DNA from: Bradyrhizobium diazoefficiens
GTDB taxonomy: Bacteria; Pseudomonadota; Alphaproteobacteria; Rhizobiales; Xanthobacteraceae
Length of the DNA: 64,000 nucleotides
NCBI RefSeq assembly: GCF_016616425.1
Contig: NZ_CP067101.1
Location: forward strand, 2,914,001 to 2,978,000
Direction: 5' to 3'
Part shown: piece after piece, positions 1 through 64,000 of the stretch
Position numbering within the stretch: position 1 is the stretch's first letter
How the letters are laid out: each line of letters starts with the position of its first letter
Translations under genes and position numbers: made by a program
The notes under the pieces: generated by a model
Databases searched by the model: none
What the model saw: only the letters and a program-made list of their open reading frames with translations
Told to the model about the DNA's origin: nothing

Positions 1-1
1 A

Positions 2-418
2 ATCACCACGATCGAGCCGCAGATCTCGGCCGATACCCGCAACATCCGCGTGCAGGCGACGATCGCCAATCCGGAGAAGATCCTGAAGCCCGGCATGTTC
101 GTGACCACCACGGTGGTGCTGCCGGACAAGCCGGCCGTGATCACCGTTCCCGAGACGGCCGTCGACTACACGCTGTACGGCGACTCGGTGTTCGTGATCA
201 CCGAGAAGAAGGAAGCGGACGGCAAGACCAGCCTCTCTGCGGTGCGCACCTTCGTGCAGACCGGCAAGCGGGTCGACGGTCGCGTCGAAATCATCAAGGG
301 CGTGAAGCCGGGCGACAAGGTCGTCGCCGTCGGCCAGCTCAAGCTGCAATCGGGCGCGGCGGTGTCGATCTCGACTGATCCGGCCCCGCCGATTCCGGCG
401 CAGCCGCCGCGCTACTGA
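2..418 (+). CDS. RND efflux periplasmic adaptor subunit (C-terminal part)
   Basis: Partial gene entering from the left edge; the open frame begins at base 2 and about 138 residues are visible. The protein reads as the beta-barrel and membrane-proximal end of a membrane fusion protein of the AcrA/MexA kind: a stretch IEPQISADTRNIRV is followed by NPEKILKPGMFVTT, the usual adaptor signature, and then by a Pro-rich tail. Such adaptors bridge the inner-membrane pump and the outer-membrane channel. The pump gene follows 71 bases downstream on the same strand, so the two form one transcription unit. The N-terminal lipoyl and hairpin parts lie outside the window. Confidence 0.9.
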   Translation: MTTIEPQISADTRNIRVQATIANPEKILKPGMFVTTTVVLPDKPAVITVPETAVDYTLYGDSVFVITEKKEADGKTSLSAVRTFVQTGKRVDGRVEIIKGVKPGDKVVAVGQLKLQSGAAVSISTDPAPPIPAQPPRY

Positions 419-432
419 TCCATGACGTTCAG

Positions 433-463
433 GTGATCCGGCTTGTGCCGGATCACTTCTCTT
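433..463 (+). terminator. Intercistronic hairpin between adaptor and pump genes
   Basis: A perfect 10-bp stem (433-442 with 447-456) closed by a TTGT loop is followed by TTCTCTT. It lies between the adaptor stop and the pump start. It may act as a partial terminator or as an mRNA processing/stability element that sets different levels of the two proteins. The U-tract is imperfect. Confidence 0.5.
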
Positions 464-489
464 GAGACATCCAAATCGAGATCGCCGCG

Positions 490-3400
490 ATGGCCCTTAC
501 CGATATTTTCATCAAGCGACCGGTCCTGTCGGTCGTTGTCAGCCTGCTGATCCTGCTGATCGGTTTGCGTGCGGCGACGGTGCTGCCGATCCGGCAGTAT
601 CCGAAGCTGTCGAACACGGTCATCAACATCACGACCGTCTATCCCGGCGCGTCCGCGGATCTGATCCAGGGCTTCATCACCACGCCAATCGAGCAGGCGG
701 TCGCGTCCGCCGAGGGCGTTGACTACATCACCTCGTCGTCCGTGCTCGGCACCTCGACAATCCAGGTCTATATCAAGCTGAACTTCGATCCGAACCAGGC
801 GCTCACCGAGGTGCTGGCGAAGACGAACTCGGTAAAATACCTGATTCCCAAAGAATCCAACGACCCGATCGTCACCAAGACCACCGGCCAGACCACGGCT
901 GTGATGTATCTCGGCTTCTCGTCTGAGGAACTGTCGGGCTCGGCGATCTCGGACTACCTCACGCGCGTCGTGCAGCCGGTGCTTTCCACCGTCGACGGCG
1001 TCGCGTCGGCTGACATTCTCGGTGGCCAGACCTTTGCGATGCGGCTCTGGCTCGATCCTGTGAAGATGGCCGGCCGCAATGTCTCGGCCACCGACGTCGC
1101 GGCAGCGATCGCGGCGAACAACTTCCAATCTGCGGCAGGCCAGACCAAGGGTTACCTGATCGTTTCCAACGTCTCGACGAATACGGATCTGACCAACGTC
1201 GAGCAGTTCAAGAAGATGATCGTGAAAGCCAAGGACGGCGGCTTCGTGCGAATGGAGGATATCGCCACCGTCGAACTTGCCGCCCAGAGCACGAACGCCA
1301 GCGTCGCCTTCAACGGCGAGCACGCGATCTTCATCGGCGTGCAGGCGACGCCGCAAGGCAATCCGCTGACGCTGGTCAAGGGGGTCCGCGCGCTGTTCCC
1401 CGAGCTCGAACGCAACCTGCCGCCGTCGATGAAGATGAAGGTCGCCTACGACTCGACCAAGTTCATTCAATCTTCGATCGACGAGGTGGAGAAGACGCTG
1501 GGCGAAGCCGTGATCATCGTGATCGTGGTCATCTTCCTGTTCCTGGCCTCGCTCCGCTCGGTCATCATTCCCGTCGTCACCATCCCCCTGTCGATGATCG
1601 GCGTCTGCACCCTGATGCTGGCGCTGGGCTTCAGCTTCAACCTCCTGACGTTGCTGGCGATGGTGCTCGCGATCGGCCTGGTGGTCGACGACGCCATCGT
1701 CGTGGTGGAGAACATCCACCGCCATCTGGAGGAGGGCAAGACGCCGATTCAGGCGTCGCTGCAAGGCGCGCGTGAGATCGTGGGTCCCGTCATCTCGATG
1801 ACGATCACGCTTGCGGCGGTGTATGCGCCGATCGGTTTTCTCGGTGGTCTCACAGGTTCGCTGTTCCGCGAATTTGCCTTCACGCTGGCAGGCTCGGTGA
1901 TCGTGTCGGGCGTGATCGCGCTGACGTTGTCGCCGATGATGTGCTCGGTGTTGTTGAAGAACACCGAGGAGGGCCGCTTCGCCAAGCTCGTCAACAGGGT
2001 GTTCGGCGCATTGACGCGCTGGTATGGTCGGAGGCTCGACCGCTCGCTGGACTACAAGGCCGTTACCGGCCTGTTCGCGATTACGATCCTCGGGCTCGTC
2101 GGCTTCCTCTACATGCACACGTCAAAGGAGCTGGCGCCCGAGGAGGATCAAGGCATCGTGTTCGCGGTGACCAAGGCGCCGAAATACGCCAACATCGACT
2201 ATGTCGATTTCTACGGCGACAAGCTCGACAAGGAATTCCAGAAATTCCCCGAGACCGACCTGCGCTTCGTGCTCAACGGCATCAACGGCCCACAGGGCGG
2301 CATCGCCGGCATGCTGCTCAAGCCCTGGGACGAGCGTAAGCGCTCGTCGATCAAGCTGAAGCCGCTGGTCCAGGCCGAACTGTCCAAGATCGAGGGGGTG
2401 CAGGCGTTCGCGTTCAACCTGCCGCCGCTGCCGGGCGGACCGGGCGGCCTGCCGGTGCAGATGGTGATCAGCTCCACCGCTGGATTCCAGACGGTCTATG
2501 AGCAGATGGAAAAGCTGAAGGACGCCGCGCGCAAGAGCGGCATGTTCATCGTCTCCGACAGCGACCTCGCCTATAACCAGCCCAACGTTGAGGTCACGAT
2601 CGACCGCACCAAGGCACAGGATCTGGGCGTCAACATGCAGAACCTCGGCTCTACGCTCGCGGTCCTGCTCGGCGGCAACTATATCAACCGCTTCAATCTC
2701 CAGGGCCGCTCGTACCAGGTCATCCCGCAGGTGCCGCGCGTCGACCGGCTCTCGCCAGAATCGCTCGGCGGCTATTATGTGGCCACGAACACCGGCCAGC
2801 AGCTTCCGCTGTCGACGGTGGTCTCGATCAGGACCAAGACCGACCCGAACTCGCTGACGCACTACAACCAGCTCAATTCGGCGACGTTCTCGGCCGTGCC
2901 GATGCCCGGCGTGACCATCGGCGCTGCAGTCGACTTCCTCGAAGGCGAGGCCAAGAAACTGCCGCAGGGCTTCAGCCATGCCTATCTGGCGGACAGCCGG
3001 CAATATGTTCAGGAAGGCAACCAGCTCGCGATCACCTTTGGCTTCGCGCTGGTCATCATCTTCCTGGTGCTGGCTGCACAGTTCGAGAGCTTGCGCGATC
3101 CGCTGGTGATCATGATCTCGGTGCCGATGGCGATCGTCGGCGCGCTGATCCCGCTGTTCTTCGGTGCCGCGACCATAAACATCTACACCCAGGTCGGTCT
3201 GCTCACCCTGGTCGGTCTCATCACCAAGCACGGCATCCTGATGGTGGAGTTCGCCAACGAGCTTCAGGTCAACGAGCGGCTCGACCGCCGCTCGGCCATC
3301 GAAATGTCGGCCCGCATCCGCCTCCGTCCGATCCTGATGACCACGGCCGCGATGGTGACGGGCCTGATCCCGCTGCTAACGGCGACCGGCGCGGGCGCGG

Positions 3401-3585
3401 CCAGCCGCTTCTCGATCGGCCTGGTCGTCGTCGCTGGTATGTCGATCGGCACGTTGTTCACGCTGTTCGTGCTGCCCGCAGTCTACGTGGTGCTGGCGAC
3501 CGACCATCGTGCGGCGGCCGATTCGGAGCGGAACAAGCAGGTCAACGAGATCGACCTCGGCTCCAACGCCCTTCGGCCGACCTGA
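490..3585 (+). CDS. RND multidrug efflux pump, inner-membrane permease (HAE1 family)
   Basis: Proton-driven resistance-nodulation-division pump of 1031 residues, the usual length for AcrB/MexB/MdtB-type proteins. The N-terminus (MALTDIFIKRPVLSVVVSLL) is the typical first transmembrane helix. The proton-relay acids in helix 4 are seen as D400-D401 in GLVVDDAIVVVEN, and the partner lysine in helix 10 as K913 in LITKHGILMVEF. Two large periplasmic loops separate two sets of six helices. Together with the upstream adaptor and an outer-membrane channel encoded elsewhere it would expel drugs, solvents or plant phenolics. The substrate cannot be read from sequence. ATG 490 was chosen because it begins the conserved N-terminus; the ribosome site is weak. 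The neighbouring intercistronic hairpin suggests unequal expression of adaptor and pump. Confidence 0.95.
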   Translation: MALTDIFIKRPVLSVVVSLLILLIGLRAATVLPIRQYPKLSNTVINITTVYPGASADLIQGFITTPIEQAVASAEGVDYITSSSVLGTSTIQVYIKLNFDPNQALTEVLAKTNSVKYLIPKESNDPIVTKTTGQTTAVMYLGFSSEELSGSAISDYLTRVVQPVLSTVDGVASADILGGQTFAMRLWLDPVKMAGRNVSATDVAAAIAANNFQSAAGQTKGYLIVSNVSTNTDLTNVEQFKKMIVKAKDGGFVRMEDIATVELAAQSTNASVAFNGEHAIFIGVQATPQGNPLTLVKGVRALFPELERNLPPSMKMKVAYDSTKFIQSSIDEVEKTLGEAVIIVIVVIFLFLASLRSVIIPVVTIPLSMIGVCTLMLALGFSFNLLTLLAMVLAIGLVVDDAIVVVENIHRHLEEGKTPIQASLQGAREIVGPVISMTITLAAVYAPIGFLGGLTGSLFREFAFTLAGSVIVSGVIALTLSPMMCSVLLKNTEEGRFAKLVNRVFGALTRWYGRRLDRSLDYKAVTGLFAITILGLVGFLYMHTSKELAPEEDQGIVFAVTKAPKYANIDYVDFYGDKLDKEFQKFPETDLRFVLNGINGPQGGIAGMLLKPWDERKRSSIKLKPLVQAELSKIEGVQAFAFNLPPLPGGPGGLPVQMVISSTAGFQTVYEQMEKLKDAARKSGMFIVSDSDLAYNQPNVEVTIDRTKAQDLGVNMQNLGSTLAVLLGGNYINRFNLQGRSYQVIPQVPRVDRLSPESLGGYYVATNTGQQLPLSTVVSIRTKTDPNSLTHYNQLNSATFSAVPMPGVTIGAAVDFLEGEAKKLPQGFSHAYLADSRQYVQEGNQLAITFGFALVIIFLVLAAQFESLRDPLVIMISVPMAIVGALIPLFFGAATINIYTQVGLLTLVGLITKHGILMVEFANELQVNERLDRRSAIEMSARIRLRPILMTTAAMVTGLIPLLTATGAGAASRFSIGLVVVAGMSIGTLFTLFVLPAVYVVLATDHRAAADSERNKQVNEIDLGSNALRPT

Positions 3586-3607
3586 GGCCCCAAGCAAGCG
3601 AAACAGA

Positions 3608-3645
3608 GGGCGGCAGCGGTCAATCCGTTGCCGCCCTTTTTCGTT
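3608..3645 (+). terminator. Rho-independent terminator after the RND pump
   Basis: A 12-bp stem (3608-3619 with 3625-3636, one G-T pair) with a 5-base loop is followed directly by TTTTT. It lies 22 bases after the pump stop and would separate the efflux unit from the signalling operon. Confidence 0.85.
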
Positions 3646-3754
3646 CTGCCCTCATTCGTTATGCCCCCATCGATCGCGATGCCGCGACCGTGGGGTCGGG
3701 CCCTTCCCGCGCTTGCGAGAGACAAGACGCGGTCTTCTTGCTAGGTTCTGCGGG

Positions 3755-6337
3755 ATGAGCCTTTCCCTCCATTCCGACACCCCGCAAGCCAGCACGCTGC
3801 CGAGCGCGGCTCCGGATAGCGCTGCCTCTGGCGCGGCTGCGGGACGGGGGATCAGGACCCGGCTGTTCACCAAATATGTTGCGCTGTTTGTGGCCGTCGT
3901 TGCGCTCGCGCTGCTGGCCAACGGCTTGTTCGAGGTCTTCTTCTATTATCGCGAGCACAAGGCTGCGTTGATCCGGGTCCAGCATGAGCAGGCCGAGGCG
4001 GCTGCGGCCAAGATCGGACAATTCGTCAAGGAGATCGAGAGCCAGCTCGGCTGGACCACGCAACTGCCGTGGTCGGCGGGCTCGATCGAGCAGCGCCGGT
4101 TCGATGCGCTGCGGCTGCTGCGGCAGGTGCCCGGGATCACCGAGCTTGCCCAGGTGGATTCGACCGGTAAGGAACGGTTGCGGGTCTCGCGGCTGGCGAT
4201 GGATGCGATCGAGAGCGGGAACGACCTGTCGAACGATCCGAAGTTCACCGAGGCGGTCGCGCACAAGGTCTATTACGGGCCGGTCTATTTCCGCCGGGAG
4301 TCCGAACCCTACATGACGTTGGCGCTGGCCGGCACGCGCAAGGATGCCGGCGTCAGCATTGCCGAAGTCAATCTCAAGCTGATCTGGGACGTCGTGTCCC
4401 AGATCAAGGTCGGCGAGCACGGGCACGCCTATGTGGTCGATCCGGAAGGCCGCCTGATCGCCCATCCCGACATCAGTCTCGTGCTGCGCAATACCGACAT
4501 GTCCGGCCTCCCACAGGTGCGCGCCGCGCAAGCCGCCGGCGGTACGATGCCGGATGCGCTCGATGAAGCGCGCAACATCCAGGGCGAGAAGGTCTTGACC
4601 GCTTCGGCCCCGATCGAGCCGCTGCACTGGACGATGTTCGTCGAGCTGCCGGTCGAGGAGGCCTATGCATCGCTCTACGCCTCGCTGCAGCGGCTCGCGA
4701 TCGTGCTGTTCGCGGCGTCGCTCTTCGCGGTGCTTGCGGGGATATTCCTCGCGCGCCGCATGGTCGGGCCGATCCAGGCGCTGCGCAGCGGCGCGGAAAG
4801 GATCGGCGGCGGCGACTTCTCGCAGCGTATCTCGATCCGGACCGGCGACGAGCTCGAAGGGCTCGCCGACCAGTTCAACGACATGGGTGCGCGCTTGCAG
4901 GAATCCTATGCGGACCTGGAGAACAAGGTCGAACGGCGAACCGCGGAATTGAGCGAATCATTGCAGCAACAGACGGCGACCGCCGATGTTCTGAAAGTCA
5001 TCAGCCGTTCGGCGTTCGATCTGCAAACCGTGCTGAACACGCTTGTCGGATCGGCGGCTCGATTGTGCGATGCGGACGAAGGGACGATCTTTCGGCCTCG
5101 CGACGGCGTTTTCTATTTGGCGGCAAGCTGCGGGCTCGATGCGGAGCAGGAAAGCAAGCTTCGGACCTTCGCGTCCGCACCGGAGCGCGGGAGTGTGGTC
5201 GGGCGCACGCTGCTCGATGGCAAGACGGTCCATGTTCCGGACGTGCAGGCCGACCCGGACTATGCTCCCTCGGCCGCGCGACGGCGGTCCAACGTACGTA
5301 CGATGCTCGGTGTCCCCCTGCTTCGAGAGGGGACACCGATCGGCGTATTCGTCCTGACACGGCATATGGTGCGGCCCTTCAGCAACAAGCAAATCGAACT
5401 CGCGACGACCTTTGCGGACCAGGCCCTTATCGCGATCGAGAATGTCCGATTGTTCGAGGCGGTTCAGGAACGCACGACAGAACTGTCGCGATCCCTCGAC
5501 GATCTGCGCACCGCCCAGGACCGTCTGGTCCAGACCGAGAAGCTCGCTTCGCTCGGCCAACTCACCGCCGGCATCGCCCACGAGATCAAGAACCCGCTCA
5601 ACTTTGTCAATAATTTTTCTGCCCTGTCGACGGAGCTGATCGACGAGCTCAACGAGGCGCTCGAAGCGGCGAGCCTCGACGGCAAGACGAGGCAGGAGAT
5701 CGACGAGCTGACCGGCATGCTCAAGGGCAACCTCGAGAAGGTCGTGCAGCACGGCAAGCGCGCCGATTCCATCGTCAGGAACATGCTTTTGCATTCGCGC
5801 GAAGGCTCCGGCGAGCATCGCGCCGTCGACATCAACACGGTCGTGGAGGAAAGTCTCAATCTGGCCTATCACGGTGCGCGTGCCGAACGGCCGTCCTTCA
5901 ACGTCACGCTCCAGCGCGCGCTCGATCCCGCTGCCGGCATGGTCGACGTTTATCCGCAGGAGATCACGCGCGTCTTGCTCAACCTGATCTCGAACGGCTT
6001 CTATGCCACCGCCAAACGCAAGGAGAGCGCTGGAGACGCCTTCGAGCCCACCTTGCGCGCGGCAACCAAGGACCTCGGCGGCAGGGTCGAAATCCGGATC
6101 CGCGACAACGGCACGGGGATTCCGTCCGCGGTGAAGGAGAGGATGTTCGATCCCTTCTTCACCACCAAGCCGGCCGGGGAGGGGACGGGACTCGGGCTGT
6201 CCATGAGCCATGATATCGTGGTGAAACAGCACGGCGGCACCATCGACGTGAACACCGAGCCCGGTGTATTCACCGAATTCATCATCGCCCTGCCGCGCAC
6301 GATGGCGGCGGGCAGCACTTCCGGAGGCAAGTCGTGA
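3755..6337 (+). CDS. Membrane sensor histidine kinase (periplasmic sensor-HAMP-GAF-HisKA-HATPase)
   Basis: Sensor kinase of 860 residues. A first membrane helix (about 41-63) and a second (about 314-337) bracket a periplasmic domain of about 250 residues that resembles a Cache-type ligand sensor (YVVDPEGRLIAHPD near its end). A HAMP linker (about 338-390), a GAF domain (about 420-567) and a kinase core follow. The phospho-acceptor is His609 in GIAHEIKNPLNF; ATP-binding boxes are LLNLISNGF (about 742), RDNGTGIP (about 782) and GEGTGLGLSMS (about 808). The reading frame stays open upstream to 3509, into the RND gene. ATG 3755 is preferred because it starts after the RND terminator and gives a normal N-terminus. 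The gene overlaps the next one by four bases (GTGA), so it is translated with its probable receiver. The ligand is unknown. Confidence 0.9.
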   Translation: MSLSLHSDTPQASTLPSAAPDSAASGAAAGRGIRTRLFTKYVALFVAVVALALLANGLFEVFFYYREHKAALIRVQHEQAEAAAAKIGQFVKEIESQLGWTTQLPWSAGSIEQRRFDALRLLRQVPGITELAQVDSTGKERLRVSRLAMDAIESGNDLSNDPKFTEAVAHKVYYGPVYFRRESEPYMTLALAGTRKDAGVSIAEVNLKLIWDVVSQIKVGEHGHAYVVDPEGRLIAHPDISLVLRNTDMSGLPQVRAAQAAGGTMPDALDEARNIQGEKVLTASAPIEPLHWTMFVELPVEEAYASLYASLQRLAIVLFAASLFAVLAGIFLARRMVGPIQALRSGAERIGGGDFSQRISIRTGDELEGLADQFNDMGARLQESYADLENKVERRTAELSESLQQQTATADVLKVISRSAFDLQTVLNTLVGSAARLCDADEGTIFRPRDGVFYLAASCGLDAEQESKLRTFASAPERGSVVGRTLLDGKTVHVPDVQADPDYAPSAARRRSNVRTMLGVPLLREGTPIGVFVLTRHMVRPFSNKQIELATTFADQALIAIENVRLFEAVQERTTELSRSLDDLRTAQDRLVQTEKLASLGQLTAGIAHEIKNPLNFVNNFSALSTELIDELNEALEAASLDGKTRQEIDELTGMLKGNLEKVVQHGKRADSIVRNMLLHSREGSGEHRAVDINTVVEESLNLAYHGARAERPSFNVTLQRALDPAAGMVDVYPQEITRVLLNLISNGFYATAKRKESAGDAFEPTLRAATKDLGGRVEIRIRDNGTGIPSAVKERMFDPFFTTKPAGEGTGLGLSMSHDIVVKQHGGTIDVNTEPGVFTEFIIALPRTMAAGSTSGGKS

Positions 6338-6723
6338 ACGTTTACATCCTGGTCGTGGACGACGAGCCCGACGTCGAGGCGTTGTTCCGGCAGCAGTTCC
6401 GGCGCGAGCTGCGCGCAGGCCGCTTCCAGATGGAGTTCGCCTCCTCTGCGCCCGATGCGCTCAAGCGCGCCGCCGAGGTTCGCGACCCCTCGTTGATCCT
6501 GATCCTGTCCGACATCAACATGCCCGGCATGAGCGGGCTGGACATGCTGCCAAAGGTTCGTGCCGCGCATCCGGACGTTCCCGTCATCATGATCACGGCC
6601 TATGGCGACGCCGAGACGCGGCGGAAGGCGATCGAGCGCGGCGCTGTCGGGCTCCTCACCAAGCCGATCGACTTCGCACTGCTGCGGCAGGAGATCGACA
6701 CGAGGCTCGAGCAAGCCGCATGA
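6334..6723 (+). CDS. Single-domain response regulator (receiver only)
   Basis: A 129-residue stand-alone receiver domain without output domain. The acidic pocket is D9-D10, the phosphorylated aspartate is D60 in SDINMPGMSG, and the conserved lysine lies in LLTKPIDF. GTG 6334 is the start because it overlaps the kinase stop (GTGA) and gives a full receiver fold. Its own stop overlaps the start of the cyclase gene (ATGA), so three signalling proteins are translationally coupled. A receiver without output usually works as a phosphate sink or shuttle between kinase and final effector. That role is inferred from order and overlap only. Confidence 0.92.
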   Translation: MNVYILVVDDEPDVEALFRQQFRRELRAGRFQMEFASSAPDALKRAAEVRDPSLILILSDINMPGMSGLDMLPKVRAAHPDVPVIMITAYGDAETRRKAIERGAVGLLTKPIDFALLRQEIDTRLEQAA

Positions 6724-7970
6724 GCGCGACCGTCCTCTTCGTCGACGACGAGCCGGATCTCGAGGCGCTGATCCTGCAAAAATTCCGCAGGCAGATCCGT
6801 GACGGACAGATCATCATCATGTTCGCCCGCGACGGCCTCGAGGCGCTGGCCTCGCTCGAGCAGAATCCGCAGGTCGACATGGTGGTCTCCGACATCAACA
6901 TGCCCCGCATGGACGGCCTGTCGCTGCTTGCGAAGCTCCAGGAGGCCGAAGACAAGAAGTCGACCATCATCGTCTCCGCCTATGGCGACATGAGCAACAT
7001 CCGCACCGCCATGAACCGCGGTGCGTTCGACTTCCTGACCAAGCCGATCGACTTCGCCGATCTGGAAGCCACGATCGAAAAGACCATCCGCCATATCGAT
7101 ATGCTGCGCGAGGTGCGGCGGCGCCAGATGGAAGCCGAGCGCGCCCATGCCGCACTATCGCGCCATTTCTCGCCCGAGCTTGCCAAGCGTCTGGCAGCCA
7201 GCGGCGAGGGTGAGGGGATCGAAGTGCAGTGGCGCGATGTCGCCACCATCTTCACAGATATCACGGGCTTCACCTCGCTGGTCGAAAGCGCGCCGCCGGA
7301 GGCGTTGGGCAGGCTGCTCAACGAGTATGTCGGCGGCATGACCGAGGTCGTCTTCGCACATGAGGGGACGGTCGCAAAAATCATCGGCGATGCGATCCAG
7401 GTGCTATTCAATGCGCCCGGCGATCAACCGGATTATGCCACGCGTGCGGTCGCCTGCGCCCACGAGCTCGATGCCTGGGCGCAGGATTTTTGCGCGCGCC
7501 AGAGTGCCATGGGCGTCACCTTTGGTGCCACCCGCATCGGCATTCACGCCGGCCCGGCGCTGGTCGGCAATTTCGGAGGCAACCGCTTCTTCGACTACAC
7601 CGCGTACGGGGACTCCATCAACATCGCGGCCCGGCTGGAGGCTGCCAACAAGCATCTGGGCACCCGCATTTGCGTCAGCGCCAGCGTGGCCGAGGCGGCT
7701 GAGAACTTTCAGGGCCGCCCCGTGGGAGAGTTGATGCTGCGCGGACGCAGCGAGCCGTTGCGCGCATTCGAGCCGCTGCCACAGGCCAAATTCGAAGCGC
7801 CGGAAACGGCGCTGTATTCGGAGGCTTTCGCCAAGATGGAGGCCGGCGATGTCGCGGCCATGCCAGCCTTCGCCGCGCTGGTCGGCATGCACGCAGACGA
7901 TTCCCTGGCCGGCTTCCACCTGAAGCGCCTGCTCAATGGCGCCAAGGGCATTCGCATGCAACTTGTATAG
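6720..7970 (+). CDS. Receiver-adenylate/guanylate cyclase (class III) response regulator
   Basis: 416-residue effector with an N-terminal receiver (phospho-acceptor D58 in VSDINMPRMDG, TKPIDF lysine) and a C-terminal class III nucleotidyl cyclase domain from about residue 155. The two metal-binding aspartates are visible as D180 in IFTDITGFTS and D224 in IIGDAIQ. Such proteins make cyclic AMP (or cGMP) when the receiver is phosphorylated. The substrate-selecting residues were not assigned, so cAMP is the default guess. ATG 6720 overlaps the stop of the preceding receiver gene. The open frame extends upstream to 6264, but that part is only the shadow of the neighbouring genes. The cyclase gives this two-component run a second-messenger output. 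Confidence 0.93.
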   Translation: MSATVLFVDDEPDLEALILQKFRRQIRDGQIIIMFARDGLEALASLEQNPQVDMVVSDINMPRMDGLSLLAKLQEAEDKKSTIIVSAYGDMSNIRTAMNRGAFDFLTKPIDFADLEATIEKTIRHIDMLREVRRRQMEAERAHAALSRHFSPELAKRLAASGEGEGIEVQWRDVATIFTDITGFTSLVESAPPEALGRLLNEYVGGMTEVVFAHEGTVAKIIGDAIQVLFNAPGDQPDYATRAVACAHELDAWAQDFCARQSAMGVTFGATRIGIHAGPALVGNFGGNRFFDYTAYGDSINIAARLEAANKHLGTRICVSASVAEAAENFQGRPVGELMLRGRSEPLRAFEPLPQAKFEAPETALYSEAFAKMEAGDVAAMPAFAALVGMHADDSLAGFHLKRLLNGAKGIRMQLV

Positions 7971-7978
7971 GAGTCGTC

Positions 7979-8725
7979 ATGACGCGCGAGTTCTCTGCCG
8001 GTAATTACCGCTTCATTCCGTCCGTATTTCAGTATTCAGCGGGTGCGGCCGCGGATGACGGCTACGAGATCGAGCGCGTCCGCTTCGACCGTCTGGTGCC
8101 GCTTGCGGAAGGATTTGCGCTGGCCGCAAAGTTCATCCAAGAGGCGGGTCGTCCGCTGACGGCGTTCTGTGCCTGTGAGCTGCGCTCGCCGGCGGCCTTC
8201 AGCGAGCAGGGCTTTCGCGCGTTCAACCTGCACTACGTGAAGACGCTGTCGGAATGGGGCATCTTCGACGGCACCACCAATCCGGTGGCGCGCAGCAATG
8301 TCTGTCCCGAGATCGATCCGCCGTCCGAGCCGTCGTTTTATGCGTTCTCTTTCACACGCCCGACCCGCTCGAAAGCGCCGTCCTTCGTGATCGCCGGCGG
8401 CGCCGAGGCGCGCGAGGGCGGCGGTACCTATGTCGAGCGTACCGTGCGCTACCGCGACCTCAGCCCGGAAGGGTTGCGCGAGAAGGTACGCTTCACCGCC
8501 ACATCGCAGATGGAGAACCGGATGGCGGCTTTCGGCTTCGGCTGGACGGACACGACCGGCGTCCAGGCCTATTCCGTGCACGACTTCCACCACGCGCTCG
8601 TCGACGAGCTGGTCCGTCGCGGCGCGCTGCGCTCCGGCCTGACCTGGCATTTCGCCCGGCCGCCGGTGGTCGACCTCGAATACGAGATGGATTGCCGCCG
8701 CGTGATGAGGGAAGTGGTGATTTGA
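7979..8725 (+). CDS. Conserved protein of unknown function, possibly RidA-fold deaminase-like
   Basis: 248 residues, no signal peptide and no membrane helix. It begins eight bases after the cyclase stop with a good GGAG ribosome site, so it probably belongs to the signalling operon. The C-terminal third (GVQAYSVHDFHHAL followed by ARPPVVDLEYEMDCRRV) looks like the end of a RidA/YjgF-type barrel, as in 2-aminomuconate deaminase-like proteins. That likeness is from memory and weak. Several cysteines (AFCACELRSP, NVCPEID, MDCRR) are conserved-looking. Its link to cyclic-nucleotide signalling is unexplained: it may be a target enzyme or a bystander. Confidence 0.75.
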   Translation: MTREFSAGNYRFIPSVFQYSAGAAADDGYEIERVRFDRLVPLAEGFALAAKFIQEAGRPLTAFCACELRSPAAFSEQGFRAFNLHYVKTLSEWGIFDGTTNPVARSNVCPEIDPPSEPSFYAFSFTRPTRSKAPSFVIAGGAEAREGGGTYVERTVRYRDLSPEGLREKVRFTATSQMENRMAAFGFGWTDTTGVQAYSVHDFHHALVDELVRRGALRSGLTWHFARPPVVDLEYEMDCRRVMREVVI

Positions 8726-8746
8726 ACCGTCTTCACCACGCCCGTA

Positions 8747-8864
8747 GGGAGAGGTCGGATCGCATCAAAGATGCGATCCGGGTGAGGGGTTACGGTCTTT
8801 CTGAACGCTGCGGCCCCTCACCCGGATTGCTGCGCAATCCGACCTCTCCCCGACGGGGAGAGGT
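8747..8864. repeat. Palindromic intergenic repeat with nested hairpins
   Basis: Two arms (8747-8790 and about 8814-8850) are imperfect reverse complements of each other: GGGAGAGGTCGGAT and GGGTGAGGGG on the left match ATCCGACCTCTCCC and CCCCTCACCC on the right. Each arm has its own inner hairpin. A final palindrome CCTCTCCCC-GA-CGGGGAGAGG closes the element. It sits between convergent genes and could also stop transcription from both sides. Confidence 0.8.
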
Positions 8865-8888
8865 GGAGGGAGCGACCGCGATTTAGTT

Positions 8889-9296
8889 CTAGCGCTGCCT
8901 TGGGTCGAGGGCGTCGCGCAGGCCGTCGCCGAGCAGGTTCAGCGACAGCACCACGAGGAAGATTGCAAGCCCCGGCCAGATCGCCATCCACGGCGCCTGC
9001 GTCAGGAAGCGTTGCGCGGCGTTGAGCATGCTGCCCCAGGACGGTGCCGGCGGCTGCTGGCCGAGGCCGAGGAACGACAGCGCGGCCTCGGCGATGATGG
9101 CGGCGGCGATCGAGAGCGTCGCCTGCACCAGCAGCGCGGGCAGGATGTTCGGCAGGATATGCGAGAGCGCGATCCGCCACGGCGGATTGCCGAGCGCGCG
9201 CGCAGCCTCGACATAATCCTCGGCCTTGACGGCAAGCACCTGGCCGCGGGTCAGGCGGATGAAGATCGGCGTTGCGGAGATGCCGATCGCGATCAT
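8889..9296 (-). pseudogene. Truncated DppC-type ABC permease (C-terminal half only)
   Basis: Only about 135 residues of a dipeptide/oligopeptide permease are present. They begin MIAIGISATPIFIRLTRGQ, contain the EAA loop (YVEAARALGNPPWRIALSHI) that contacts the ATPase, and end in the normal C-terminus LLGDGLRDALDPRQR. A full DppC is near 290-320 residues, so the first membrane helices are missing. The ATG at 9296 overlaps the stop of the DUF1028 gene (ATGA), so the piece may still be translated. It is not a copy of the intact DppC at 13876-14847; the sequences differ clearly. It looks like the scar of a deletion that removed most of a second transporter. Confidence 0.8.
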
Positions 9297-9979
9297 GGCA
9301 TTGCGTCGATGACGCTCAGATCGGTGTTGCCGGACGGGTTCTGCCGCGTCGGCATGGAGGGCCGGAAGTGAACCCAGAGCTCGTGGCTGATGCGCTCGAG
9401 CCGTTCGAGCTCGCCGAGCGGATCGGGATGATCGTCGGCGCGAATGTCCAGTGCCGGCCATTCCTCTTCGCCGTGGATCAGCAGCGCCGCCGACTGCTTG
9501 CCGCGTTTGTCGCCGCCGGCGGCCTCGCCCGCGCGCATCGCCGCGAGCAGGCGGCGCGGGAAGGGACGGCTGTCGTTGGCGATATAGATCCTTGCCGTCT
9601 CGTCGAGCACGTCGGCGCCTGCGAGCATGTTGCCGGCAATCGAGAAGCCGCTGCCGGCGATGTGGCCGCACCAGTCGACGCAGTCACGCCCCGTGTGCGC
9701 GGCGATCTCGCCGCTTGCATCCATGAGATGGACTTGGCGGCTTTCGCGGCCCTCGTCAGTTGCGAGCAGGGCGGCGAGCACGTCGTGTGCATTCAGGCCG
9801 TCACGCAGCAGCTTGACGCCGTCGATGCCGTAATAGGGATTGACGAAGGCCTGTGTCGCGATGGCGCCGAGACCGGCGGCAATATACGGCACGCGTGCAC
9901 CGACGGCGAAGAACCGGGTCGCAACCGCGATGCCGAACTGGCCGCTGGCAGTATCTCGCGCAATGATCGACCAGGTCAT
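9293..9979 (-). CDS. DUF1028 family protein (Ntn-hydrolase-like)
   Basis: 228-residue protein starting MTWSIIARDTASGQFGIAVATRF, the hallmark start of DUF1028 proteins, with the conserved GAIATQAFVNPYYG block and GSGFSIAGNMLAG. Members look like N-terminal-nucleophile hydrolases and have been linked by gene context to peptide or peptidoglycan-peptide breakdown. No activity is firmly established. The gene lies nine bases after the gamma-glutamyltransferase gene, which supports a role in hydrolysing or trimming peptides brought in by the importer upstream. Its stop overlaps the start of the truncated permease. The length is close to the usual size, so the protein itself seems intact. Confidence 0.88.
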   Translation of the reverse strand: MTWSIIARDTASGQFGIAVATRFFAVGARVPYIAAGLGAIATQAFVNPYYGIDGVKLLRDGLNAHDVLAALLATDEGRESRQVHLMDASGEIAAHTGRDCVDWCGHIAGSGFSIAGNMLAGADVLDETARIYIANDSRPFPRRLLAAMRAGEAAGGDKRGKQSAALLIHGEEEWPALDIRADDHPDPLGELERLERISHELWVHFRPSMPTRQNPSGNTDLSVIDAMP

Positions 9980-9988
9980 GTGCTGCCT

Positions 9989-11794
9989 TTAGCGTCCTGC
10001 GGCGTAGCCCTGCATGCCGCGCGGATTGGCGGCGGCGCGCCGGCGCGGACCTACGCGTGAGGCCGCGGTGAGGCGGCCTTCCGACCAGTCGGGGCCAACC
10101 TCGACGAGGTGTCCGCGCTCGCGAAGGTTCTCGATCGTTGCCTTGGGCACGCGGTTCTCGACCACGAGCACGCCGGGACGCGCGGTGCGCGGCCAGAACG
10201 AGATCGGGAAATGCTCGGAATGCCAGGCCGGCGCATCGATCGCTTCCTGGAGATTGAGCTTGCAATGGACGTGGCGCAGGAAGAATTGCGTGATCCACTG
10301 ATCCTGCTGATCGCCACCGGGCGAGCCCCAGGCGAGATACGGCTCGCCATCGCACAGCGCCATGGTTGGCGACAGGGTCGTGCGCGGCCGCTTGCCGGGC
10401 GCAAGCGCGGCGGGATGGTCCTCCTCCAGCCAGAACATCTGGGCACGGCTGCCGAGGCAGAAGCCGAGTTCCGGAATGATCGGCGAAGACTGCAGCCAGC
10501 CGCCTGACGGTGTCGAGGAGATCATATTGCCGGCCTTGTCGATGATGTCGAAATGCACGGTGTCGCCGCGCACCTCGCCGAAGCGCCCCACGGTCGGCTC
10601 GCCGGCGCCGAGCGCGCCAACGGCCTCGCGCTGGCCTTCGGCGCGGCGCAGCTTGACCACACCGCCAAAGCCCTCGATCGTGCCAGGGCGGAAGTCGAGC
10701 GAGGCCCTGTCGGTAACGAGCTTGCGGCGTTCGTCGTTGTAGGCATCCGACAGCAGTGTTGCGACCGGGACCTCGTTGAATTTGGGGTCGCCGTAGAATT
10801 TTTCGCGATCGGCAAAGGCGAGCTTGGCGCATTCGATCTGAAGGTGGATGAACTCAGGCCCGGTCGGATCGAGCCCGTCGAGCGCAAATCCCTTGAGCAA
10901 GGCGAGCTGCTGGAGGGTCACGGGACCCTGGCTCCAGACCCCAGCCTTGCAGACGGTGTAGCGGCCATAGTCGTAGGTGAGGGGCGCTTCGATGGTCGGC
11001 TGCCAGCGCGCCATGTCGTCAGCTGAAAGCACGCCGCGATGCGGGGAGCCGCTGACGTCCATCACCTCTTGAGTCCGGCAGAATTCGTCGATCGCTTCCG
11101 CGACAAAACCCTGCGACCAGGCCCTGCGCGCCCGCTCGATCTCGGCGTCGCGACCGCCGCTGCCGCTCTCGGCTTCGCCGAGAATGCGGGCGTAGGTCGC
11201 GGCCAGAGTCTTGTTGGTGAACAGCGTGCCGGGCTTCGGCACCTCGCCATTCGGAAGATAGACCGCGGCCGAGGTTGGCCAGTGCTTGCGGAACAGCTGC
11301 TCGACGGTCTGGATCGTGGCGCAGGCGCGTTCGACCAGCGGGTAGCCGTCGCGCGCGTAGGAGATCGCGGGCTCCAGCACGTCGTGCACGCGCATCGTAC
11401 CGTAATCGCGTAGCAGCATCATCCAGGATTCGAAGGTGCCGGGGACGCAGGCGGCGAGCAGGCCGGTGCCTGGCACCATGTCCAGGCCCTCGCTCTTGTA
11501 GTGGGCGATGGTGGCGCGTGCCGGCGCGGGGCCCTGGCCGCAGATCACCTCGGTGCGGCCGCGCTTCACATCGTGCACGATGACAGGCACATCGCCGCCG
11601 GGGCCGTTCAGATGCGGCTCGACCACCTGGAGCGTGAAGGCGGTGGCGACGCCGGCATCGAAAGCGTTACCGCCCTTTTCGAGGATGGCCATGCCGACGG
11701 CGGTCGCAATCCAGTGCGTGGTGGCGACGACGCCGAATGTGCCCTCGATCTCGGGGCGCGTCGTAAAGGGATCGGGATTGATATTGCTGGCCAT
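9989..11794 (-). CDS. ggt: Gamma-glutamyltransferase family protein, cytoplasmic
   Basis: 601-residue member of the gamma-glutamyltranspeptidase family, which cleaves or transfers the gamma-glutamyl group of glutathione and related amides. The N-terminal half carries the family pattern (GGNAFDAGVATAFTLQVVEP, HLNGPGGDVPVI). The proenzyme processing and nucleophile residue is probably Thr412 in RGDTVHFDIIDKAGNM, followed by SSTPSGGW. The protein starts MASNINPDPF and has no signal peptide, unlike the classic periplasmic enzyme, so it should act on imported substrate. It sits behind five peptide-transporter genes and nine bases before DUF1028. The gap to the ATPase gene upstream is 80 bases. The likely job is breakdown of imported gamma-glutamyl peptides; the true substrate is not proven. 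Confidence 0.9.
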   Translation of the reverse strand: MASNINPDPFTTRPEIEGTFGVVATTHWIATAVGMAILEKGGNAFDAGVATAFTLQVVEPHLNGPGGDVPVIVHDVKRGRTEVICGQGPAPARATIAHYKSEGLDMVPGTGLLAACVPGTFESWMMLLRDYGTMRVHDVLEPAISYARDGYPLVERACATIQTVEQLFRKHWPTSAAVYLPNGEVPKPGTLFTNKTLAATYARILGEAESGSGGRDAEIERARRAWSQGFVAEAIDEFCRTQEVMDVSGSPHRGVLSADDMARWQPTIEAPLTYDYGRYTVCKAGVWSQGPVTLQQLALLKGFALDGLDPTGPEFIHLQIECAKLAFADREKFYGDPKFNEVPVATLLSDAYNDERRKLVTDRASLDFRPGTIEGFGGVVKLRRAEGQREAVGALGAGEPTVGRFGEVRGDTVHFDIIDKAGNMISSTPSGGWLQSSPIIPELGFCLGSRAQMFWLEEDHPAALAPGKRPRTTLSPTMALCDGEPYLAWGSPGGDQQDQWITQFFLRHVHCKLNLQEAIDAPAWHSEHFPISFWPRTARPGVLVVENRVPKATIENLRERGHLVEVGPDWSEGRLTAASRVGPRRRAAANPRGMQGYAAGR

Positions 11795-11874
11795 GGGCTC
11801 CTCATTTGCGGCGCGCGCAATTGATCACAGGCGATGCCGCGCCGCCAATGCGCTGCTGGCATGGCACGCGCGCG

Positions 11875-12864
11875 TCACGCCGGGACCGGCGCGGTGTTAA
11901 CCGCGTGGCAGGCGACGCCGTCGATCAGTTCCGGGGTCTCCGTGCGGCAGCGATCGAATGCCAGCGGGCAGCGCGGATTGAAGGCGCAGCCGGAGGGCGG
12001 GTTGATCGGGTTCGGGATCTCGCCCTTGACCGGAATGCGCTGGCGGCCGCTGATGGCGAGGTCGGGCACTGCACCGAGCAGCATCTTGGTGTAGGGCATG
12101 CGGGGGCGAGCGAACAGCTCGCGTCCCTCCGCGATCTCGACGATGCGGCCGAGGTACATCACGCCGACGCGGCTCGCCATGTGGCGGACCACGGCGAGGT
12201 TGTGGCTGATGAACATGTAGGTCAAGCCGAACTTGTCCTGGAGATCGCGCATCAGGTTCAGGATCTGCGCCTGCACGGAGACGTCGAGTGCCGAGGTCGG
12301 CTCGTCGCAGACGATGAACTCGGCGTCCGATGCGAGCGCCCGGGCGATCGCGATGCGCTGGCGTTGGCCGCCGGAGAATTCGTGCGGAAACTTCAGCCGA
12401 TCGTCCGGATGCAGGCCGACGAGGGTGAGCAACTCGCCAACGCGGGCCTGGATGTCGCGCTCGCCCGGGATCAGGTCGAAGGCGCGGATCGGTTCGGAGA
12501 TGATGGCATCCACCCGGAAGCGCGGGTTCAGGCTCGCATAGGGGTCCTGGAAGATCATCTGGATGCGGCGGCGCAGCTTTCGCCGTGCCGGCGCCTGCCG
12601 CGGATCCGTCATCGAGACGCCGTCGATCAGGACCTCGCCGGAAGTCGGCGGCAACAGGCCGACGACCATCCGTGCCACCGTGGTCTTGCCCGAGCCGGAC
12701 TCGCCGACCAGCGCAAACGTCTCGCCCTTCCTGATATCGAATGCGACGTGATCGACAGCCTTGAGATATTCGAGATGCCCGCCTTCGAGCACGCGGTTGA
12801 GCCAGGGTTTCGAGACGTCGAAGACGCGACGCAGATCCCTGGCCTGAACGAAGGGGACGCTCAT
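11875..12864 (-). CDS. Peptide ABC transporter ATP-binding protein (DppF/OppF type)
   Basis: 329-residue ATPase of the dipeptide/oligopeptide family. It shows Walker A GESGSGKTT, Q-loop FQDPYASLNP, signature EFSGGQRQRIAIARAL, Walker B FIVCDEPTSALD, the switch His in FISHNLAVV, and the C-terminal oligopeptide-family tail with paired cysteines (CAFNPRCPLAFDRC). It powers import by the two permeases encoded upstream. Its start overlaps the stop of the partner ATPase gene by four bases. The tail cysteines have been found to hold an iron-sulfur cluster in some relatives; that is not shown here. Confidence 0.95.
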   Translation of the reverse strand: MSVPFVQARDLRRVFDVSKPWLNRVLEGGHLEYLKAVDHVAFDIRKGETFALVGESGSGKTTVARMVVGLLPPTSGEVLIDGVSMTDPRQAPARRKLRRRIQMIFQDPYASLNPRFRVDAIISEPIRAFDLIPGERDIQARVGELLTLVGLHPDDRLKFPHEFSGGQRQRIAIARALASDAEFIVCDEPTSALDVSVQAQILNLMRDLQDKFGLTYMFISHNLAVVRHMASRVGVMYLGRIVEIAEGRELFARPRMPYTKMLLGAVPDLAISGRQRIPVKGEIPNPINPPSGCAFNPRCPLAFDRCRTETPELIDGVACHAVNTAPVPA

Positions 12865-13847
12865 GCCGCGCTCTCCGCCGGCACGGTGTCGTAGAGATGG
12901 CAGGCGACCGATTGTGCACCGCGTGGCAGCGGCTCCGGCCGATCAACACGACAGCGGTCGAACGCGAACGCACAGCGCGGATTGAACGAGCAGCCGCGCG
13001 GGATCGCGGAGAGGCGCGGCATGGAGCCGGGAATCTGCATGAGGCGCTTGTCGTCGCCGGCCAACGTCGGGATCGCTCCCATCAGGCCCTTGGCGTAAGG
13101 GTGCAGCGGATTCCTCACGACGTCCTGTACCGGGCCGATCTCGGCGACGCGGCCGGCATACATCACCGCGACGCGATCGGATGTCTCCGCGATCACGCCC
13201 ATGTCGTGCGTCACCAGCATCACGGCGGTGCCGTGGTCGCGACCCAGCCGCTTGATTAGTGAAATGATCTGCGCCTGCACGGAGACGTCGAGCGCGGTGG
13301 TCGGCTCGTCCGCGATGATCAGCTCGGGCTCGGCGCAGATCGCCAGCGCAATCACCACGCGCTGGCGCATGCCGCCGGAGAATTCGTGGGGATAGCCGTC
13401 GATGCGCTTTTCCGGCGCGGGAATACCGACCTCGGCGAGCAGGTCGATGGCACGGCGGCGCGCGGCCGTCTCGGACAGGTTCAGGTGGGTTCTGATCGTC
13501 TCGATGATCTGGTCGCCGACCCGGTAGAGCGGATTGAGCGAGGTGAGAGGGTCCTGGAAGATCATGCCGATCCGTTTTCCCCGGATCCGGCGCATCTCCT
13601 CCGGCGGCAAATTGTCGATGCGCAGGCCGGCGAGATGAATTTCGCCGCCGGCAATGCGGCCGGGCGGGTCGATCAGGCCGATCACGGAGAGTCCGGTGAC
13701 GGATTTCCCGGCGCCGGATTCGCCGACCACACCCAGCACCTCGCCTTTGGCAATGTCGAAGGAGACGCCGTCGATGGCGCGCAGCGTGCCGCGGCGGGAG
13801 GCGAACTCCACCTGTAGATTACGCACGGACAGAACGGGTTCGGTCAT
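12861..13847 (-). CDS. Peptide ABC transporter ATP-binding protein (DppD/OppD type)
   Basis: 328-residue ATPase, partner of the DppF-type protein. It shows Walker A GESGAGKSV, Q-loop FQDPLTSLNP, signature EFSGGMRQRVVIALAI, Walker B LIIADEPTTALD and His in LVTHDMGV, with the tail CSFNPRCAFAFDRC. The open frame runs back to 13916, inside the permease gene. ATG 13847 (MTEPVLSVRNLQVEF) is preferred because it gives the standard N-terminus and leaves 28 bases after the permease stop. Confidence 0.94.
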   Translation of the reverse strand: MTEPVLSVRNLQVEFASRRGTLRAIDGVSFDIAKGEVLGVVGESGAGKSVTGLSVIGLIDPPGRIAGGEIHLAGLRIDNLPPEEMRRIRGKRIGMIFQDPLTSLNPLYRVGDQIIETIRTHLNLSETAARRRAIDLLAEVGIPAPEKRIDGYPHEFSGGMRQRVVIALAICAEPELIIADEPTTALDVSVQAQIISLIKRLGRDHGTAVMLVTHDMGVIAETSDRVAVMYAGRVAEIGPVQDVVRNPLHPYAKGLMGAIPTLAGDDKRLMQIPGSMPRLSAIPRGCSFNPRCAFAFDRCRVDRPEPLPRGAQSVACHLYDTVPAESAA

Positions 13848-13875
13848 GGGTGAGGCGCTCTCATCGAAGTCTTGC

Positions 13876-14847
13876 TCATCGAAGTTTCGGGTTGAGCGCG
13901 TCGCGCAGCCAGTCACCGAGCAGATTGATCGACAGGATCAGCCCGGCCAGGGCGAGGCCGGGGAAGGCGACGATCCACCATTCGCCGGCGAACAGATAGT
14001 TGTTGCCGATGCGGATCAGGGTGCCAAGCGAGGGCATGGTGTCGGGCAGGCCGACGCCGAGGAAGGACAGCGTCGCCTCGGTGATGATGGCCAGCGCGAG
14101 GTTGATGGTGGCAATGACCAGGATCGGACCCATCGTGTTGGGCAATACATGCCGCAGCATGATCTTTGACGCTGGCAAACCGATCAGCTGTGCGGCGGCC
14201 ACGTAGTCCTTGTTCTTCTCGACCATCACGGAGCCGCGCACCGTCCGGGCATATCCTACCCAGAAACTCAGGCCGATCGAGATTACCAGCACTATCAGCA
14301 TGCTGGTGGCGTCCAGCCGGTTGCCGAAGATCGATTTCGCGATGCCGTTGACCAGCAGCGCGATCAGAATGGCGGGGAAGGTGAGTTGCACGTCGGCGAT
14401 CCGCATGATCGCGCCATCGACCGCGCCTCCGAAATAGCCGGCGATCAGGCCGAGCGCAATGCCGAGCGCGCCGGCGAAGATGACGCCGGCCACGCCGACG
14501 GCGAGCGAAATGCGCATGCCATAGAGAATGGCGGAGAACACGTCGCGGCCCTGCTCGTCGGTGCCGAGCAGGAACGGGCTCTGGCCGTCCGCGGTCCAGA
14601 GCGGTGGAATCCGCGAATTCATCAATTGCAGTTGTGCCGGATCGAACGGATTCTGCACCGCAAGCCAGGAGGCAAAGATCGCAAGTAGGAAGAACAGCAC
14701 GGTAATGGCCGCCGCCACCATGGTGAGCTTGGAACGGCGGAACGAATAAAAGATGTCGCTGTCGAGGGTGCGGCTGAGCCAGCTGGGGCCGGCATGCGCG
14801 GGCGGCGCGCTCTGCCTGTCGGAATTGGAGGCGACTGCGTCGGACAT
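13876..14847 (-). CDS. Peptide ABC transporter permease (DppC type)
   Basis: 323-residue inner-membrane permease. The N-terminus has a soluble arm of about 40 residues, then a helix (LTMVAAAITVLFFLLAIFAS), a periplasmic segment with GTDEQGRDVFSAILYG, and the five-helix core with the EAA loop (DYVAAAQLIGLPASKIMLRHV) that docks on the ATPases. It ends NLLGDWLRDALNPKLR. ATG 14847 (MSDAVASNSD) was chosen over upstream in-frame codons because it fits family length and follows the DppB stop after 11 bases. It forms the membrane channel with DppB. Confidence 0.94.
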   Translation of the reverse strand: MSDAVASNSDRQSAPPAHAGPSWLSRTLDSDIFYSFRRSKLTMVAAAITVLFFLLAIFASWLAVQNPFDPAQLQLMNSRIPPLWTADGQSPFLLGTDEQGRDVFSAILYGMRISLAVGVAGVIFAGALGIALGLIAGYFGGAVDGAIMRIADVQLTFPAILIALLVNGIAKSIFGNRLDATSMLIVLVISIGLSFWVGYARTVRGSVMVEKNKDYVAAAQLIGLPASKIMLRHVLPNTMGPILVIATINLALAIITEATLSFLGVGLPDTMPSLGTLIRIGNNYLFAGEWWIVAFPGLALAGLILSINLLGDWLRDALNPKLR

Positions 14848-14858
14848 GCAGAGCTGCC

Positions 14859-15839
14859 TTATGTGGCGCGGTCGACGGTCGCGCGCAGGCGCGGATCGAC
14901 CACGGTGTAGAGGATGTCGACCACCAGATTGATGGTGACGAAAATCAGCGAGACCATCAGCAGGTAGGCGGCCATGATCGGGATATCGACATTCTGCACG
15001 GCCTGCACGAACAGAAGTCCCATACCCGGCCACTGGAACACGGTTTCGGTGATGATCGAAAATGCAATAACCGAGCCAAACTGAAGTCCGGCCACCGTGA
15101 TCACCGGAATGAGCGTGTTCTTCAGCGCGTGGCCGAAATGGATGGCGCGGGTGGTAAGCCCCCTCGCGCGGGCGAAGCGGATATAGTCGGTTCGCAGCAC
15201 TTCCAGCATCTCCGCGCGCACCAGCCGCATGATCAAGGTCATCTGGAACAGGCCGAGCGTGATCGAGGGCATGATCAAAGCCTTCAATCCCGACAGTGTG
15301 AGCAGGCCCGTGCTCCACCAGCCGAGCTTGACCACCTCGCCGCGGCCGAACGAGGGCAACCAGCCCAAGGTCACTGCGAACAGATAGATCAGGAGAATGC
15401 CGATCAGGAAGGTCGGCAACGAAATGCCGATGAGCGAAACTGCCTGGAACAATTTGGCGAGGACGGTGTCGCGCTTGAGCGCCGAATAGACGCCCATCAG
15501 AATGCCGAACACCATCGCAAACAGGGTCGCGCAGACCGCGAGTTCCAGCGTCGCGGGCATGCGCTCCATCAATAGCGTCGAGACCGGTTGGCGGAACTGA
15601 TAGGAGACGCCGAACTTGAATTGCGCGGCATCGGCGAAATAGCGGAGGAATTGCACCGGCACCGGATCGTCGAGGCCGAGCGACTTGCGCACAGCCTCGC
15701 GTTCGGCCGCCGGTGTATCGAGCGAGACGAGCTGGTTGACGGGGTCGCCAGCGAAGCGGAACATCGAGAACGCGATGATGCCGACGGCGAACATGACGCC
15801 GATGGCCTGCATGGCACGGCGAAATGTGAAAGCGAGCAT
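14859..15839 (-). CDS. Peptide ABC transporter permease (DppB type)
   Basis: 326-residue permease with the typical start MLAFTFRRAMQAIGVMFAVG, the DPVPVQFLRYFADAAQFKFG periplasmic block, and an EAA loop (YIRFARARGLTTRAIHFGHA). It ends in a membrane helix and VVDPRLRA. A GTG three codons earlier (15848) is a possible alternative start; ATG 15839 fits the family better and has AAGGA about ten bases upstream. The gene follows the binding-protein gene after a strong hairpin, so permease expression may be lower than that of the binding protein. Confidence 0.92.
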   Translation of the reverse strand: MLAFTFRRAMQAIGVMFAVGIIAFSMFRFAGDPVNQLVSLDTPAAEREAVRKSLGLDDPVPVQFLRYFADAAQFKFGVSYQFRQPVSTLLMERMPATLELAVCATLFAMVFGILMGVYSALKRDTVLAKLFQAVSLIGISLPTFLIGILLIYLFAVTLGWLPSFGRGEVVKLGWWSTGLLTLSGLKALIMPSITLGLFQMTLIMRLVRAEMLEVLRTDYIRFARARGLTTRAIHFGHALKNTLIPVITVAGLQFGSVIAFSIITETVFQWPGMGLLFVQAVQNVDIPIMAAYLLMVSLIFVTINLVVDILYTVVDPRLRATVDRAT

Positions 15840-15884
15840 TCCTTCCACTTCCTTAGAGAGCGTCCGGTCGGCGTCGACGCCGGC

Positions 15885-15925
15885 GGGAAAAGAAAAGGTC
15901 CCGGAAGCCTGACGCCGCCGGGACC
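15885..15925 (-). terminator. Hairpin between binding-protein and permease genes
   Basis: On the minus strand an 8-bp stem (GGTCCCGG with CCGGGACC, 15918-15925 and 15897-15904) is followed by TTTTCTTTTCCC. It lies directly after the binding-protein gene. Such hairpins often act as leaky terminators or RNA stabilisers that give more binding protein than permease. Confidence 0.65.
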
Positions 15926-15941
15926 CTGTGTTCAGATGACG

Positions 15942-17537
15942 CTAATCCTTCTTCGTTGCCCCGCGGAACATAACCAAATTGTCGGCGCGCTGCGGCAGAT
16001 TCACTTTCTTCGACACGCCCCAGGCCAGCGCCTGCTGATGCAGCGGGATGTAGGCCCAGTCCTTGTTGGCGATTTCGTAGGCCTGCTTGATCAGCTGGTT
16101 GCGCTTGGCGGTGTCGGTTTCGACCAGCACCTTGTCAGTGATAGCGTCGAATTCCTTGTTGCAATAGCCGCCGAGATTGGCTTCGCCACGCGATGACTTC
16201 GGATCGTCGCGGCAGCCCATGATGTCATGCATCACGTTGTGCGAATCCATCGTGCTCGGCGTCCAACCCAGGAGGTAGAACGAGGTCTGGTAGCCGCCCT
16301 GCTTCAACACCTTGGCGAAGTATTGCGCCTTGGGCTGTGCCAGCAGATTGATCTTGACGCCGACACGGGCAAGCATGCCGACCACAGCCTGGCAGATCGC
16401 GGCGTCATTGACGTAGCGATCGTTCGGACAATCCATGGTGACCTCGAAGCCGTCAGGGTAGCCGGCCTCGGTCAGGAGCTTCTTGGCGCCATCAGGATCG
16501 AATTTCGGCCGGGTGAAGTCCTTGGACAGCGCGAACAGTTCCGGCGCGATCATCAGCGCCGACGGCGTCGACAGCCCACGCATCACGCGCTTCTTGATCA
16601 GCTCGATGTCGATGGCCTTGTAGAACGCCTCGCGGACGCGGACGTCCTTGAACGGATTCTTGCCCTTGACGTTGGAATAGAGCAGCTCGTCGCGGGTCTG
16701 ATCGAAGCCGATGAAGATGGTGCGCAGCTCCGGCCCCTTCAGCACCTGCGCATTCGGGCTGGCATCGACGCGGGCGATATCCTGGATCGGCACCGGCTCA
16801 ATCACGTCCACTTCACCCGAGAGCAGCGCGGCGACGCGGGTGGCGTCGGAGGCGATCGGGGTGAAGATGATCTCCTTCAGGTTGCCCTCCATCTTGCCCC
16901 AATAATTGGGATTGGCCTTGAACACCGTCTTTACGCCGGGTTGATGGCTCTCAATAATGAAGGGACCAGTGCCGTTCTCGTGAAGCGAGGCGTAGCTCGG
17001 CGACGTCGCGGACACCGGGGTCGGCTCGACGGCGTTGTTCGCCTCGGCCCACTTCTTGTCCATAATGTACCAGACGTCCCAGGCCGAATGCAGGATAGGA
17101 TTGGGCGAGGGCAGGACGAAATCGACCGTGTAGTCGTCGATCTTGACGACCTTGACGTCGCGTGCGAGGCGCGTCTGCATGTTTGAGTTCTTGTTGCGGA
17201 CCCGGTCGGCGGAGAACAACACGTCATCGGCGGTGAAAGGGTCGCCGTTATGGAATTTGACGCCCTTGCGCAAATGGAAGCGCCAGCGGGTCGGCTCCGG
17301 AGTTTCCCAGCTCTCCGCCAGCGCCGGAATGATCTTAAGATCCTTGTCGCGCGCCGTGAGGCCTTCATAGACGTGGCCGAGATGGGCGTTGGTGGTGGAC
17401 TCGTTCAGCGAGTAAGGATCCAGGGACTTGAGGTCACCCTGGTTGGCATAGCGCAGCGTCTGGCTCGACGCCGGCGAGACCGCCAGCGCAAGCACACCGG
17501 CGAGCGTTGCCGCAAACAGACTTCGACCGACTGACAT
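15942..17537 (-). CDS. Peptide ABC transporter substrate-binding protein (SBP family 5)
   Basis: 531-residue periplasmic binding protein. A cleavable signal peptide is seen (MSVGRSLFAATLAGVLALAV, predicted cleavage near ASSQ). The mature part begins TLRYANQGDLKSLDPYS, typical of the DppA/OppA family, and has the family block WRFHLRKGVKFHNGDPFTADDV. It would capture di- or oligopeptides or related amides for the permeases encoded next. The upstream open frame to 17786 is not used: ATG 17537 has a GGAGAGG ribosome site and the signal peptide. It is the first gene of the importer-gamma-glutamyltransferase operon, so gamma-glutamyl peptides or glutathione are reasonable candidates for the ligand. 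Confidence 0.94.
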   Translation of the reverse strand: MSVGRSLFAATLAGVLALAVSPASSQTLRYANQGDLKSLDPYSLNESTTNAHLGHVYEGLTARDKDLKIIPALAESWETPEPTRWRFHLRKGVKFHNGDPFTADDVLFSADRVRNKNSNMQTRLARDVKVVKIDDYTVDFVLPSPNPILHSAWDVWYIMDKKWAEANNAVEPTPVSATSPSYASLHENGTGPFIIESHQPGVKTVFKANPNYWGKMEGNLKEIIFTPIASDATRVAALLSGEVDVIEPVPIQDIARVDASPNAQVLKGPELRTIFIGFDQTRDELLYSNVKGKNPFKDVRVREAFYKAIDIELIKKRVMRGLSTPSALMIAPELFALSKDFTRPKFDPDGAKKLLTEAGYPDGFEVTMDCPNDRYVNDAAICQAVVGMLARVGVKINLLAQPKAQYFAKVLKQGGYQTSFYLLGWTPSTMDSHNVMHDIMGCRDDPKSSRGEANLGGYCNKEFDAITDKVLVETDTAKRNQLIKQAYEIANKDWAYIPLHQQALAWGVSKKVNLPQRADNLVMFRGATKKD

Positions 17538-17838
17538 TCTTGACCCTCTCCACTCTGCCGCGCCGTGATTTTTGATTGTTCGGCGGGTTTGACTGATCCA
17601 TGTTGCCCAGAGTTCTCGACCCGTGCAAGCGCCATTCCAGCAAGGAACGCGCCAAGTTGCGCCGCTGTGCAGCAATGCTGACCGTGCCGCCTGGCATGGA
17701 GGGCCGCGTCTTTCGACTTTGGTTGACCATATCGGCCGATTGCGGATGGGGCACGTTGCGCCTGCATCAGGTCGCTTGCGTCGCACCGCAACTCGCGGCG
17801 ATACTCAGCCAGCCGCTCGAATCTCATCTGGAGGGGAC
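17538..17838. other. Divergent intergenic region between importer operon and DUF6489 gene
   Basis: About 300 bases with no supported gene; the open frames crossing it have no recognisable protein. Apart from the promoter suggested for the minus-strand operon and a GGAGGGG ribosome site just before 17839, no clear operator, repeat or RNA was found. Confidence 0.6.
17600..17628 (-). promoter_or_regulatory. Candidate sigma-70 promoter of the peptide importer operon
   Basis: On the minus strand TTGCAC (17628-17623) and CAACAT (17605-17600) are separated by 17 bases, about 60 bases upstream of the binding-protein start. Spacing is ideal but the -10 box is only a moderate match, so this is a suggestion. 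Confidence 0.35.
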
Positions 17839-18096
17839 ATGAAAGTAAACATCGAAATCGACTGCACCCCTCTCGAGGCCCGCCAGTTCTTCGGTCTGCC
17901 TGACGTGGCGCCGATGCAAGCGGCGGTGATGGACAAGTTGCAGCAGCAAGTGCTCAGCAATATCGAGAAGGTCTCGCCGGAATCGCTGATCCAGAGCTGG
18001 TTCACCTTCGATCCGAAGCTCGCCGAGCGGTTTCAGGACATGTTCGTCACCATGGCCGGCCTCGGCGGCACGCGCAGCAGCGACAAGAAGAAATAG
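17839..18096 (+). CDS. DUF6489 family small protein
   Basis: 85-residue soluble protein (start MKVNIEIDCTPLEARQFFGL, Lys-rich end SSDKKK). I recognise the pattern of the DUF6489 family, found in alphaproteobacteria; its function is not known to me. A strong GGAGGGG site precedes ATG 17839. The stop overlaps the GTG start of the hydrolase gene by one base, so the two are translated together. The location next to lipid- and PHA-type genes suggests, but does not show, a role at storage granules. Confidence 0.85.
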   Translation: MKVNIEIDCTPLEARQFFGLPDVAPMQAAVMDKLQQQVLSNIEKVSPESLIQSWFTFDPKLAERFQDMFVTMAGLGGTRSSDKKK

Positions 18097-18896
18097 TGTC
18101 GTCCGGGCCGGAGGGAGCCTTGGAGTCGGGCCGGCTTCGTCCGCCGGGTCTTGGTTTGCTGCTCGCCGAAGCCCGAGGCCTGTTTGAGCTCAATGCGAGC
18201 CTGCTGCTGTCGCCGATCCTGATGCGGGCACCGAGGGGCGACGGCCATCCGGTGCTGGCGCTGCCGGGCTTTCTCGCCAGCGACCTCTCGATGGTGCCGA
18301 TGCGGCGCTATCTCAGCGAGCTCGGCTATGAGGCAAATGCCTGGCGGATGGGCCGCAATCTTGGCGGCCTCGGGCGAATGCGGGATGCCCTGCACGCCCG
18401 TCTCGCCGAGATTCATGCCGCGAGCGGGCGCAAGGTCAGCCTGGTCGGGTGGAGTCTCGGTGGCGTCTATGCCCGCGATCTCGCGCTTTGGGCGCCCGAT
18501 ATGGTCCGCTACGTCATCACGCTCGGCAGCCCGTTTGCCAACGACGTGCGGGCGACCAATGCCACGCGGCTCTACGAGGCGCTGTCCGGCGAGCGGGTCG
18601 AGGAGCTTGCGGAAGTGCGCGAGGCAATCGCCGGCGATCTGCCGGTGCCGGCGACGTCGATCTATTCGCGCGCCGATGGAATCGTGAATTGGCGGACCTG
18701 TTTGTTGCGGCTCTCCGATCGCGCCGAGAACATCGAGGTGCACCTCGCGAGCCATATCGGGCTCGGGATGAACCCTGCCGTGCTGTGGGCCGTGGCCGAC
18801 CGTCTGGCCCAACCGGAGGGGGAATTCTCGCCATTTGACCGCGCAGGACCGTTTGCCATTGCATATGCCCCGCCGGAACAGGCAGTATCCGCCTGA
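18096..18896 (+). CDS. Alpha/beta-fold hydrolase (lipase-like)
   Basis: 266-residue hydrolase. The nucleophile elbow GWSLGG gives Ser120, the acid is probably the Asp in YSRADGIVNW, and the histidine is in ASHIGLGMNP. No signal peptide is present. It resembles the hydrolase at 31017-31787 over the whole length (shared blocks RGDGHPVLVLPG, SLVGWSLGG, VITLGSPFA, VADRLAQ), so the two are paralogues. The start GTG 18096 overlaps the DUF6489 stop. The wax-ester synthase/DGAT gene follows 48 bases later, pointing to acylglycerol or wax-ester turnover. The substrate is inferred from neighbours only. Confidence 0.85.
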   Translation: MSSGPEGALESGRLRPPGLGLLLAEARGLFELNASLLLSPILMRAPRGDGHPVLALPGFLASDLSMVPMRRYLSELGYEANAWRMGRNLGGLGRMRDALHARLAEIHAASGRKVSLVGWSLGGVYARDLALWAPDMVRYVITLGSPFANDVRATNATRLYEALSGERVEELAEVREAIAGDLPVPATSIYSRADGIVNWRTCLLRLSDRAENIEVHLASHIGLGMNPAVLWAVADRLAQPEGEFSPFDRAGPFAIAYAPPEQAVSA

Positions 18897-18944
18897 CGAG
18901 AAGCGCTGCCCAAAGCGCCCGTCAAAATCTTGCGGGAGGGAATT

Positions 18945-20495
18945 ATGGCTGACGGTAAGAAGCTGTCATCGCTGGATGCGTCGTTTCTCTATCTGGAAAC
19001 GCCCGAGATGCCGATGCATGTCGGGAGCATGGCGATCTTTCGCCTGCCCGACGACTACAATGGCGACTTCTTCGAAGACTTCAAGGCGATGATCGTCTCG
19101 CGCCTGCACATCGCGCCGATCCTGAAGGCGCGGCTGGAGAAGGCGCCGCTCGACATCGATCATCCCTCCTGGGTCGAGGACGATCAGTTCGACATCGACC
19201 GTCACATCTTCCGTGCCAGCCTGCCGCAGCCGCGCGACCGCGCCACGCTCGAGCGCATCGTCGGCTGGATGCACGCCAAGCTGTTGAATCGCGCCCGCCC
19301 GCTCTGGGAGTTTTACGTGTTCGAGGGCATGAAGGACAACGAGGTCGGGCTTTACTCCAAGATGCACCATGCCGCCATCGACGGCGGCGCCGGGGCCGCC
19401 CTGACCAACATGATCTACGACGTCTCCCCGATCCCGCGGAAGGTCGATCCGCCGACGGCTGGAAGCAGGCCCGGACAGGAGCCACGCGACATCGCCGCCA
19501 ACCTGCTCGATTCCTATCAGCAGCTCTTCACCCAGCCGCTCGATGCTTCGGCCGCCGCGAAGAACCTGCAATTGCCGCGCACCGGCAAGAGCGATATCGG
19601 CTCGATCCTGTTCGACAACGCGATGTACCAGATCGAGAGTGCGGTGCGCTTCGCCGGCAACATTCCGACCGTGCTCAAGAGCGTGTCCGACGTGCTCGGC
19701 AAGGTCGCCGATCCGAAGTCGCGCGAGAGCCTCGCCAGCATGGTGTCGCCGCCGACCATGCTCAACAAGACCATCTCCTCGGAGCGGAGCTTCGCCGGCG
19801 TGTCGATCCCGCTGTCGCGGGCCAAGGCGTTGGCCAGGCAGGCCGGCGGCAAGCTCAACGACGTCGTGTTGGCGCTGGCCTCGGGCGTGGTCCGGCGCTA
19901 CCTGAAGGAGTACAGCACGCTTCCGGCAAAATCGCTGACCGCAGCCGTGCCAATCTCGTTGCGCGAGGAGGGCAACACCGAGGCCAACAACCAGGTGTTC
20001 GGCATGATCTGCGCGATTGCGACCAACGTCGATGATCCCAAGGCCCGACTGGAAGCCATCATCGCGCAATCGACCAAATCCAAGGAGATGTCGCACCCCT
20101 TGCGCGCGCTGATGCCCCAGGTCTCCAACATCTCGATGCTGGGCGCGCCGATCATGGTGCAGATCCTGGCCTTGCTCTACAGCCGCTCGAACCTGTCGGA
20201 CGTGCTGCCGCCTGCCGCGAACATCACTGTGTCCAACGTTCCCGGGCCGCGGCAGACGCTCTACGCCGCAGGCGCCGAGCTGCTGCACATTTTCCCGGTG
20301 TCGATCTCGACGCATGGGCAGGCCCTCAACATCACCGTGCAGAGCTACCGCGACCAGCTCGATTTCGGCTTCATCGTCGGCGCCAACATCATTCCGCATG
20401 TGCAGGTGATGTGCGACATGCTGCCGGAGGAATTTGCCGCGCTGGAGGCGGCCTACGCGCCGCCCGCGGCCGACATCAAGAGCGCTGCGGAGTAG
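18945..20495 (+). CDS. Wax ester synthase/diacylglycerol O-acyltransferase
   Basis: 516-residue bifunctional acyltransferase of the WS/DGAT family, which joins acyl-CoA to fatty alcohols or diacylglycerol to make storage lipids. The start (KLSSLDASFLYLETPEMPMH) and the active-site motif HHxxxDG (H141, H142, D146 in KMHHAAIDGG) are clear. The C-terminal half has the NVPGPRQTLYAAGA pattern of this family. ATG 18945 follows a GGGAGG site; a TTG at 18930 is in frame but less likely. The epoxide-hydrolase-like gene follows after ten bases. Such enzymes bind at the inner membrane surface where lipid bodies form. Confidence 0.92.
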   Translation: MADGKKLSSLDASFLYLETPEMPMHVGSMAIFRLPDDYNGDFFEDFKAMIVSRLHIAPILKARLEKAPLDIDHPSWVEDDQFDIDRHIFRASLPQPRDRATLERIVGWMHAKLLNRARPLWEFYVFEGMKDNEVGLYSKMHHAAIDGGAGAALTNMIYDVSPIPRKVDPPTAGSRPGQEPRDIAANLLDSYQQLFTQPLDASAAAKNLQLPRTGKSDIGSILFDNAMYQIESAVRFAGNIPTVLKSVSDVLGKVADPKSRESLASMVSPPTMLNKTISSERSFAGVSIPLSRAKALARQAGGKLNDVVLALASGVVRRYLKEYSTLPAKSLTAAVPISLREEGNTEANNQVFGMICAIATNVDDPKARLEAIIAQSTKSKEMSHPLRALMPQVSNISMLGAPIMVQILALLYSRSNLSDVLPPAANITVSNVPGPRQTLYAAGAELLHIFPVSISTHGQALNITVQSYRDQLDFGFIVGANIIPHVQVMCDMLPEEFAALEAAYAPPAADIKSAAE

Positions 20496-20505
20496 GAAAA
20501 TCTCG

Positions 20506-21501
20506 ATGATTGAAATGCCGCCGCTCCGGTTCGCGCAGACGAACGGAATCCGCATGGGCTATTACGAGGCGGGTCCAGCCCATGACAAGCCGCCGATCGT
20601 GCTGTGCCATGGCTGGCCCGAGCTCGCCTTCTCCTGGCGCCATCAGATCAAGGCGCTGAGCGAGGCCGGCATCCGGGTGATCGCGCCGGACCAGCGCGGC
20701 TACGGCGCGACCGACCGGCCCGAGGCGGTCGAGGCTTACGACATGGAGCATTTGACCGGCGATCTCGTCGGTCTGCTCGATCACCTCGAGATCGACAAGG
20801 CGATCTTCGTCGGTCACGACTGGGGCGGCTTCGTCGTCTGGCAGATGCCGTTGCGGCATCCCCAGCGCGTGGCCGGTGTGGTCGGCGTCAACACCCCGCA
20901 TTGGGACCGCACGCCGATTGACCCCATTGCGCTGTTCCGCCAGCGCTTTGGCGACCAGATGTATATCGTCCAGTTCCAGGATTCCGCGCGCAAGCCAGAC
21001 CAGATCTTCGGCGGCCGGGTCGAGCAGACGTTTGACGCCTTCATGCGCAAGCCGCTGGCGCGGCCGGAGGTAAGGCCGACAGAGCCGCCGATCGCAGGCG
21101 TTGGCGCCTCGGCAAAGACGAACCTGGCCTTCCCGCAGATGATCGCGGCCTATGATGCCAAGGTCGATTCGCGCACGCCGATCCTGTCGGCTGACGAGAA
21201 GAAGGTGTTCGTCGACACCTTCAGGAAGACCGGCTTCACCGGCGGCATCAACTGGTACCGCAACTTCACCCGCAACTGGGAGCGTGCGAAGGGGCTGGAC
21301 CACCACATCCATGTGCCATCGCTGATGATCATGGCCGAGAACGATGCGGTGCTGCCGCCCTCGGCGGCGGACGGCATGGAGAAGCTGATCGCCGACCTCG
21401 AGAAGTATCTGGTGAAGGACAGCGGCCATTGGACGCAGCAGGAGAAGCCGGAAGAGGTCAGCGCCAAGCTGATCGAATGGCGCAGAAGGCGGTTTGGCTA
21501 G
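20506..21501 (+). CDS. Epoxide hydrolase-like alpha/beta hydrolase
   Basis: 331-residue hydrolase of the soluble epoxide hydrolase type. The oxyanion motif HGWPE, the nucleophile Asp105 in VGHDWGG, the acid in MIMAENDAVLPP and His308 in SGHWTQQEKP match this group, in which water opens an epoxide to a diol. Dehalogenases share the fold, so a haloalkane or haloacetate substrate cannot be excluded. ATG 20506 has AGGA upstream. The P450-reductase fusion lies next door; a P450 that epoxidises unsaturated fatty acids followed by an epoxide hydrolase would be a sensible pair, though a repeat element separates them. Confidence 0.88.
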   Translation: MIEMPPLRFAQTNGIRMGYYEAGPAHDKPPIVLCHGWPELAFSWRHQIKALSEAGIRVIAPDQRGYGATDRPEAVEAYDMEHLTGDLVGLLDHLEIDKAIFVGHDWGGFVVWQMPLRHPQRVAGVVGVNTPHWDRTPIDPIALFRQRFGDQMYIVQFQDSARKPDQIFGGRVEQTFDAFMRKPLARPEVRPTEPPIAGVGASAKTNLAFPQMIAAYDAKVDSRTPILSADEKKVFVDTFRKTGFTGGINWYRNFTRNWERAKGLDHHIHVPSLMIMAENDAVLPPSAADGMEKLIADLEKYLVKDSGHWTQQEKPEEVSAKLIEWRRRRFG

Positions 21502-21504
21502 GTC

Positions 21505-21607
21505 GTCATTGCGAGCACGTCATTGCGAGGAGCGGAGCGACGAAGCAATCCAGACCTGCGACTGCGGTCACATTTCTGGATTGCTTCGCTTCGCTCGCAA
21601 TGACGAC
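21505..21607. repeat. Palindromic repeat, family A copy 1
   Basis: Inverted repeat with arms GTCATTGCGAGGAGCGGAGC... (from 21519) and ...CTTCGCTCGCAATGAC (ending 21604), each next to GAAGCAATCCAG or its complement; a partial copy of the outer end (GTCATTGCGAG) precedes it. The same element occurs at 29440-29524. It lies between the epoxide-hydrolase and P450 genes. Confidence 0.85.
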
Positions 21608-21640
21608 GTTGAATGACGCGATCAGGGGGAAGCACGTTTA

Positions 21641-24600
21641 ATGTCATCCAAGAACCGACTGGACCCGATTCCTCATCCGCCGACCAAGCCCGTGGTCGGC
21701 AATATGCTGTCGCTGGATTCGGCCGCGCCCGTGCAGCACCTGACGCGGCTTGCGAAGGAGCTCGGTCCGATCTTCTGGCTCGACATGATGGGCGCGCCGA
21801 TCGTCGTCGTCTCCGGGCATGATCTCGTCGACGAGATCTCCGACGAGAAGAGGTTCGACAAGACGGTGCGCGGCGCGCTGCGGCGCGTGCGCGCGGTCGG
21901 CGGCGATGGTCTGTTCACGGCCGATACCAAGGAGCCGAACTGGAGCAAGGCGCACAACATCCTGCTGCAGCCCTTCGGCAACCGCGCGATGCAGTCCTAT
22001 CACCCGAGCATGGTCGACATCGCCGAGCAGCTCGTCAACAAATGGGAGCGGCTGAACGCCGACGACGAGATCGACGTCGTCCACGACATGACCGCGCTGA
22101 CGCTGGATACGATCGGCCTGTGCGGTTTCGACTACCGCTTCAATTCGTTCTATCGGCGCGACTACCATCCCTTCGTGGAGTCGCTGGTGCGCTCGCTCGA
22201 AACCATCATGATGACGCGTGGCCTGCCGTTCGAGCAGCTCTGGATGCAGAAGCGGCGCAAGACGCTCGCCGAAGACGTCGCCTTCATGAACAAGATGGTC
22301 GACGAGATCATCGCCGAGCGCCGCAAGAGTGCGGAAGGGATCGACGACAAGAAGGACATGCTGGCCGCGATGATGACCGGCGTCGACCGCGCGACCGGCG
22401 AGCAGCTCGACGACGTCAACATCCGCTACCAGATCAACACGTTCCTGATTGCGGGCCACGAGACCACCAGCGGCCTGTTGTCCACCGCGCTTTATGCGCT
22501 GCTCAAGCACCCGGACATTCTCAAGAAGGCTTATGACGAGGTCGACCGCGTCTTCGGCCCTGATGTCAATGCGAAGCCGACCTACCAGCAGGTGACGCAG
22601 CTCACCTATATCACCCAGATCCTGAAAGAGGCGCTGCGGCTGTGGCCGCCGGCGCCGGCCTACGGCATCTCGCCGCTGAACGACGAGACCATCGGCGGCG
22701 GCAAATACAAGCTCAGGAAGGGCATGTTCACCACCATCCTGGTGACCGCGCTGCATCGCGACCCCTCTGTATGGGATCCCAATCCCGATGCCTTCGATCC
22801 CGAGAATTTCAGCCGTGAGGCGGAGGCCAAGCGTCCGATCAACGCCTGGAAGCCGTTCGGCAACGGCCAGCGCGCCTGCATCGGCCGCGGCTTTGCCATG
22901 CACGAGGCCGCGCTCGCGCTCGGCATGATCCTGCAGCGATTCAAGCTGATCGATCACCATCGCTATCAGATGCACCTGAAGGAGACGCTGACGATGAAGC
23001 CGGAGGGCTTCAAGATCAAGGTACGCCCCCGTGCCGATCGCGAGCGCGGTGCCTATGGCGGGCCTGTCGCGGCCGTCGCTTCAGCGCCGAAGGCGCCACG
23101 CCAGCCCACGGCCCGGCCCGGCCACAACACACCAATGCTGGTGCTCTACGGTTCCAATCTCGGCACGGCCGAGGAGCTCGCGACACGCATGGCCGATCTT
23201 GCTGAGATCAACGGCTTTGCGGTGCATCTCGGCCCGCTCGACGATTATGTCGGCAAGCTGCCGCAGGAGGGCGGCGTGCTGATCATCTGCACCTCCTATA
23301 ACGGCGCGCCGCCGGACAATGCGACGCAGTTCGTCAAATGGCTCGGCAGCGATCTGCCGAAGGATGCCTTTGCCAATGTCCGCTACGCCGTGTTCGGCTG
23401 CGGCAACAGCGACTGGGCTGCGACCTATCAATCGGTGCCGCGCTTCATCGACGAGCAATTGTCGAAGCATGGCGCGCGCGCGGTCTATCCGCGCGGCGAA
23501 GGCGATGCGCGCAGCGATCTGGACGGCCAGTTCCAGAAGTGGTTCCCGGCAGCAGCCCAGGTCGCGACCAAGGAATTCGGCATCGACTGGAATTTCACCC
23601 GCACCGCGGAAGACGACCCGCTCTACGCGATCGAGCCGGTGGCGGTGACTGCGGTCAACACCATCGTCGCCCAGGGCGGCGCGGTGGCGATGAAGGTACT
23701 GGTCAATGACGAGCTTCAGAACAAGAGCGGGGCCAATCCCTCGGAGCGCTCGACGCGCCACATCGAGGTGCAACTGCCCGCCAACATTACATATCGCGTC
23801 GGCGATCACTTGAGCGTCGTTCCGCGTAACGATCCAACGCTGGTGGATTCGGTGGCCCGCCGCTTCGGTTTCCTGCCGGCCGACCAGATCAGGCTTCAGG
23901 TCGCCGAGGGGCGCCGCGCGCAATTGCCGGTGGGGGATGCCGTGTCGGTCGGTCGCCTGCTCAGCGAGTTCGTCGAACTGCAGCAGGTCGCGACTCGGAA
24001 GCAGATCCAGATCATGGCCGAGCACACCCGCTGTCCCGTCACCAAGCCGAAGCTGCTGGCCTTCGCTGGCGAGGAGGCCGAGCCGCTCGAGCGTTACCGC
24101 GCCGAGATATTGGCCAGGCGCAAATCGGTGTTCGACCTGCTGCTCGAATATCCCGCCTGCGAGTTGCCGTTCCACGTCTATCTGGAGATGCTCTCGCTGC
24201 TCGCGCCGCGCTATTACTCGATCTCGTCCTCGCCGTCGGTCGATCCGGCACGTTGCAGCATCACGGTTGGCGTGGTCGATGGGCCGGCCGCTTCCGGGCG
24301 CGGGACCTACAAGGGCATCTGCTCGAACTACCTCGCCAACCGGCGCACCGGTGATGCGATCTACGCCACCGTGCGCGAGACCAAGGCCGGCTTCCGCCTG
24401 CCCGACGATCCCTCGGTGCCTATCATCATGATTGGGCCGGGCACGGGGCTTGCGCCGTTCCGCGGCTTCCTCCAGGAGCGCGCCGCGCGCAAGGCGAAGG
24501 GTGCGGCGCTCGGGCCATCCATGCTGTTCTTCGGCTGCCGCCATCCCAACCAGGATTTCCTCTATGCGGACGAGCTGAAGGCGCTTGCCGCAAGCGGCAT

Positions 24601-24877
24601 CACGGAACTCTTCACGGCGTTCTCGCGCGCGGACGGACCGAAAACCTATGTGCAGCATGTGGTTGCCGCGCAGAAGGACAAGGTCTGGCCGCTGATCGAG
24701 CAGGGCGCCATCATCTATGTCTGCGGCGACGGCGGGAAGATGGAGCCCGACGTGAAAGCGGCGCTGATCGCGATCCATCGCGAGAAGAGCGGCAGTGACG
24801 CGGCCGCCAGTGCGCGGTGGATCGAGGAGATGGGCGGGAAGAACCGCTACGTGCTCGACGTTTGGGCGGGAGGATGA
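21641..24877 (+). CDS. Self-sufficient cytochrome P450-NADPH reductase fusion (CYP102/P450-BM3 type)
   Basis: 1078-residue natural fusion of a heme P450 and a diflavin reductase, like P450-BM3 (1049 residues). The P450 part has the I-helix motif AGHETTS, ExxR in LKEALR, and the heme ligand Cys413 in PFGNGQRACIGRGF. From about residue 497 a flavodoxin-like FMN domain begins (LVLYGSNLGTAEELA); the FAD domain shows RYYSISSSP (about 857) and the NADPH part GPGTGLAPFRGFLQER (about 932) up to the end YVLDVWAGG. Relatives hydroxylate or epoxidise medium- and long-chain fatty acids in the cytoplasm using NADPH alone. The start ATG 21641 follows a GGGGGAAG site. No regulator gene is adjacent. Confidence 0.97.
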   Translation: MSSKNRLDPIPHPPTKPVVGNMLSLDSAAPVQHLTRLAKELGPIFWLDMMGAPIVVVSGHDLVDEISDEKRFDKTVRGALRRVRAVGGDGLFTADTKEPNWSKAHNILLQPFGNRAMQSYHPSMVDIAEQLVNKWERLNADDEIDVVHDMTALTLDTIGLCGFDYRFNSFYRRDYHPFVESLVRSLETIMMTRGLPFEQLWMQKRRKTLAEDVAFMNKMVDEIIAERRKSAEGIDDKKDMLAAMMTGVDRATGEQLDDVNIRYQINTFLIAGHETTSGLLSTALYALLKHPDILKKAYDEVDRVFGPDVNAKPTYQQVTQLTYITQILKEALRLWPPAPAYGISPLNDETIGGGKYKLRKGMFTTILVTALHRDPSVWDPNPDAFDPENFSREAEAKRPINAWKPFGNGQRACIGRGFAMHEAALALGMILQRFKLIDHHRYQMHLKETLTMKPEGFKIKVRPRADRERGAYGGPVAAVASAPKAPRQPTARPGHNTPMLVLYGSNLGTAEELATRMADLAEINGFAVHLGPLDDYVGKLPQEGGVLIICTSYNGAPPDNATQFVKWLGSDLPKDAFANVRYAVFGCGNSDWAATYQSVPRFIDEQLSKHGARAVYPRGEGDARSDLDGQFQKWFPAAAQVATKEFGIDWNFTRTAEDDPLYAIEPVAVTAVNTIVAQGGAVAMKVLVNDELQNKSGANPSERSTRHIEVQLPANITYRVGDHLSVVPRNDPTLVDSVARRFGFLPADQIRLQVAEGRRAQLPVGDAVSVGRLLSEFVELQQVATRKQIQIMAEHTRCPVTKPKLLAFAGEEAEPLERYRAEILARRKSVFDLLLEYPACELPFHVYLEMLSLLAPRYYSISSSPSVDPARCSITVGVVDGPAASGRGTYKGICSNYLANRRTGDAIYATVRETKAGFRLPDDPSVPIIMIGPGTGLAPFRGFLQERAARKAKGAALGPSMLFFGCRHPNQDFLYADELKALAASGITELFTAFSRADGPKTYVQHVVAAQKDKVWPLIEQGAIIYVCGDGGKMEPDVKAALIAIHREKSGSDAAASARWIEEMGGKNRYVLDVWAGG

Positions 24878-24907
24878 TTGTTCGCCCGATCATGCTAAAG
24901 CACTCCG

Positions 24908-25582
24908 ATGATTCCCTGGGAAAAAATCGACACCGCCAAAATCCCCGGCTCCGACGAGGAGCTCCGCCTGATGCGGCGGGGCAGGGAGTTTTCGATCAAG
25001 CTCGGCACCAACGAGCTGATGAACAACCGCCTGTCGGGCTCGGAAGCTGCGCTCGCGACGCTCGCGGCGAAGCAGATTGAGAAAGTCGCAAAGCCCGTCG
25101 TCCTGATCGGCGGCCTCGGCATGGGTTTCACGCTCCGTGCAGCGTTGGCCGTGCTAGGAAACAAGGCGAAGATCGTGGTCTGCGAATTGGTGCCCGCGGT
25201 GGTCACCTGGGCACGTGGGCCGATGGCTGAGGTCTTCGGTAACAGCCTCGATGACATCAGAGTGAGCATCCGGGAGACTGATGTCGCCGAAATCATCCGG
25301 GCGCAGAGGTCGACATTCGATGCCATTCTCCTCGATGTCGACAACGGGCCGGAAGGCCTGACCCGGAAGGGCAATGACGCCCTCTACAATGCGAGGGGGT
25401 TACAGGCGGCGAAGACGGCGCTGCGGCCGGGCGGCGTGCTCGCCGTCTGGTCATCGGGGCCTAATCCCGCATTTACCAAGCGACTTGCAGGTGCCGGCTT
25501 CGACGTCAACGACATCAACGTCCGCGCCACCGGCAGAGGCGGTGGTGCGCGCCACGTGATCTGGATTGCGAAGAAGACCTAA
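24908..25582 (+). CDS. Spermidine-synthase-like methyltransferase-fold protein
   Basis: 224-residue protein with a SAM/dcSAM-binding Rossmann fold: glycine loop VLIGGLGMGFTLRAAL, acidic strand end VVCELVPAVV, and LLDVDNGPEG where spermidine synthases carry their catalytic aspartate. It is shorter than true spermidine synthases (about 280) and lacks their N-terminal beta domain. It could therefore be a methyltransferase or a polyamine-type transferase of unknown substrate. It starts 30 bases after the P450 fusion. Its stop overlaps the stop of the convergent hydrolase gene by four bases. Confidence 0.82.
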   Translation: MIPWEKIDTAKIPGSDEELRLMRRGREFSIKLGTNELMNNRLSGSEAALATLAAKQIEKVAKPVVLIGGLGMGFTLRAALAVLGNKAKIVVCELVPAVVTWARGPMAEVFGNSLDDIRVSIRETDVAEIIRAQRSTFDAILLDVDNGPEGLTRKGNDALYNARGLQAAKTALRPGGVLAVWSSGPNPAFTKRLAGAGFDVNDINVRATGRGGGARHVIWIAKKT

Positions 25583-26499
25583 GCCGCCTGCGCCGCCGCA
25601 CCATGTGCGTGCTCGTCGATGGCACCGATGATCTCTGGCCAGAAGCGCATCGGCAGCGCGTGGCCCATGCCCTTGATCATCAACAGCTTTGCGCCCGGGA
25701 TCGAGGCCGCCGTATCCTTGCCGCCTTCGGGGTGGACCAAGGGATCGACGGTGCCGTGAATCACCAGCGTCGGCGTCTTCACGCCATGCAGCCGTTCCTT
25801 GCGGCTGCCCGAGGCGAGCACGGCGCGGAGCTGGCGGCCGACGCCGGCCGGATTGAGGCCGCGCGCGAACACGCGCTCGGCGCGGCCGGGATCGAGCGCT
25901 TCCTCCTCCGGAAAATGTCCGGCGCGCAGCACCTTCCAGGTCTGGCTGTAGCGAACCATGAACTCCTCCTTGCTGCGCGGCGGTGGCGCCATCAGCATTG
26001 CGGCAGCCTCGCGTGTTGGCGGCGGAACGCGCGGATTGCCCGTCGTCGACATGATCGAGGTCAGCGAGCGCACGCGGTGCGGAAACGACAGCGTCACCTC
26101 TTGCGCGATCATGCCGCCCATGGAAGCCCCGACCAGGTGTGCCGACTTGATGCCGAGCGCATCCATCAGCCCGACCGTGTCTTTCGCCATGTCGATCAGC
26201 TTGTAGGTTGCGGCCACGGGTATCCTCAAGAATCGCAGCTTCAACAGCTCGAACGGCGTCAGCCGCTTGCCGCCCGTCAGATGGCTCGACTTGCCGATGT
26301 CGCGATTGTCGAAGCGGATCACGCGGAAGCCACGCGCGGCGAGCTGCTCGCAGAACGCATCGTCCCAGTGGATCATCTGCGCCCCGAGCCCCATGATCAG
26401 CAGCAGCGGCTCGGCGCCGTCGTTGCCGAAGCTCTCGTAGCAGATGTCGATGCCATTGGCGCGGACGGTCTGGGGCGGATGGTGGGCTGTGGCGTTCAC
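25579..26499 (-). CDS. Alpha/beta-fold hydrolase
   Basis: 306-residue hydrolase: substrate-entry block LLLIMGLGAQMIHWDD, nucleophile elbow VGASMGG, acid in IHGTVDPLVHPEGG and histidine in KGMGHALPMRFW. This pattern is that of short-chain esterase or aclacinomycin-methylesterase-like hydrolases. The true start is judged to be GTG 26499, which has AAGGGGA eight bases upstream. It is transcribed away from the PHA synthase genes across a shared promoter region. PHA oligomer or ester cleavage is possible from context but not visible in the sequence. Confidence 0.82.
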   Translation of the reverse strand: MNATAHHPPQTVRANGIDICYESFGNDGAEPLLLIMGLGAQMIHWDDAFCEQLAARGFRVIRFDNRDIGKSSHLTGGKRLTPFELLKLRFLRIPVAATYKLIDMAKDTVGLMDALGIKSAHLVGASMGGMIAQEVTLSFPHRVRSLTSIMSTTGNPRVPPPTREAAAMLMAPPPRSKEEFMVRYSQTWKVLRAGHFPEEEALDPGRAERVFARGLNPAGVGRQLRAVLASGSRKERLHGVKTPTLVIHGTVDPLVHPEGGKDTAASIPGAKLLMIKGMGHALPMRFWPEIIGAIDEHAHGAAAQAA

Positions 26500-26594
26500 G
26501 GGCGTATTCCCCTTGCAAACCTGCAGCCGTTGTATCGCACGGTTCGCCGACACAAAGAAGCCGCGTGCGCGACGTCGCACCCGGCGCTTACCCG

Positions 26595-26623
26595 TTGACC
26601 GGCCCGTCGCAACGGTGTGCTAT
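26595..26623 (+). promoter_or_regulatory. Candidate sigma-70 promoter of the PHA synthase operon
   Basis: TTGACC (26595-26600) and TGCTAT (26618-26623) are spaced by 17 bases, close to the rhizobial housekeeping consensus, 46 bases upstream of the first gene of the PHA run. Confidence 0.6.
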
Positions 26624-26668
26624 AGCGCAAAAGAAGGGCGAGAAGCCCTCGACACGCGGAGGACGCCG

Positions 26669-27049
26669 ATGAACGACAAGATCACCGATCCGGTCGCCTT
26701 GTGGCAGAAGATGGTCGGCGAGATGGAGAAGGGTTTCAACTCCTTCGCAACCAAGGCCATGGAGACGCCCGAATTCTCGCAGGCCATGAACCGCGCCGGC
26801 GGCGTTGCTGCAGGTGCTCAGAAGCAATTCGGCGATCTCATGGAGAAGTACCTGCTCTCCATGAACCTGCCGAGCCGCGAGCAGATGACCGGTGTCGCGG
26901 AGCGTCTTCAGTCGATTGAAGCCCAGCTCGGCGAAATCAAGTCGATGCTGAGCCAGATGTCGGCCAATTCGGCCGCGCGCCAGCCCGGCGCTGCGCGGCG
27001 GCCACCTCGCACGAAACGCCCGCCGCCCGAGGGCGGAGACCAAAAATGA
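26669..27049 (+). CDS. Short PhaE-like/phasin-like PHA synthase partner
   Basis: 126-residue, largely helical protein (DPVALWQKMVGEMEKGFNSF, then PEFSQAMNRAGGVAAGAQKQ, MNLPSREQMTGVAERLQSIE) with a basic, proline-rich tail. The MNLPSR and ERLQSIEAQL blocks are typical of the PhaE subunit of class III/IV PHA synthases, but full PhaE proteins are near 350 residues. The next gene encodes a PhaC of class III length and overlaps by four bases (ATGA), so this protein very probably binds and activates it. A GCGGAGGA site precedes ATG 26669. A granule-associated phasin-like role is the alternative. Confidence 0.8.
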   Translation: MNDKITDPVALWQKMVGEMEKGFNSFATKAMETPEFSQAMNRAGGVAAGAQKQFGDLMEKYLLSMNLPSREQMTGVAERLQSIEAQLGEIKSMLSQMSANSAARQPGAARRPPRTKRPPPEGGDQK

Positions 27050-28128
27050 GCGCGCCGCCTGGACTTGATTTCGCCGCCATCCCGGAGCGCATCCAGTCCG
27101 AAGTGCAGCGCGCTATTCAGCGCAGCATCAAGGGTGTCGAATACTTCTCGACCTCGGGCCCTTCGCTCGGCTCGACGCCGAAGGATGTGCTGCATTCGCG
27201 CGGCACCATGAGTCTCTATCACTACCGGCCAATGTCGGACGAGATCTATCGCGTGCCGGTCTTGATCGTGATGGCCACGACCAACCGCGGTTACATCCTC
27301 GACCTCGTCCCCGGCCAGAGCTTCATCGAATTCCTGCTCAGGCGCAGTTACGACGTCTATATGCTCGACTGGAGCGCGCCGAGGCCGGAGGAGAAGAGCC
27401 TGCGGATGGAGGACTATGTCCTCGACTTCATTCCGGACTGCGTCCGCCGGGTGCAGCAGGATTCAGGCGAGCACGATGTCTCCGTCATCGGCTACTGCTT
27501 CGGCGGTGTGCTGTCGCTGCTTTACGGCGCGATCCACAAGGACGGGCCGATGAAGAATTTGATCTGCTTCACCACGCCAATCGACTTCCGCGAGATGAAG
27601 CTGTTCTCGAACTTCTCTGATCGCCGCTATTTCGACGTCGATCATCTCGTCGACAGCGTCGGGAATGTGCCGCCGGAAATGATCCTGTCCTCGTTCGAGA
27701 TGCTGCGCCCGGCCTCGCGCACGGTGAGCCAGATCCAGCTCTGGGAAAACATCTGGAACGACGAGTTCGTCAAGTCTTACCGCATGTTCGATCGCTGGGC
27801 GACCGATACGCTGCCATTGGCCGGTGAATATTTCCGCACTATCACCAAAGATCTGATGTGGGACAACAAGCTGTTCAACGACACCATGTCGGTCGGCGGC
27901 CGGCCTGCGAAGCTCGAGAACGTCAAGGTGCCGATCCTGCATGCGGTCGCCGAGCACGACCACATCGTACCGTATGAGGCCGCCAAACACCTGATCGCGA
28001 AGATTGGATCGGCGGACAAGGAAGAGGTGATGCTGAAAGGCGGTCACGTCTCGCTCGTCGCGGGCGCCAATGCCGTGAAGCGGCTATGGCCGAAACTGGA
28101 TTCCTGGCTGGGAAAGAGATCGACATGA
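27046..28128 (+). CDS. phaC: Poly(3-hydroxyalkanoate) synthase, class III-like PhaC
   Basis: 360-residue polymerase, which joins 3-hydroxyacyl-CoA units into PHA on the granule surface. Length and residue spacing match class III PhaC: catalytic Cys151 in VIGYCFGGV (lipase-like box), Asp305 in AEHDHIVPYE, His334 in KGGHVSLVAG, plus YMLDWSAPRPEE. Class I enzymes are about 590 residues, so this is the short type that needs a partner subunit, in keeping with the PhaE-like gene just upstream (ATGA overlap). A GNAT gene follows, again with ATGA overlap. Confidence 0.95.
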   Translation: MSAPPGLDFAAIPERIQSEVQRAIQRSIKGVEYFSTSGPSLGSTPKDVLHSRGTMSLYHYRPMSDEIYRVPVLIVMATTNRGYILDLVPGQSFIEFLLRRSYDVYMLDWSAPRPEEKSLRMEDYVLDFIPDCVRRVQQDSGEHDVSVIGYCFGGVLSLLYGAIHKDGPMKNLICFTTPIDFREMKLFSNFSDRRYFDVDHLVDSVGNVPPEMILSSFEMLRPASRTVSQIQLWENIWNDEFVKSYRMFDRWATDTLPLAGEYFRTITKDLMWDNKLFNDTMSVGGRPAKLENVKVPILHAVAEHDHIVPYEAAKHLIAKIGSADKEEVMLKGGHVSLVAGANAVKRLWPKLDSWLGKRST

Positions 28129-28718
28129 GCGAACAGCGTTCCTATCCGCGTCGCGTCAAGACCGATGCCGGCGATGTCGAGATTCGCCTGATGGCGCCCG
28201 CGGATGAAGCGGCGGTGCTCGCCTTCGGCAGAGGGCTGCCGACCCACGATCTGTTGTTTCTGCCGCGCAATATCAGCGAGCCGAAGGTGCTGTCGGCCTG
28301 GGTCAAGGAGATCGAGCGCGGCGCGATCACGAGCCTGCTTGCGGTCAAGGACGGCAAGGTGGTCGGCTGCGGCACGTTGGTGCGCGATCCGCACTCCTGG
28401 TCACCCCATGTCGGCGAGATACGCATGGTGGTGTCGCTCGATGTGCGCGGGAAGGGGGTGGGGCGGGCGCTGTCGCAGGAGACGTTTGCGCTCGCGCTCG
28501 GCGCGGGCCTGGAAAAACTGTCGGTCCAGATGACGGTCGACCAGCAGGCGGCGATCGCCGTGTTCGAGAGCCTTGGCTTCAAGGCCGAAGCGTTGCTGCG
28601 GGACCACGTTCGGGACGTCGACGGCAAGACCCATGACATCGTCGTTCTCGGCCACAACATCGCGCAGGTCCAGGCCCAGATGGAGGTCTACGGACTGCCG
28701 GGGGCGGTGCAGCACTAG
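28125..28718 (+). CDS. GNAT family N-acetyltransferase
   Basis: 197-residue acetyltransferase with the acetyl-CoA motif VRGKGVGRALSQE and the usual GNAT beta-alpha pattern (VVSLDVRGKGVG, AIAVFESLGFKAEALLRDHV). It is translated with PhaC (ATGA overlap), which suggests modification of a PHA-granule protein or of a CoA metabolite. The acceptor is unknown. The open frame extends upstream to 28086 inside phaC; ATG 28125 is preferred because of the overlap and family N-terminus. Confidence 0.85.
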   Translation: MSEQRSYPRRVKTDAGDVEIRLMAPADEAAVLAFGRGLPTHDLLFLPRNISEPKVLSAWVKEIERGAITSLLAVKDGKVVGCGTLVRDPHSWSPHVGEIRMVVSLDVRGKGVGRALSQETFALALGAGLEKLSVQMTVDQQAAIAVFESLGFKAEALLRDHVRDVDGKTHDIVVLGHNIAQVQAQMEVYGLPGAVQH

Positions 28719-28800
28719 AGACGGCAAGACGGTCGGGGGCCAGACGGCCAGGGTGGCATCAGGATGCCTCTTATCGAGGCTATTCACGATCTCGTGATAT

Positions 28801-28847
28801 TGCACTGCAGTATCGATGTTGCGCCGCACAATTAACTGTGCCATATA
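28801..28847 (+). promoter_or_regulatory. Phasin promoter with two TGC-N3-GCA boxes (candidate PhaR/AniA operator)
   Basis: Two dyads of form TGC-N3-GCA lie at 28801-28809 and 28820-28828. The second overlaps a -35-like TTGCGC (28819-28824), which is 17 bases from a -10-like CATATA (28842-28847). TGC-rich dyads of this kind are the known targets of PhaR repressors in related bacteria, which shut off phasin genes until PHA binds PhaR. Binding here is inferred. The rest of 28719-28916 holds only a small weak hairpin (28755-28768). Confidence 0.6.
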
Positions 28848-28916
28848 GGTCATGCCCCGGGCCAATGCGGACGGGGTGAGCCCATAGCTCAGAGCAATGA
28901 GGATGGAGAGAACCCC

Positions 28917-29372
28917 ATGACCACTGAAACCAACACCGCTTTCGACGGCTTCACGGACGCTTTCAAGAACATCCAGAATCTGGAAGTTCCCGAGGCTGCC
29001 CGCGAGTTCGTCAAGAAGACCGCCACCACCGCCAAGGACCGCGCCGCCGAGGCTTTCGCCGGCTCCGAGCGGGTGACCGCCGCTGTCGAGAACGCGGTGA
29101 CCGAATCCGTTGCCGAGGCCGGCAAGGTCAGCCGCAACATCCAGCAGGCGATCTACGAGGACGCCGAGGCGTTCTTCTCGGGCATCGACAAGCTCGCTTC
29201 CGCCAAGTCGTTCAGCGAGGCCGTCGAGATCCAGTCGAGCCTGCTCCGCTCGCGCGGCGAAGTGTTCGTCTCGCGTGCCAAGGCGACCGCCGACTATTTC
29301 GGCAAGCTCGCCGCCAACGGTGCGAAATCCGCTCAGGACAATTTTGCCAAGGTCTACAACAAGACCGCCTGA
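28917..29372 (+). CDS. Phasin family protein
   Basis: 151-residue phasin, a helical protein coating PHA granules. It contains the phasin pattern NIQNLEVPEAAREFVKKTAT, then an Ala-rich amphipathic helix, and FSEAVEIQSSLLRSRGEVFV followed by KATADYFGKLAANGAKSAQD. It has its own promoter region with two candidate PhaR boxes and its own terminator, so it is a single-gene unit. GGAGAG precedes ATG 28917. It lies within 1 kb of the PHA synthase operon. Confidence 0.93.
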   Translation: MTTETNTAFDGFTDAFKNIQNLEVPEAAREFVKKTATTAKDRAAEAFAGSERVTAAVENAVTESVAEAGKVSRNIQQAIYEDAEAFFSGIDKLASAKSFSEAVEIQSSLLRSRGEVFVSRAKATADYFGKLAANGAKSAQDNFAKVYNKTA

Positions 29373-29402
29373 TCCGGCGCCCTGAGCAAAAACTGAAATT
29401 TG

Positions 29403-29430
29403 AGGCCCGCTTCGGCGGGCCTTTTGTTCT
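29403..29430 (+). terminator. Rho-independent terminator after the phasin gene
   Basis: A perfect 8-bp stem AGGCCCGC/GCGGGCCT with a TTCG tetraloop (29403-29422) is followed by TTTTGTTCTT, 30 bases after the phasin stop. Confidence 0.9.
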
Positions 29431-29439
29431 TGCGCTGCC

Positions 29440-29524
29440 GTCATTGCGAGGAGCCCTTGCGACGAAGCAATCCAGAGTCTTCCCGTGGAAAGACTCTGGA
29501 TTGCTTCGCTTCGCTCGCAATGAC
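29440..29524. repeat. Palindromic repeat, family A copy 2
   Basis: Same family as at 21505-21607: outer arms GTCATTGCGAG... and ...CTCGCAATGAC, inner arms GAAGCAATCCAGAGTCTT and AAGACTCTGGATTGCTTC. An open frame running into the next gene crosses this element, but translating it gives only repeat-derived residues. Confidence 0.85.
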
Positions 29525-29542
29525 GAGTACTGTGACGCAGTG

Positions 29543-30829
29543 ATGAGTCCAGCCGCCACTTTCTCCCTCGACAGCCCCGGCGACGCTGAACGCGCGGCCG
29601 AGCTGCGTCGTGTGAAGGCGCTGGCGACGCTGGTGCTGGCCTCGACGCTGCTGCTGTTCGTCGTGGCGAAATGGCTCCTGCCGGTGCATCCCGTGTTTGG
29701 CTTCATCGCAGCCTTCGCGGAGGCTGCGACCATCGGCGGCCTCGCCGACTGGTATGCCGTGGTTGCCCTGTTCAAGCGGCCGCTCGGCCTGCCGATCCCG
29801 CATACCGCGATCATCCAAAGCAATCAGGCCCGCATCGCCGACAAGCTCGGCGAGTTCATCCAGGTGCATTTCCTCGAGACCGGTCCCGTCGAGGCCAAGC
29901 TGAAGGAGATCGATTTCGGCTCCTTCGTTGCCGACTGGCTGCGCGACCGCAAGCGCAGTGACGATCTTGCGCGCTTCGCGCTACGCCTGCTGCCGGAGGC
30001 CGTCTCGGCGACGGAGAGCTCGGGCTTGATGACCTTCATCATCCGCCGCATGTCCTCGCAGCTCCAGGCGATCGACCTTGCGCCGCTTGCGGCCGGCACG
30101 CTGCGCGGTTTCGTGGCGGAGAGACGCCACCAGATCCTGTTCGACGATCTCCTGCGCGTGATGCACGAGACGCTGAATCAGAAGGAGACCATGGCGATGA
30201 TCCGCGAGAAGGTGCGCGCGGAATTGCCGACCCTGCTGCGGCTCTACCGTGCCGACAAGTTTCTGGTGAACAAGATCGTGGCGTCCGCCACCGCGTTCTT
30301 CAATGAGGTGCGCAGCGATCCCAAGCATCCGTTCCGCGACGAGTTCGACCGCATGGTGCTGAGCTTCGTCGACCGCCTCGGCACCGATCAGGCCTATATC
30401 GACCGCATCGACGGCCTGAAGCGCGATCTGCTGGCGCGGCCCGAGCTTGCCGATCTCGCTCGAACCGTCTGGGCCAACACACGCTCGTTCATCGAGCGCA
30501 GCGCGAGCGGCGAGACACAGGTGCTGCAGCATCATCTCACTGGCATGTTCGTCGCCGCGGGTGAAGCGCTCGCGGGCGATGACGAGCTGCGTGGCGAGAT
30601 CAACAACGGTCTGGTGACCGTGCTGCGCAGCTTCGTCGCCGATCAGAAGAGCGGCGTTTCGATCTTCATCTCCGACCAGGTCAAGGCGTGGGACATGGCG
30701 CAGTTGATTTCGCTGATCGAAATCAACATCGGGCGCGACCTGCAATACATCCGTTTCAACGGTTCGCTGATCGGCGGCCTCGCCGGGCTCGCGCTCTACT
30801 CCGTAGAATTCCTGCTCCGATGGCTGTGA
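29543..30829 (+). CDS. DUF445 family membrane protein
   Basis: 428-residue protein with an N-terminal membrane helix pair (about 28-65, LVLASTLLLFVVAKWLL and VFGFIAAFAEAATIGGLADW), the DUF445 signature DWYAVVALFKRPLGLPIPHT, a long helical cytoplasmic or periplasmic part, and a C-terminal membrane helix (GSLIGGLAGLALYSVEFLLR). DUF445/YjiN proteins have no agreed function. ATG 29543 is chosen because upstream codons lie in the repeat element; no strong ribosome site is visible. The gene is monocistronic as far as can be judged. Confidence 0.9.
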   Translation: MSPAATFSLDSPGDAERAAELRRVKALATLVLASTLLLFVVAKWLLPVHPVFGFIAAFAEAATIGGLADWYAVVALFKRPLGLPIPHTAIIQSNQARIADKLGEFIQVHFLETGPVEAKLKEIDFGSFVADWLRDRKRSDDLARFALRLLPEAVSATESSGLMTFIIRRMSSQLQAIDLAPLAAGTLRGFVAERRHQILFDDLLRVMHETLNQKETMAMIREKVRAELPTLLRLYRADKFLVNKIVASATAFFNEVRSDPKHPFRDEFDRMVLSFVDRLGTDQAYIDRIDGLKRDLLARPELADLARTVWANTRSFIERSASGETQVLQHHLTGMFVAAGEALAGDDELRGEINNGLVTVLRSFVADQKSGVSIFISDQVKAWDMAQLISLIEINIGRDLQYIRFNGSLIGGLAGLALYSVEFLLRWL

Positions 30830-30858
30830 CTTTTGCGTCACGGCCGTTAGCATTAACG
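30826..30858. promoter_or_regulatory. Two adjacent perfect dyads after the DUF445 gene
   Basis: GTGAC-N6-GTCAC (30826-30841) and CGTTA-GCAT-TAACG (30845-30858) follow each other directly, about 160 bases before the hydrolase gene. There is no U-tract, so regulator binding or mRNA ends are both possible. Confidence 0.35.
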
Positions 30859-31016
30859 TGCGGGCCTATTGTCGGCCTTCCTCTCTCCCGCTTGAATGTC
30901 GGGAACCGGCCCCTAGCTGATTCATGTTGCGCTGCGGAACGATCGAGAAGCCGGCGTATTGGAATTCGCGTCCATCTGCCGGCATCGCAGCCGGCGTCTT
31001 TGCCAGGGGAATATCG

Positions 31017-31787
31017 ATGACCGCTACTGCCCAGACGCTGCGTCCGCCGTCCCGTACTCTGATGTTTCTGGAAGGGCGCGCGATCCACGAGTTCGGCGCA
31101 TTCCTCGGCGCGCTGCCGCTGCTGAGCCTCGCGCCACGCGGCGATGGGCATCCGGTGCTGGTGCTGCCGGGCCTTGTGGCCTCGGACGCGTCTACGCGCG
31201 CGCTGCGCGCGTTTTTGACCAGCAAGGGCTATGCGGTGAGCGGCTGGCGCCAGGGCCGCAACTATGGCCTGCGCGAGGGCGTGCAGCGCGCGATGGTCGA
31301 TCTGGTCCAGGAACTTAGCGACACGCATGGCCGCAAGATCAGCCTGGTCGGCTGGAGCCTCGGTGGCCTCTATGCGCGCCAGCTCGCCAAGATGATGCCC
31401 GAGCGTGTACGCCAGGTGATCACGCTCGGCAGTCCTTTTGCCGGAGATCCCCGTTCGACCAATGCCTGGCGCGTCTATGAATGGGCGAGCGGACGGAAGT
31501 CCGACGAGGTCGATCCCCAGTTCGGCGGCGAGCTCGCCGTGCCGCCGCCCGTGCCGACCACCGCCATCTTCAGCCGCACCGACGGCGTCTGCGCCTGGCA
31601 GGGCTGCATGGAAAAAACGGGCGTGCAGACCGAGAGCATCGAGATCGAAAGCAGCCATTGCGGCATGGGCCATCATCCTGCCGCGGTCTACGCTGTCGCC
31701 GACCGCCTTGCGCAGAAGGAAGGCCAGTGGCGCCCCTTCGACCGCAGCGGCTGGCGCAGCCTGGCCTATCCCGACCCGCATCGGTGA
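31017..31787 (+). CDS. Alpha/beta-fold hydrolase (paralogue of the 18.1-kb hydrolase)
   Basis: 256-residue lipase-like hydrolase. Ser114 lies in LVGWSLGGLYARQL, the acid probably in FSRTDGVCAWQG, and the histidine in SSHCGMGHHPA. Order and wording of conserved blocks match the hydrolase at 18096-18896, so one arose from the other by duplication. ATG 31017 follows CAGGGGA; the upstream open frame (from 30924) is not convincing. There is no signal peptide. A role in lipid or ester turnover is inferred from the paralogue next to the WS/DGAT gene. Confidence 0.85.
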   Translation: MTATAQTLRPPSRTLMFLEGRAIHEFGAFLGALPLLSLAPRGDGHPVLVLPGLVASDASTRALRAFLTSKGYAVSGWRQGRNYGLREGVQRAMVDLVQELSDTHGRKISLVGWSLGGLYARQLAKMMPERVRQVITLGSPFAGDPRSTNAWRVYEWASGRKSDEVDPQFGGELAVPPPVPTTAIFSRTDGVCAWQGCMEKTGVQTESIEIESSHCGMGHHPAAVYAVADRLAQKEGQWRPFDRSGWRSLAYPDPHR

Positions 31788-31817
31788 CATAATTGAGGCT
31801 GTTCGAGGGAAGCGACT

Positions 31818-32222
31818 ATGGGCGCATGGGGGATCGGAGTCTTCGAGAACGACACGTCCAGCGATTTTGCCTCCGCCGTGGCGGACGGCGGAGGCATCGA
31901 TGCGCTCAGCGAAGCCATCGACCGGGTCCTGTCGTCTGGAGGCAACTATCTCGAAGCGCCGGATGCCGAGGAGGGACTTGCTGCGGCTGATATCGTCGCG
32001 AGGTTGAGAGGGAGCCCGGGACAGCAGTCAACTTACACCGCTGCTGTCGACGCGTGGGTCGCCAAATCCAAGGCGGTGGCTTCTGACGAGATGGCACACA
32101 AAGCCAAGCAGGTGATCGCGCGAATTCTTGCCGAACCCTCCGAATTGCTCGAGCTCTGGACGGAATCTGACGACTTTGACGGCTGGAAACGCGCCGTGGA
32201 AGATGTCGCGCTGCGCCTTTAG
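31818..32222 (+). CDS. DUF4259 domain protein
   Basis: 134-residue protein beginning MGAWGIGVFENDTSSDFA, the typical start of DUF4259 proteins (an aromatic GAWG block followed by an acidic F-[ED]-ND stretch). The rest is helical. Its function is unknown; relatives are sometimes near toxin or immunity genes, but no such partner is seen here. It lies 30 bases after the hydrolase stop and may be cotranscribed with it. Confidence 0.85.
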   Translation: MGAWGIGVFENDTSSDFASAVADGGGIDALSEAIDRVLSSGGNYLEAPDAEEGLAAADIVARLRGSPGQQSTYTAAVDAWVAKSKAVASDEMAHKAKQVIARILAEPSELLELWTESDDFDGWKRAVEDVALRL

Positions 32223-32290
32223 GGCATTTCCGGACGGCACGTCGCCTATTGAGTTTGGTTGCCCGGTGCAAAACGCGCTATGCCTCGCGC

Positions 32291-33157
32291 ATGGCGCATC
32301 CGCTCTCCCGCATCATCGACCAGCTCAAGCGCGAACCGTCGCGCACCGGCTCCATCGTCATCACTATGTTCGGTGACGCCATCGTGCCGCGTGGCGGCTC
32401 GGTGTGGCTCGGTACAATGTTGGAATTTTTCGAAGGCCTGGACATCGACAGCGGCGTAGTGCGCACCGCCATGTCGCGTCTTGCGGCAGATGGCTGGCTG
32501 ACGCGCGAGAAGGTCGGCCGCAACAGTTTCTATCGACTTGCCGACAAAGGACGTCAGACATTCGAAGCTGCCACGCGCCACATCTACGATCCGCCGCCAT
32601 CTGACTGGACCGGACGCTTCGAGCTGCTCCTGATCGGCAACGGCGAGGACCGTGATGTCTCGCGCGAGGCGCTTCGCGACGCCGGCTTCGGCAGTCCGTT
32701 GCCCGGCGTCTGGGTTGCGCCGTCAGGCGTGCCGGTGCCCAATGAAGCCTCGGGCGCCATCCGTCTCGAAGTCTCGGCAGAGGATGACAGCGGCCGCCGT
32801 TTGCTCAGTGCGAGCTGGCCGCTGGATCGCACCGCGGATGCCTATCGGAAATTCATGAAGACGTTCGAGCCGCTCCGCGCCGCGATCGCGCGGGGCACGG
32901 ATTTGTCCGACGCCGAGGCGTTCACCGCGCGCATCCTGCTGATCCACTATTACCGCCGCGTCGTGCTGCGCGATCCACTGCTGCCCGAAAGCCTGCTGCC
33001 GGGGGACTGGCCGGGCAGGGCGGCACGGGAGCTCTGTGGCGAAATTTATCGCGCGCTGCTTGCCCCGTCGGAACAATGGCTTGATGGTCATGGAACCAAC
33101 GAGCGGGGACCATTGCCACCAGCACGAAGGCTTCTGGAGAGGAGGTTCGGCGCCTGA
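32291..33157 (+). CDS. paaX: Phenylacetate-responsive transcriptional repressor PaaX
   Basis: 288-residue regulator. The N-terminal winged helix (SIVITMFGDAIVPRGGSVWL then MLEFFEGLDIDSGVVRTAMS, RLAADGWLTREKVGRNSFYR) and the C-terminal PaaX domain are typical. PaaX represses phenylacetate genes and is released by phenylacetyl-CoA, the product of PaaK. It is encoded directly upstream of paaABCDE in the same direction, with only 74 bases between, where an AT-rich dyad lies. ATG 32291 starts the conserved N-terminus; a GTG at 32249 is in frame but less likely. Confidence 0.93.
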   Translation: MAHPLSRIIDQLKREPSRTGSIVITMFGDAIVPRGGSVWLGTMLEFFEGLDIDSGVVRTAMSRLAADGWLTREKVGRNSFYRLADKGRQTFEAATRHIYDPPPSDWTGRFELLLIGNGEDRDVSREALRDAGFGSPLPGVWVAPSGVPVPNEASGAIRLEVSAEDDSGRRLLSASWPLDRTADAYRKFMKTFEPLRAAIARGTDLSDAEAFTARILLIHYYRRVVLRDPLLPESLLPGDWPGRAARELCGEIYRALLAPSEQWLDGHGTNERGPLPPARRLLERRFGA

Positions 33158-33178
33158 GTTTTATGTTACAGAAATATC

Positions 33179-33206
33179 TTGCATAACGATAATTTTGTTA
33201 TACATT
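33179..33206 (+). promoter_or_regulatory. paaA promoter with ATAAC/GTTAT dyad (candidate PaaX operator)
   Basis: In an AT-rich island unlike its surroundings, TTGCAT (33179-33184) and TACATT (33201-33206) are 16 bases apart. Between and over them lies the inverted pair ATAAC (33184-33188) and GTTAT (33197-33201). A GGGAGGAC ribosome site and ATG 33232 follow. Placement fits PaaX repression; the dyad is not an obvious match to the enterobacterial PaaX site. Confidence 0.5.
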
Positions 33207-33231
33207 TCCCCCAATAAACGGGAGGACGCGC

Positions 33232-34224
33232 ATGTATACCCAGGCGCTGAACACGGCCGAGGCCGACGACCGCGGCCTTGAGGACGCGACCAAGGCTGCG
33301 CAGTTTCAGGCCCGCATCGATGCCGAGGCGCGCATCGAGCCGAACGACTGGATGCCGGCGGCCTATCGCAAGACGCTCACCCGCCAGATCTCCCAGCACG
33401 CCCATTCCGAAATCGTCGGCATGCTGCCGGAAGGCAATTGGATCACGCGCGCACCGACGCTGCGCCGCAAGGCGGCGCTGCTCGCCAAGGTGCAGGACGA
33501 GTGCGGCCACGGCCTCTATCTCTACGCCGCCGCCGAGACGCTCGGCTCATCGCGTGAGGAGCTGGTCGACGCCATGCTCGCCGGCAAGGCCAAGTACTCC
33601 TCGATCTTCAACTATCCGACGCTGACCTGGGCCGATATCGGCACCATCGGCTGGCTGGTCGATGGTGCCGCGATCATGAACCAGATCCCGCTGTGCCGCT
33701 GCTCCTACGGTCCCTATGCGCGCGCGATGATCCGGGTCTGCAAGGAGGAGTCGTTCCACCAGCGCCAGGGCTACGAGATCATGCTGACGCTGTGCCGCGG
33801 CTCGGAGGAGCAGAAGGCGATGGCGCAGGATGCGCTGAATAGATGGTGGTGGCCGGTGCTGATGATGTTCGGCCCGCCCGATGCAACGAGCCAGCACAGC
33901 GATACCTCGACGAAGTGGAAGATCAAGCGCTTCTCAAATGACGAGCTGCGCCAGAAATTCGTCGATGCCACCGTGCCGCAGGCGCAATATCTCGGTCTCA
34001 CGATTCCAGATCCGGGCATGACGCAGGATGCCGATGGACACTGGCGCTACAGCGAGATCGACTGGACCGAATTCAAGCAGGTGCTTGCCGGAAACGGCCC
34101 CTGCAATCGGGATCGCATGGCCGCGCGCCGCAAGGCGCATCAGGAGGGCGCCTGGGTGCGCGAAGCGGCGGCCGCCTATGCCGCCAAACGCGCGCACCGC
34201 CAGACTGCGCAAGCCGCCGAGTAG
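33232..34224 (+). CDS. paaA: Phenylacetyl-CoA 1,2-epoxidase catalytic subunit PaaA
   Basis: 330-residue di-iron subunit of the ring-epoxidising multicomponent oxygenase that turns phenylacetyl-CoA into the 1,2-epoxide. The iron-ligand motifs [10 protein letters not shown] and [13 protein letters not shown] are visible, as is the family block [20 protein letters not shown]. It is the first gene of paaABCDE, followed by paaB after ten bases. It works in the cytoplasm as an A-C core with B, and receives electrons from PaaE. Confidence 0.97.
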
Positions 34225-34234
34225 GGAGATCGAT

Positions 34235-34522
34235 ATGGCCACGCCGAACACGCCGCTGTGGGAAGTCTTCATTCGCAGCCGCAACGGGCTTGCGCACAAG
34301 CATGTCGGCTCGCTGCATGCGAGCGATGCCACTATGGCCCTGCAAGCCGCCCGCGACATCTACACTCGCCGCGGCGAGGGCCTGTCGATCTGGGTCGTGC
34401 CGTCGACCGCGATCACCGCGAGCGATCCCGCCGAGAAGGGCATGATGTTCGAACCGGCGGAGTCGAAAATCTACCGGCATCCGACGTTCTATGAGGTGCC
34501 CGAAGAAGTGGGGCATATGTGA
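34235..34522 (+). CDS. paaB: Phenylacetyl-CoA epoxidase subunit PaaB
   Basis: 95-residue small subunit (TPLWEVFIRSRNGLAHKHVG, then DIYTRRGEGLSIWVVPS and KIYRHPTFYEVPEEV), standard length. It bridges PaaAC units and helps reductase docking. ATG 34235 has GTAGGGAG upstream. Its stop overlaps the paaC start (TGATG). Confidence 0.96.
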   Translation: MATPNTPLWEVFIRSRNGLAHKHVGSLHASDATMALQAARDIYTRRGEGLSIWVVPSTAITASDPAEKGMMFEPAESKIYRHPTFYEVPEEVGHM

Positions 34523-35298
34523 TGGCTGTCGCCAACATCCAGGTCTCCGAAACGCCGCTGGTGCTCATCACGCTGCGTCGTGCCGACGATGCGCTGATCC
34601 TCGGTCATCGGCTGTCGGAATGGTGTGGGCACGCACCGATGCTGGAGGAGGACATGGCGCTCTCCAACATCGCGCTCGATCTCATCGGCCAGGCCCGTGA
34701 GCTCTATAGCTACGCAGCCAAGGCCGAAGGCAAGGACAACGACGAGGACAAATTCGCATATTTGCGCGACGTCAGGCAGTACCGAAACCTCCTGCTGGTC
34801 GAGCAGCCGAATGGCGATTTTGCGCAGACGCTGGTGCGGCAGTTCTTCTATTCTGCGTTCGCCGACCTCTATTGGCGCGCGATGATGACCTCGCACGACA
34901 CGACGCTTGCCGCGATTGCCGCCAAGTCGGAGAAGGAGAGTGCTTATCACTTGCGCCATGCCTCGGAGTGGATCATCCGGCTCGGCGACGGCACGGACGA
35001 GAGCCACGCCCGCGCACAAGCTGCGATCGATCACCTCTGGGCCTTCACCGGCGAGATGTTCGTCGTTGATGACGGCGAGCGCGCACTGATCCATGCCGGC
35101 ATCGCTATCGATCCCGGAGAATTGCGCGGTCGCTGGCTGCAGACGCTTTCCAACGTCGTCAGGGAAGCGACACTCGAGCTGCCGCAGAGCGACTGGATGC
35201 AGCAGGGCGGCCGTGCTGGTCGGCACAGCGAACATCTCGGCCATCTCTTGTCGGAACTGCAATCGATGCAGCGCACCTTTCCGGGGCTGACATGGTGA
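34522..35298 (+). CDS. paaC: Phenylacetyl-CoA epoxidase structural subunit PaaC
   Basis: 258-residue helical partner of PaaA with ferritin-like fold. Typical blocks are LGHRLSEWCGHAPMLEEDMA, ALDLIGQARELYSYAAKAEG and KEKESAYHLRHASEWIIRLG-like sequence (here KSEKESAYHLRHASEW). PaaC does not hold the active di-iron site. The ATG at 34522 overlaps the paaB stop; a GTG one codon earlier is equally in frame. Its end overlaps paaD by seven bases. Confidence 0.95.
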   Translation: MAVANIQVSETPLVLITLRRADDALILGHRLSEWCGHAPMLEEDMALSNIALDLIGQARELYSYAAKAEGKDNDEDKFAYLRDVRQYRNLLLVEQPNGDFAQTLVRQFFYSAFADLYWRAMMTSHDTTLAAIAAKSEKESAYHLRHASEWIIRLGDGTDESHARAQAAIDHLWAFTGEMFVVDDGERALIHAGIAIDPGELRGRWLQTLSNVVREATLELPQSDWMQQGGRAGRHSEHLGHLLSELQSMQRTFPGLTW

Positions 35299-35795
35299 CG
35301 GTGCTCGACCGCGACAGCGAGTTGCGCCGACGCGCTTGGGACGCCGCGGCGAGCGTGGTCGACCCGGAGATCCCGGTCCTGACCATCGCCGATCTCGGCG
35401 TGCTCCGTGATGTCGCCTTGACTGGCGATCGTGTCGAGGTCGCGATCACGCCGACCTATTCGGGCTGTCCGGCGATGAACATGATCGCGCTGGAGATCGA
35501 GCTGGCGCTGGAGCGCGCCGGGTTTCGCCAGTCAAAGGTCCGCACCGTGCTGTCGCCGGCCTGGACCACCGACTGGATGAGCGAGGACGGTCGCCAAAAG
35601 CTCCGCGCTTACGGCATCGCGCCGCCGCAAGCTTCCAACTCGCGACGCGCGTTGTTCGGCGCGCAGGCCGTTGCGTGCCCGCAATGCGGCTCGGAAAACA
35701 CGGAGCTCTTGTCCGAATTCGGCTCGACCTCCTGCAAGGCGCTGTGGCGCTGCAAGGCGTGCCGCGAACCGTTCGATTATTTCAAGTGCCATTGA
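35292..35795 (+). CDS. paaD: Phenylacetate degradation protein PaaD (iron-sulfur maturation, MIP18 family)
   Basis: 167-residue protein with an N-terminal MIP18/DUF59 domain (VVDPEIPVLTIADLGVLRDV, PTYSGCPAMNMI) and a C-terminal zinc-ribbon-like cysteine set (CPQCGSENTEL, CKALWRCKACREPFDYFKCH). PaaD is thought to help assemble the iron-sulfur or di-iron cofactor of the epoxidase. It overlaps paaC and is followed two bases later by paaE. Confidence 0.95.
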   Translation: MVTVLDRDSELRRRAWDAAASVVDPEIPVLTIADLGVLRDVALTGDRVEVAITPTYSGCPAMNMIALEIELALERAGFRQSKVRTVLSPAWTTDWMSEDGRQKLRAYGIAPPQASNSRRALFGAQAVACPQCGSENTELLSEFGSTSCKALWRCKACREPFDYFKCH

Positions 35796-35797
35796 CC

Positions 35798-36880
35798 ATG
35801 TCAGCCGCCGCACCACGCTTCCATCGCCTGGCCGTCAGCGATCTCCGCCGCGAGGCGGCCGACGCTGTCTCGATCACCTTCGCCATCCCCGGCGAGCTCG
35901 CTCGCGATTACGCCTTCACGCCCGGCCAGTACCTCACGCTCCGAACCACGCTGGACGGAGAAGAGGTGCGTCGCTCCTATTCGATTTGTTCCGGCCCCGA
36001 CGACGGCGAGATTCGCATCGCCGTGAAGAAGGTCGACGGCGGCGCGTTTTCGAACTGGGCGGCGGACGAGCTGAAATGCGGTGACGAGCTCGACGTGATG
36101 ACGCCGACGGGCCGCTTCGGTACGATCCCTCAGGCGGACGCTGCGCGCATCCATGTCGGCTTTGCCGCGGGCTCCGGCATCACCCCGATCCTGTCGATCG
36201 TCAAGGGTACGCTCGCGCGCGAGCCCGGCAGCCGTTTCTTCCTGTTCTACGGTAACCGCGCGACCGATAACATCATGTTCCTCGAAGCGCTCGAGGAGCT
36301 GAAGGACCGCTTCATCGATCGCCTCTCGATCTTCCACGTCATCTCCGGCGAGGAGCAGGATATCCCGATCCTGCATGGCCGGCTCGATGGCGACAAGGTG
36401 AGGGTGCTGTTGCGCTCACTGGTGCCGGCGGGAAGCGTCGATCATGTCTACATTTGCGGACCTCTTGGCATGAGCGAGGACATCGAGGCAACCTGCCGGG
36501 AGCTCGGCATCGTGCAAGACCGCATACATGTCGAGCGTTTCGTCTCCGAATTCGGCGGCAAGCCGCGGCCGAAGAAGGTGGTCGCTCCCGACGCGCCGCC
36601 GAAGGCGATCGCCTCGCTGATCATCGACGGCAAACGCCGCGACGTTCCGGTCGCCGAGGACGAGGCGATCCTCGATGCCGCACTGCGCGCCGGCGTCGAT
36701 CTGCCGTTCGCCTGCAAGGGCGGTATGTGCTCGACCTGCCGCGCCAAGCTGGTCGAAGGTGAAGCACCGATGGACATCAATTATTCGCTGGAACCCTGGG
36801 AGCTGAAGGCAGGCTTCGTCCTGACCTGCCAGGCCAAGCCGTCGTCCGAGCGCGTCGTGGTCGATTATGATCATGTCTGA
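35798..36880 (+). CDS. paaE: Phenylacetyl-CoA epoxidase reductase PaaE
   Basis: 360-residue NAD(P)H-ferredoxin reductase. The FAD motif RRSYSICSG (about residue 57), the NAD-binding GFAAGSGITPILSIVKG and a C-terminal plant-type [2Fe-2S] domain with Cys306, Cys311, Cys314 and Cys344 are visible. It passes electrons to the PaaA di-iron centre. The open frame goes back to 35675 inside paaD; ATG 35798 (MSAAAPRFHRLAVSDL) is the family N-terminus. Confidence 0.96.
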   Translation: MSAAAPRFHRLAVSDLRREAADAVSITFAIPGELARDYAFTPGQYLTLRTTLDGEEVRRSYSICSGPDDGEIRIAVKKVDGGAFSNWAADELKCGDELDVMTPTGRFGTIPQADAARIHVGFAAGSGITPILSIVKGTLAREPGSRFFLFYGNRATDNIMFLEALEELKDRFIDRLSIFHVISGEEQDIPILHGRLDGDKVRVLLRSLVPAGSVDHVYICGPLGMSEDIEATCRELGIVQDRIHVERFVSEFGGKPRPKKVVAPDAPPKAIASLIIDGKRRDVPVAEDEAILDAALRAGVDLPFACKGGMCSTCRAKLVEGEAPMDINYSLEPWELKAGFVLTCQAKPSSERVVVDYDHV

Positions 36881-36907
36881 GCAGACGCATCAGACGCCGG
36901 CGATGCG

Positions 36908-36928
36908 AATGCGTCGCATTGTTTGACA
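36908..36928 (+). promoter_or_regulatory. 13-bp palindrome with adjacent -35-like box before paaI
   Basis: AATGCG-T-CGCATT (36908-36920) is a perfect palindrome, followed directly by TTGACA (36923-36928). No well-spaced -10 was found. It could be an operator for a separate paaI-paaK promoter. Confidence 0.35.
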
Positions 36929-36981
36929 GTTTTGGCCAACCAGCAGAACATCATATGCAAGCATTTGGCCGGGAGAGGCGC

Positions 36982-37431
36982 GTGAACGTCAAAGCCGCTT
37001 TGTCGCCTGAGAATGTTGCCCGCGCCTGCGCCGACGCGATGTGGGCGGAGGACGATGCTTCCAAGGGGCTCGGCATGGAGATCGTCGAGATCGGTCCGGG
37101 CTTCGCGACGCTCGCGATGACGGTGCGGCCGGACATGGTCAATGGCCAGCGCATTGCCCATGGCGGCTTCATCTTCACGCTCGCCGATTCCGCCTTCGCC
37201 TTTGCCTGCAACTCGCACGATGAGCGCGTGGTGGCGGCTCAGGGCCAGATCACCTTCATCAAGCCCGGCAAGCTCGGCGACCGCCTCGTTGCGAAGGCAC
37301 GCGAGATCACGCGCGGGGGACGCTCTGGCATCTATGACGTCCGTGTCACCGCGGGCGACACCGTCATCGCGGAATTTCGCGGGCACTCGCGTGTCATTCC
37401 CGGCACGTGGCTGCCGGCGCAAGACCAATAA
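36982..37431 (+). CDS. paaI: Hydroxyphenylacetyl-CoA thioesterase PaaI
   Basis: 149-residue hot-dog-fold thioesterase. MVNGQRIAHGGFIFTLADSA is the PaaI signature, with the catalytic Asp in LADSAFAFAC. It removes dead-end CoA thioesters formed during phenylacetate breakdown and so rescues CoA. GTG 36982 with GGGAGAGG before it is preferred over the longer frame from 36919. It lies 101 bases after paaE and 37 before paaK. Confidence 0.92.
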   Translation: MNVKAALSPENVARACADAMWAEDDASKGLGMEIVEIGPGFATLAMTVRPDMVNGQRIAHGGFIFTLADSAFAFACNSHDERVVAAQGQITFIKPGKLGDRLVAKAREITRGGRSGIYDVRVTAGDTVIAEFRGHSRVIPGTWLPAQDQ

Positions 37432-37468
37432 TCAATCAAAAACCAATCAATATCGTGGGGAAACGAGG

Positions 37469-38800
37469 ATGGCTCAGACGAGGCTCAAGGAAGGCGGCAA
37501 CGGCTATAGCCCCGAGATGGACGCGCATGAGCGCGCCTCGCGCGACGAGATCATGGCACTGCAGAAGCAGCGGCTGGCCTGGTCGCTGAAGCACGCTTAT
37601 GACAACGTCGCACATTATCGCAAGGCGTTCGACGAGGCCGGCGTTCATCCGGCCGACTTTCGCGAGTTGTCCGATCTGGCGAAATTTCCGTTCACCGTAA
37701 AGACGGACTTGCGCGACAATTATCCCTTCAACATGTTCGCCGTGTCGCGCGAAAAGCTGGTGCGCGTGCATGCCTCTTCCGGTACGACGGGCAAGCCGAT
37801 CGTCGTGGGGTATACCCAAGCCGACATCGATATCTGGTCGGAGGTGATGGCGCGCTCGATCCGCGCCGCCGGCGGCCGCACCGGCATGATCATCCACAAT
37901 GCCTATGGCTATGGTCTCTTCACCGGCGGGCTCGGTGTCCACTACGGCGCCGAGAAGCTCGGTTGCACCGTGGTGCCGATCTCCGGCGGCATGACCGAAC
38001 GGCAGGTGCAGCTCATCAACGATTTTCGTCCTGATATCATCACGGTGACGCCGAGCTACATGCTGGCGATCCTCGACGAGTTCAAGCGACAGAAGCTCGA
38101 TCCGCGCCAGTGCTCGCTCAAGGTCGGCATCTTCGGCGCCGAGCCCTGGACCAATGCGATGCGCGGCGAGATCGAGGACGCCTTCGACATGGACGCGACC
38201 GACATCTACGGTCTCTCCGAGGTGATCGGCCCCGGGGTCGCGCAGGAATGCATCGAGACCAAGGACGGCTTGCACATCTGGGAGGACCATTTCTATCCCG
38301 AAGTGATCGACCCCGAGACCGGCGCGGTGCTGCCCGACGGTGAGAAGGGCGAACTGGTCTTCACCTCGCTGACCAAGGAAGCCTTTCCGGTGATCCGCTA
38401 TCGCACTCGCGACCTGACGCGGCTTCTCCCCGGCACGGCACGCCCCGGCATGCGGCGGATGGAGAAGGTGACGGGTCGCTCGGACGACATGATCATCCTG
38501 CGCGGGGTCAATCTGTTCCCGACCCAGATCGAGGAGGTGCTGCTCGCGACCGACTGGTGCGGCGGTCATTTCATTCTGGAACTGACCCGCGAAGGCCGGA
38601 TGGACGAGTTGACCATCATCGCCGAGGCCAGGCCGGAAAGCTGGGATGGCCGGGGGCTCGTCGATCACGCCGACCGGATCTCGGCCTACATCAAGAACAC
38701 GATCGGGATCAGCTCCAAGGTGAGGGTGGTCGCGCCGGCCACGCTGGAACGCTCGCTCGGCAAGGCCAAGCGTCTCTACGACAAGCGGCCCAAGGACTGA
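37469..38800 (+). CDS. paaK: Phenylacetate-CoA ligase PaaK
   Basis: 443-residue AMP-forming ligase that starts the pathway: phenylacetate + CoA + ATP give phenylacetyl-CoA. The P-loop-like motif SSGTTGKPIV is at about 102-111, with GAEPWTNAMR, DIYGLSEVIGPGV and the C-terminal RSDDMIILRGVNLFPTQIE. Length matches the PaaK family. ATG 37469 has ACGAGG close upstream; the open frame from 37142 is a shadow of paaI. Its product is also the PaaX ligand, closing the regulatory loop. Confidence 0.96.
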   Translation: MAQTRLKEGGNGYSPEMDAHERASRDEIMALQKQRLAWSLKHAYDNVAHYRKAFDEAGVHPADFRELSDLAKFPFTVKTDLRDNYPFNMFAVSREKLVRVHASSGTTGKPIVVGYTQADIDIWSEVMARSIRAAGGRTGMIIHNAYGYGLFTGGLGVHYGAEKLGCTVVPISGGMTERQVQLINDFRPDIITVTPSYMLAILDEFKRQKLDPRQCSLKVGIFGAEPWTNAMRGEIEDAFDMDATDIYGLSEVIGPGVAQECIETKDGLHIWEDHFYPEVIDPETGAVLPDGEKGELVFTSLTKEAFPVIRYRTRDLTRLLPGTARPGMRRMEKVTGRSDDMIILRGVNLFPTQIEEVLLATDWCGGHFILELTREGRMDELTIIAEARPESWDGRGLVDHADRISAYIKNTIGISSKVRVVAPATLERSLGKAKRLYDKRPKD

Positions 38801-38864
38801 CTTGGCGGATTGACTTGACCGGTCCCAGAGGCGACAAGGCCCGCGAGAAATCACGGGTCTTTCG

Positions 38865-39869
38865 ATGCTGCCAGTCGATGCCAAAACGGTCGAAGCGCGC
38901 TGCGTGCGCCTCAATGCTAAGGCCGAAAACGCCGCTGCGCTTGCGCCGGTGATTGAGCCTCAGACGCTCACGCGCGGTCCGAACGATGTCCTGATCGAGG
39001 TGAAGGCAGCCGCCGTCAATCCCTCCGACGTCAAGGCTGCCACGGGACTGATGCCCTATGCCGTGTTCCCCCGCACCCCGGGCCGTGACTATGCCGGTGT
39101 GGTGGTCGACGGGCCGGCCGGCACGATCGGCCGTGAGGTGTTCGGCTCGTCCGGCGATCTCGGCATTCGCTGCGACGGCACCCACGCCACCCATCTCGTG
39201 GTCGAAGCCGATGCCGTGGTGGAGAAGCCGAAGATGATGTCCTGGGAGGAAGCCGCCGGAATCGGCGTTCCCTTCGTCACGGCCATGGAAGGCTATCGCC
39301 GAGCCGGCGTTCCAAAGCCCCGCGAGACCGTGTTGGTGTTCGGTGTCAATGGCAAAGTCGGCCAGGCTGCGGTGCAGATTGTGACCTGGCGGGGCGCAAA
39401 CGTCATCGGCGTGGTGCGCAACGTGGAAGCCTACGAAGGCCACACCAACGCGCCTATCGAGGTGATCGACGCCTCCGCAATGGACATTGCCGCACGCGTG
39501 CGCGAAGTGACGGGGGGCAAGGGCGCCGACATTGTCTTCAACACGGTGGGCGACCCCTATTTCCAGGCGGCGCACAAGTCGCTTGCATTGCGTGGTCGCC
39601 AGATCCTGATCGCCGCGGTCGATCGCATCGTGCAGTTCAACATTCTCGAATTCTATCGCGGCCAGCACACCTATGTCGGCATCGACACGCTGGGTCTGTC
39701 CTCGGCAGCGACCGGCGCAGTGCTGCGCGACCTCGGCCCCGGCTTTGCGAGCGGGCACCTGAAACCGTTCCCGATCCAGGCGAGCGCCGTTTATCCCCTG
39801 GAGCGCGCAAAGGAGGCATACGTCGCCGTCGCCGGCTCCTCGCGCGATCGTGTCGTCCTGAAGCCGTAG
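38865..39869 (+). CDS. Zinc-independent MDR alcohol dehydrogenase/quinone oxidoreductase-like
   Basis: 334-residue medium-chain dehydrogenase. AAAVNPSDVKAATGL and TPGRDYAGVV mark the N-terminal catalytic domain, and VLVFGVNGKVGQAAVQIVTW the NADPH-binding loop. The zinc-ligand cysteines of classic alcohol dehydrogenases are not seen, so it is nearer to quinone oxidoreductases or enoyl reductases. It starts 64 bases after paaK and could be cotranscribed, but it is not a known phenylacetate gene. The YeeE-like gene follows after two bases. Confidence 0.87.
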   Translation: MLPVDAKTVEARCVRLNAKAENAAALAPVIEPQTLTRGPNDVLIEVKAAAVNPSDVKAATGLMPYAVFPRTPGRDYAGVVVDGPAGTIGREVFGSSGDLGIRCDGTHATHLVVEADAVVEKPKMMSWEEAAGIGVPFVTAMEGYRRAGVPKPRETVLVFGVNGKVGQAAVQIVTWRGANVIGVVRNVEAYEGHTNAPIEVIDASAMDIAARVREVTGGKGADIVFNTVGDPYFQAAHKSLALRGRQILIAAVDRIVQFNILEFYRGQHTYVGIDTLGLSSAATGAVLRDLGPGFASGHLKPFPIQASAVYPLERAKEAYVAVAGSSRDRVVLKP

Positions 39870-39871
39870 CC

Positions 39872-40930
39872 ATGGAATCGTTCGCTCAGTTCGTGATCCC
39901 GGCCGGCCTCGTCATCGGCCTGATCTATGGCGCTGTCGGCCTGCTCAGCGGTTTTTGCCTGATGAGCAGCATGCGCGGCTGGCTCGCACAAGGGGACGGG
40001 CGGCTGGTGCGCACCTATGCGCTGGCGATCGCCGTTGCGATCGCCGTCAGCCAATTGTTGGCGGGCAATGGCACGGTCGACCTCGGCAAATCCATCTATC
40101 TGCAACCGTCCTTTTCGGCGCCGGTACTGTTCCTTGGCGGGCTGCTGTTCGGCTACGGCATGGTGCTGTCGAACGGTTGCGGCTCGCGGGCGCTGGTGCT
40201 GCTCGGGCGCGGCAACCTCCGATCCTTCGTCGTCGTGATCGTGCTGGCCATCGCCGCGCAGATGACGCTCAAGGGCCTGATCGCGCCGGCCCGCATCGCG
40301 CTGGTTCAGGCATCGCAAACCACGCTCAGCGCCAATTCGCTGCCATCATTGCTGTCGATGTTCGGTCTCGCCGCACCTTTCGCGCGTGCGCTGGCTGCGG
40401 CTCTCATCGTCATCGCGCTGGTCGTGTTTGCTTTCGCCCATCCGGCCTTCCGTCGATCGCCAGGCCAGATCGCAGCGGGAATCATCGTCGGTCTCCTCGT
40501 TGCGGCTGCCTGGTTCGTCACCGGCTATCTCGGCGCCGACGACTTCAATCCCGTTGCGGTGACCTCGCTCACCTTCATCGCGCCGATCGCGGACAGCGTG
40601 CAATACGCCATGCTCTCGACCGGCCTGACGCTGAACTTCGGCATCGCGACAGTCGCCGGTGTCTTCGGCGGCAGCCTGGTCACGGCCCTTGCGACGGGCC
40701 GTTTCAAGCTCGAAAGCTATTCCTCGCCCCGTCACATGCTGCGCTCGGGCAGCGGCGCCGCGCTGATGGGCATCGGCGGCGTGATGGCGTTCGGCTGCTC
40801 GATCGGGCAAGGGCTCACCGGCATGTCGACGCTGGCGCTGGGCTCGTTCGTCGCGCTCGCCGGCATTCTGCTCGGCACCACGGCAGGCCTGCGCGGTGCG
40901 TTGCGGGTTCGGCCGCCTGCTGTGGCCTGA
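39872..40930 (+). CDS. YeeE/YedE family membrane protein (sulfur-compound transport)
   Basis: 352-residue polytopic membrane protein with about nine to ten helices. The family cysteine motifs are visible as LSNGCGSRALV and AFGCSIGQGLTGMSTLA. YeeE/YedE proteins (TsuA) import thiosulfate through conserved cysteines; here the exact sulfur substrate is not known. The gene starts two bases after the MDR gene. Its last 199 bases are overlapped on the other strand by the C-terminal extension of the EamA gene. Confidence 0.9.
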   Translation: MESFAQFVIPAGLVIGLIYGAVGLLSGFCLMSSMRGWLAQGDGRLVRTYALAIAVAIAVSQLLAGNGTVDLGKSIYLQPSFSAPVLFLGGLLFGYGMVLSNGCGSRALVLLGRGNLRSFVVVIVLAIAAQMTLKGLIAPARIALVQASQTTLSANSLPSLLSMFGLAAPFARALAAALIVIALVVFAFAHPAFRRSPGQIAAGIIVGLLVAAAWFVTGYLGADDFNPVAVTSLTFIAPIADSVQYAMLSTGLTLNFGIATVAGVFGGSLVTALATGRFKLESYSSPRHMLRSGSGAALMGIGGVMAFGCSIGQGLTGMSTLALGSFVALAGILLGTTAGLRGALRVRPPAVA

Positions 40931-41823
40931 CTTCGCAGCAATCGGTCACCTAGCGTTGCAAGACCGATGCCGCTGACGATCAGTCCGGCCGCGACAGCGA
41001 GACCCACATCGATGGGCTCGCCGAGCAGGATCGCGGCGCTGGCAATGCCGACGAGCGGCGTTCCCGTGGTGCCAAGCGCCGTCGTCAGGGCCGAGATGCT
41101 CTTGTTGACCATCGACATTGCCCAATAGGCTAGCGCTGTTCCGATCAGGCCGGAGTACAGGAATAGCAGGATCAGCCTCCACGACCATTCGGCGTGCGGA
41201 AAGCCATCCGTGATCAACGCGGATGCCGTCAGCACGATCGTGGCGACGAGCACCTGCCAGATAAGGAGCTGGAGCGGGGACGCGATCCAGCGATGCGCGC
41301 GGATGTAGATGATGTTCGCGGCCCAGCAGATCGCGGCCAGGATGACCATGCCGGCGCCGAGCAGGACGTCGGTATCGGTCCAGTCGATCGAGGACGGGTT
41401 GAGTATGACGGCAAGGCCGATCAGTCCGAGCAAGGCGCCGGCAAGCTTCGGCGCGGTCAGCCTGTCCTTCCCAAGCAAGGGCGCGGCGAGCGCAACCCAG
41501 AGCGGCGTGGTGTAGCCGAGCACGATGGCCTTGCTCGCGGGCAGGAAGCGCACACCGGCCGCAACCAGGACCGAGAACACCGTCATGTGCAGCAGCGCGA
41601 CGCTCAGGACCACGGGAATGTCGCGCCGCTCCGGGATGACCAGATTGCTGCTGGCTCCGAGAATTACAAACAAGCCGCCCAGCGCGATCCAGCTCCGGAT
41701 TGCCGAGGTCCAGAGCGGCGGAAGGAATTGCACGAGCTGCTTGGTCACCGACCAGTTCACGCCCCAGGCCAGCACGACGATGAGAAACAGGCCGACGGCC
41801 ATGCGGGGCGAGAGCGAGTTCAT
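40732..41823 (-). CDS. EamA/DMT family transporter
   Basis: Ten-helix drug/metabolite transporter with two EamA repeats (MAVGLFLIVVLAWGVNWSVT and ILAAICWAANIIYIRAHRWI). The recognisable protein ends near LATLGDRLLRSQATAG, but the frame continues about 66 residues more (Pro/Ser-rich) to 40732, antisense to the YeeE-like gene, giving 363 residues instead of about 300. ATG 41823 (MNSLSPRMAVGL) is taken as start. The MocR gene is divergent, 82 bases away; MocR/PdxR regulators often control neighbouring EamA exporters. Confidence 0.85.
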   Translation of the reverse strand: MNSLSPRMAVGLFLIVVLAWGVNWSVTKQLVQFLPPLWTSAIRSWIALGGLFVILGASSNLVIPERRDIPVVLSVALLHMTVFSVLVAAGVRFLPASKAIVLGYTTPLWVALAAPLLGKDRLTAPKLAGALLGLIGLAVILNPSSIDWTDTDVLLGAGMVILAAICWAANIIYIRAHRWIASPLQLLIWQVLVATIVLTASALITDGFPHAEWSWRLILLFLYSGLIGTALAYWAMSMVNKSISALTTALGTTGTPLVGIASAAILLGEPIDVGLAVAAGLIVSGIGLATLGDRLLRSQATAGGRTRNAPRRPAVVPSRMPASATNEPSASVDMPVSPCPIEQPNAITPPMPISAAPLPERSM

Positions 41824-41905
41824 CTTGAGGCCCTTGAAGCGGTCCAGTCCGCCGGATAGCATCCGAGCTGGCTCTTGAAGAAGTGCCAGATCGGAGAAGA
41901 ACAAG

Positions 41906-43354
41906 GTGCCAGTTTCGGACGACATGATCTCTACTCTGATCGACCTGAACCGGGCTGACGGCGAAGGGCTGGTGGCCCGACTGACGAGCCAGCTTCGGAG
42001 CCTGATCGTCAGCGGCGGTCTCGGCAAAGGCCGCGCACTGCCATCGAGCCGAGGGCTTGCGAGCGATCTCGGCGTCTCCCGGAACACCGTTACCTATGCG
42101 TTCGAGCAGCTTGCCGCCGAGGGATATCTTGAGGCATCGCGCGGCCGCCGCCCGGTGGTCACGTTTGGCGGCGGCGAACGGATCGAAGGCGCGCGCGCTG
42201 TCACGTCGCGGCCGCGCTCTGACAAGCCGCGGCTCTCGCCCTGGGCCTCGAGGCTCAAGCAGGCCGACTGGCCGATGTCCTATCAGGCGCCGCTGAAACC
42301 GCTGCGCCCGGGGCATGGCGATTTCCGGGAGTTTCCAAACGATGTTTGGGCCCGCTGCCTCCGCCGCAGCGCCGTGCGTGCGGCCAAACGCGATCTCGGA
42401 TCGGTGAACCGAACGCGCCTGCGCGAGGCGCTGGCGCATTATCTGGCAACCAGCAGGGGCGTTCGCGCCACGGCCGAGCAGATCCTGATCTTGCCGAGCG
42501 CGCAGGCCGCCCTGACTTTGATCGCGGCTACGCTCATCACGCCCGGTGACGAGGTCTGGGTCGAGGATCCCGGCTATCCCGGCGCCACGGCTGCCTTCCG
42601 CGCGTCCGGCGCGCGCGTGACCGGTATCGGTCTCGATGGGCAAGGCATGCAGCGAATGCCGGGGCTGCCGCCCCCGACCCTGATCTTCATGACTCCCTCG
42701 CACCAGCATCCAACCGGACGGCTGATGTCGCTCTCCCGCCGCACCGAGTTCCTTGGCCTGAGCAGGCCCGACAAGGCCTGGATCGTGGAAGACGACTACG
42801 ACGGCGAATTTCACTACGACAGCCGGCCGGTGCCGGCCTTGCAGGGGCTCGATGCTCACGGCCGCGTCTTCTATGTCGGAACGTTTTCGAAGGCGATGAC
42901 ATCGGACATCCGGCTGGGTTATCTCGTCGCGCCGCCGGCGCTGGCCAGCACCTTGGAGATTGCGCAGCGGCACATCGGCCTGATCGCCGCCAGCCATGTT
43001 CAGGAAGCGCTCGCCGAGTTCATTGCCGACGGCCATTTTCTCGCGCATCTGCGCAGGATGCGCCGGCTCTATCACGCGCGCCGCGATCACCTCGTTGAGG
43101 GACTTCAGCGCCATCTCGGCGATGTGCTCACGGTCGAGGTGCCCTCGGGCGGTATCCAGCTCGTGGCACGCCTCAAGCGCGGTCGCGCCGATCAGGCGGC
43201 AGTCAAACGGCTGGTCGAGGCGGGGGTCGAAACGCGCGCCTTGTCGAGCCTGGCGCTCGGACGGCCGCGTGATCATGGCCTGCTGCTCGGCTTTGCGGCA
43301 TGGCGCGAGAGCGAGATCAGCGCGGCGGTGCGAACGATGGCGTCGTGCCTCTAG
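41906..43354 (+). CDS. MocR/PdxR-type GntR-aminotransferase transcriptional regulator
   Basis: 482-residue regulator: N-terminal winged helix (LPSSRGLASDLGVSRNTVTY as recognition region) and a C-terminal fold-type I aminotransferase-like domain. The PLP lysine is Lys329 in FYVGTFSKAMTSD. Such proteins sense PLP or amino acids. GTG 41906 is preferred since GGAGAAG lies eight bases upstream; ATG 41924 is the alternative. It is divergent from the EamA transporter, the likely target. Confidence 0.92.
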   Translation: MPVSDDMISTLIDLNRADGEGLVARLTSQLRSLIVSGGLGKGRALPSSRGLASDLGVSRNTVTYAFEQLAAEGYLEASRGRRPVVTFGGGERIEGARAVTSRPRSDKPRLSPWASRLKQADWPMSYQAPLKPLRPGHGDFREFPNDVWARCLRRSAVRAAKRDLGSVNRTRLREALAHYLATSRGVRATAEQILILPSAQAALTLIAATLITPGDEVWVEDPGYPGATAAFRASGARVTGIGLDGQGMQRMPGLPPPTLIFMTPSHQHPTGRLMSLSRRTEFLGLSRPDKAWIVEDDYDGEFHYDSRPVPALQGLDAHGRVFYVGTFSKAMTSDIRLGYLVAPPALASTLEIAQRHIGLIAASHVQEALAEFIADGHFLAHLRRMRRLYHARRDHLVEGLQRHLGDVLTVEVPSGGIQLVARLKRGRADQAAVKRLVEAGVETRALSSLALGRPRDHGLLLGFAAWRESEISAAVRTMASCL

Positions 43355-43426
43355 AGCATGATCCGGACCCAAAGGGCGGCGCTAGCGCAAAATGTGGAGC
43401 GGTCTTCGAAAGCCTCATGCTCAAAC
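43354..43426. repeat. Palindromic intergenic repeat, family B
   Basis: GAGCATGATCCGG at the left end pairs with CCTCATGCTC at the right end, followed by AAACAA. This pattern is frequent between genes in Rhizobiales as I recall it. It lies between two convergent genes and starts on the MocR stop codon. Confidence 0.7.
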
Positions 43427-43435
43427 AATAACGCG

Positions 43436-44659
43436 CTAATCCACGGCCTTCGTCACGATGCGGATCTCGGACGTCAGTGTCCGGTGCACCGGACACTTGT
43501 CGGCGATCTCCATCAGCTTCCTGCGCTGCTCGGCGTCGAGCGCGCCATCCATCGCAATGTCGCGCTCGATCTGGTCGAGCATGCCCTCGCGCGTGTCGCA
43601 CTCCGCGCAGTCCTTGGCGTAGATCTTGGAGTGCTTCAGCGTAACGGTGACGCGGTCGAGGGGGAGCGACTTGCGGTCGGCATAGAGCCGCATGGTCATC
43701 GAGGTGCAGGCGCCCAATCCTGCAAGCAGGAAATCGTAGGGCCCGGGGCCGGCGTCCTCGCCGCCGGCAGGCACCGGTTCGTCCGCCACAAGATGATGCG
43801 GGCCGACGGTAATGACCTGGTTGAACTTGCTCTTGCGAGTCTCCTGCACCACGACCTGACGCGGCGCTTCGGGGAGATCTATCGCTTTCGCGGGTTTTGT
43901 GCCGTCGACGTAGCGGCTGGCCCAGGCCGCAATCACATCGGCCACATAGAGCGCGTCGATTGGCCTGGTGAGCAGATGATCGGCATGGTCGAGCGAGACG
44001 AAGCTCTTGGGGTGCCTGGCTGCAACGAAGATCTTGGTTGCATTGTCGATGCCGACGGTGTCGTCGATTGGCGAGTGCATCACCAGCAGCGCCTTGTGCA
44101 GGCCGGTGACGTCCTTCATCAGTTCGTGCTCGGCGATGTCGTCGAGGAATTCGCGCTTGATCCGGAACGGGCGTCCTGCGAGCGAGACCTCGACCTCGCC
44201 CTGGGCGCGGATGTTGTCAACTTGCTCCTTGAACAGGCCGGTGACGTGGACGGGATCGGACGGCGCCGCAATGGTCACGACCGCCCTTGCCTCCGGGATC
44301 TTTGCTGCGGCGGCGAGGATCGCCGCGCCCCCGAGGCTGTGGCCGATCAGAATTGACGGCGCCCTGCGGGCGCTGCGCAGGTGCTCAGCCGCGCGCACGA
44401 GATCGGCGACGTTGGAGGAAAACGTCGAGTTGGCGAAATCGCCTTCACTGGAGCCGAGCCCGGTGAAGTCAAAGCGCAGCACCGCGATGCCCTTGGCGGC
44501 GAGCGCGACCGAGATGCGCTTGGCCGCGAGCGTATCCTTGCCGCAAGTGAAGCAGTGCGCAAACAGCGCGTAGGCTGCGGGCTCGCCCTCCGGCAGCTCC
44601 AGCGCGGCCGCGAGCTGATGGCCGCCTTCGCCCGTGAATTGGAAGCGTTCCGTCGGCAT
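43436..44659 (-). CDS. Alpha/beta hydrolase-OsmC fusion protein
   Basis: 407-residue two-domain protein. Residues about 1-255 form an alpha/beta hydrolase (elbow LIGHSLGGAAILAA, acid in HSPIDDTVG, histidine in SLDHADHLL). Residues about 270-407 form an OsmC-type domain with its two cysteines in LLAGLGACTSMTMRLYADRK-like sequence and IADKCPVHRTL. OsmC proteins reduce organic hydroperoxides with redox-active cysteines. The fusion may release and detoxify oxidised acyl compounds. It is the last gene of the minus-strand run with the P450. Confidence 0.9.
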   Translation of the reverse strand: MPTERFQFTGEGGHQLAAALELPEGEPAAYALFAHCFTCGKDTLAAKRISVALAAKGIAVLRFDFTGLGSSEGDFANSTFSSNVADLVRAAEHLRSARRAPSILIGHSLGGAAILAAAAKIPEARAVVTIAAPSDPVHVTGLFKEQVDNIRAQGEVEVSLAGRPFRIKREFLDDIAEHELMKDVTGLHKALLVMHSPIDDTVGIDNATKIFVAARHPKSFVSLDHADHLLTRPIDALYVADVIAAWASRYVDGTKPAKAIDLPEAPRQVVVQETRKSKFNQVITVGPHHLVADEPVPAGGEDAGPGPYDFLLAGLGACTSMTMRLYADRKSLPLDRVTVTLKHSKIYAKDCAECDTREGMLDQIERDIAMDGALDAEQRRKLMEIADKCPVHRTLTSEIRIVTKAVD

Positions 44660-44684
44660 GGGCTTCCCCCGTTCTTGCTTGCAT

Positions 44685-45347
44685 CTAATCGTCTGAATAG
44701 CGCTGCTCGGCCCAGGGATCGCCGCGGTTGTGATAGCCGCGAACTTCCCAGAAGCCCGGCGCGTCCCCGGTCAGGAATTCGATGGCCTGAAGCCATTTCG
44801 CGCTCTTCCAGAAATAGAGGTGGGGCACGACCAGGCGCACCGGGCCGCCATGCTCCTCCGTCAGCGGCTGGCCCGACCAGCTATGGGCGAGCAGCGCATC
44901 CTCGGCGGCAAAGTCTTCCAGCGTGAGGTTGGTGGTGTAGCCGTCATGGGAATGCAGCACCACGAAGCGTGCATCCTCGCGCGGTTGGCAGGCCGCGAGC
45001 AGCTCGCGCGTGGCGAGCCCTTCCCACTCATTGTCGTAGCGCGACCAAGTGGTGACGCAGTGGATGTCGGAGGTAAACCGGGCCTGCTTCTGCGCAGCGA
45101 ACTCCGCAAAGGTCCAGAACACGGGGTTCTCGATCGCACCGTAAACGTCAAGCCGCCAGCGTTCGCGCGACACCGGCGGCACGACCCCGAGATCGAGCAC
45201 AGGCCAGTCCTTGGTGAGGTGCTGTCCGGGCGGCAGGCGCTGATCCCTGGGACGCGCGACTCTGCCGGTGAGGAAGCGGCCTTCGCGTGCCCACTTTTCC
45301 TTGGTGCGCGTCAGCTTGCTATCGGACGGCGGCTCGTCGTCGGCCAT
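44685..45347 (-). CDS. Sulfite oxidase-like molybdopterin oxidoreductase
   Basis: 220-residue protein of the sulfite oxidase/YedY superfamily. The molybdenum-ligand cysteine is Cys97 in SDIHCVTTWSRYDNEWEG, and VVLHSHDGYTTN and HGGPVRLVVPHLYFWKSAKW are also typical. No twin-arginine or other signal peptide is seen, so it should stay in the cytoplasm, unlike periplasmic MsrP (YedY). Its substrate is unknown. It lies 73 bases after the P450 gene and 25 before the hydrolase-OsmC gene, which suggests one redox-stress or xenobiotic operon. Confidence 0.88.
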   Translation of the reverse strand: MADDEPPSDSKLTRTKEKWAREGRFLTGRVARPRDQRLPPGQHLTKDWPVLDLGVVPPVSRERWRLDVYGAIENPVFWTFAEFAAQKQARFTSDIHCVTTWSRYDNEWEGLATRELLAACQPREDARFVVLHSHDGYTTNLTLEDFAAEDALLAHSWSGQPLTEEHGGPVRLVVPHLYFWKSAKWLQAIEFLTGDAPGFWEVRGYHNRGDPWAEQRYSDD

Positions 45348-45420
45348 GGTTTACTCGTGGCGGTGCATCGCGGAGGCGGGCTCGGCGTCGCAGTAATCTC
45401 CCCGGCGCTGCCGGAAAGGC

Positions 45421-46641
45421 TTACATCGCCTTTCCGAGCAAGATTGGCAACTGGCGGGGGCCTCTCACGGTGCCCTGCGACCAGGTCACGGTGCCTGCCG
45501 GATCGAGCGCGAAATCCGGAATGCGTTTCAGCCATTCCTCCAGCGCAACCTGCATCTCCATGCGGGCCAGGTTGGAACCGACGCAACGGTGGATGCCAAG
45601 GCCGAAGGCGGCGTGGCGGTTCTCCCGGCGGTCGATCACGACCTTGTCAGCATCAGGAAACATCTTGGGATCGCGGTTTGCGGCCGGGAAGGACAGCAGC
45701 ACCATGTTGCCCGCCTTGACCGGACAGCCCGAGATCGTCGTCTCCTTGACCACCTCGCGGGCCATCGTCACCGGCGAATAGGCGCGCAGCAGCTCCTCCA
45801 CCGCGGTCGGGATCAATGCAGGCTCGGCAATCAGCCGCTCGCGGTCGGCGGGCGTCCTGGCAAGATGCCAGAGCGACGAACCGATCGCGCTCCAGGTGGT
45901 GTCGATGCCGGCGATCAGGAGCAGGCGCAGCGAGCCAAGGACGTGCGAGTCCTCGAGCGGGTTGCCTTCCTTGTCCTTGGCGTTCATCAGGTACGAGATG
46001 AGATCGTCGGTCGGCTTGGTCCTGCGTTCCTCGATGTGCGCGCTGAAATAGGCACTCATCTCCTGCACGGCCTGGAGCAGCCTGCTCTCGTCCTTGATGC
46101 CGAGCTCCAGGATCATGTGGATCCAGTTGATGAAGAGATCGCTGTCGCTCTCGGGAATGCCGAGCATGTGGGCGATCGCCCGAACTGGAATATATTTGCT
46201 GTAGCGCGCTGCGGCGTCGACCCTGCCGTCGGCGATGAATCCGTCGATCAGCTCGTTGCAGATCGTGCGCATCCGTGGCTCCAGCTTCTTCATCGCGTCC
46301 GGCGTGAAGGGGGGCAGCAGCAACTGCTTGGCCGGCTTGTGCACGGGCGGATCCGAGGTGATCGGCGGGGCAGCGTTCCTGCCGACCTCGGGACGGACGT
46401 CGCGCACGATGATGCGGCGCGACGAGAAATGCTCGGTGTCGTTGGCGATCTCGCGCACTGCCTCGTAAGTCGTCGGCAGGTAGCAGCCGAGAAAGCGCTT
46501 CGTGTGCACCACGGGGCTGGCAGCGCGCAACTCGTCCCAGATCGGGAAGGGATCCTCCGTCCACTGCGGATCGGTGTGGTCGAAATCGTGGACCCAATCG
46601 GTCACGGGCGGATGGGCGGCGGGCTGGCTGACGTCGGACAT
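45421..46641 (-). CDS. Cytochrome P450 (soluble bacterial type)
   Basis: 406-residue P450. The I-helix is LLLIAGIDTTWSAIGS, ExxR is in VEELLRAYSP, and the heme ligand is Cys353 in FGLGIHRCVGSNLARME. It has no fused reductase, so it needs a ferredoxin; one is encoded just upstream (53 bases away). ATG 46641 (MSDVSQPAAHPP) was chosen over the open frame reaching 46749. The substrate is unknown. Confidence 0.95.
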   Translation of the reverse strand: MSDVSQPAAHPPVTDWVHDFDHTDPQWTEDPFPIWDELRAASPVVHTKRFLGCYLPTTYEAVREIANDTEHFSSRRIIVRDVRPEVGRNAAPPITSDPPVHKPAKQLLLPPFTPDAMKKLEPRMRTICNELIDGFIADGRVDAAARYSKYIPVRAIAHMLGIPESDSDLFINWIHMILELGIKDESRLLQAVQEMSAYFSAHIEERRTKPTDDLISYLMNAKDKEGNPLEDSHVLGSLRLLLIAGIDTTWSAIGSSLWHLARTPADRERLIAEPALIPTAVEELLRAYSPVTMAREVVKETTISGCPVKAGNMVLLSFPAANRDPKMFPDADKVVIDRRENRHAAFGLGIHRCVGSNLARMEMQVALEEWLKRIPDFALDPAGTVTWSQGTVRGPRQLPILLGKAM

Positions 46642-46694
46642 CTCGAATCTCTCGGGGTTCGTGGTCGAAGACAGGCGAGCGGGAGGAGAGCGCG

Positions 46695-46904
46695 TCACTC
46701 CTCGATTACATCGATCGCGATTTCCGGGCAGTTGGATTTGGCGAGCCACGCTTTGTCTTCCAGACCCGGCGGAACGGTGCCGTCACCGGCTTCGTGAGCG
46801 TTGCCATATTCGTCGAGCTCGAACAGCTCCGGCGCGAGCGCCTTGCAGCGCGCGTGACCCTGGCATTTGTCGGGATCGACGTGAACCCTCAGTCGCGCTG
46901 TCAT
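46695..46904 (-). CDS. Small P450-type ferredoxin, [3Fe-4S]-like with CxxHxxC motif
   Basis: 69-residue ferredoxin. Cys14-x2-His17-x2-Cys20 and Cys59-Pro60 give three cysteines plus a histidine at the place of the usual second cysteine, a pattern seen in P450-linked ferredoxins. It should carry electrons to the P450 encoded next. ATG 46904 (MTARLRVHVDPDKC) is the start; the 24 extra codons upstream look like intergenic sequence. The gene is divergent from a TetR regulator. Confidence 0.92.
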   Translation of the reverse strand: MTARLRVHVDPDKCQGHARCKALAPELFELDEYGNAHEAGDGTVPPGLEDKAWLAKSNCPEIAIDVIEE

Positions 46905-47058
46905 GGCTGCATCCTCGGTCCTGTGCGCGGGGCCCGCAGGGCGGCGCGTTCCTCTTGTCAATTTTCTCCGCGGCATTACCGCGAGCTTTAAGTTATATGC
47001 TATTACATTCGCGGCAGGCTTCCCCTGTCAAGCGCAAACTTATAGGCTTGCCTTCAAC
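46905..47058. promoter_or_regulatory. Divergent promoter region between ferredoxin-P450 operon and tetR
   Basis: About 154 bases with a locally AT-rich stretch (46985-47045). It holds the near-direct repeats AAGTTATA and AACTTATA, about 40 bases apart, which may be part of the operator of the TetR protein. No clean palindrome was found. Confidence 0.35.
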
Positions 47059-47706
47059 ATGCGCTCCCATCTCGCTCGCAAGCCCGAAAACACCTACCAT
47101 CATGGCGATCTCCGCGACGCCATGATCAAGGCCGCACTGCGCCAAGCGGAGCGGGGCGGCGCCGAGGCGATCAGCATCAAGGCGCTGGCCAAGCAGCTTG
47201 GCGTCTCGCAGCCGGCGCCATATCGGCACTTTGCCGATCGCGAGGCGCTGCTTGCGGCCGTGACGACGGAGGCGTTCCGGCAGTTCAGTGCGATCTTGCG
47301 GGAGGCGATGGCGAGGCCGTCGAAACAATCAACGCTGTCGCGGCTGGCGCAGGCGACACTCGAGTTCGGTCTGCGCCGCAACGGCATCTACCGTTTGATG
47401 TTCGCGTCGCGCACCGTCTCAAGCGCGGCCAAGGGCAGCGAGCTGCACGAGGCCACGCGTGAGACGTTTGCGCTCGTGATCGAGGCGCTGGAAGCTCCCG
47501 CGGTCGGCTATTTGCGCGAGCGGCAAGCGCTCAAGATCTGGGCGGCGCTGCACGGCGTCGTGATGCTGGCCGAGCAGGGCCTGTTTACCGGCGAATCGGC
47601 GCACGCCACGCGCGAGGAACTGGTTGAGGACTTCGTCAGGGAAACGAAGGCCGCGCTCGCGGTCGCGATCAAGGGCGCGCGGCGTCGAAAACCGACTGGT
47701 CCCTAA
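47059..47706 (+). CDS. TetR/AcrR family transcriptional regulator
   Basis: 215-residue regulator with N-terminal helix-turn-helix (AISIKALAKQLGVSQPAPYRHFADREALLAAV) and a ligand-binding helical part of the WHG type (LKIWAALHGVVMLAEQGLF). It is divergent from the ferredoxin-P450-molybdoenzyme-OsmC run and is its probable repressor. The open frame from 46903 crosses the promoter; ATG 47059 (MRSHLARKPENTYHHGDL) is the family N-terminus. Its end overlaps the racemase gene by four bases on the other strand. Confidence 0.92.
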   Translation: MRSHLARKPENTYHHGDLRDAMIKAALRQAERGGAEAISIKALAKQLGVSQPAPYRHFADREALLAAVTTEAFRQFSAILREAMARPSKQSTLSRLAQATLEFGLRRNGIYRLMFASRTVSSAAKGSELHEATRETFALVIEALEAPAVGYLRERQALKIWAALHGVVMLAEQGLFTGESAHATREELVEDFVRETKAALAVAIKGARRRKPTGP

Positions 47707-48341
47707 GCCTTCGCCTCCAACAGCGTCATCAGTTTGTTGACGGCGCTGTCAGGTGTGGTCACGACGGGACGACCGGTGGCTTCTGCGACCAGCGGTGCCG
47801 TCGCCGCAATGCTGAACTGCGCCAGCGCAATGACGTCGCAATCGCGCAGATCCTTTGACGCTTCGACGATCAGCCTGTCGTGCGTCGCGCGGTCGCCGCG
47901 GTCGAGCGCCGCCAGCGCGCCCTCGGCAAGTTTCGGCACGACCTGGATCGAGGCCGGAAACTCGGGCAGCATCGACATCAGCGTCGGCGGGAAGGTGGAG
48001 AGCAGGCCGACCCTTTTGCCCAACGTCACCGCCTGCTCGATCATGGCTTCATTCGGCTTCAGCACCGGCATCGGTGCATGCGCCCGCGCGACGGCCTCGA
48101 TGCAGGGACCGAATGCCGAGCAGGTGAACAGGATCGCGTTCGCGCCTGTCGCCGCCGCATAAGCGCCGAGCGCCAGGAAGCGCTCGGTCATCGCATCATT
48201 GAGTTTGCCATCGCGGGCCAGATCGGCCGACAGACTGTCGTCGAGCAGGTTCATCAGCTGCGCCCCTGGCCACGCCTTCGCGAACGCCGCTTCGATCGGG
48301 GCGATGGAATGCTTGAGGGCGTGGATCAAGGAGATGCGCAT
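47703..48341 (-). CDS. Aspartate/glutamate/hydantoin racemase family protein
   Basis: 212-residue protein of the Asp/Glu racemase superfamily. The first catalytic cysteine is visible in AILFTCSAFGPC. At the place of the second one the sequence reads VIALAQFSIAATAP, with Ser rather than Cys, so two-base racemisation is doubtful; arylmalonate decarboxylase-like or other one-cysteine chemistry is possible. It is the last gene of the SDR-amidase-racemase run (gap 37 bases). Confidence 0.82.
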   Translation of the reverse strand: MRISLIHALKHSIAPIEAAFAKAWPGAQLMNLLDDSLSADLARDGKLNDAMTERFLALGAYAAATGANAILFTCSAFGPCIEAVARAHAPMPVLKPNEAMIEQAVTLGKRVGLLSTFPPTLMSMLPEFPASIQVVPKLAEGALAALDRGDRATHDRLIVEASKDLRDCDVIALAQFSIAATAPLVAEATGRPVVTTPDSAVNKLMTLLEAKA

Positions 48342-48378
48342 GTCTGTCTCTTCTCTCGTGCCTCGTTCGCGCTGCGCG

Positions 48379-49797
48379 CTACGTCTTCACCTTCGGATCA
48401 ATCGGCGTCGTGCCGCGCAGGCCCAATATATCCTCCAGCACCTTCGCTCCGGCGATCACCTGCGCGTCGGCCCGCGGTGCGCCGACGACCTGCACGCCGA
48501 CCGGCAGGCCCGACGCCGTGAAGCCGCACGGCAGCGACAGCGAAGGGCAGCAGGCAAGCGTGATGGCGTAGACGATGCCGAGCCATTCGACGTAATTGTC
48601 AAACCTCTTGCCGGCGCATTCGGCGACATAGCGGTGTTCGATCGGGAAGGGCGGCACGATCGTCGTCGGCACCAGCAGGAGATCGTAGGTCTTGAAGAAC
48701 TCGACCGCCCGCGCGGTCATGCCGACGCGCTGGGCCTCGGCACGTTCGAGCCGCTCCACCGTGAGCTTGAGGCCTTCCTCAATGTTCCAGATCACCTCGG
48801 GCTTGAGCAGATCGCGCTTGGTCCGGAGAAGTTGCGCCTTGCTGATCGCGAAATCGAATGCACGCAGCACGTGGAAGCACTCATGCGCCTCGCGCCAGTC
48901 CGGATGTGCCTCCTCGACGATGGCGCCGGCCTCGGCAAAGCGTTCCGCCGCCTTCCGCGTGATCGCTTTCACTTCGGGATCGACAGGGGTGATGCCGAGA
49001 TCGGGTGAATAGGCGATACGCTTCGGCTTCCTGCCCGACTGCGCGGATGTCAGGAACGAGGTCGCGGGCGCCGGCAGCGACAGTGGATCGTCGGCGTAAT
49101 CGCCGCTCATGGCATCGAGCAGCAGCGCGAGGTCCTCGACGTTGCGGGCCATCGGTCCCTGCACGCCGAGATTGCGATCGATGCCCGCCTTCGGCGTGTG
49201 CGCGACGCGGCCGATGCTCGGCCGCATGCCCACGATGCCGCAGAATGCGGCGGGGCTGCGCAAGCTGCCGCCCATGTCGGAGCCTTGCGCCAGCCAGGCC
49301 ATGCCGGTGGCCAGGGCCACTGCAGCGCCGCCGGAGGAGCCAGCCGCGGATTTCGAAATGTCCCAGGGGTTGAGGGTCGCACCGAACACCTCGTTGAAGG
49401 TGTTGGCGCCGGCGCCGAATTCCGGCGTGTTGGATTTGGCGTAGACCACCGCGCCATTGGCTTCGAGATTCTCGACCATGAGGTCGGACTTCGCGGGGAT
49501 ATTGTCCTTGAAGATCGGCGAGCCCTGCGTGTTCAGCACGCCCGCAACGTCGGTCAGATCCTTGATCGGCACCGGCAGGCCCGCGAGCAGCCCGCGCGCA
49601 CCGGCCGGCTTCCGCATCAGCGCCTTGGCGCTGTCCCGCGCGCGATCGAAACACAGCGTCGGCAGCGCATTGACCTTGCCGTCAACCTCGCCAATGCGTT
49701 GCTCCAGCACGTCCAGCAGTTCGAGCGGCGAGACGTCGCCGGACCGCAGCTTGTCAACGATGGCGCATGCCGTTTCGCGGATCAGGTCTTGAGACAA
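48379..49797 (-). CDS. Amidase (amidase signature family)
   Basis: 472-residue Ser-cisSer-Lys amidase: Lys79 in PVPIKDLTDV, cis-Ser154 in SAAGSSGGAAVA and nucleophile Ser178 in GSDMGGSLRSPAAF, with the 24-residue spacing of the family. It hydrolyses a carboxylic amide to acid and ammonia; the substrate is unknown. It lies 26 bases after the SDR gene. Together with the racemase-family protein it suggests breakdown of a chiral amide. Confidence 0.93.
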   Translation of the reverse strand: MSQDLIRETACAIVDKLRSGDVSPLELLDVLEQRIGEVDGKVNALPTLCFDRARDSAKALMRKPAGARGLLAGLPVPIKDLTDVAGVLNTQGSPIFKDNIPAKSDLMVENLEANGAVVYAKSNTPEFGAGANTFNEVFGATLNPWDISKSAAGSSGGAAVALATGMAWLAQGSDMGGSLRSPAAFCGIVGMRPSIGRVAHTPKAGIDRNLGVQGPMARNVEDLALLLDAMSGDYADDPLSLPAPATSFLTSAQSGRKPKRIAYSPDLGITPVDPEVKAITRKAAERFAEAGAIVEEAHPDWREAHECFHVLRAFDFAISKAQLLRTKRDLLKPEVIWNIEEGLKLTVERLERAEAQRVGMTARAVEFFKTYDLLLVPTTIVPPFPIEHRYVAECAGKRFDNYVEWLGIVYAITLACCPSLSLPCGFTASGLPVGVQVVGAPRADAQVIAGAKVLEDILGLRGTTPIDPKVKT

Positions 49798-49823
49798 TTA
49801 CTTTACTCCTACCTCTTGATTGT

Positions 49824-50600
49824 CTAGCCCCAGCCGGCGCTGATGCCGCCATCGACGGTGTAGATCACGCCCGATGTATACGCGGCGCGGTCCGACGCCA
49901 GAAATGCCATGAGGTCGCCGATCTCGCGCGGATGCGCAGGACGGCCAAGCGGCAGGCTCTTCTGGAATTCATTGTAGCGGCTCTCGTCGCCGAACTGGTG
50001 CTTCGCCCGCGTCTTCAGCAGGGTGACGTGCCGATCGGTGCCGACAGGGCCGGGGTTGATGCCGACCACACGGATGTTGTCGGCGAGACTTTTTCCCCCG
50101 AGCGCTCGAGTGAAGGCCATCAGCGCGGCATTGCCGGCGCTGCCGCAGATATAGTTGGCGTCGAACTTTTCGCCGGCTGCACCGATGTCGTTGACGATGA
50201 CGCCGCCGCCCTTCGCCTTCATCTGCGCGTAGATCTGCCGCGTGAGGTTGATGTAACCGAACACCTTCAATTCCCAGGCATGCCGCCAGGTCGCCTCGTC
50301 GATCTTGTCGATCGAGCCGCCCGGGATGTCGCCGGCATTGTTGACGAGCACGTCGATGTCGACGGCTTCGCTGGCGAGTCGCGCCACGTCCTCGGCCTTG
50401 CGCAGATCGACGATGCTCGTTGCGGCATCGATCTGGTGTGTGGAACGCAATCGGTCGGCCAGCGCCTTGAGCTGGTCGCCGCTGCGCGCGGCAAGCAGGA
50501 GATGTGCGCCTTCCTCGGCAAACGTCTCGGCGGCCGCAGCGCCAATGCCCTTGGACGCGCCCGTGATCAGGACGCGCTTGCCACGCAGATGCAGATCCAT
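49824..50600 (-). CDS. SDR family oxidoreductase lacking the usual Tyr-Lys pair
   Basis: 258-residue short-chain dehydrogenase fold. The NAD(P) loop ITGASKGIGAAAAE, NNAG in VLVNNAGDIPGG and the C-terminal YTSGVIYTVDGGISAGW are normal. At the active site, however, the sequence is ANYICGSAGNAALMAF: aligned on the AAL that follows the usual YxxxK, the lysine is Asn and the tyrosine is Gly. A shifted Tyr is present four residues earlier but has no matching Lys. It may have lost dehydrogenase activity or use another mechanism. It is the first gene of the SDR-amidase-racemase operon. Confidence 0.88.
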   Translation of the reverse strand: MDLHLRGKRVLITGASKGIGAAAAETFAEEGAHLLLAARSGDQLKALADRLRSTHQIDAATSIVDLRKAEDVARLASEAVDIDVLVNNAGDIPGGSIDKIDEATWRHAWELKVFGYINLTRQIYAQMKAKGGGVIVNDIGAAGEKFDANYICGSAGNAALMAFTRALGGKSLADNIRVVGINPGPVGTDRHVTLLKTRAKHQFGDESRYNEFQKSLPLGRPAHPREIGDLMAFLASDRAAYTSGVIYTVDGGISAGWG

Positions 50601-50663
50601 GAGGGGTACTCGCAGGATGGGAACAGGATAAAATCAGTAGGCGCTCGGCCGCGCCATGGTCAA

Positions 50664-50712
50664 CATTGCAGTGCAGCGTTGCACTGCCGCCGCGTTTGGT
50701 CCATTGCAGTGC
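50664..50712. promoter_or_regulatory. Repeated CATTGCAGTGC boxes in a divergent promoter
   Basis: The 11-mer CATTGCAGTGC occurs at 50664-50674 and again at 50702-50712. The first copy also forms a perfect dyad GCAGTGCA-N4-TGCACTGC (50668-50687). The region separates the SDR operon (minus) from the tartrate dehydrogenase gene (plus), so this is a strong candidate operator for a shared regulator. Confidence 0.65.
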
Positions 50713-50756
50713 GATCAAAAAGGCGGCGGCCGCCGGACCAACCAAGGACGTTCTCG

Positions 50757-51830
50757 ATGAGCAAGAAACAATACCGGATCGCGGTCATTCCCGGCGACGG
50801 CATCGGCAAGGAAGTGATGCCCGAGGGCCTGCGCGTCCTGGAAGCGGCGGCGAAGAAGCACGGAGTCTCCCTACACTTCGATCATTTCGACTTCTCGTCG
50901 TGGGACTATTACGAGAAGCACGGCCAGATGATGCCCGATGACTGGAAGGAGAAGATCGGCAAGCACGACGCCATCTACTTCGGCGCAGTCGGCTGGCCGG
51001 CCAAGATTCCGGACCATGTCTCGCTGTGGGGCTCGCTGATCAAATTCCGCAGGGAGTTCGACCAATATGTGAACCTGCGCCCGGTGCGGCTGATGCCCGG
51101 CGTGCCGTCGCCGCTGGCGGGCCGCAAGCCCGGCGACATCGATTTCTGGGTGGTCCGCGAGAACACGGAAGGCGAATATTCCTCGGTCGGCGGCCGCATG
51201 TTCCCGGACACCGACCGCGAGTTCGTGACGCAGCAGACGGTGATGACCCGCACCGGCGTCGATCGCATCCTGAAGTTCGCCTTCGAGCTCGCGCAGTCGC
51301 GGCCGAAGAAGCACCTGACGTCGGCGACGAAGTCCAACGGCATCTCCATCACCATGCCCTATTGGGACGAGCGCGTGGAGGCGATGGCCCAGAAGTTTCC
51401 GAGCGTGAAGTGGGACAAGTACCACATCGACATTTTGACCGCGAACTTCGTGCTGCATCCGGATTGGTTCGACGTCGTTGTCGGCTCGAACTTGTTCGGC
51501 GACATCCTGTCCGACCTCGGCCCGGCCTGCACCGGCACCATCGGCATCGCGCCGTCAGGCAACATCAACCCCGAGGGCGATTTCCCCTCGGTGTTCGAGC
51601 CGGTCCATGGCTCGGCGCCTGATATCGCCGGGCAGGGCATCGCCAACCCGATCGGCGCGATCTGGTCGGGTGCGATGATGCTGGAGCATCTCGGCGAGAA
51701 GGAAGCCGGCAAGTCGATTGTCGAGGCGATCGAGCGCACGCTGGCCGAGCGCACGCTCCGCACCAAGGATCTCGGCGGCAATGCCGACACGACGGCTTGC
51801 GGCAAGGCGGTTGCGGATATGGTGGATTAG
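50757..51830 (+). CDS. Tartrate/D-malate dehydrogenase (isopropylmalate dehydrogenase family)
   Basis: 357-residue NAD-dependent beta-decarboxylating dehydrogenase. VIPGDGIGKEVMPEGLRVLE, WVVRENTEGEYSSVGGRMF, the metal-binding NLFGDILSDLGPACTG and FEPVHGSAPDIAGQGIANP are typical. YYEKHGQMMPDDW and GAVGWPAKIPDHVSLWG place it with tartrate dehydrogenase/D-malate dehydrogenase rather than LeuB. A long open frame back to 49767 is only the reverse of the SDR gene; ATG 50757 is the family N-terminus. It would convert tartrate or D-malate to oxidised or decarboxylated products. Confidence 0.92.
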   Translation: MSKKQYRIAVIPGDGIGKEVMPEGLRVLEAAAKKHGVSLHFDHFDFSSWDYYEKHGQMMPDDWKEKIGKHDAIYFGAVGWPAKIPDHVSLWGSLIKFRREFDQYVNLRPVRLMPGVPSPLAGRKPGDIDFWVVRENTEGEYSSVGGRMFPDTDREFVTQQTVMTRTGVDRILKFAFELAQSRPKKHLTSATKSNGISITMPYWDERVEAMAQKFPSVKWDKYHIDILTANFVLHPDWFDVVVGSNLFGDILSDLGPACTGTIGIAPSGNINPEGDFPSVFEPVHGSAPDIAGQGIANPIGAIWSGAMMLEHLGEKEAGKSIVEAIERTLAERTLRTKDLGGNADTTACGKAVADMVD

Positions 51831-51836
51831 GGTGGG

Positions 51837-51898
51837 GCGCTAGCGTAAGCGCTCCGCTATCGCGGTAAACTCCAGTGTCGTCCCGGCGAAAGCCGGGA
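51837..51898. repeat. Two hairpins between convergent dehydrogenase genes
   Basis: A small hairpin GCGCT/AGCGC (51837-51852) is followed by TCCCGGC-GAAA-GCCGGGA (51881-51898), a perfect 7-bp stem with GNRA loop. The second part (CGTCCCGGCGAAAGCCGGGATC) resembles a common rhizobial intergenic repeat. It may serve as a terminator for both directions. Confidence 0.6.
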
Positions 51899-51916
51899 TC
51901 CTGATCGCATCGCGTT

Positions 51917-52990
51917 TTAGCTCACGATCTTCTCGATCGCCGCCTGATCCAGCCCGAACTTCTTCCCGGCCTCCAAGATCTCCTGCCAGGTGGTCGGATC
52001 GACCGCAATGCCTTCGGCCAGGCGCTTCTTCTTGGTCTCGCGCTCGGGCTCGCCGGCGATTCTGACCTTGTCGACGCCGGCGCCGGGCGGTGAGCCGGTG
52101 TGCCAGGCGACGAAGCTCTCGACTTCACGTGCGAGGTTTTCGCCGGTGCCGAGCTTGTCCGGGTCGATGACGATCGAGAGCATGCCGTTGAGGACGTTGT
52201 ACTTGCCGTCGGACGGACCTTTGACCACCTGCCCGCCGGAGAGCGCGCCGCCGAGGATTTCGCACACCAGCGCGAGGCCCGATCCCTTGTGCTCGCCGAA
52301 CGGCAGGATAGCGCCGTGCGGCGGGATCACGGTGTAGCGCGGATTGGTGGTCGGCTTGCCTTCGTTGTCGATGATGGTGCCGGGCTCGAGCTCGACGCCC
52401 TTGTTGTGGGCGACGCGGGTCTTGCCCTGCGCGATCCTGCTGGTGGCGAAGTCGAGCACGATCGGCGCCTTGCCCCTGCGCGGGATGCCGACGCAGAACG
52501 GGTTGGTGCCGTGACGCGCATCGCTGCCGCCCCAGGGCGCCACAATCGGGCGTGAGATCACGTTGACGAAGTGGATCGAGACAAGCCCGTGGTCGATGCA
52601 CTGCTCGGCCCAGTGGCCGATGCGACCGATATGGTGCGAGTTGGAGAGGCCGACGAGACACACACCGTTGCGCTTGGCACGCTCGGCAGCCAGCTCCATC
52701 GCTTCATGGCCGATCACCTGGCCGTAGCCGGTGAGGCCGTCGAGGGTGAGAAGCGGCCCCGTGTCGAGCACGATCTTGACGTGCTGGTTCACGGCGAGGC
52801 CGCCGTTGGTGACGCTCTGGACATAGCGGGGGATCATGCCGACGCCGTGCGAGTCATGCCCCTTGAGATTGGCCTCGACGAGATTGGTGGATACGAGCTC
52901 GGCCTCGCGATCCGAGGAGCCGCCGGCCTTGACGATGGCACGGACAGCATTGGTGAGCGCTTCGGCCTTGATGGTGCGATAGTCAGCCAT
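51917..52990 (-). CDS. Malate/L-lactate/ureidoglycolate dehydrogenase family (Ldh2) protein
   Basis: 357-residue NAD(P)-dependent 2-hydroxyacid oxidoreductase of the Ldh2 family, which includes YbiC, ComC, DpkA and ureidoglycolate dehydrogenase AllD. Family blocks are NLVEANLKGHDSHGVGMIPR, the catalytic-histidine region LSNSHHIGRIGHWAEQC, and FGEHKGSGLALVCEILGGAL. ATG 52990 is preferred over the open frame to 53035. It is the last gene of a run LysR, M20 hydrolase, D-hydroxyacid dehydrogenase, Ldh2 (gap 11 bases). With an M20 amidohydrolase in the same operon an allantoate/ureidoglycolate-like route is possible. Confidence 0.9.
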   Translation of the reverse strand: MADYRTIKAEALTNAVRAIVKAGGSSDREAELVSTNLVEANLKGHDSHGVGMIPRYVQSVTNGGLAVNQHVKIVLDTGPLLTLDGLTGYGQVIGHEAMELAAERAKRNGVCLVGLSNSHHIGRIGHWAEQCIDHGLVSIHFVNVISRPIVAPWGGSDARHGTNPFCVGIPRRGKAPIVLDFATSRIAQGKTRVAHNKGVELEPGTIIDNEGKPTTNPRYTVIPPHGAILPFGEHKGSGLALVCEILGGALSGGQVVKGPSDGKYNVLNGMLSIVIDPDKLGTGENLAREVESFVAWHTGSPPGAGVDKVRIAGEPERETKKKRLAEGIAVDPTTWQEILEAGKKFGLDQAAIEKIVS

Positions 52991-53001
52991 TGTTGTTGCT
53001 C

Positions 53002-53913
53002 TTATCCCTTCGCGATCCGGCGGCAGTGCTCCCACGCCGCTTCAATCAGGTTCTCGCTGGCCTCCGGCGTGCGGAATGCCGAATGCGCCGACAGCGTCAC
53101 ATTCGGCAGCTTGGTCAATGGATGATCGCCTGGCAGCGGCTCGATGTTGAAGACGTCGAGGCCGGCATGGCGGATGTGGCCCGACTTCAGCGCGTCGATC
53201 ATGGCGGCCTCGTCGACAACGGCGGCGCGGGCGGTGTTGATGAGGATGACGCCACGCTTCATCTTTGCGATCTTCTCGCGGGTGATCATGCCCCGCGTCT
53301 CGTCGTTGAGCAGCAGATGCAGCGACACCACGTCGCTCCTGGCCAGCACCGTGTCGAGGTCGGTGAACTCGACGCCCGGATAGCTCTTCGGCGAGCGGTT
53401 CCAGGCGATCACCTTCATGCCGCTGCCCGACGCGATGCGCGCGACCTCCGCGGCGATGCCGCCGAAGCCGATCAGGCCGAGGGTCTTGCCGGTGAGCTGC
53501 ATGCCGTCCTCGCGCAGCCAATTGCCGGCGCGCATCTCGCGGTCCATCATCGCGATGACGCGGGCCGAGGCCCACATCAGCGCGATCGCGGATTCTGCGA
53601 CAGCGGTATCGCCGTAGCCTTTGATCAGATGTACGGAGATGCCGAACTGGCTAAGTTCCTCCGGGTTCATGTAGCTGCGCGCGCCGGTGCCGAGGAACAC
53701 GACGTGCTTCAGCCCAGCGCACTTCTTCGCCACGTCGGTCGGCAATGCGGTGTGGTCGACGATCGCGATCTCGGCGCCGTCGAGAATATCAGGATATTGC
53801 TCGGGCTTGATGTCGGGGTCCCTGTGGATCCGCACCTTGGGATCATCAGGCCTCGTTAGCCGCTCCATGATCGCGGCGAGGGTTTCATTGGCGTCGACGA
53901 AAACTCCGCGCAT
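53002..53913 (-). CDS. D-isomer-specific 2-hydroxyacid dehydrogenase
   Basis: 303-residue NAD(P)-dependent dehydrogenase. The Rossmann loop is TLGLIGFGGIAAEVARIA, the active-site arginine lies in LINTARAAVVDEAA, and the catalytic histidine in TLSAHSAFRTPEA. This family reduces 2-oxoacids such as hydroxypyruvate, glyoxylate or branched oxoacids. It is 12 bases after the M20 hydrolase gene and 11 before the Ldh2 gene, so both hydroxyacid enzymes belong to one operon. Confidence 0.92.
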   Translation of the reverse strand: MRGVFVDANETLAAIMERLTRPDDPKVRIHRDPDIKPEQYPDILDGAEIAIVDHTALPTDVAKKCAGLKHVVFLGTGARSYMNPEELSQFGISVHLIKGYGDTAVAESAIALMWASARVIAMMDREMRAGNWLREDGMQLTGKTLGLIGFGGIAAEVARIASGSGMKVIAWNRSPKSYPGVEFTDLDTVLARSDVVSLHLLLNDETRGMITREKIAKMKRGVILINTARAAVVDEAAMIDALKSGHIRHAGLDVFNIEPLPGDHPLTKLPNVTLSAHSAFRTPEASENLIEAAWEHCRRIAKG

Positions 53914-53925
53914 GGCTCTCTCCGG

Positions 53926-55176
53926 TCAGGACGCGACGCCGGCAATCGCCAGCACGGTATGCATGAGAACGTTGGTGCCTGCGGCGCAGTCGGGCTGTGT
54001 TGCGTCCTCCAGCTCGTTGTGGCTGATGCCGTCCTTGCAGGGGACGAATACCATCGCCGCGGGCATGACGGTGTTGAGGTTGCAGGCATCGTGGCCGGCG
54101 CCGGAGGTGATGCGGCGCGAGGAGTAGCCGAGCGTCTTCGCCGCATTCTCGACAGCCGCAACGAGCTTGGGATCGAAATGCGTTGGCGGCTTGCGCCAGA
54201 CCAGGTCGATCTTGACCTCGACCTTGCGGCGTGCGGCGATCGCGGCAATGGCGGCGCGTAAATCGCGATCGAGTGCCTCCATGATCGCGCCGTCCGCACT
54301 GCGGCAATCCATGGTGAAGGCGATCTCGCCGGGAATGACGTTGCGCGAGGGGTTTGCGATCACGGCCTCGCCGATGGTACCGACCGCGTTCGGCCCGTGT
54401 TTCGTGGCAATCGCCTCCATTGCCAGCACGATCTCCGACAGCGTTGCCAGCGCATCGCGCCGCAGCGGCATCGGCGTCGATCCGGCATGGCTCTCGAAGC
54501 CGGAAATCTTGCCGTCGTACCAGAGCACGCCCTGGCCGGAATCGACCACGCCGATGGTCTTGCCTTCGGCCTCAAGGATCGGGCCCTGCTCGATGTGCAG
54601 CTCGACGAAGCAGCCGAGCTTCTGGAAACCGACCGGCTTGTCGCCGCGATAGCCGATAGCGTCGAGCGCCTGGCCGACGGTCGTGCCCTCGGCGTCCTTG
54701 CGCGACAAAATGTCGTCGGTGGTGAAGTCGCCGACATAGGCGGCGGACGCCATCATTGCGGGTGCGAAGCGCGAGCCTTCCTCATTGGTCCAGTTGACGA
54801 TGCAGATCGGCGCTTCAGTCTCGATGCCGGCGTCGTTCAGCGTGCGGATCACTTCCAGCGCGCCGAGCGTCCCCAGGATGCCGTCATACTTGCCACCGGT
54901 CGGCTGGGTGTCGAGATGCGAGCCGAAGCCGACGGGCGGCTTCGACATGTCGCGGCCCTTGCGCAGGCCGAACTGAGAGCCGAGCGCGTCGACATGCACC
55001 TCGAGGCCGGCGTCTTCACAGGCCCTGCGGAACCAGTCGCGCACCTGCTTGTCTTCGTTGCTCAGCGTCAGCCGCCGCACGCCGCCCTTGGCCGTCGCGC
55101 CGAATTGCGCGGTCTCGTGAATGGAGCCCCAGAGGCGGGCGGAATCGATTTGCAGGTTGGTGGCGGCTCGGCTCAT
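53926..55176 (-). CDS. M20 family Zn-dependent amidohydrolase (allantoate/N-carbamoyl-amino acid hydrolase type)
   Basis: 416-residue hydrolase of the AllC/AmaB/HyuC group. Metal ligands are seen in GFGSHLDTQPTGGKYDG, WTNEEGSRFAP and LHIEQGPILE, and the dimer-arginine/His region in MDCRSADG and TSGAGHDACNL. These enzymes split N-carbamoyl or ureido groups from amino acids, or allantoate. ATG 55176 (MSRAATNLQIDSARLW) is chosen over the frame to 55269, which runs into the LysR gene. It lies 31 bases after lysR. Confidence 0.93.
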   Translation of the reverse strand: MSRAATNLQIDSARLWGSIHETAQFGATAKGGVRRLTLSNEDKQVRDWFRRACEDAGLEVHVDALGSQFGLRKGRDMSKPPVGFGSHLDTQPTGGKYDGILGTLGALEVIRTLNDAGIETEAPICIVNWTNEEGSRFAPAMMASAAYVGDFTTDDILSRKDAEGTTVGQALDAIGYRGDKPVGFQKLGCFVELHIEQGPILEAEGKTIGVVDSGQGVLWYDGKISGFESHAGSTPMPLRRDALATLSEIVLAMEAIATKHGPNAVGTIGEAVIANPSRNVIPGEIAFTMDCRSADGAIMEALDRDLRAAIAAIAARRKVEVKIDLVWRKPPTHFDPKLVAAVENAAKTLGYSSRRITSGAGHDACNLNTVMPAAMVFVPCKDGISHNELEDATQPDCAAGTNVLMHTVLAIAGVAS

Positions 55177-55207
55177 GCGTTCGTTCTCTCGATTGTCCGG
55201 CGCTTTT

Positions 55208-56125
55208 TCAATGACGCGCCAGCGCGGGCGCGTCAACCGCGAGGCTGCCCTGCGCAATCTGCCGTGCAAGCTCGGCCACGCGCTCCACGGCGACGACGTC
55301 GGGCGAGGCGAGCCAGCTCGCGGTGAAGGTCAGCGGCGCAATCGCGAGATCGGTGTCGAGCAACTGCAGCCGCCCGTCGGCGAGCTCGTTCTCGACGATG
55401 GCGTCGGGTATCACGGCGATGCCGAGCCCCTCGACCGCCATGTGGATGACGGTTGCGAGTGAGGCGGAGGCATGCAGGCGGATCGGCGGCAGCTCGGGCC
55501 GGTCGAACACCTCGCGCACGACTTCGTAGGGCCGCGTCTTGCGCGGGAAGGTGATGATCGGAAACCGTGCGAGCTCGGCGCGCGTCACACGGCCGTCGCC
55601 AAGCCCGAGCGAGGGGCTTGCGAGGAATCCGATCGGATAATCGGCGAGCACGCGATTGTGCACCCCGGAGGCGGACAGCGGCCCGACGACGAAAGCAAGC
55701 TCGATCTCCTGCGCGAGCAGGCGCCCGGTGAGGTTCGGCGTGATGTCGACATCGATCTCCAGCGACAGGTTGGGATAGACCTGGTTCACGCTCTTCACGA
55801 GGCGTGGCAGCCAGGTGTGCACGATGGTCTCGGCGACGCCGAGCCGCATCACCCCGCGCATCGCAGAAGCATCGCTGATCTCCGCCATCATCGCGGCGCG
55901 CAGGCCGATCAGCTTCTCGGCGTAGACCATCATCTGTCGGCCACTCGGGGTCGGTGAGGCCACGCGATGATCGCGGTTGAGGAGCTTCACGCCCATCTCG
56001 CGCTCGAGCTGGGCGATGCGCTGGGAGATTGCCGGCTGGGTCGTGTTGAGCCGTTGGGCGGCGCCTCGAAAGCTGCCGAGCTTCACAACCCAGAGGAAGG
56101 TCTCGATCGACCTGAAGTCCAGCAT
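55208..56125 (-). CDS. LysR family transcriptional regulator
   Basis: 305-residue LysR regulator: N-terminal helix-turn-helix (SFRGAAQRLNTTQPAISQRI) and a periplasmic-binding-protein-like effector domain. It is first in the operon with the M20 hydrolase and two dehydrogenases and divergent from the D-glutamate-cyclase-like gene and ABC importer. A perfect TCGATAA/TTATCGA dyad lies 17 bases before its start, fitting autoregulation and control of both sides. The effector is unknown. Confidence 0.94.
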   Translation of the reverse strand: MLDFRSIETFLWVVKLGSFRGAAQRLNTTQPAISQRIAQLEREMGVKLLNRDHRVASPTPSGRQMMVYAEKLIGLRAAMMAEISDASAMRGVMRLGVAETIVHTWLPRLVKSVNQVYPNLSLEIDVDITPNLTGRLLAQEIELAFVVGPLSASGVHNRVLADYPIGFLASPSLGLGDGRVTRAELARFPIITFPRKTRPYEVVREVFDRPELPPIRLHASASLATVIHMAVEGLGIAVIPDAIVENELADGRLQLLDTDLAIAPLTFTASWLASPDVVAVERVAELARQIAQGSLAVDAPALARH

Positions 56126-56142
56126 CGGACGGATTTCCCAAT

Positions 56143-56163
56143 CGATAAGCTATATTTATCGAG
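56143..56163. promoter_or_regulatory. LysR operator candidate in divergent promoter
   Basis: TCGATAA (56143-56149), seven bases, then TTATCGA (56157-56163): a perfect 7-bp inverted repeat with T-N11-A form, in an AT-rich island between lysR and the divergent gene. This is the usual shape of a LysR recognition site. Confidence 0.7.
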
Positions 56164-56244
56164 ATTGATTAGAAACGAAGATTAGACTTTATAGCACGCT
56201 TGGTATTGGCTTGTCTTTGTCGAGTTTATAGGCAGGTCGATCGG

Positions 56245-57060
56245 ATGACTGTTTTGGTGGCAGTGCAGCAAACTGAAACGCCCGACACGCTTCCGAGTCG
56301 CAAGGCCCGGCTCGCCTACCGCGAGGGGCTGGTCGCTTCCACCGCCGGCGTCGCGCCCGGCTTCGTCCAGGGCAATCTGGCGATCCTGCCCGCGGAATAT
56401 GCCAGCGCCTTTCACCGCTTCTGCCAGCTCAATCCGAAGCCGTGCCCCATCATCGGGATGTCCGACGTCGGCAGTCCGTACATCCCGGCGCTCGGCGCCG
56501 ATCTCGACATCCGCACCGACGTGCCGCGCTATCGCGTCTGGCGCGACGGCGAGGTCGTCGACGAGCCGACCGACGTGACTGGCTATTGGCGCGACGATCT
56601 CGTCACCTTCGTGCTCGGCTGCTCGTTCTCGTTCGAAGAGGCCCTGCTCGACGAGGGCATGCCGATCCGGCACATCGAGCGCAATGTGCGCGTGCCGATG
56701 TACCGCACCAACATCGCCTGTGGCGAGGCTGGACCGTTCGCCGGGCCCATGGTGGTGTCGATGCGTCCGTTCAAACCGGCGGACGCGATCCGCGCGGTGC
56801 AGATCACCTCGCGCTATCCCGCCGTGCACGGTGCACCCGTGCATCTCGGCCATCCGCATCTGATCGGCATCAAGGATATCGCCAAACCTGACTATGGCGA
56901 TCCGGTGCCGGTCGCCGACGACGAGATTCCGGTGTTCTGGGCCTGCGGCGTCACGCCGCAATCGGTGATCAATGCCGCGAAACTGCCGTTCGCCATCACG
57001 CATTCGCCCGGCCTGATGCTGGTGACGGATCTCAAGAACAGGACCATGGCCGTGATTTAA
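56245..57060 (+). CDS. D-glutamate cyclase family protein (DUF1445)
   Basis: 271-residue protein of the DUF1445/PSRT family, whose mammalian member (DGLUCY) converts D-glutamate to 5-oxo-D-proline. Family blocks are [50 protein letters not shown] and [12 protein letters not shown]. In bacteria it is often called a putative hydro-lyase, and the substrate is usually unknown. ATG 56245 is preferred over the open frame from 56200. It stands between the LysR operator and the ABC importer, so it probably acts on the imported compound or its product. Confidence 0.9.
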
Positions 57061-57092
57061 GAGGCAGCTTTTGCTGCTTCTTCGGGCTTTAC
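57060..57092 (+). terminator. Weak hairpin between cyclase-like gene and importer genes
   Basis: GAGGCAGC-TTTT-GCTGCTTC (57061-57080, one G-T pair) followed by TTCGGGCTTT. It may reduce, but probably not stop, transcription into the binding-protein gene. Confidence 0.4.
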
Positions 57093-57149
57093 CGCATCCA
57101 TCAATCGCTTCATTCGATCAGCCGAAATTCAGTAACAGGAGACTTTGCC

Positions 57150-58394
57150 ATGACGATCACTCGCCGAGACGTGTTGTTGGGTGCTACCGCGACTGCGGCG
57201 CTGGTGCCGCTGGCGGCGCGCGGCCAGACTTCGGAAGTCGTGATCGGCGTCATCTATCCGTTCTCCGGCGGCAGCGCGCAGCAGGGCGTCGATGCGCAGA
57301 AGGCCTACGAGACCGCGCTCGAAGTCATCAACAAGAAGACCGATTTCGACCTGCCGCTGGCGAAGGGCGAAGGCCTGCCGGGTCTCGGCGGTGCGAAGGT
57401 CCGCCTCGTGTTTGCCGACCACCAGGCCGATCCGCAGAAGGGCCGCGCCGAAGCCGAGCGTCTGATCACGCAGGAGAAGGTCTGTGCCATCATCGGCACC
57501 TATCAGAGCGCGGTCGCCGTCACCGTCAGCCAGATCTGCGAGCGCTATCAGGTCCCGTTCGTCTCCGCCGACAATTCCTCGCCGAGCCTGCATCGCCGCG
57601 GGCTGAAGTACTATTTCCGCGCGGCACCGCACGACGAGATGTACTCGGCCGCCATGTTCGACTTCTTCGACGCCATGAAGAAGAAGGGCACCAAGATCGA
57701 GACGCTGTCGCTGTTCCACGAGGACACGATCTTCGGCACCGATTCCGGCAAGGCCCAGGCCAAGATCGCCGGCGAGCGCGGCTACAAGATCCTCACCGAC
57801 ATCAAGTACCGCGCCAACTCGCCCTCGCTCTCGGCCGAGGTGCAGCAGCTCAAGTCTGCGAACGCCGACGTGCTGATGCCCTCGAGCTACACCACCGACG
57901 GCATCCTGCTGGTCAAGACCATGGCCGAGCTCGGCTACAAGCCGAATGCGATCGTGGCGCAAGACGCCGGCTTCTCCGAGAAGGCGCTCTATGACGCGGT
58001 CGGCGACAAGCTCGAAGGCGTGATCTCGCGCGGCACCTTCTCGCTCGACCTTGCGCAGAAGCGCCCGATGGTCGGCAAGATCAACGACATGTTCAAAGCG
58101 CGCTCGGGCAAGGACCTCAACGACCTCACCTCGCGCCAGTTCATGGGCCTGATCATCCTCGCCGACGCCATCAGCCGCGCCAAGTCGACCGACGGCGAGA
58201 AGATCCGCGATGCGCTGGCGGCGACCGACATCCCCGGCGAGCAGACCATCATGCCCTGGAAGCGCGTCAAGTTCGACGAGATGGGTCAGAACAACGACGC
58301 AGACCCGGTGCTGCTACAGTACCGCGGCGGCAAGTTCGTCACCATGTTCCCGCCGCAGGCTGCGATTGCTGAAGCGACTTGGCCGATGAAGTAA
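57150..58394 (+). CDS. Branched-chain-type ABC transporter substrate-binding protein
   Basis: 414-residue periplasmic binding protein of the LivJ/AmiC group. The N-terminus MTITRRDVLLGATATAALVP looks like a twin-arginine-type or Sec signal with cleavage near ARGQ. The mature part has VVIGVIYPFSGGSAQQGVDA and the type-I fold pattern (AIIGTYQSAVAVTVSQICER). It captures amino acids, amides or aromatic acids; the ligand here is unknown. It lies upstream of livHMGF and behind the LysR-controlled promoter. Confidence 0.94.
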   Translation: MTITRRDVLLGATATAALVPLAARGQTSEVVIGVIYPFSGGSAQQGVDAQKAYETALEVINKKTDFDLPLAKGEGLPGLGGAKVRLVFADHQADPQKGRAEAERLITQEKVCAIIGTYQSAVAVTVSQICERYQVPFVSADNSSPSLHRRGLKYYFRAAPHDEMYSAAMFDFFDAMKKKGTKIETLSLFHEDTIFGTDSGKAQAKIAGERGYKILTDIKYRANSPSLSAEVQQLKSANADVLMPSSYTTDGILLVKTMAELGYKPNAIVAQDAGFSEKALYDAVGDKLEGVISRGTFSLDLAQKRPMVGKINDMFKARSGKDLNDLTSRQFMGLIILADAISRAKSTDGEKIRDALAATDIPGEQTIMPWKRVKFDEMGQNNDADPVLLQYRGGKFVTMFPPQAAIAEATWPMK

Positions 58395-58404
58395 AGACTG
58401 GGAA

Positions 58405-58525
58405 GCGGGAGCTCAGACGTAGCTCCCGCCCTCATCCTGAGGAGCGGGCGTAGCCCGCGTCTCGAAGGACGAGGGTGGGCCATCCTTCGAGACGCGCGCT
58501 AGTCGCGCGCTCCTCAGGATGAGGA
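58405..58525. repeat. Hairpin plus palindromic repeat, family C
   Basis: A perfect 9-bp hairpin GCGGGAGCT/AGCTCCCGC (58405-58413 with 58421-58429) follows the binding-protein gene. After it lies a larger inverted repeat with arms CCTCATCCTGAGGAGC and GCTCCTCAGGATGAGG, with inner arms TCTCGAAGGA and TCCTTCGAGA. Such elements are common between genes in Bradyrhizobium as I recall. Here they lie inside the importer operon and could lower permease expression relative to the binding protein. Confidence 0.75.
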
Positions 58526-58546
58526 TCTCTTTCGGGGGGACGACTT

Positions 58547-59425
58547 TTGACAGCCCAAGCCATTATCCAAAGTCTCGCCAGCGGCCTCCTCATGGGGCTG
58601 CTTTACGGACTGATCGCGGTCGGCCTCGCGCTGATCTTCGGCCTGATGGACGTCGTGAACTTCGCCCATGGCGAGTTCCTGATGATCGCGATGTATGTGA
58701 GCTTCTTCCTGTTCACGTTCTTCGCGATCGATCCCCTGCTGTCGGCGCCGCTGGTCGCTGCGGCGCTGTTCGTGCTCGGAGCGGTGGTCTATCTATTGGT
58801 CGTCCGCTTCGCCATGCGCGCCAAGGCCAACGCCGGCATGGTGCAGATCTTCTCCACCTTTGGCCTTGCCATCGTGATGCGCGGCCTGGCGCAATTCTTC
58901 TTCACGCCGGATTATCGCAGCATTCCGCAGTCATGGCTCGGCGGCAAGACCATCTCGGTTGCCGGCATCTTTCTGCCGGAGCCGCAACTGATCGGCGCGC
59001 TGGTCTCGATTCTCGCCTTCGGCGGCCTCTACTTCTTCATCCACCGCACCGATTTCGGCCGCGCGCTGGAAGCGACCCGTGAGGATCCCGGCGCGGTCGC
59101 CCTGGTCGGTATCGACAAGAACCGTGTGTTCGCGCTCGGCTGGGGCCTCGGCGCAGCACTGGTCGGTCTCGCCGGTGCGATCATGGCGGTGTTCTTCTAC
59201 ATCTATCCCGATGTCGGGGCGTCCTTTGCGCTGATCGCTTATGTCACGGTCGCGCTGGGCGGTTTCGGGAGCGTGTTCGGCGCCTTTGCCGGCGGCATCA
59301 TCGTCGGTCTCGTCGAAGCGGTCACCGCCTTGGTGCTGCCGCCGTCGCTGAAATCGGTCGGCATCTACGCCGTCTATTTGCTTGTCGTCTTCATCCGGCC
59401 GCGCGGCCTGTTCGGGTCGATGTGA
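58547..59425 (+). CDS. livH: Branched-chain-type ABC permease LivH
   Basis: 292-residue membrane permease with the LivH pattern GLLYGLIAVGLALIFGLMDV, VNFAHGEFLM and the ATPase-contact loop DFGRALEATREDPGAVALVG. It starts with TTG 58547, with GGGGGGA six bases upstream; no better ATG lies near. Its stop overlaps the livM start. It forms the channel together with LivM. Confidence 0.92.
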   Translation: MTAQAIIQSLASGLLMGLLYGLIAVGLALIFGLMDVVNFAHGEFLMIAMYVSFFLFTFFAIDPLLSAPLVAAALFVLGAVVYLLVVRFAMRAKANAGMVQIFSTFGLAIVMRGLAQFFFTPDYRSIPQSWLGGKTISVAGIFLPEPQLIGALVSILAFGGLYFFIHRTDFGRALEATREDPGAVALVGIDKNRVFALGWGLGAALVGLAGAIMAVFFYIYPDVGASFALIAYVTVALGGFGSVFGAFAGGIIVGLVEAVTALVLPPSLKSVGIYAVYLLVVFIRPRGLFGSM

Positions 59426-60420
59426 TGGACAAGACTTTTGCCGCGCGGCGCCGCCGCGACCTGATCGTCGCCGCGGTGCTGGCCGCATTGGCCGCGCTCG
59501 CGCCGCTGTTCGTCAAGGACGTCTACGTCCAGAACATCCTGATCCTGACCTTGATGTATGCGGCGCTGTCGCAGAGCTGGAACATCCTCTCCGGCTATTG
59601 TGGACAGATCTCGCTCGGCCACGCGCTCTATTTTGGCATCGGCGCCTACGCCACCGAGCTGCTGTTCACCAAGTTCGGCGTCCTGCCCTGGTTCGGCATG
59701 CTCGCCGGCGGCGCGATCGCAGCGATCATCGCGATGGGGCTCGGCTATCCCTTCTTCCGCCTGCGCGGCCATTACTTCGTGATCGCGACTATCGTCATCG
59801 CCGAGATCGGCCTGCTGCTGTTCCAGAACTGGGAATGGGCGGGGGCTGCGATGGGCATCACCATTCCGGTGCGTGGCGACAGCTGGCTGAAATTCCAGTT
59901 CATGCGCAGCAAGCTGCCGTACTTCTATTTCGCCCTGGTGCTCTGCGGCCTCGCCTGGTTCGTCACCTGGTGGCTGGAAGACTCGAAGTGGGGTTTTTGG
60001 TGGCGCGCGGTGAAGGACAATCCGGAGGCGGCCGAGAGCCTCGGCGTCGTCGTGTTCAATTCCAAAATGGGCGCGGCTGCCGTCTCCGCCTTCCTCGTTG
60101 CCATCGGCGGCGCCTTCTATGCGCAGTTCCTCGCCTATATCGACCCTGAAAGCGTGATGGGCTTCCAGTTCTCGCTGCTGATGGCGCTGCCGGCCGTGCT
60201 CGGCGGCATCGGCACCCTCTGGGGGCCAGTGCTGGGCGCGGCCATCCTGATCCCGATGACGGAGCTGACGCGTTCCTATATCGGCGGCTCGGGCCGCGGC
60301 GTCGACCTCATCGTCTACGGCACCTTGATCGTGCTGATCTCGCTCGCCCTGCCGCAGGGGCTGGTGAGTCTGTTCTCCCGCTCAAAGTCCAAGAACCAGG
60401 CAAAGGGAGCCACGCGATGA
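59425..60420 (+). CDS. livM: Branched-chain-type ABC permease LivM
   Basis: 331-residue membrane permease with the LivM signature LSQSWNILSGYCGQISLGHA and the contact loop KDNPEAAESLGVVVFNSK. ATG 59425 overlaps the livH stop; a GTG one codon earlier is also in frame. It ends with an ATGA overlap with livG, so all four transporter genes are coupled. Confidence 0.93.
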   Translation: MDKTFAARRRRDLIVAAVLAALAALAPLFVKDVYVQNILILTLMYAALSQSWNILSGYCGQISLGHALYFGIGAYATELLFTKFGVLPWFGMLAGGAIAAIIAMGLGYPFFRLRGHYFVIATIVIAEIGLLLFQNWEWAGAAMGITIPVRGDSWLKFQFMRSKLPYFYFALVLCGLAWFVTWWLEDSKWGFWWRAVKDNPEAAESLGVVVFNSKMGAAAVSAFLVAIGGAFYAQFLAYIDPESVMGFQFSLLMALPAVLGGIGTLWGPVLGAAILIPMTELTRSYIGGSGRGVDLIVYGTLIVLISLALPQGLVSLFSRSKSKNQAKGATR

Positions 60421-61148
60421 CCGCGCTCCTTGAAACCCGCGGCGTCTGGCAGCGGTTCGGCGGCCTCGTCGCCAACAGCGACGTCTCGATCTCGGTCGGG
60501 CGCGGGGAGATCGTCGGCCTGATCGGCCCGAACGGCGCCGGCAAATCGACGCTGTTCAATCTCATCGCCGGCGTGCTGCCGCCGACGCAGGGGTCGATCT
60601 GGTTCGACGGCGAGGACGTCACCCGCATGCCGGCGGCCGAGCGCTGCCAGCGCGGGGTGGGGCGCACCTTCCAGGTGGTCAAGAGCTTCGAGACCATGAC
60701 CGTCATCGACAACGTCATCGTCGGTGCGCTCGTGCGCAACACCGTGATGCGCGAAGCCCGTCGCAAGGCGCATGAAGTCCTGGAGTTCACCGGCCTTGCC
60801 GCGCGTGCCGACGTGCTCGCGAGCGACCTCGTGCCGGCCGAGAAGCGCCGCCTCGAGGTCGCGCGCGCGCTCGCGACCGAACCGAAGCTATTGCTGCTCG
60901 ACGAGGTCCTCACGGGCCTGACGCCGACCGAGGCACAGACGGGCGTGGCGCTGGTGCGCAAGGTGCGCGACACCGGCGTCACGGTCCTGATGGTCGAGCA
61001 CGTCATGGAAATCGTGATGCCGCTGGTCGACCGCGCCATCGTGCTCGATCTCGGCAAGGTGCTGGTCGATGGCAAGCCCGCTGACGTCGTTCGCGATCCC
61101 AAGGTAATCAGCGCATATCTGGGAGATCGTCATGCTCAGCGTGCGTGA
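60417..61148 (+). CDS. livG: Branched-chain-type ABC ATPase LivG
   Basis: 243-residue ATPase: Walker A GPNGAGKST, Q-loop GRTFQVVKSF, Walker B LLLLDEVLTGLTPTEA, and switch His in MVEHVMEIV. The signature loop reads DLVPAEKRRLEVARAL, in which the usual LSGG/LSYG is replaced by LVPA; the change is odd but the rest is normal. The gene overlaps livF by 17 bases. Confidence 0.92.
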   Translation: MTALLETRGVWQRFGGLVANSDVSISVGRGEIVGLIGPNGAGKSTLFNLIAGVLPPTQGSIWFDGEDVTRMPAAERCQRGVGRTFQVVKSFETMTVIDNVIVGALVRNTVMREARRKAHEVLEFTGLAARADVLASDLVPAEKRRLEVARALATEPKLLLLDEVLTGLTPTEAQTGVALVRKVRDTGVTVLMVEHVMEIVMPLVDRAIVLDLGKVLVDGKPADVVRDPKVISAYLGDRHAQRA

Positions 61149-61836
61149 AGTGACGACCGCCTATCAGGGCCTGGTCGCGATCTCCGCGGTCTCGATCGAG
61201 GTCCAGAAGGGCGAGATCGTCTGCGTCGCCGGTGCCAATGGCGCGGGCAAATCGACGCTGCTCAAGTCCATCGCCGGCGCCGAGCGCCCGCGCTCGGGCA
61301 CGGTGACGTTCGACGGCAAGCGCCTCGACGGCATGGCGCAGCATCACATCACCGCCACCGGCATCGCCTATGTGCCGGAGAACCGCCGTCTGTTCCCGCG
61401 CCTCTCGGTGCGCGACAATCTGCGTCTCGGCAGCTATCTGTATCGCGGCGAGGCGAACCGGGAGGAGCCGCTCGATCTCGTCTTCAACCTGTTCCCGCGT
61501 CTGTCCGAACGCCTCGAGCAGCGCGCCGAAACGCTCTCCGGTGGCGAGCAGCAGATGCTCGCGATTAGCCGCGCGCTGATGACGCGCCCGCGGCTTCTGA
61601 TGCTGGACGAGCCCTCGCAAGGCATCATGCCAAAGCTGGTCGACGAGATTTTCCAGGCGGTGAAGCGCATCCGCGACGCCGGCATGACCGTCCTGATCGT
61701 TGAGCAGCGTATGGCCGAATGCCTCGAGATCGCCGACCGCGCCTACATCCTGCAAACCGGCCGCGTGCTGATGCAGGGACCGGCCGCGGAGATCAGGGGC
61801 AATCCGGACGTGAGGAAGGCGTATCTGGGGCTGTAG
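61132..61836 (+). CDS. livF: Branched-chain-type ABC ATPase LivF
   Basis: 234-residue ATPase: Walker A GANGAGKST, signature TLSGGEQQMLAISRAL, Walker B LLMLDEPSQGIMPKLV and His replaced by Gln in IVEQRM, which is usual for LivF. It is the last gene of the importer and completes a full HMGF set. It ends before a palindromic repeat that separates it from the convergent otnC. Confidence 0.94.
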   Translation: MLSVREVTTAYQGLVAISAVSIEVQKGEIVCVAGANGAGKSTLLKSIAGAERPRSGTVTFDGKRLDGMAQHHITATGIAYVPENRRLFPRLSVRDNLRLGSYLYRGEANREEPLDLVFNLFPRLSERLEQRAETLSGGEQQMLAISRALMTRPRLLMLDEPSQGIMPKLVDEIFQAVKRIRDAGMTVLIVEQRMAECLEIADRAYILQTGRVLMQGPAAEIRGNPDVRKAYLGL

Positions 61837-61875
61837 GCGCGAGAGGTGCTGGGCAAGCTCGTGCAACGCACGCGG

Positions 61876-61979
61876 TGTCATCGCCCGACCTTGATCGGGC
61901 GATCCAGTACTCCGAGACGGCAGAGATATACAGAGAAGCTGCGGCGTACTGGATTTCCCGCCTTCGCGGGGAATGACAG
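61876..61979. repeat. Palindromic intergenic repeat, family D
   Basis: TGTCA at one end and TGACA at the other enclose a hairpin TCGCCCGA/TCGGGCGA (61881-61902), the arms GATCCAGTAC and GTACTGGAT, and a second hairpin CCCGC-CTT-CGCGGG. It lies between convergent livF and otnC and may end both transcripts. Nothing else is seen in 61837-62016. Confidence 0.75.
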
Positions 61980-62016
61980 CGGTGGGTGAGGCAGCGCTGG
62001 TGCACTCAGCACGAGC

Positions 62017-62691
62017 CTAATGCCCGTGCCCATGATCCGGCAGCGTCACCCCAAACACCTTCACCAGATCCGCCACCTGCTCCGGCGACAGATGCCGCGG
62101 GTTCGTCCCACGGAGCAGCAGATACAGCTTCGCCGTCTCCTCCAGTTCTTCCGTCGCGAACACTGCGGCTTCCAGCGTGTCGCCTGCGACCACCGGGCCG
62201 TGATTGGCAAGCAACACCGATGAATATCTCCCCGCCAGTCCCTTGATCGCGTCCGCCACCGCTGGGTCGCCGGGACGATAATAGGGCACGAGCGCAGTGG
62301 CGCCGCATTTCATCAGGTAATAGGCGGTCATCGGCGGCAGCGCGGCGCGCGGGTCGATCTCGGGCAGCATCGACAGCGCCACCGAATGGGTCGAGTGCAG
62401 GTGCACGATCGCGCGCGCACTCCCGCGCGTGTCGTACAGCGCGGTGTGCAGCGGAACTTCCTTGGTCGGCGCATCGCCCGAAACCAGCCGGCCCTGATCG
62501 TCCAGCCGCGACAGTCTTGCAGGATCGAGAAAGCCGAGCGAGGCGTTGGTCGGCGTCACCAGCCAGCCACCGCCGTCCAGCCTGACGCTGATATTGCCGG
62601 ACGAGCCCGGCGTCAGTCCGCGCTCGAACAGCGACCGTCCGAAGCGGCAGATATCCTCGCGCAGCCGTGTCTCATTGTTCATGGCCGTCAT
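62017..62691 (-). CDS. otnC: 3-oxo-tetronate 4-phosphate decarboxylase OtnC (class II aldolase family)
   Basis: 224-residue class II aldolase/adducin fold. The substrate phosphate loop is GLTPGSSGNISVRL, and zinc ligands lie in VHLHSTHSVALSML and the later NHGPVVAG. In threonate catabolism OtnC decarboxylates 3-oxo-tetronate 4-phosphate to dihydroxyacetone phosphate. The neighbours ltnD and otnI support this over fuculose-phosphate aldolase. ATG 62691 is preferred; the open frame to 63846 is a shadow of ltnD. The histidine-rich end is LPDHGHGH. Confidence 0.9.
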   Translation of the reverse strand: MTAMNNETRLREDICRFGRSLFERGLTPGSSGNISVRLDGGGWLVTPTNASLGFLDPARLSRLDDQGRLVSGDAPTKEVPLHTALYDTRGSARAIVHLHSTHSVALSMLPEIDPRAALPPMTAYYLMKCGATALVPYYRPGDPAVADAIKGLAGRYSSVLLANHGPVVAGDTLEAAVFATEELEETAKLYLLLRGTNPRHLSPEQVADLVKVFGVTLPDHGHGH

Positions 62692-62793
62692 GTCCGCTTG
62701 TCTCACGCTTTGGCAGCGCGGCCAAGCCGTGTTATCGGTTCGCCGAGCCGCCAAAGGGCGGCCATCCGGGAAACGTCCACAAGGGTCAGTTGC

Positions 62794-63711
62794 ATGTCCG
62801 CCTCCACGCCACAGAATCAGCGCATCGCCGTCATCGGGCTCGGCTCGATGGGATACGGCATGGCGACCTCGCTGAAGCGAGCCGGCCATACCGTCACCGG
62901 CTGCGACGTCTCGGCGGATGCTGTCGCGCGTTTCGTGAAGGACGGCGGCGCGGGTGCCAGGACGCCGGCCGGGGCGGCCAAGGGCGCGGACATCGTCGTC
63001 AGCGTGGTCGTCAATGCCGCACAGACCGAGACGATCCTGTTCGGCAAGGATGGTGCCGCCGAGACCATGCCCGAAGGCAGCGTCTTCATCTCCTCCGCCA
63101 CGATGGACCCCGATGTGGCGCGGCGCCTCGCTAGGCAGCTCGAGGCGACCGGCCGGCACTACCTGGATGCGCCGATCTCCGGCGGCGCGCAGCGCGCCGC
63201 GCAAGGCGAGCTGACGATCCTGGCCTCCGGCAGTCCGGCAGCCTTTACAAAAGCGCGGCCCGCGCTCGATGCCATGGCGGCAAAGCTTTACGAGCTCGGC
63301 GATGCCGCAGGGCAAGGCGCCGCCTTCAAGATGATCAACCAGTTGCTCGCGGGCGTGCATATCGCCGCCGCGAGCGAAGCGATGGCATTCGCAGCCAGGC
63401 AGGGCCTCGACATCCGCAAGGTCTACGAGGTGATTACGGCCTCCGCCGGCAATTCCTGGATGTTCGAGAACCGCATGCCGCACGTGCTCGACGGCGATTA
63501 CGCCCCGCGCAGCGCGGTCGAGATCTTCGTCAAGGATCTCGGCATCATCCAGGACATGGCGCGCAGTGCTCGTTTCCCGGTGCCGGTCTCTGCCGCCGCA
63601 CTCCAGATGTTCTTGATGACGGCTGCAGCGGGCATGGGCCGCGATGACGACGCGTCGGTCGCGCGGATGTATGCGCAAGTCACCGGCGTGAAGCTGCCCG
63701 GCGACAAGTAA
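62794..63711 (+). CDS. ltnD: L-threonate dehydrogenase LtnD (3-hydroxyisobutyrate dehydrogenase family)
   Basis: 305-residue NAD-dependent beta-hydroxyacid dehydrogenase. The NAD loop is IAVIGLGSMGYGMATSL, the substrate block is LDAPISGGAQRAAQGELTIL, and the catalytic lysine region is FKMINQLLAGVHIAAASEAM. SAGNSWMFENRMPHVLDGDY and SAVEIFVKDLG are typical of LtnD, which oxidises L-threonate to 2-oxo-tetronate. ATG 62794 is the family start. It is divergent from otnC and 15 bases before otnI. Confidence 0.93.
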   Translation: MSASTPQNQRIAVIGLGSMGYGMATSLKRAGHTVTGCDVSADAVARFVKDGGAGARTPAGAAKGADIVVSVVVNAAQTETILFGKDGAAETMPEGSVFISSATMDPDVARRLARQLEATGRHYLDAPISGGAQRAAQGELTILASGSPAAFTKARPALDAMAAKLYELGDAAGQGAAFKMINQLLAGVHIAAASEAMAFAARQGLDIRKVYEVITASAGNSWMFENRMPHVLDGDYAPRSAVEIFVKDLGIIQDMARSARFPVPVSAAALQMFLMTAAAGMGRDDDASVARMYAQVTGVKLPGDK

Positions 63712-63726
63712 GTTAAGGGGATTCCG

Positions 63727-64000
63727 ATGCCTCGTTTTGCCGCCAATCTCTCGATGATGTTCACCGAAGTGCCGTTCCTCGATCGTTTCGATGCCGCAGC
63801 CCAGGCCGGCTTCACCGCTGTCGAGTTTCTCTTTCCTTACGAGCATCCCGCCGAGGCGGTCGGCGAGCGGCTCGAGCGCAACGGCCTGACCCAGGCGCTG
63901 TTCAACCTGCCGCCGGGCGACTGGAATGCTGGCGAGAAGGGCTTTGCCGCGCTCCCCTCGCGGTTCTCCGATCTCAAGGCGAGCCTGGAGACGGCGCTGC
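63727..64000 (+). CDS. otnI: 2-oxo-tetronate isomerase OtnI (hydroxypyruvate isomerase family), 5' part
   Basis: Partial gene cut by the right edge; 91 residues are visible, starting [20 protein letters not shown], with [17 protein letters not shown] and [16 protein letters not shown], the usual start of Hyi/OtnI proteins. OtnI moves the keto group of 2-oxo-tetronate to give 3-oxo-tetronate, between LtnD and the kinase OtnK, which should lie outside the window. A glyoxylate-pathway hydroxypyruvate isomerase would look similar; the neighbours favour OtnI. Confidence 0.9.

Follow-up and report, generated by a model that had tools for sequence, protein, structure and literature searches.

Positions 51917-61836 of the Bradyrhizobium genome stretch analysed here (the window, 64,000 nucleotides in full) carry a divergon organized around a LysR-family regulator with HTH_1 and LysR_substrate domains (Table 1). 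As a preliminary description of this DNA had reported, M20, D2HDH and Ldh2-type genes are set against a PF07286 gene and a full Liv-type importer; every gene that it named is an open frame, in the orientation that it gave. The gaps along the minus strand are short (LysR-M20, 31 bp; M20-D2HDH, 12 bp; D2HDH-Ldh2, 11 bp), which makes LysR the leading gene of this arm. Profile searches of the divergon found no oxoprolinase gene.

Table 1. Genes and promoter elements of the divergon (positions in the window).
Feature	Positions	Strand	Supporting matches
Ldh2-type dehydrogenase (malate/lactate/ureidoglycolate DH-like, PRK10098)	51917-52990	-	PF02615 369 bits; NF007504 542.3 > cut-off 336
D-2-hydroxyacid dehydrogenase (D2HDH)	53002-53913	-	PF02826 203 bits; alignment to 1wwk
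M20 hydantoinase/carbamoylase-family amidohydrolase	53926-55176	-	TIGR01879 432.3 > 204; NF006769 665.8 > 452
LysR-family regulator	55208-56125	-	PF00126 + PF03466
Probable LysR operator, palindrome TCGATAA-N7-TTATCGA (contains T-N11-A)	56142-56162		Conservation and genome-wide scans
TTAGAC, -35-like or second half-site	56182-56187	+	20 bases past palindrome core
PF07286 'D-glutamate cyclase' / putative hydro-lyase (DUF1445)	56245-57060	+	PF07286 225.8 bits; NF003969 421 > 324
Periplasmic binding protein	57150-58394	+	Closest solved relative is L-pyroglutamate-bound SAR11_0655 (8wch)
LivH-type permease	58547-59425	+	PF02653
LivM-type permease	59422-60420	+	PF02653
LivG-type ATPase	60417-61148	+	PF00005 + PF12399
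LivF-type ATPase	61132-61836	+	PF00005 + PF12399

For the conservation tally, 80 loci were kept out of 345 relatives. M20 is present in all 80, DUF1445 in 79, D2HDH in 78, LysR in 77, the binding protein in 76 and Ldh2 in 74, some of the absences being located at contig ends (L028, L035, L037, L050, L061, L074). The flanking genes are conserved as well as both arms (TtuC 78, SDR 76, amidase 78, threonate genes 75), so that synteny within the genus is by itself little proof of a common function. The threonate genes (62017-63711) and the tartrate dehydrogenase gene (50757-51830) were considered as pathway parts and rejected, as they belong to families of their own and no tie to the divergon was found.

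The divergent promoter and the distant pxpBCA operon

The divergent promoter contains a palindrome with a T-N11-A box. A narrower T-N11-A scan of this promoter, requiring four of the five inner arm bases, returned nothing because the palindrome arms reach outward from the box. The strict palindrome is found in 66 of the 77 divergon intergenic regions and its CGATAA..TTATCG core in 73. Extended by a second element, it forms the bipartite site CGATAA-N7-TTATCG-N20-TTRGAC. Across the 7.14-Mb genome, CGATAA-N7-TTATCG has two perfect matches, one in the divergon and one in the promoter of pxpB, and the reversed control has none. With up to one mismatch allowed, the palindrome followed by TTRGAC at the fixed spacing is again confined to these two promoters, while the palindrome lacking TTRGAC occurs at 8 sites versus 5 in the control, which is near background.

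A perfect palindrome is present in 39 of 60 Bradyrhizobium genomes and absent in 21 (reversed control, 5). By location, the 71 palindrome sites comprise 33 at the divergon, 24 at pxpB and 14 elsewhere; TTRGAC follows the palindrome in 33/33, 24/24 and 0/14 cases, respectively, and at every one of the 57 sites with TTRGAC the spacing is exactly 20 bases. In other genera, LysR genes 42-57% identical are located near PF07286 and a Liv importer, and GATAA-N7-TTATC (up to one mismatch) was found at 33 of the 54 LysR-PF07286 pairs of a scan with five plasmid pairs, against 0.28 expected. At the level of the order, 24 bipartite sites were counted; six of these, in other genera, are located at genes with no relation to the divergon, two of them adjoining other LysR-family genes. 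Collectively, this conservation suggests that the palindrome of the divergent promoter is probably the LysR operator.

The second bipartite site (G000:C1:4034158-4034201) precedes pxpBCA, 1.06 Mb from the divergon, and control by the divergon LysR would thus be exerted in trans. This candidate breakdown step lay outside the stretch on which the preliminary description was based. PxpABC is a 5-oxoprolinase known from Bacillus subtilis and E. coli which acts on L-5-oxoproline. In the remote operon, PxpB scores 151 with TIGR00370 (cut-off 145.55), and PxpA scores 380 with NF003814 (cut-off 226) and 264 with NF003816 (cut-off 213), remaining under the cut-offs of three PxpA equivalog models; PxpC was recognised by tblastn alone (41%). 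Intact pxpB sites were found in 24 Bradyrhizobium genomes; in ten more distant ones the site is weaker, with two to three mismatches. Four of these ten are known to have LysR, and the other six were chosen solely for having no perfect palindrome.

Two divergons (L057 and L080) lack both LysR and the importer and retain PF07286 beside M20 and D2HDH; the best binding-protein match elsewhere in these genomes is 41-42%, and L057 has also lost the neighbouring TtuC/SDR/amidase genes. Both genomes have lost the divergon palindrome and carry a broken pxpB site (L331, L332); this sample comprises two genomes, for which LysR absence refers to the divergon. In L331, the pxpB palindrome survives and just the TTGGAC part has disappeared. 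From the shared site and its damage, the divergon LysR appears to switch on the distant 5-oxoproline-splitting genes as well.

The import substrate and the surroundings of PF07286

Among PDB sequences, the binding protein most resembles 8wch_A (361 bits, E 7.1e-107, residues 17-413); the next best match reaches only 70.9 bits. The 8wch entry is entitled 'SAR11_0655 bound to a co-purified ligand, L-pyroglutamate'. Both proteins belong to the Liv-type family and the alignment spans nearly the whole binding protein, the identity being 37% over 272 positions when aligned on a poor AF2 model (pLDDT 49, pTM 0.45), which carries no fold claim. The binding protein itself occurs as two allele groups, and its likeness to 8wch is by itself no proof of a common ligand.

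Outside the family, 6 of the 8 binding-protein places examined have Pxp or HyuAB/OPLAH-type genes (Pxp in 4), as do 3 of 5 plasmid records, one with Pxp and one with glutamate dehydrogenase. Neighbours were counted by tblastn with a query panel within 9 kb, since simple ORF calling had mis-called some genes. An oxoprolinase-type gene lies within this distance at 23 of the 76 PF07286 places outside the family (Pxp 9, HyuAB/OPLAH-type 14) and neither type is near the other 53, the flank on one side being shorter than 7 kb at 10 of the 76 places; in a comparison set centred on M20 or D2HDH, the count is 1 of 20 loci. HyuAB/OPLAH-type genes are not all 5-oxoprolinases, and the best NCBIfam match of those scanned was to caprolactamase models, below cut-off. 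Through the 8wch relationship, the shared promoter site and the oxoprolinase-type neighbours outside the family, 5-oxoproline (pyroglutamate) is well supported and most likely the substrate of the Liv-type importer. In the preliminary description, the imported compound was taken to be an amino acid of the N-carbamoyl, ureido or 5-oxoproline type; the last of these is strongly supported for the import and LysR side, whereas the first two have the M20 family as their sole basis.

M20 and a D2HDH match are each within 9 kb of PF07286 at only 1 of the 76 places, so that the exact gene set is a lineage-specific combination. The two arms co-occur in Bradyrhizobium and in one sister-genus genome. Ldh2 is missing in 6 of the 80 loci and in all four more distant ones (L119-L122).

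PF07286 was found in 82 of 297 sampled genomes. The Bradyrhizobium protein scores far above the Pfam gathering threshold of 25 bits, its putative cyclase label deriving from family curation, and its solved relatives 3db9 and 2pif bear UPF0317 names only. A PF14336 search of the same genome returned no match, but neither did the controls. To our knowledge, the role of PF07286 in bacteria is not established.

Proposed pathway, alternatives and related systems

We consider it probable that the locus serves LysR-controlled acquisition of 5-oxoproline, tied in trans to pxpBCA, with an M20/D2HDH side branch. In the model that we infer for the ligand, the effector, direct binding, the direction of control and the chemistry of M20, D2HDH, Ldh2 and PF07286, the binding protein and LivHMGF would import 5-oxoproline. 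LysR would bind the divergent promoter at the palindrome and, in trans, the matching site of pxpBCA, so that uptake would be switched on together with the ATP-driven opening of the ring to give glutamate. PF07286 would probably handle the D-form (5-oxo-D-proline/D-glutamate). In the lineage-specific side branch, M20 probably acts on an N-carbamoyl or N-acyl derivative to free its amino acid, and D2HDH probably reduces or oxidises the matching 2-oxo/2-hydroxy acid, Ldh2 being a later or dispensable part. When M20 and D2HDH are aligned to relatives of known structure, the residues which we take to be catalytic are retained, among them the Arg/Glu/His triad of D2HDH in the alignment to 1wwk.

Less probably, the two arms are mere neighbours, with LysR and the importer serving 5-oxoproline and M20/D2HDH/Ldh2 something else, a reading compatible with the import side of our model. 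While the importer/PF07286/LysR unit exists without M20/D2HDH outside the family and flanks and arms are equally conserved within the genus, the position of LysR at the head of the minus arm, close to M20, argues for a connection, as do the retention of PF07286 beside M20/D2HDH in L057 and L080 after loss of LysR and importer, and the adjacency in L134 of an oxoprolinase-type gene, PF07286 and a 38% D2HDH.

We are also doubtful that the locus mainly serves D-glutamate or 5-oxo-D-proline, with PF07286 at its centre and D2HDH and Ldh2 handling 2-oxoglutarate/2-hydroxyglutarate. The curated name of PF07286, its persistence with M20/D2HDH in L057 and L080, and the D2HDH orthologues elsewhere (64-74%), often beside RidA, D-amino-acid dehydrogenase and an Asp/Glu/hydantoin-racemase-like gene, are consistent with such a role; however, 8wch holds the L-form, PxpABC is an L-5-oxoproline enzyme, no D-amino-acid dehydrogenase was seen in the divergon, and the stand-alone bacterial PF07286 is only a putative D-glutamate cyclase.

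More speculative, and improbable in our estimate, is a two-locus LysR-run pathway of Bradyrhizobium for both 5-oxoproline enantiomers or for legume-derived substituted 5-oxoprolines, in which PF07286 would open or close the D-lactam, M20 and D2HDH would make up a novel side route, and a 4-hydroxy-2-oxo acid would be cleaved by an RraA/HMG-aldolase-like enzyme which shares the pxpB operator; we know of no described counterpart.

Very unlikely is import of an N-carbamoyl or ureido amino acid (allantoate, N-carbamoyl-glutamate) from which M20 would free the amino acid, the dehydrogenases then processing the oxo acid: M20 can be aligned over its full length with N-carbamoyl-amino-acid hydrolases and exceeds the cut-offs of TIGR01879 and of two broader subfamilies named allantoate amidohydrolase (NF006769 and, with 429.7 > 399, NF006771), Ldh2 is distantly AllD-like, and the HyuAB-type genes located near relatives may encode hydantoinases, but M20 falls short of the AllC equivalog TIGR03176 (252.2 < 597.75) and of the ErtE N-carbamyl-L-glutamate amidohydrolase model NF058540 (349.5 < 520), Ldh2 of the AllD ureidoglycolate dehydrogenase model TIGR03175 (148 < 496.2), the binding protein and shared promoter site favour 5-oxoproline, and M20 is rarely near PF07286 outside the family. 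Allantoin/ureide degradation was rejected on the AllC and AllD scores, a judgement given the broader allantoate-named subfamilies, and an ergothioneine-type ErtE role of M20 on the NF058540 score. Racemisation of sulfolactate by two dehydrogenases of opposite handedness was likewise rejected, Ldh2 lying below the L-sulfolactate dehydrogenase cut-off (NF040650, 235.5 < 500) and being absent from L119-L122. Plasmid M20 relatives are at best 54% identical, the two regions examined being pyrimidine-degradation neighbourhoods, and M20 relatives at 61-65% (L123-L125) have no query-panel neighbour except ABC-ATPase matches.

Under the preferred 5-oxoproline model, a 'branched-chain' importer and an orphan LysR become testable parts of a proposed regulon, with CGATAA-N7-TTATCG-N20-TTRGAC as a sequence-level link between two remote loci. 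As the LysR-PF07286 pairing and a similar palindrome recur in other genera of the order, one assay set could help to assign PF07286; the assignment of Liv-type importers annotated as branched-chain amino-acid systems could likewise profit.

Several known systems share parts of this arrangement. M20 belongs to the same hydantoinase/carbamoylase family as the ErtE and AllC amidohydrolases, neither curated cut-off being reached. The mammalian D-glutamate cyclase DGLUCY shares the PF07286 domain, which stands alone in the Bradyrhizobium protein. The PxpABC system of Bradyrhizobium bears the bipartite site of the divergon at its pxpB promoter, whereas no oxoprolinase gene was found in the divergon itself. 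LysR-PF07286-transporter-oxoprolinase clusters in other Proteobacteria (Azospirillum L083, Agrobacterium L220, L128, L130, L131) have a related LysR, PF07286, binding protein and LivHMGF, and in L128, L130, L131 and L220 the palindrome is present within one mismatch. These clusters hold the oxoprolinase in the cluster, whereas Bradyrhizobium has M20/D2HDH(/Ldh2) in its place. What we rate as new here is the proposed coupling, in trans, of a pyroglutamate importer to PxpABC within one LysR regulon, together with an M20/D2HDH side arm that is particular to the lineage.

Gene organization of the divergon

The window corresponds to C1:2914001-2978000 of the genome (7.14 Mb), which consists of a single contig, and every gene named in the preliminary description was found as an open reading frame. 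Among the flanking genes, the two threonate genes, both above NCBIfam cut-offs, are the beginning of a threonate-use locus, and the tartrate dehydrogenase gene (TIGR02089, 632 > 470 bits), convergent with Ldh2, is a neighbour of the divergon in nearly all loci (78 of 80).

Coordinates of the divergon, its flanks and the remote pxpB neighbourhood (window positions unless C1 is given)
Feature	Position	Strand	Remark
Tartrate dehydrogenase	50757-51830		flank
Ldh2	51917-52990	minus	11-bp gap after D2HDH
D2HDH (D-2-hydroxyacid dehydrogenase)	53002-53913	minus	12-bp gap after M20
M20	53926-55176	minus	31-bp gap after LysR
LysR	55208-56125	minus	first of minus arm
TCGATAA-N7-TTATCGA	56142-56162		in 119-bp LysR/PF07286 intergenic region
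PF07286	56245-57060	plus	
Binding protein and LivHMGF	after PF07286, to 61836	plus	
3-oxo-tetronate 4-phosphate decarboxylase, L-threonate dehydrogenase	62017-63711		flank
RraA/HMG-aldolase-like (PRK08245 subfamily)	G000:C1:4033344-4034297		L216 6345-7298; divergent from pxpB
Second CGATAA-N7-TTATCG	C1:4034157		starts ~140 bp upstream of pxpB

A promoter site shared with the 5-oxoprolinase genes

The LysR/PF07286 intergenic region carries a palindrome whose strict form is found in 66 of 77 Bradyrhizobium intergenic regions (window included), and CGATAA-N7-TTATCG in 73. We also compared 54 LysR-PF07286 pairs, including four from the same family and five on plasmids. A GATAA-N7-TTATC element (≤1 mismatch) is present in 33 of them, versus 0.28 expected from mononucleotide shuffles, with 23 of 26 divergent and 10 of 28 codirectional pairs carrying it.

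In the whole genome, the perfect CGATAA-N7-TTATCG occurs only at the divergon and upstream of pxpB, within the only locus of this genome with a PxpA match; no match to the divergon LysR lies within 7 kb of this remote palindrome. One mismatch adds six sites, versus five for the reversed control. When TTRGAC is required at the same spacing (≤1 mismatch), only these two places are retrieved, and two mismatches bring three more, versus one for the control. Of 60 Bradyrhizobium genomes, 39 contain the perfect palindrome, versus five for the reversed control. Among the matches listed, 71 palindromes were classified, 33 at the divergon, 24 at pxpB (in 24 genomes) and 14 elsewhere; TTRGAC follows in 33/33, 24/24 and 0/14, respectively, the spacing being exactly 20 bases in all 57 divergon and pxpB sites. 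Extending the bipartite search to the order (297 genomes) yielded 24 sites spread over 17 genomes, versus none for the reversed control; they are located at PF07286 promoters (12), pxpB (six) and unrelated genes (six). In three other genomes (L305, L306 and L307), the site stands beside genes without a query-panel match, judged by eye to be glutamine-hydrolase-like (L305, L306) and an ABC binding protein.

At the remote locus, the RraA/HMG-aldolase-like gene adjoins an (R)-mandelonitrile-lyase-like cupin gene and shares a putative operator region with pxpB in all 24 pxpB loci read.

Conservation and losses within Bradyrhizobium

From 345 M20 relatives, 80 loci were kept, with record titles naming Bradyrhizobium except for one Frankia. 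This contig (Frankia sp. RB7, JAUEPE010000042.1) carries the Bradyrhizobium locus with an M20 of 96% identity and is probably mislabelled or contaminated. The tallies are M20 80, DUF1445 79, D2HDH 78, LysR 77, binding protein 76, LivH/M 75, LivG/F 74 and Ldh2 74; since the flanks are conserved as much as the arms (TtuC 78, SDR 76, amidase 78, threonate genes 75), synteny within the genus is weak evidence and the exceptions to gene order are more telling.

Ldh2 is absent from six loci (L072, L073, L074, L077, L079 and L080), of which L072 and L079 also lack D2HDH. Remoter Bradyrhizobium loci (L120-L122) and a sister-genus locus (L119) have D2HDH-M20-LysR-PF07286-importer without Ldh2, which was therefore probably inserted later. 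The binding protein, encoded in the 57150-60420 part of the window, falls into two groups within Bradyrhizobium, with 83-86% (26 loci) and 94-98% (50 loci) identity to the window, unlike LysR and PF07286, which exceed 90% in most loci; allele replacement through recombination is the probable cause.

In two loci, L057 and L080, LysR and the entire importer are gone and PF07286 is retained, directly divergent to M20-D2HDH; elsewhere in these genomes the top binding-protein match reaches only 41-42%. As Ldh2 is present in L057, which also lacks TtuC, SDR and amidase, and absent from L080, these losses may be separate events. Both loci have lost the divergon palindrome. At pxpB, the L057 genome keeps the palindrome without its TTGGAC segment, and the site of the L080 genome is beyond recognition. 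Ten other genomes have a weaker pxpB site (two to three mismatches); LysR was established in four (G171, G194, G216 and G236), the other six having been chosen for containing no perfect palindrome. The broken sites of these two genomes, whose divergons lack LysR, agree with a putative action of the divergon LysR on pxpB in trans.

Neighbours outside the family and the probable ligand

According to the preliminary description, a lack of co-conservation of the two arms would refute its pathway. This is half the case: in this sample, their joint occurrence is confined to Bradyrhizobium and the sister genus. Among the same 297 genomes, M20 has matches in 60 (E≤1e-130), the only ones above 75% identity being this genome, the eight congeners in the sample and a single sister genome; PF07286 is found in 82 genomes (86 places), and the binding protein and D2HDH in 18 each.

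Within 9 kb of PF07286, at 76 places outside the family (for ten of them, one flank is shorter than 7 kb), we counted LysR-like genes (51), TRAP (47), amidase (10), MFS (three), binding protein (seven), and M20, D2HDH and Ldh2 (one each). An oxoprolinase-type gene is present at 23 places (HyuAB/OPLAH-type 14, Pxp nine), and at just one of 20 M20- or D2HDH-centred loci (L123-L127, L206-L215, L217-L219, L222, L223). Eight of nine binding-protein places outside the family were fetched (G161 left out): four have Pxp (L128, L130, L131, L132), two HyuAB-type genes (L135, L136) and two neither (L129, L133). Of five plasmid records with a binding-protein match, Azospirillum oryzae has PxpBCA, Agrobacterium fabrum an oxoprolinase-type gene and glutamate dehydrogenase, and Roseomonas gilardii HyuAB; no oxoprolinase-type gene was found in those of Terrarubrum and Methylobacterium. 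NCBIfam names at L128 agree with PxpB/PxpC, with scores below cut-off. Caprolactamase models match HyuAB-type proteins of L085 and L136, also below cut-off, and the HyuAB-type class may therefore include other lactamases or hydantoinases.

M20 passed broad models only and aligns well with carbamoylases, and the D2HDH triad is retained. D2HDH orthologues neighbour combinations of RidA, D-amino-acid dehydrogenase, TPP enzyme, Asp/Glu/hydantoin-racemase-like gene or HyuAB (L206-L212), or, on plasmids (L217-L219), RidA with an aldolase or FAD oxidases, which suggests a link with amino-acid-derived 2-oxo/imino acids. A D2HDH of 38% identity lies side by side with PF07286 and an oxoprolinase-type gene at L134. 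Four of the D2HDH loci (L206-L209; two Bradyrhizobium and two other genomes) recurrently combine D2HDH, TPP enzyme, D-amino-acid dehydrogenase and the racemase-like gene, with RidA in three, and look like some D-amino-acid route.

Collectively, we consider it quite likely that the import side, LysR and pxpBCA together constitute a 5-oxoproline regulon. The AF2 model of the binding protein was poor and served for the title of 8wch alone. The top solved sequence for this protein is 8wch_A (361 bits, E 7.1e-107; the runner-up far lower, at 70.9 bits), an entry titled 'Crystal structure of SAR11_0655 bound to a co-purified ligand, L-pyroglutamate'.
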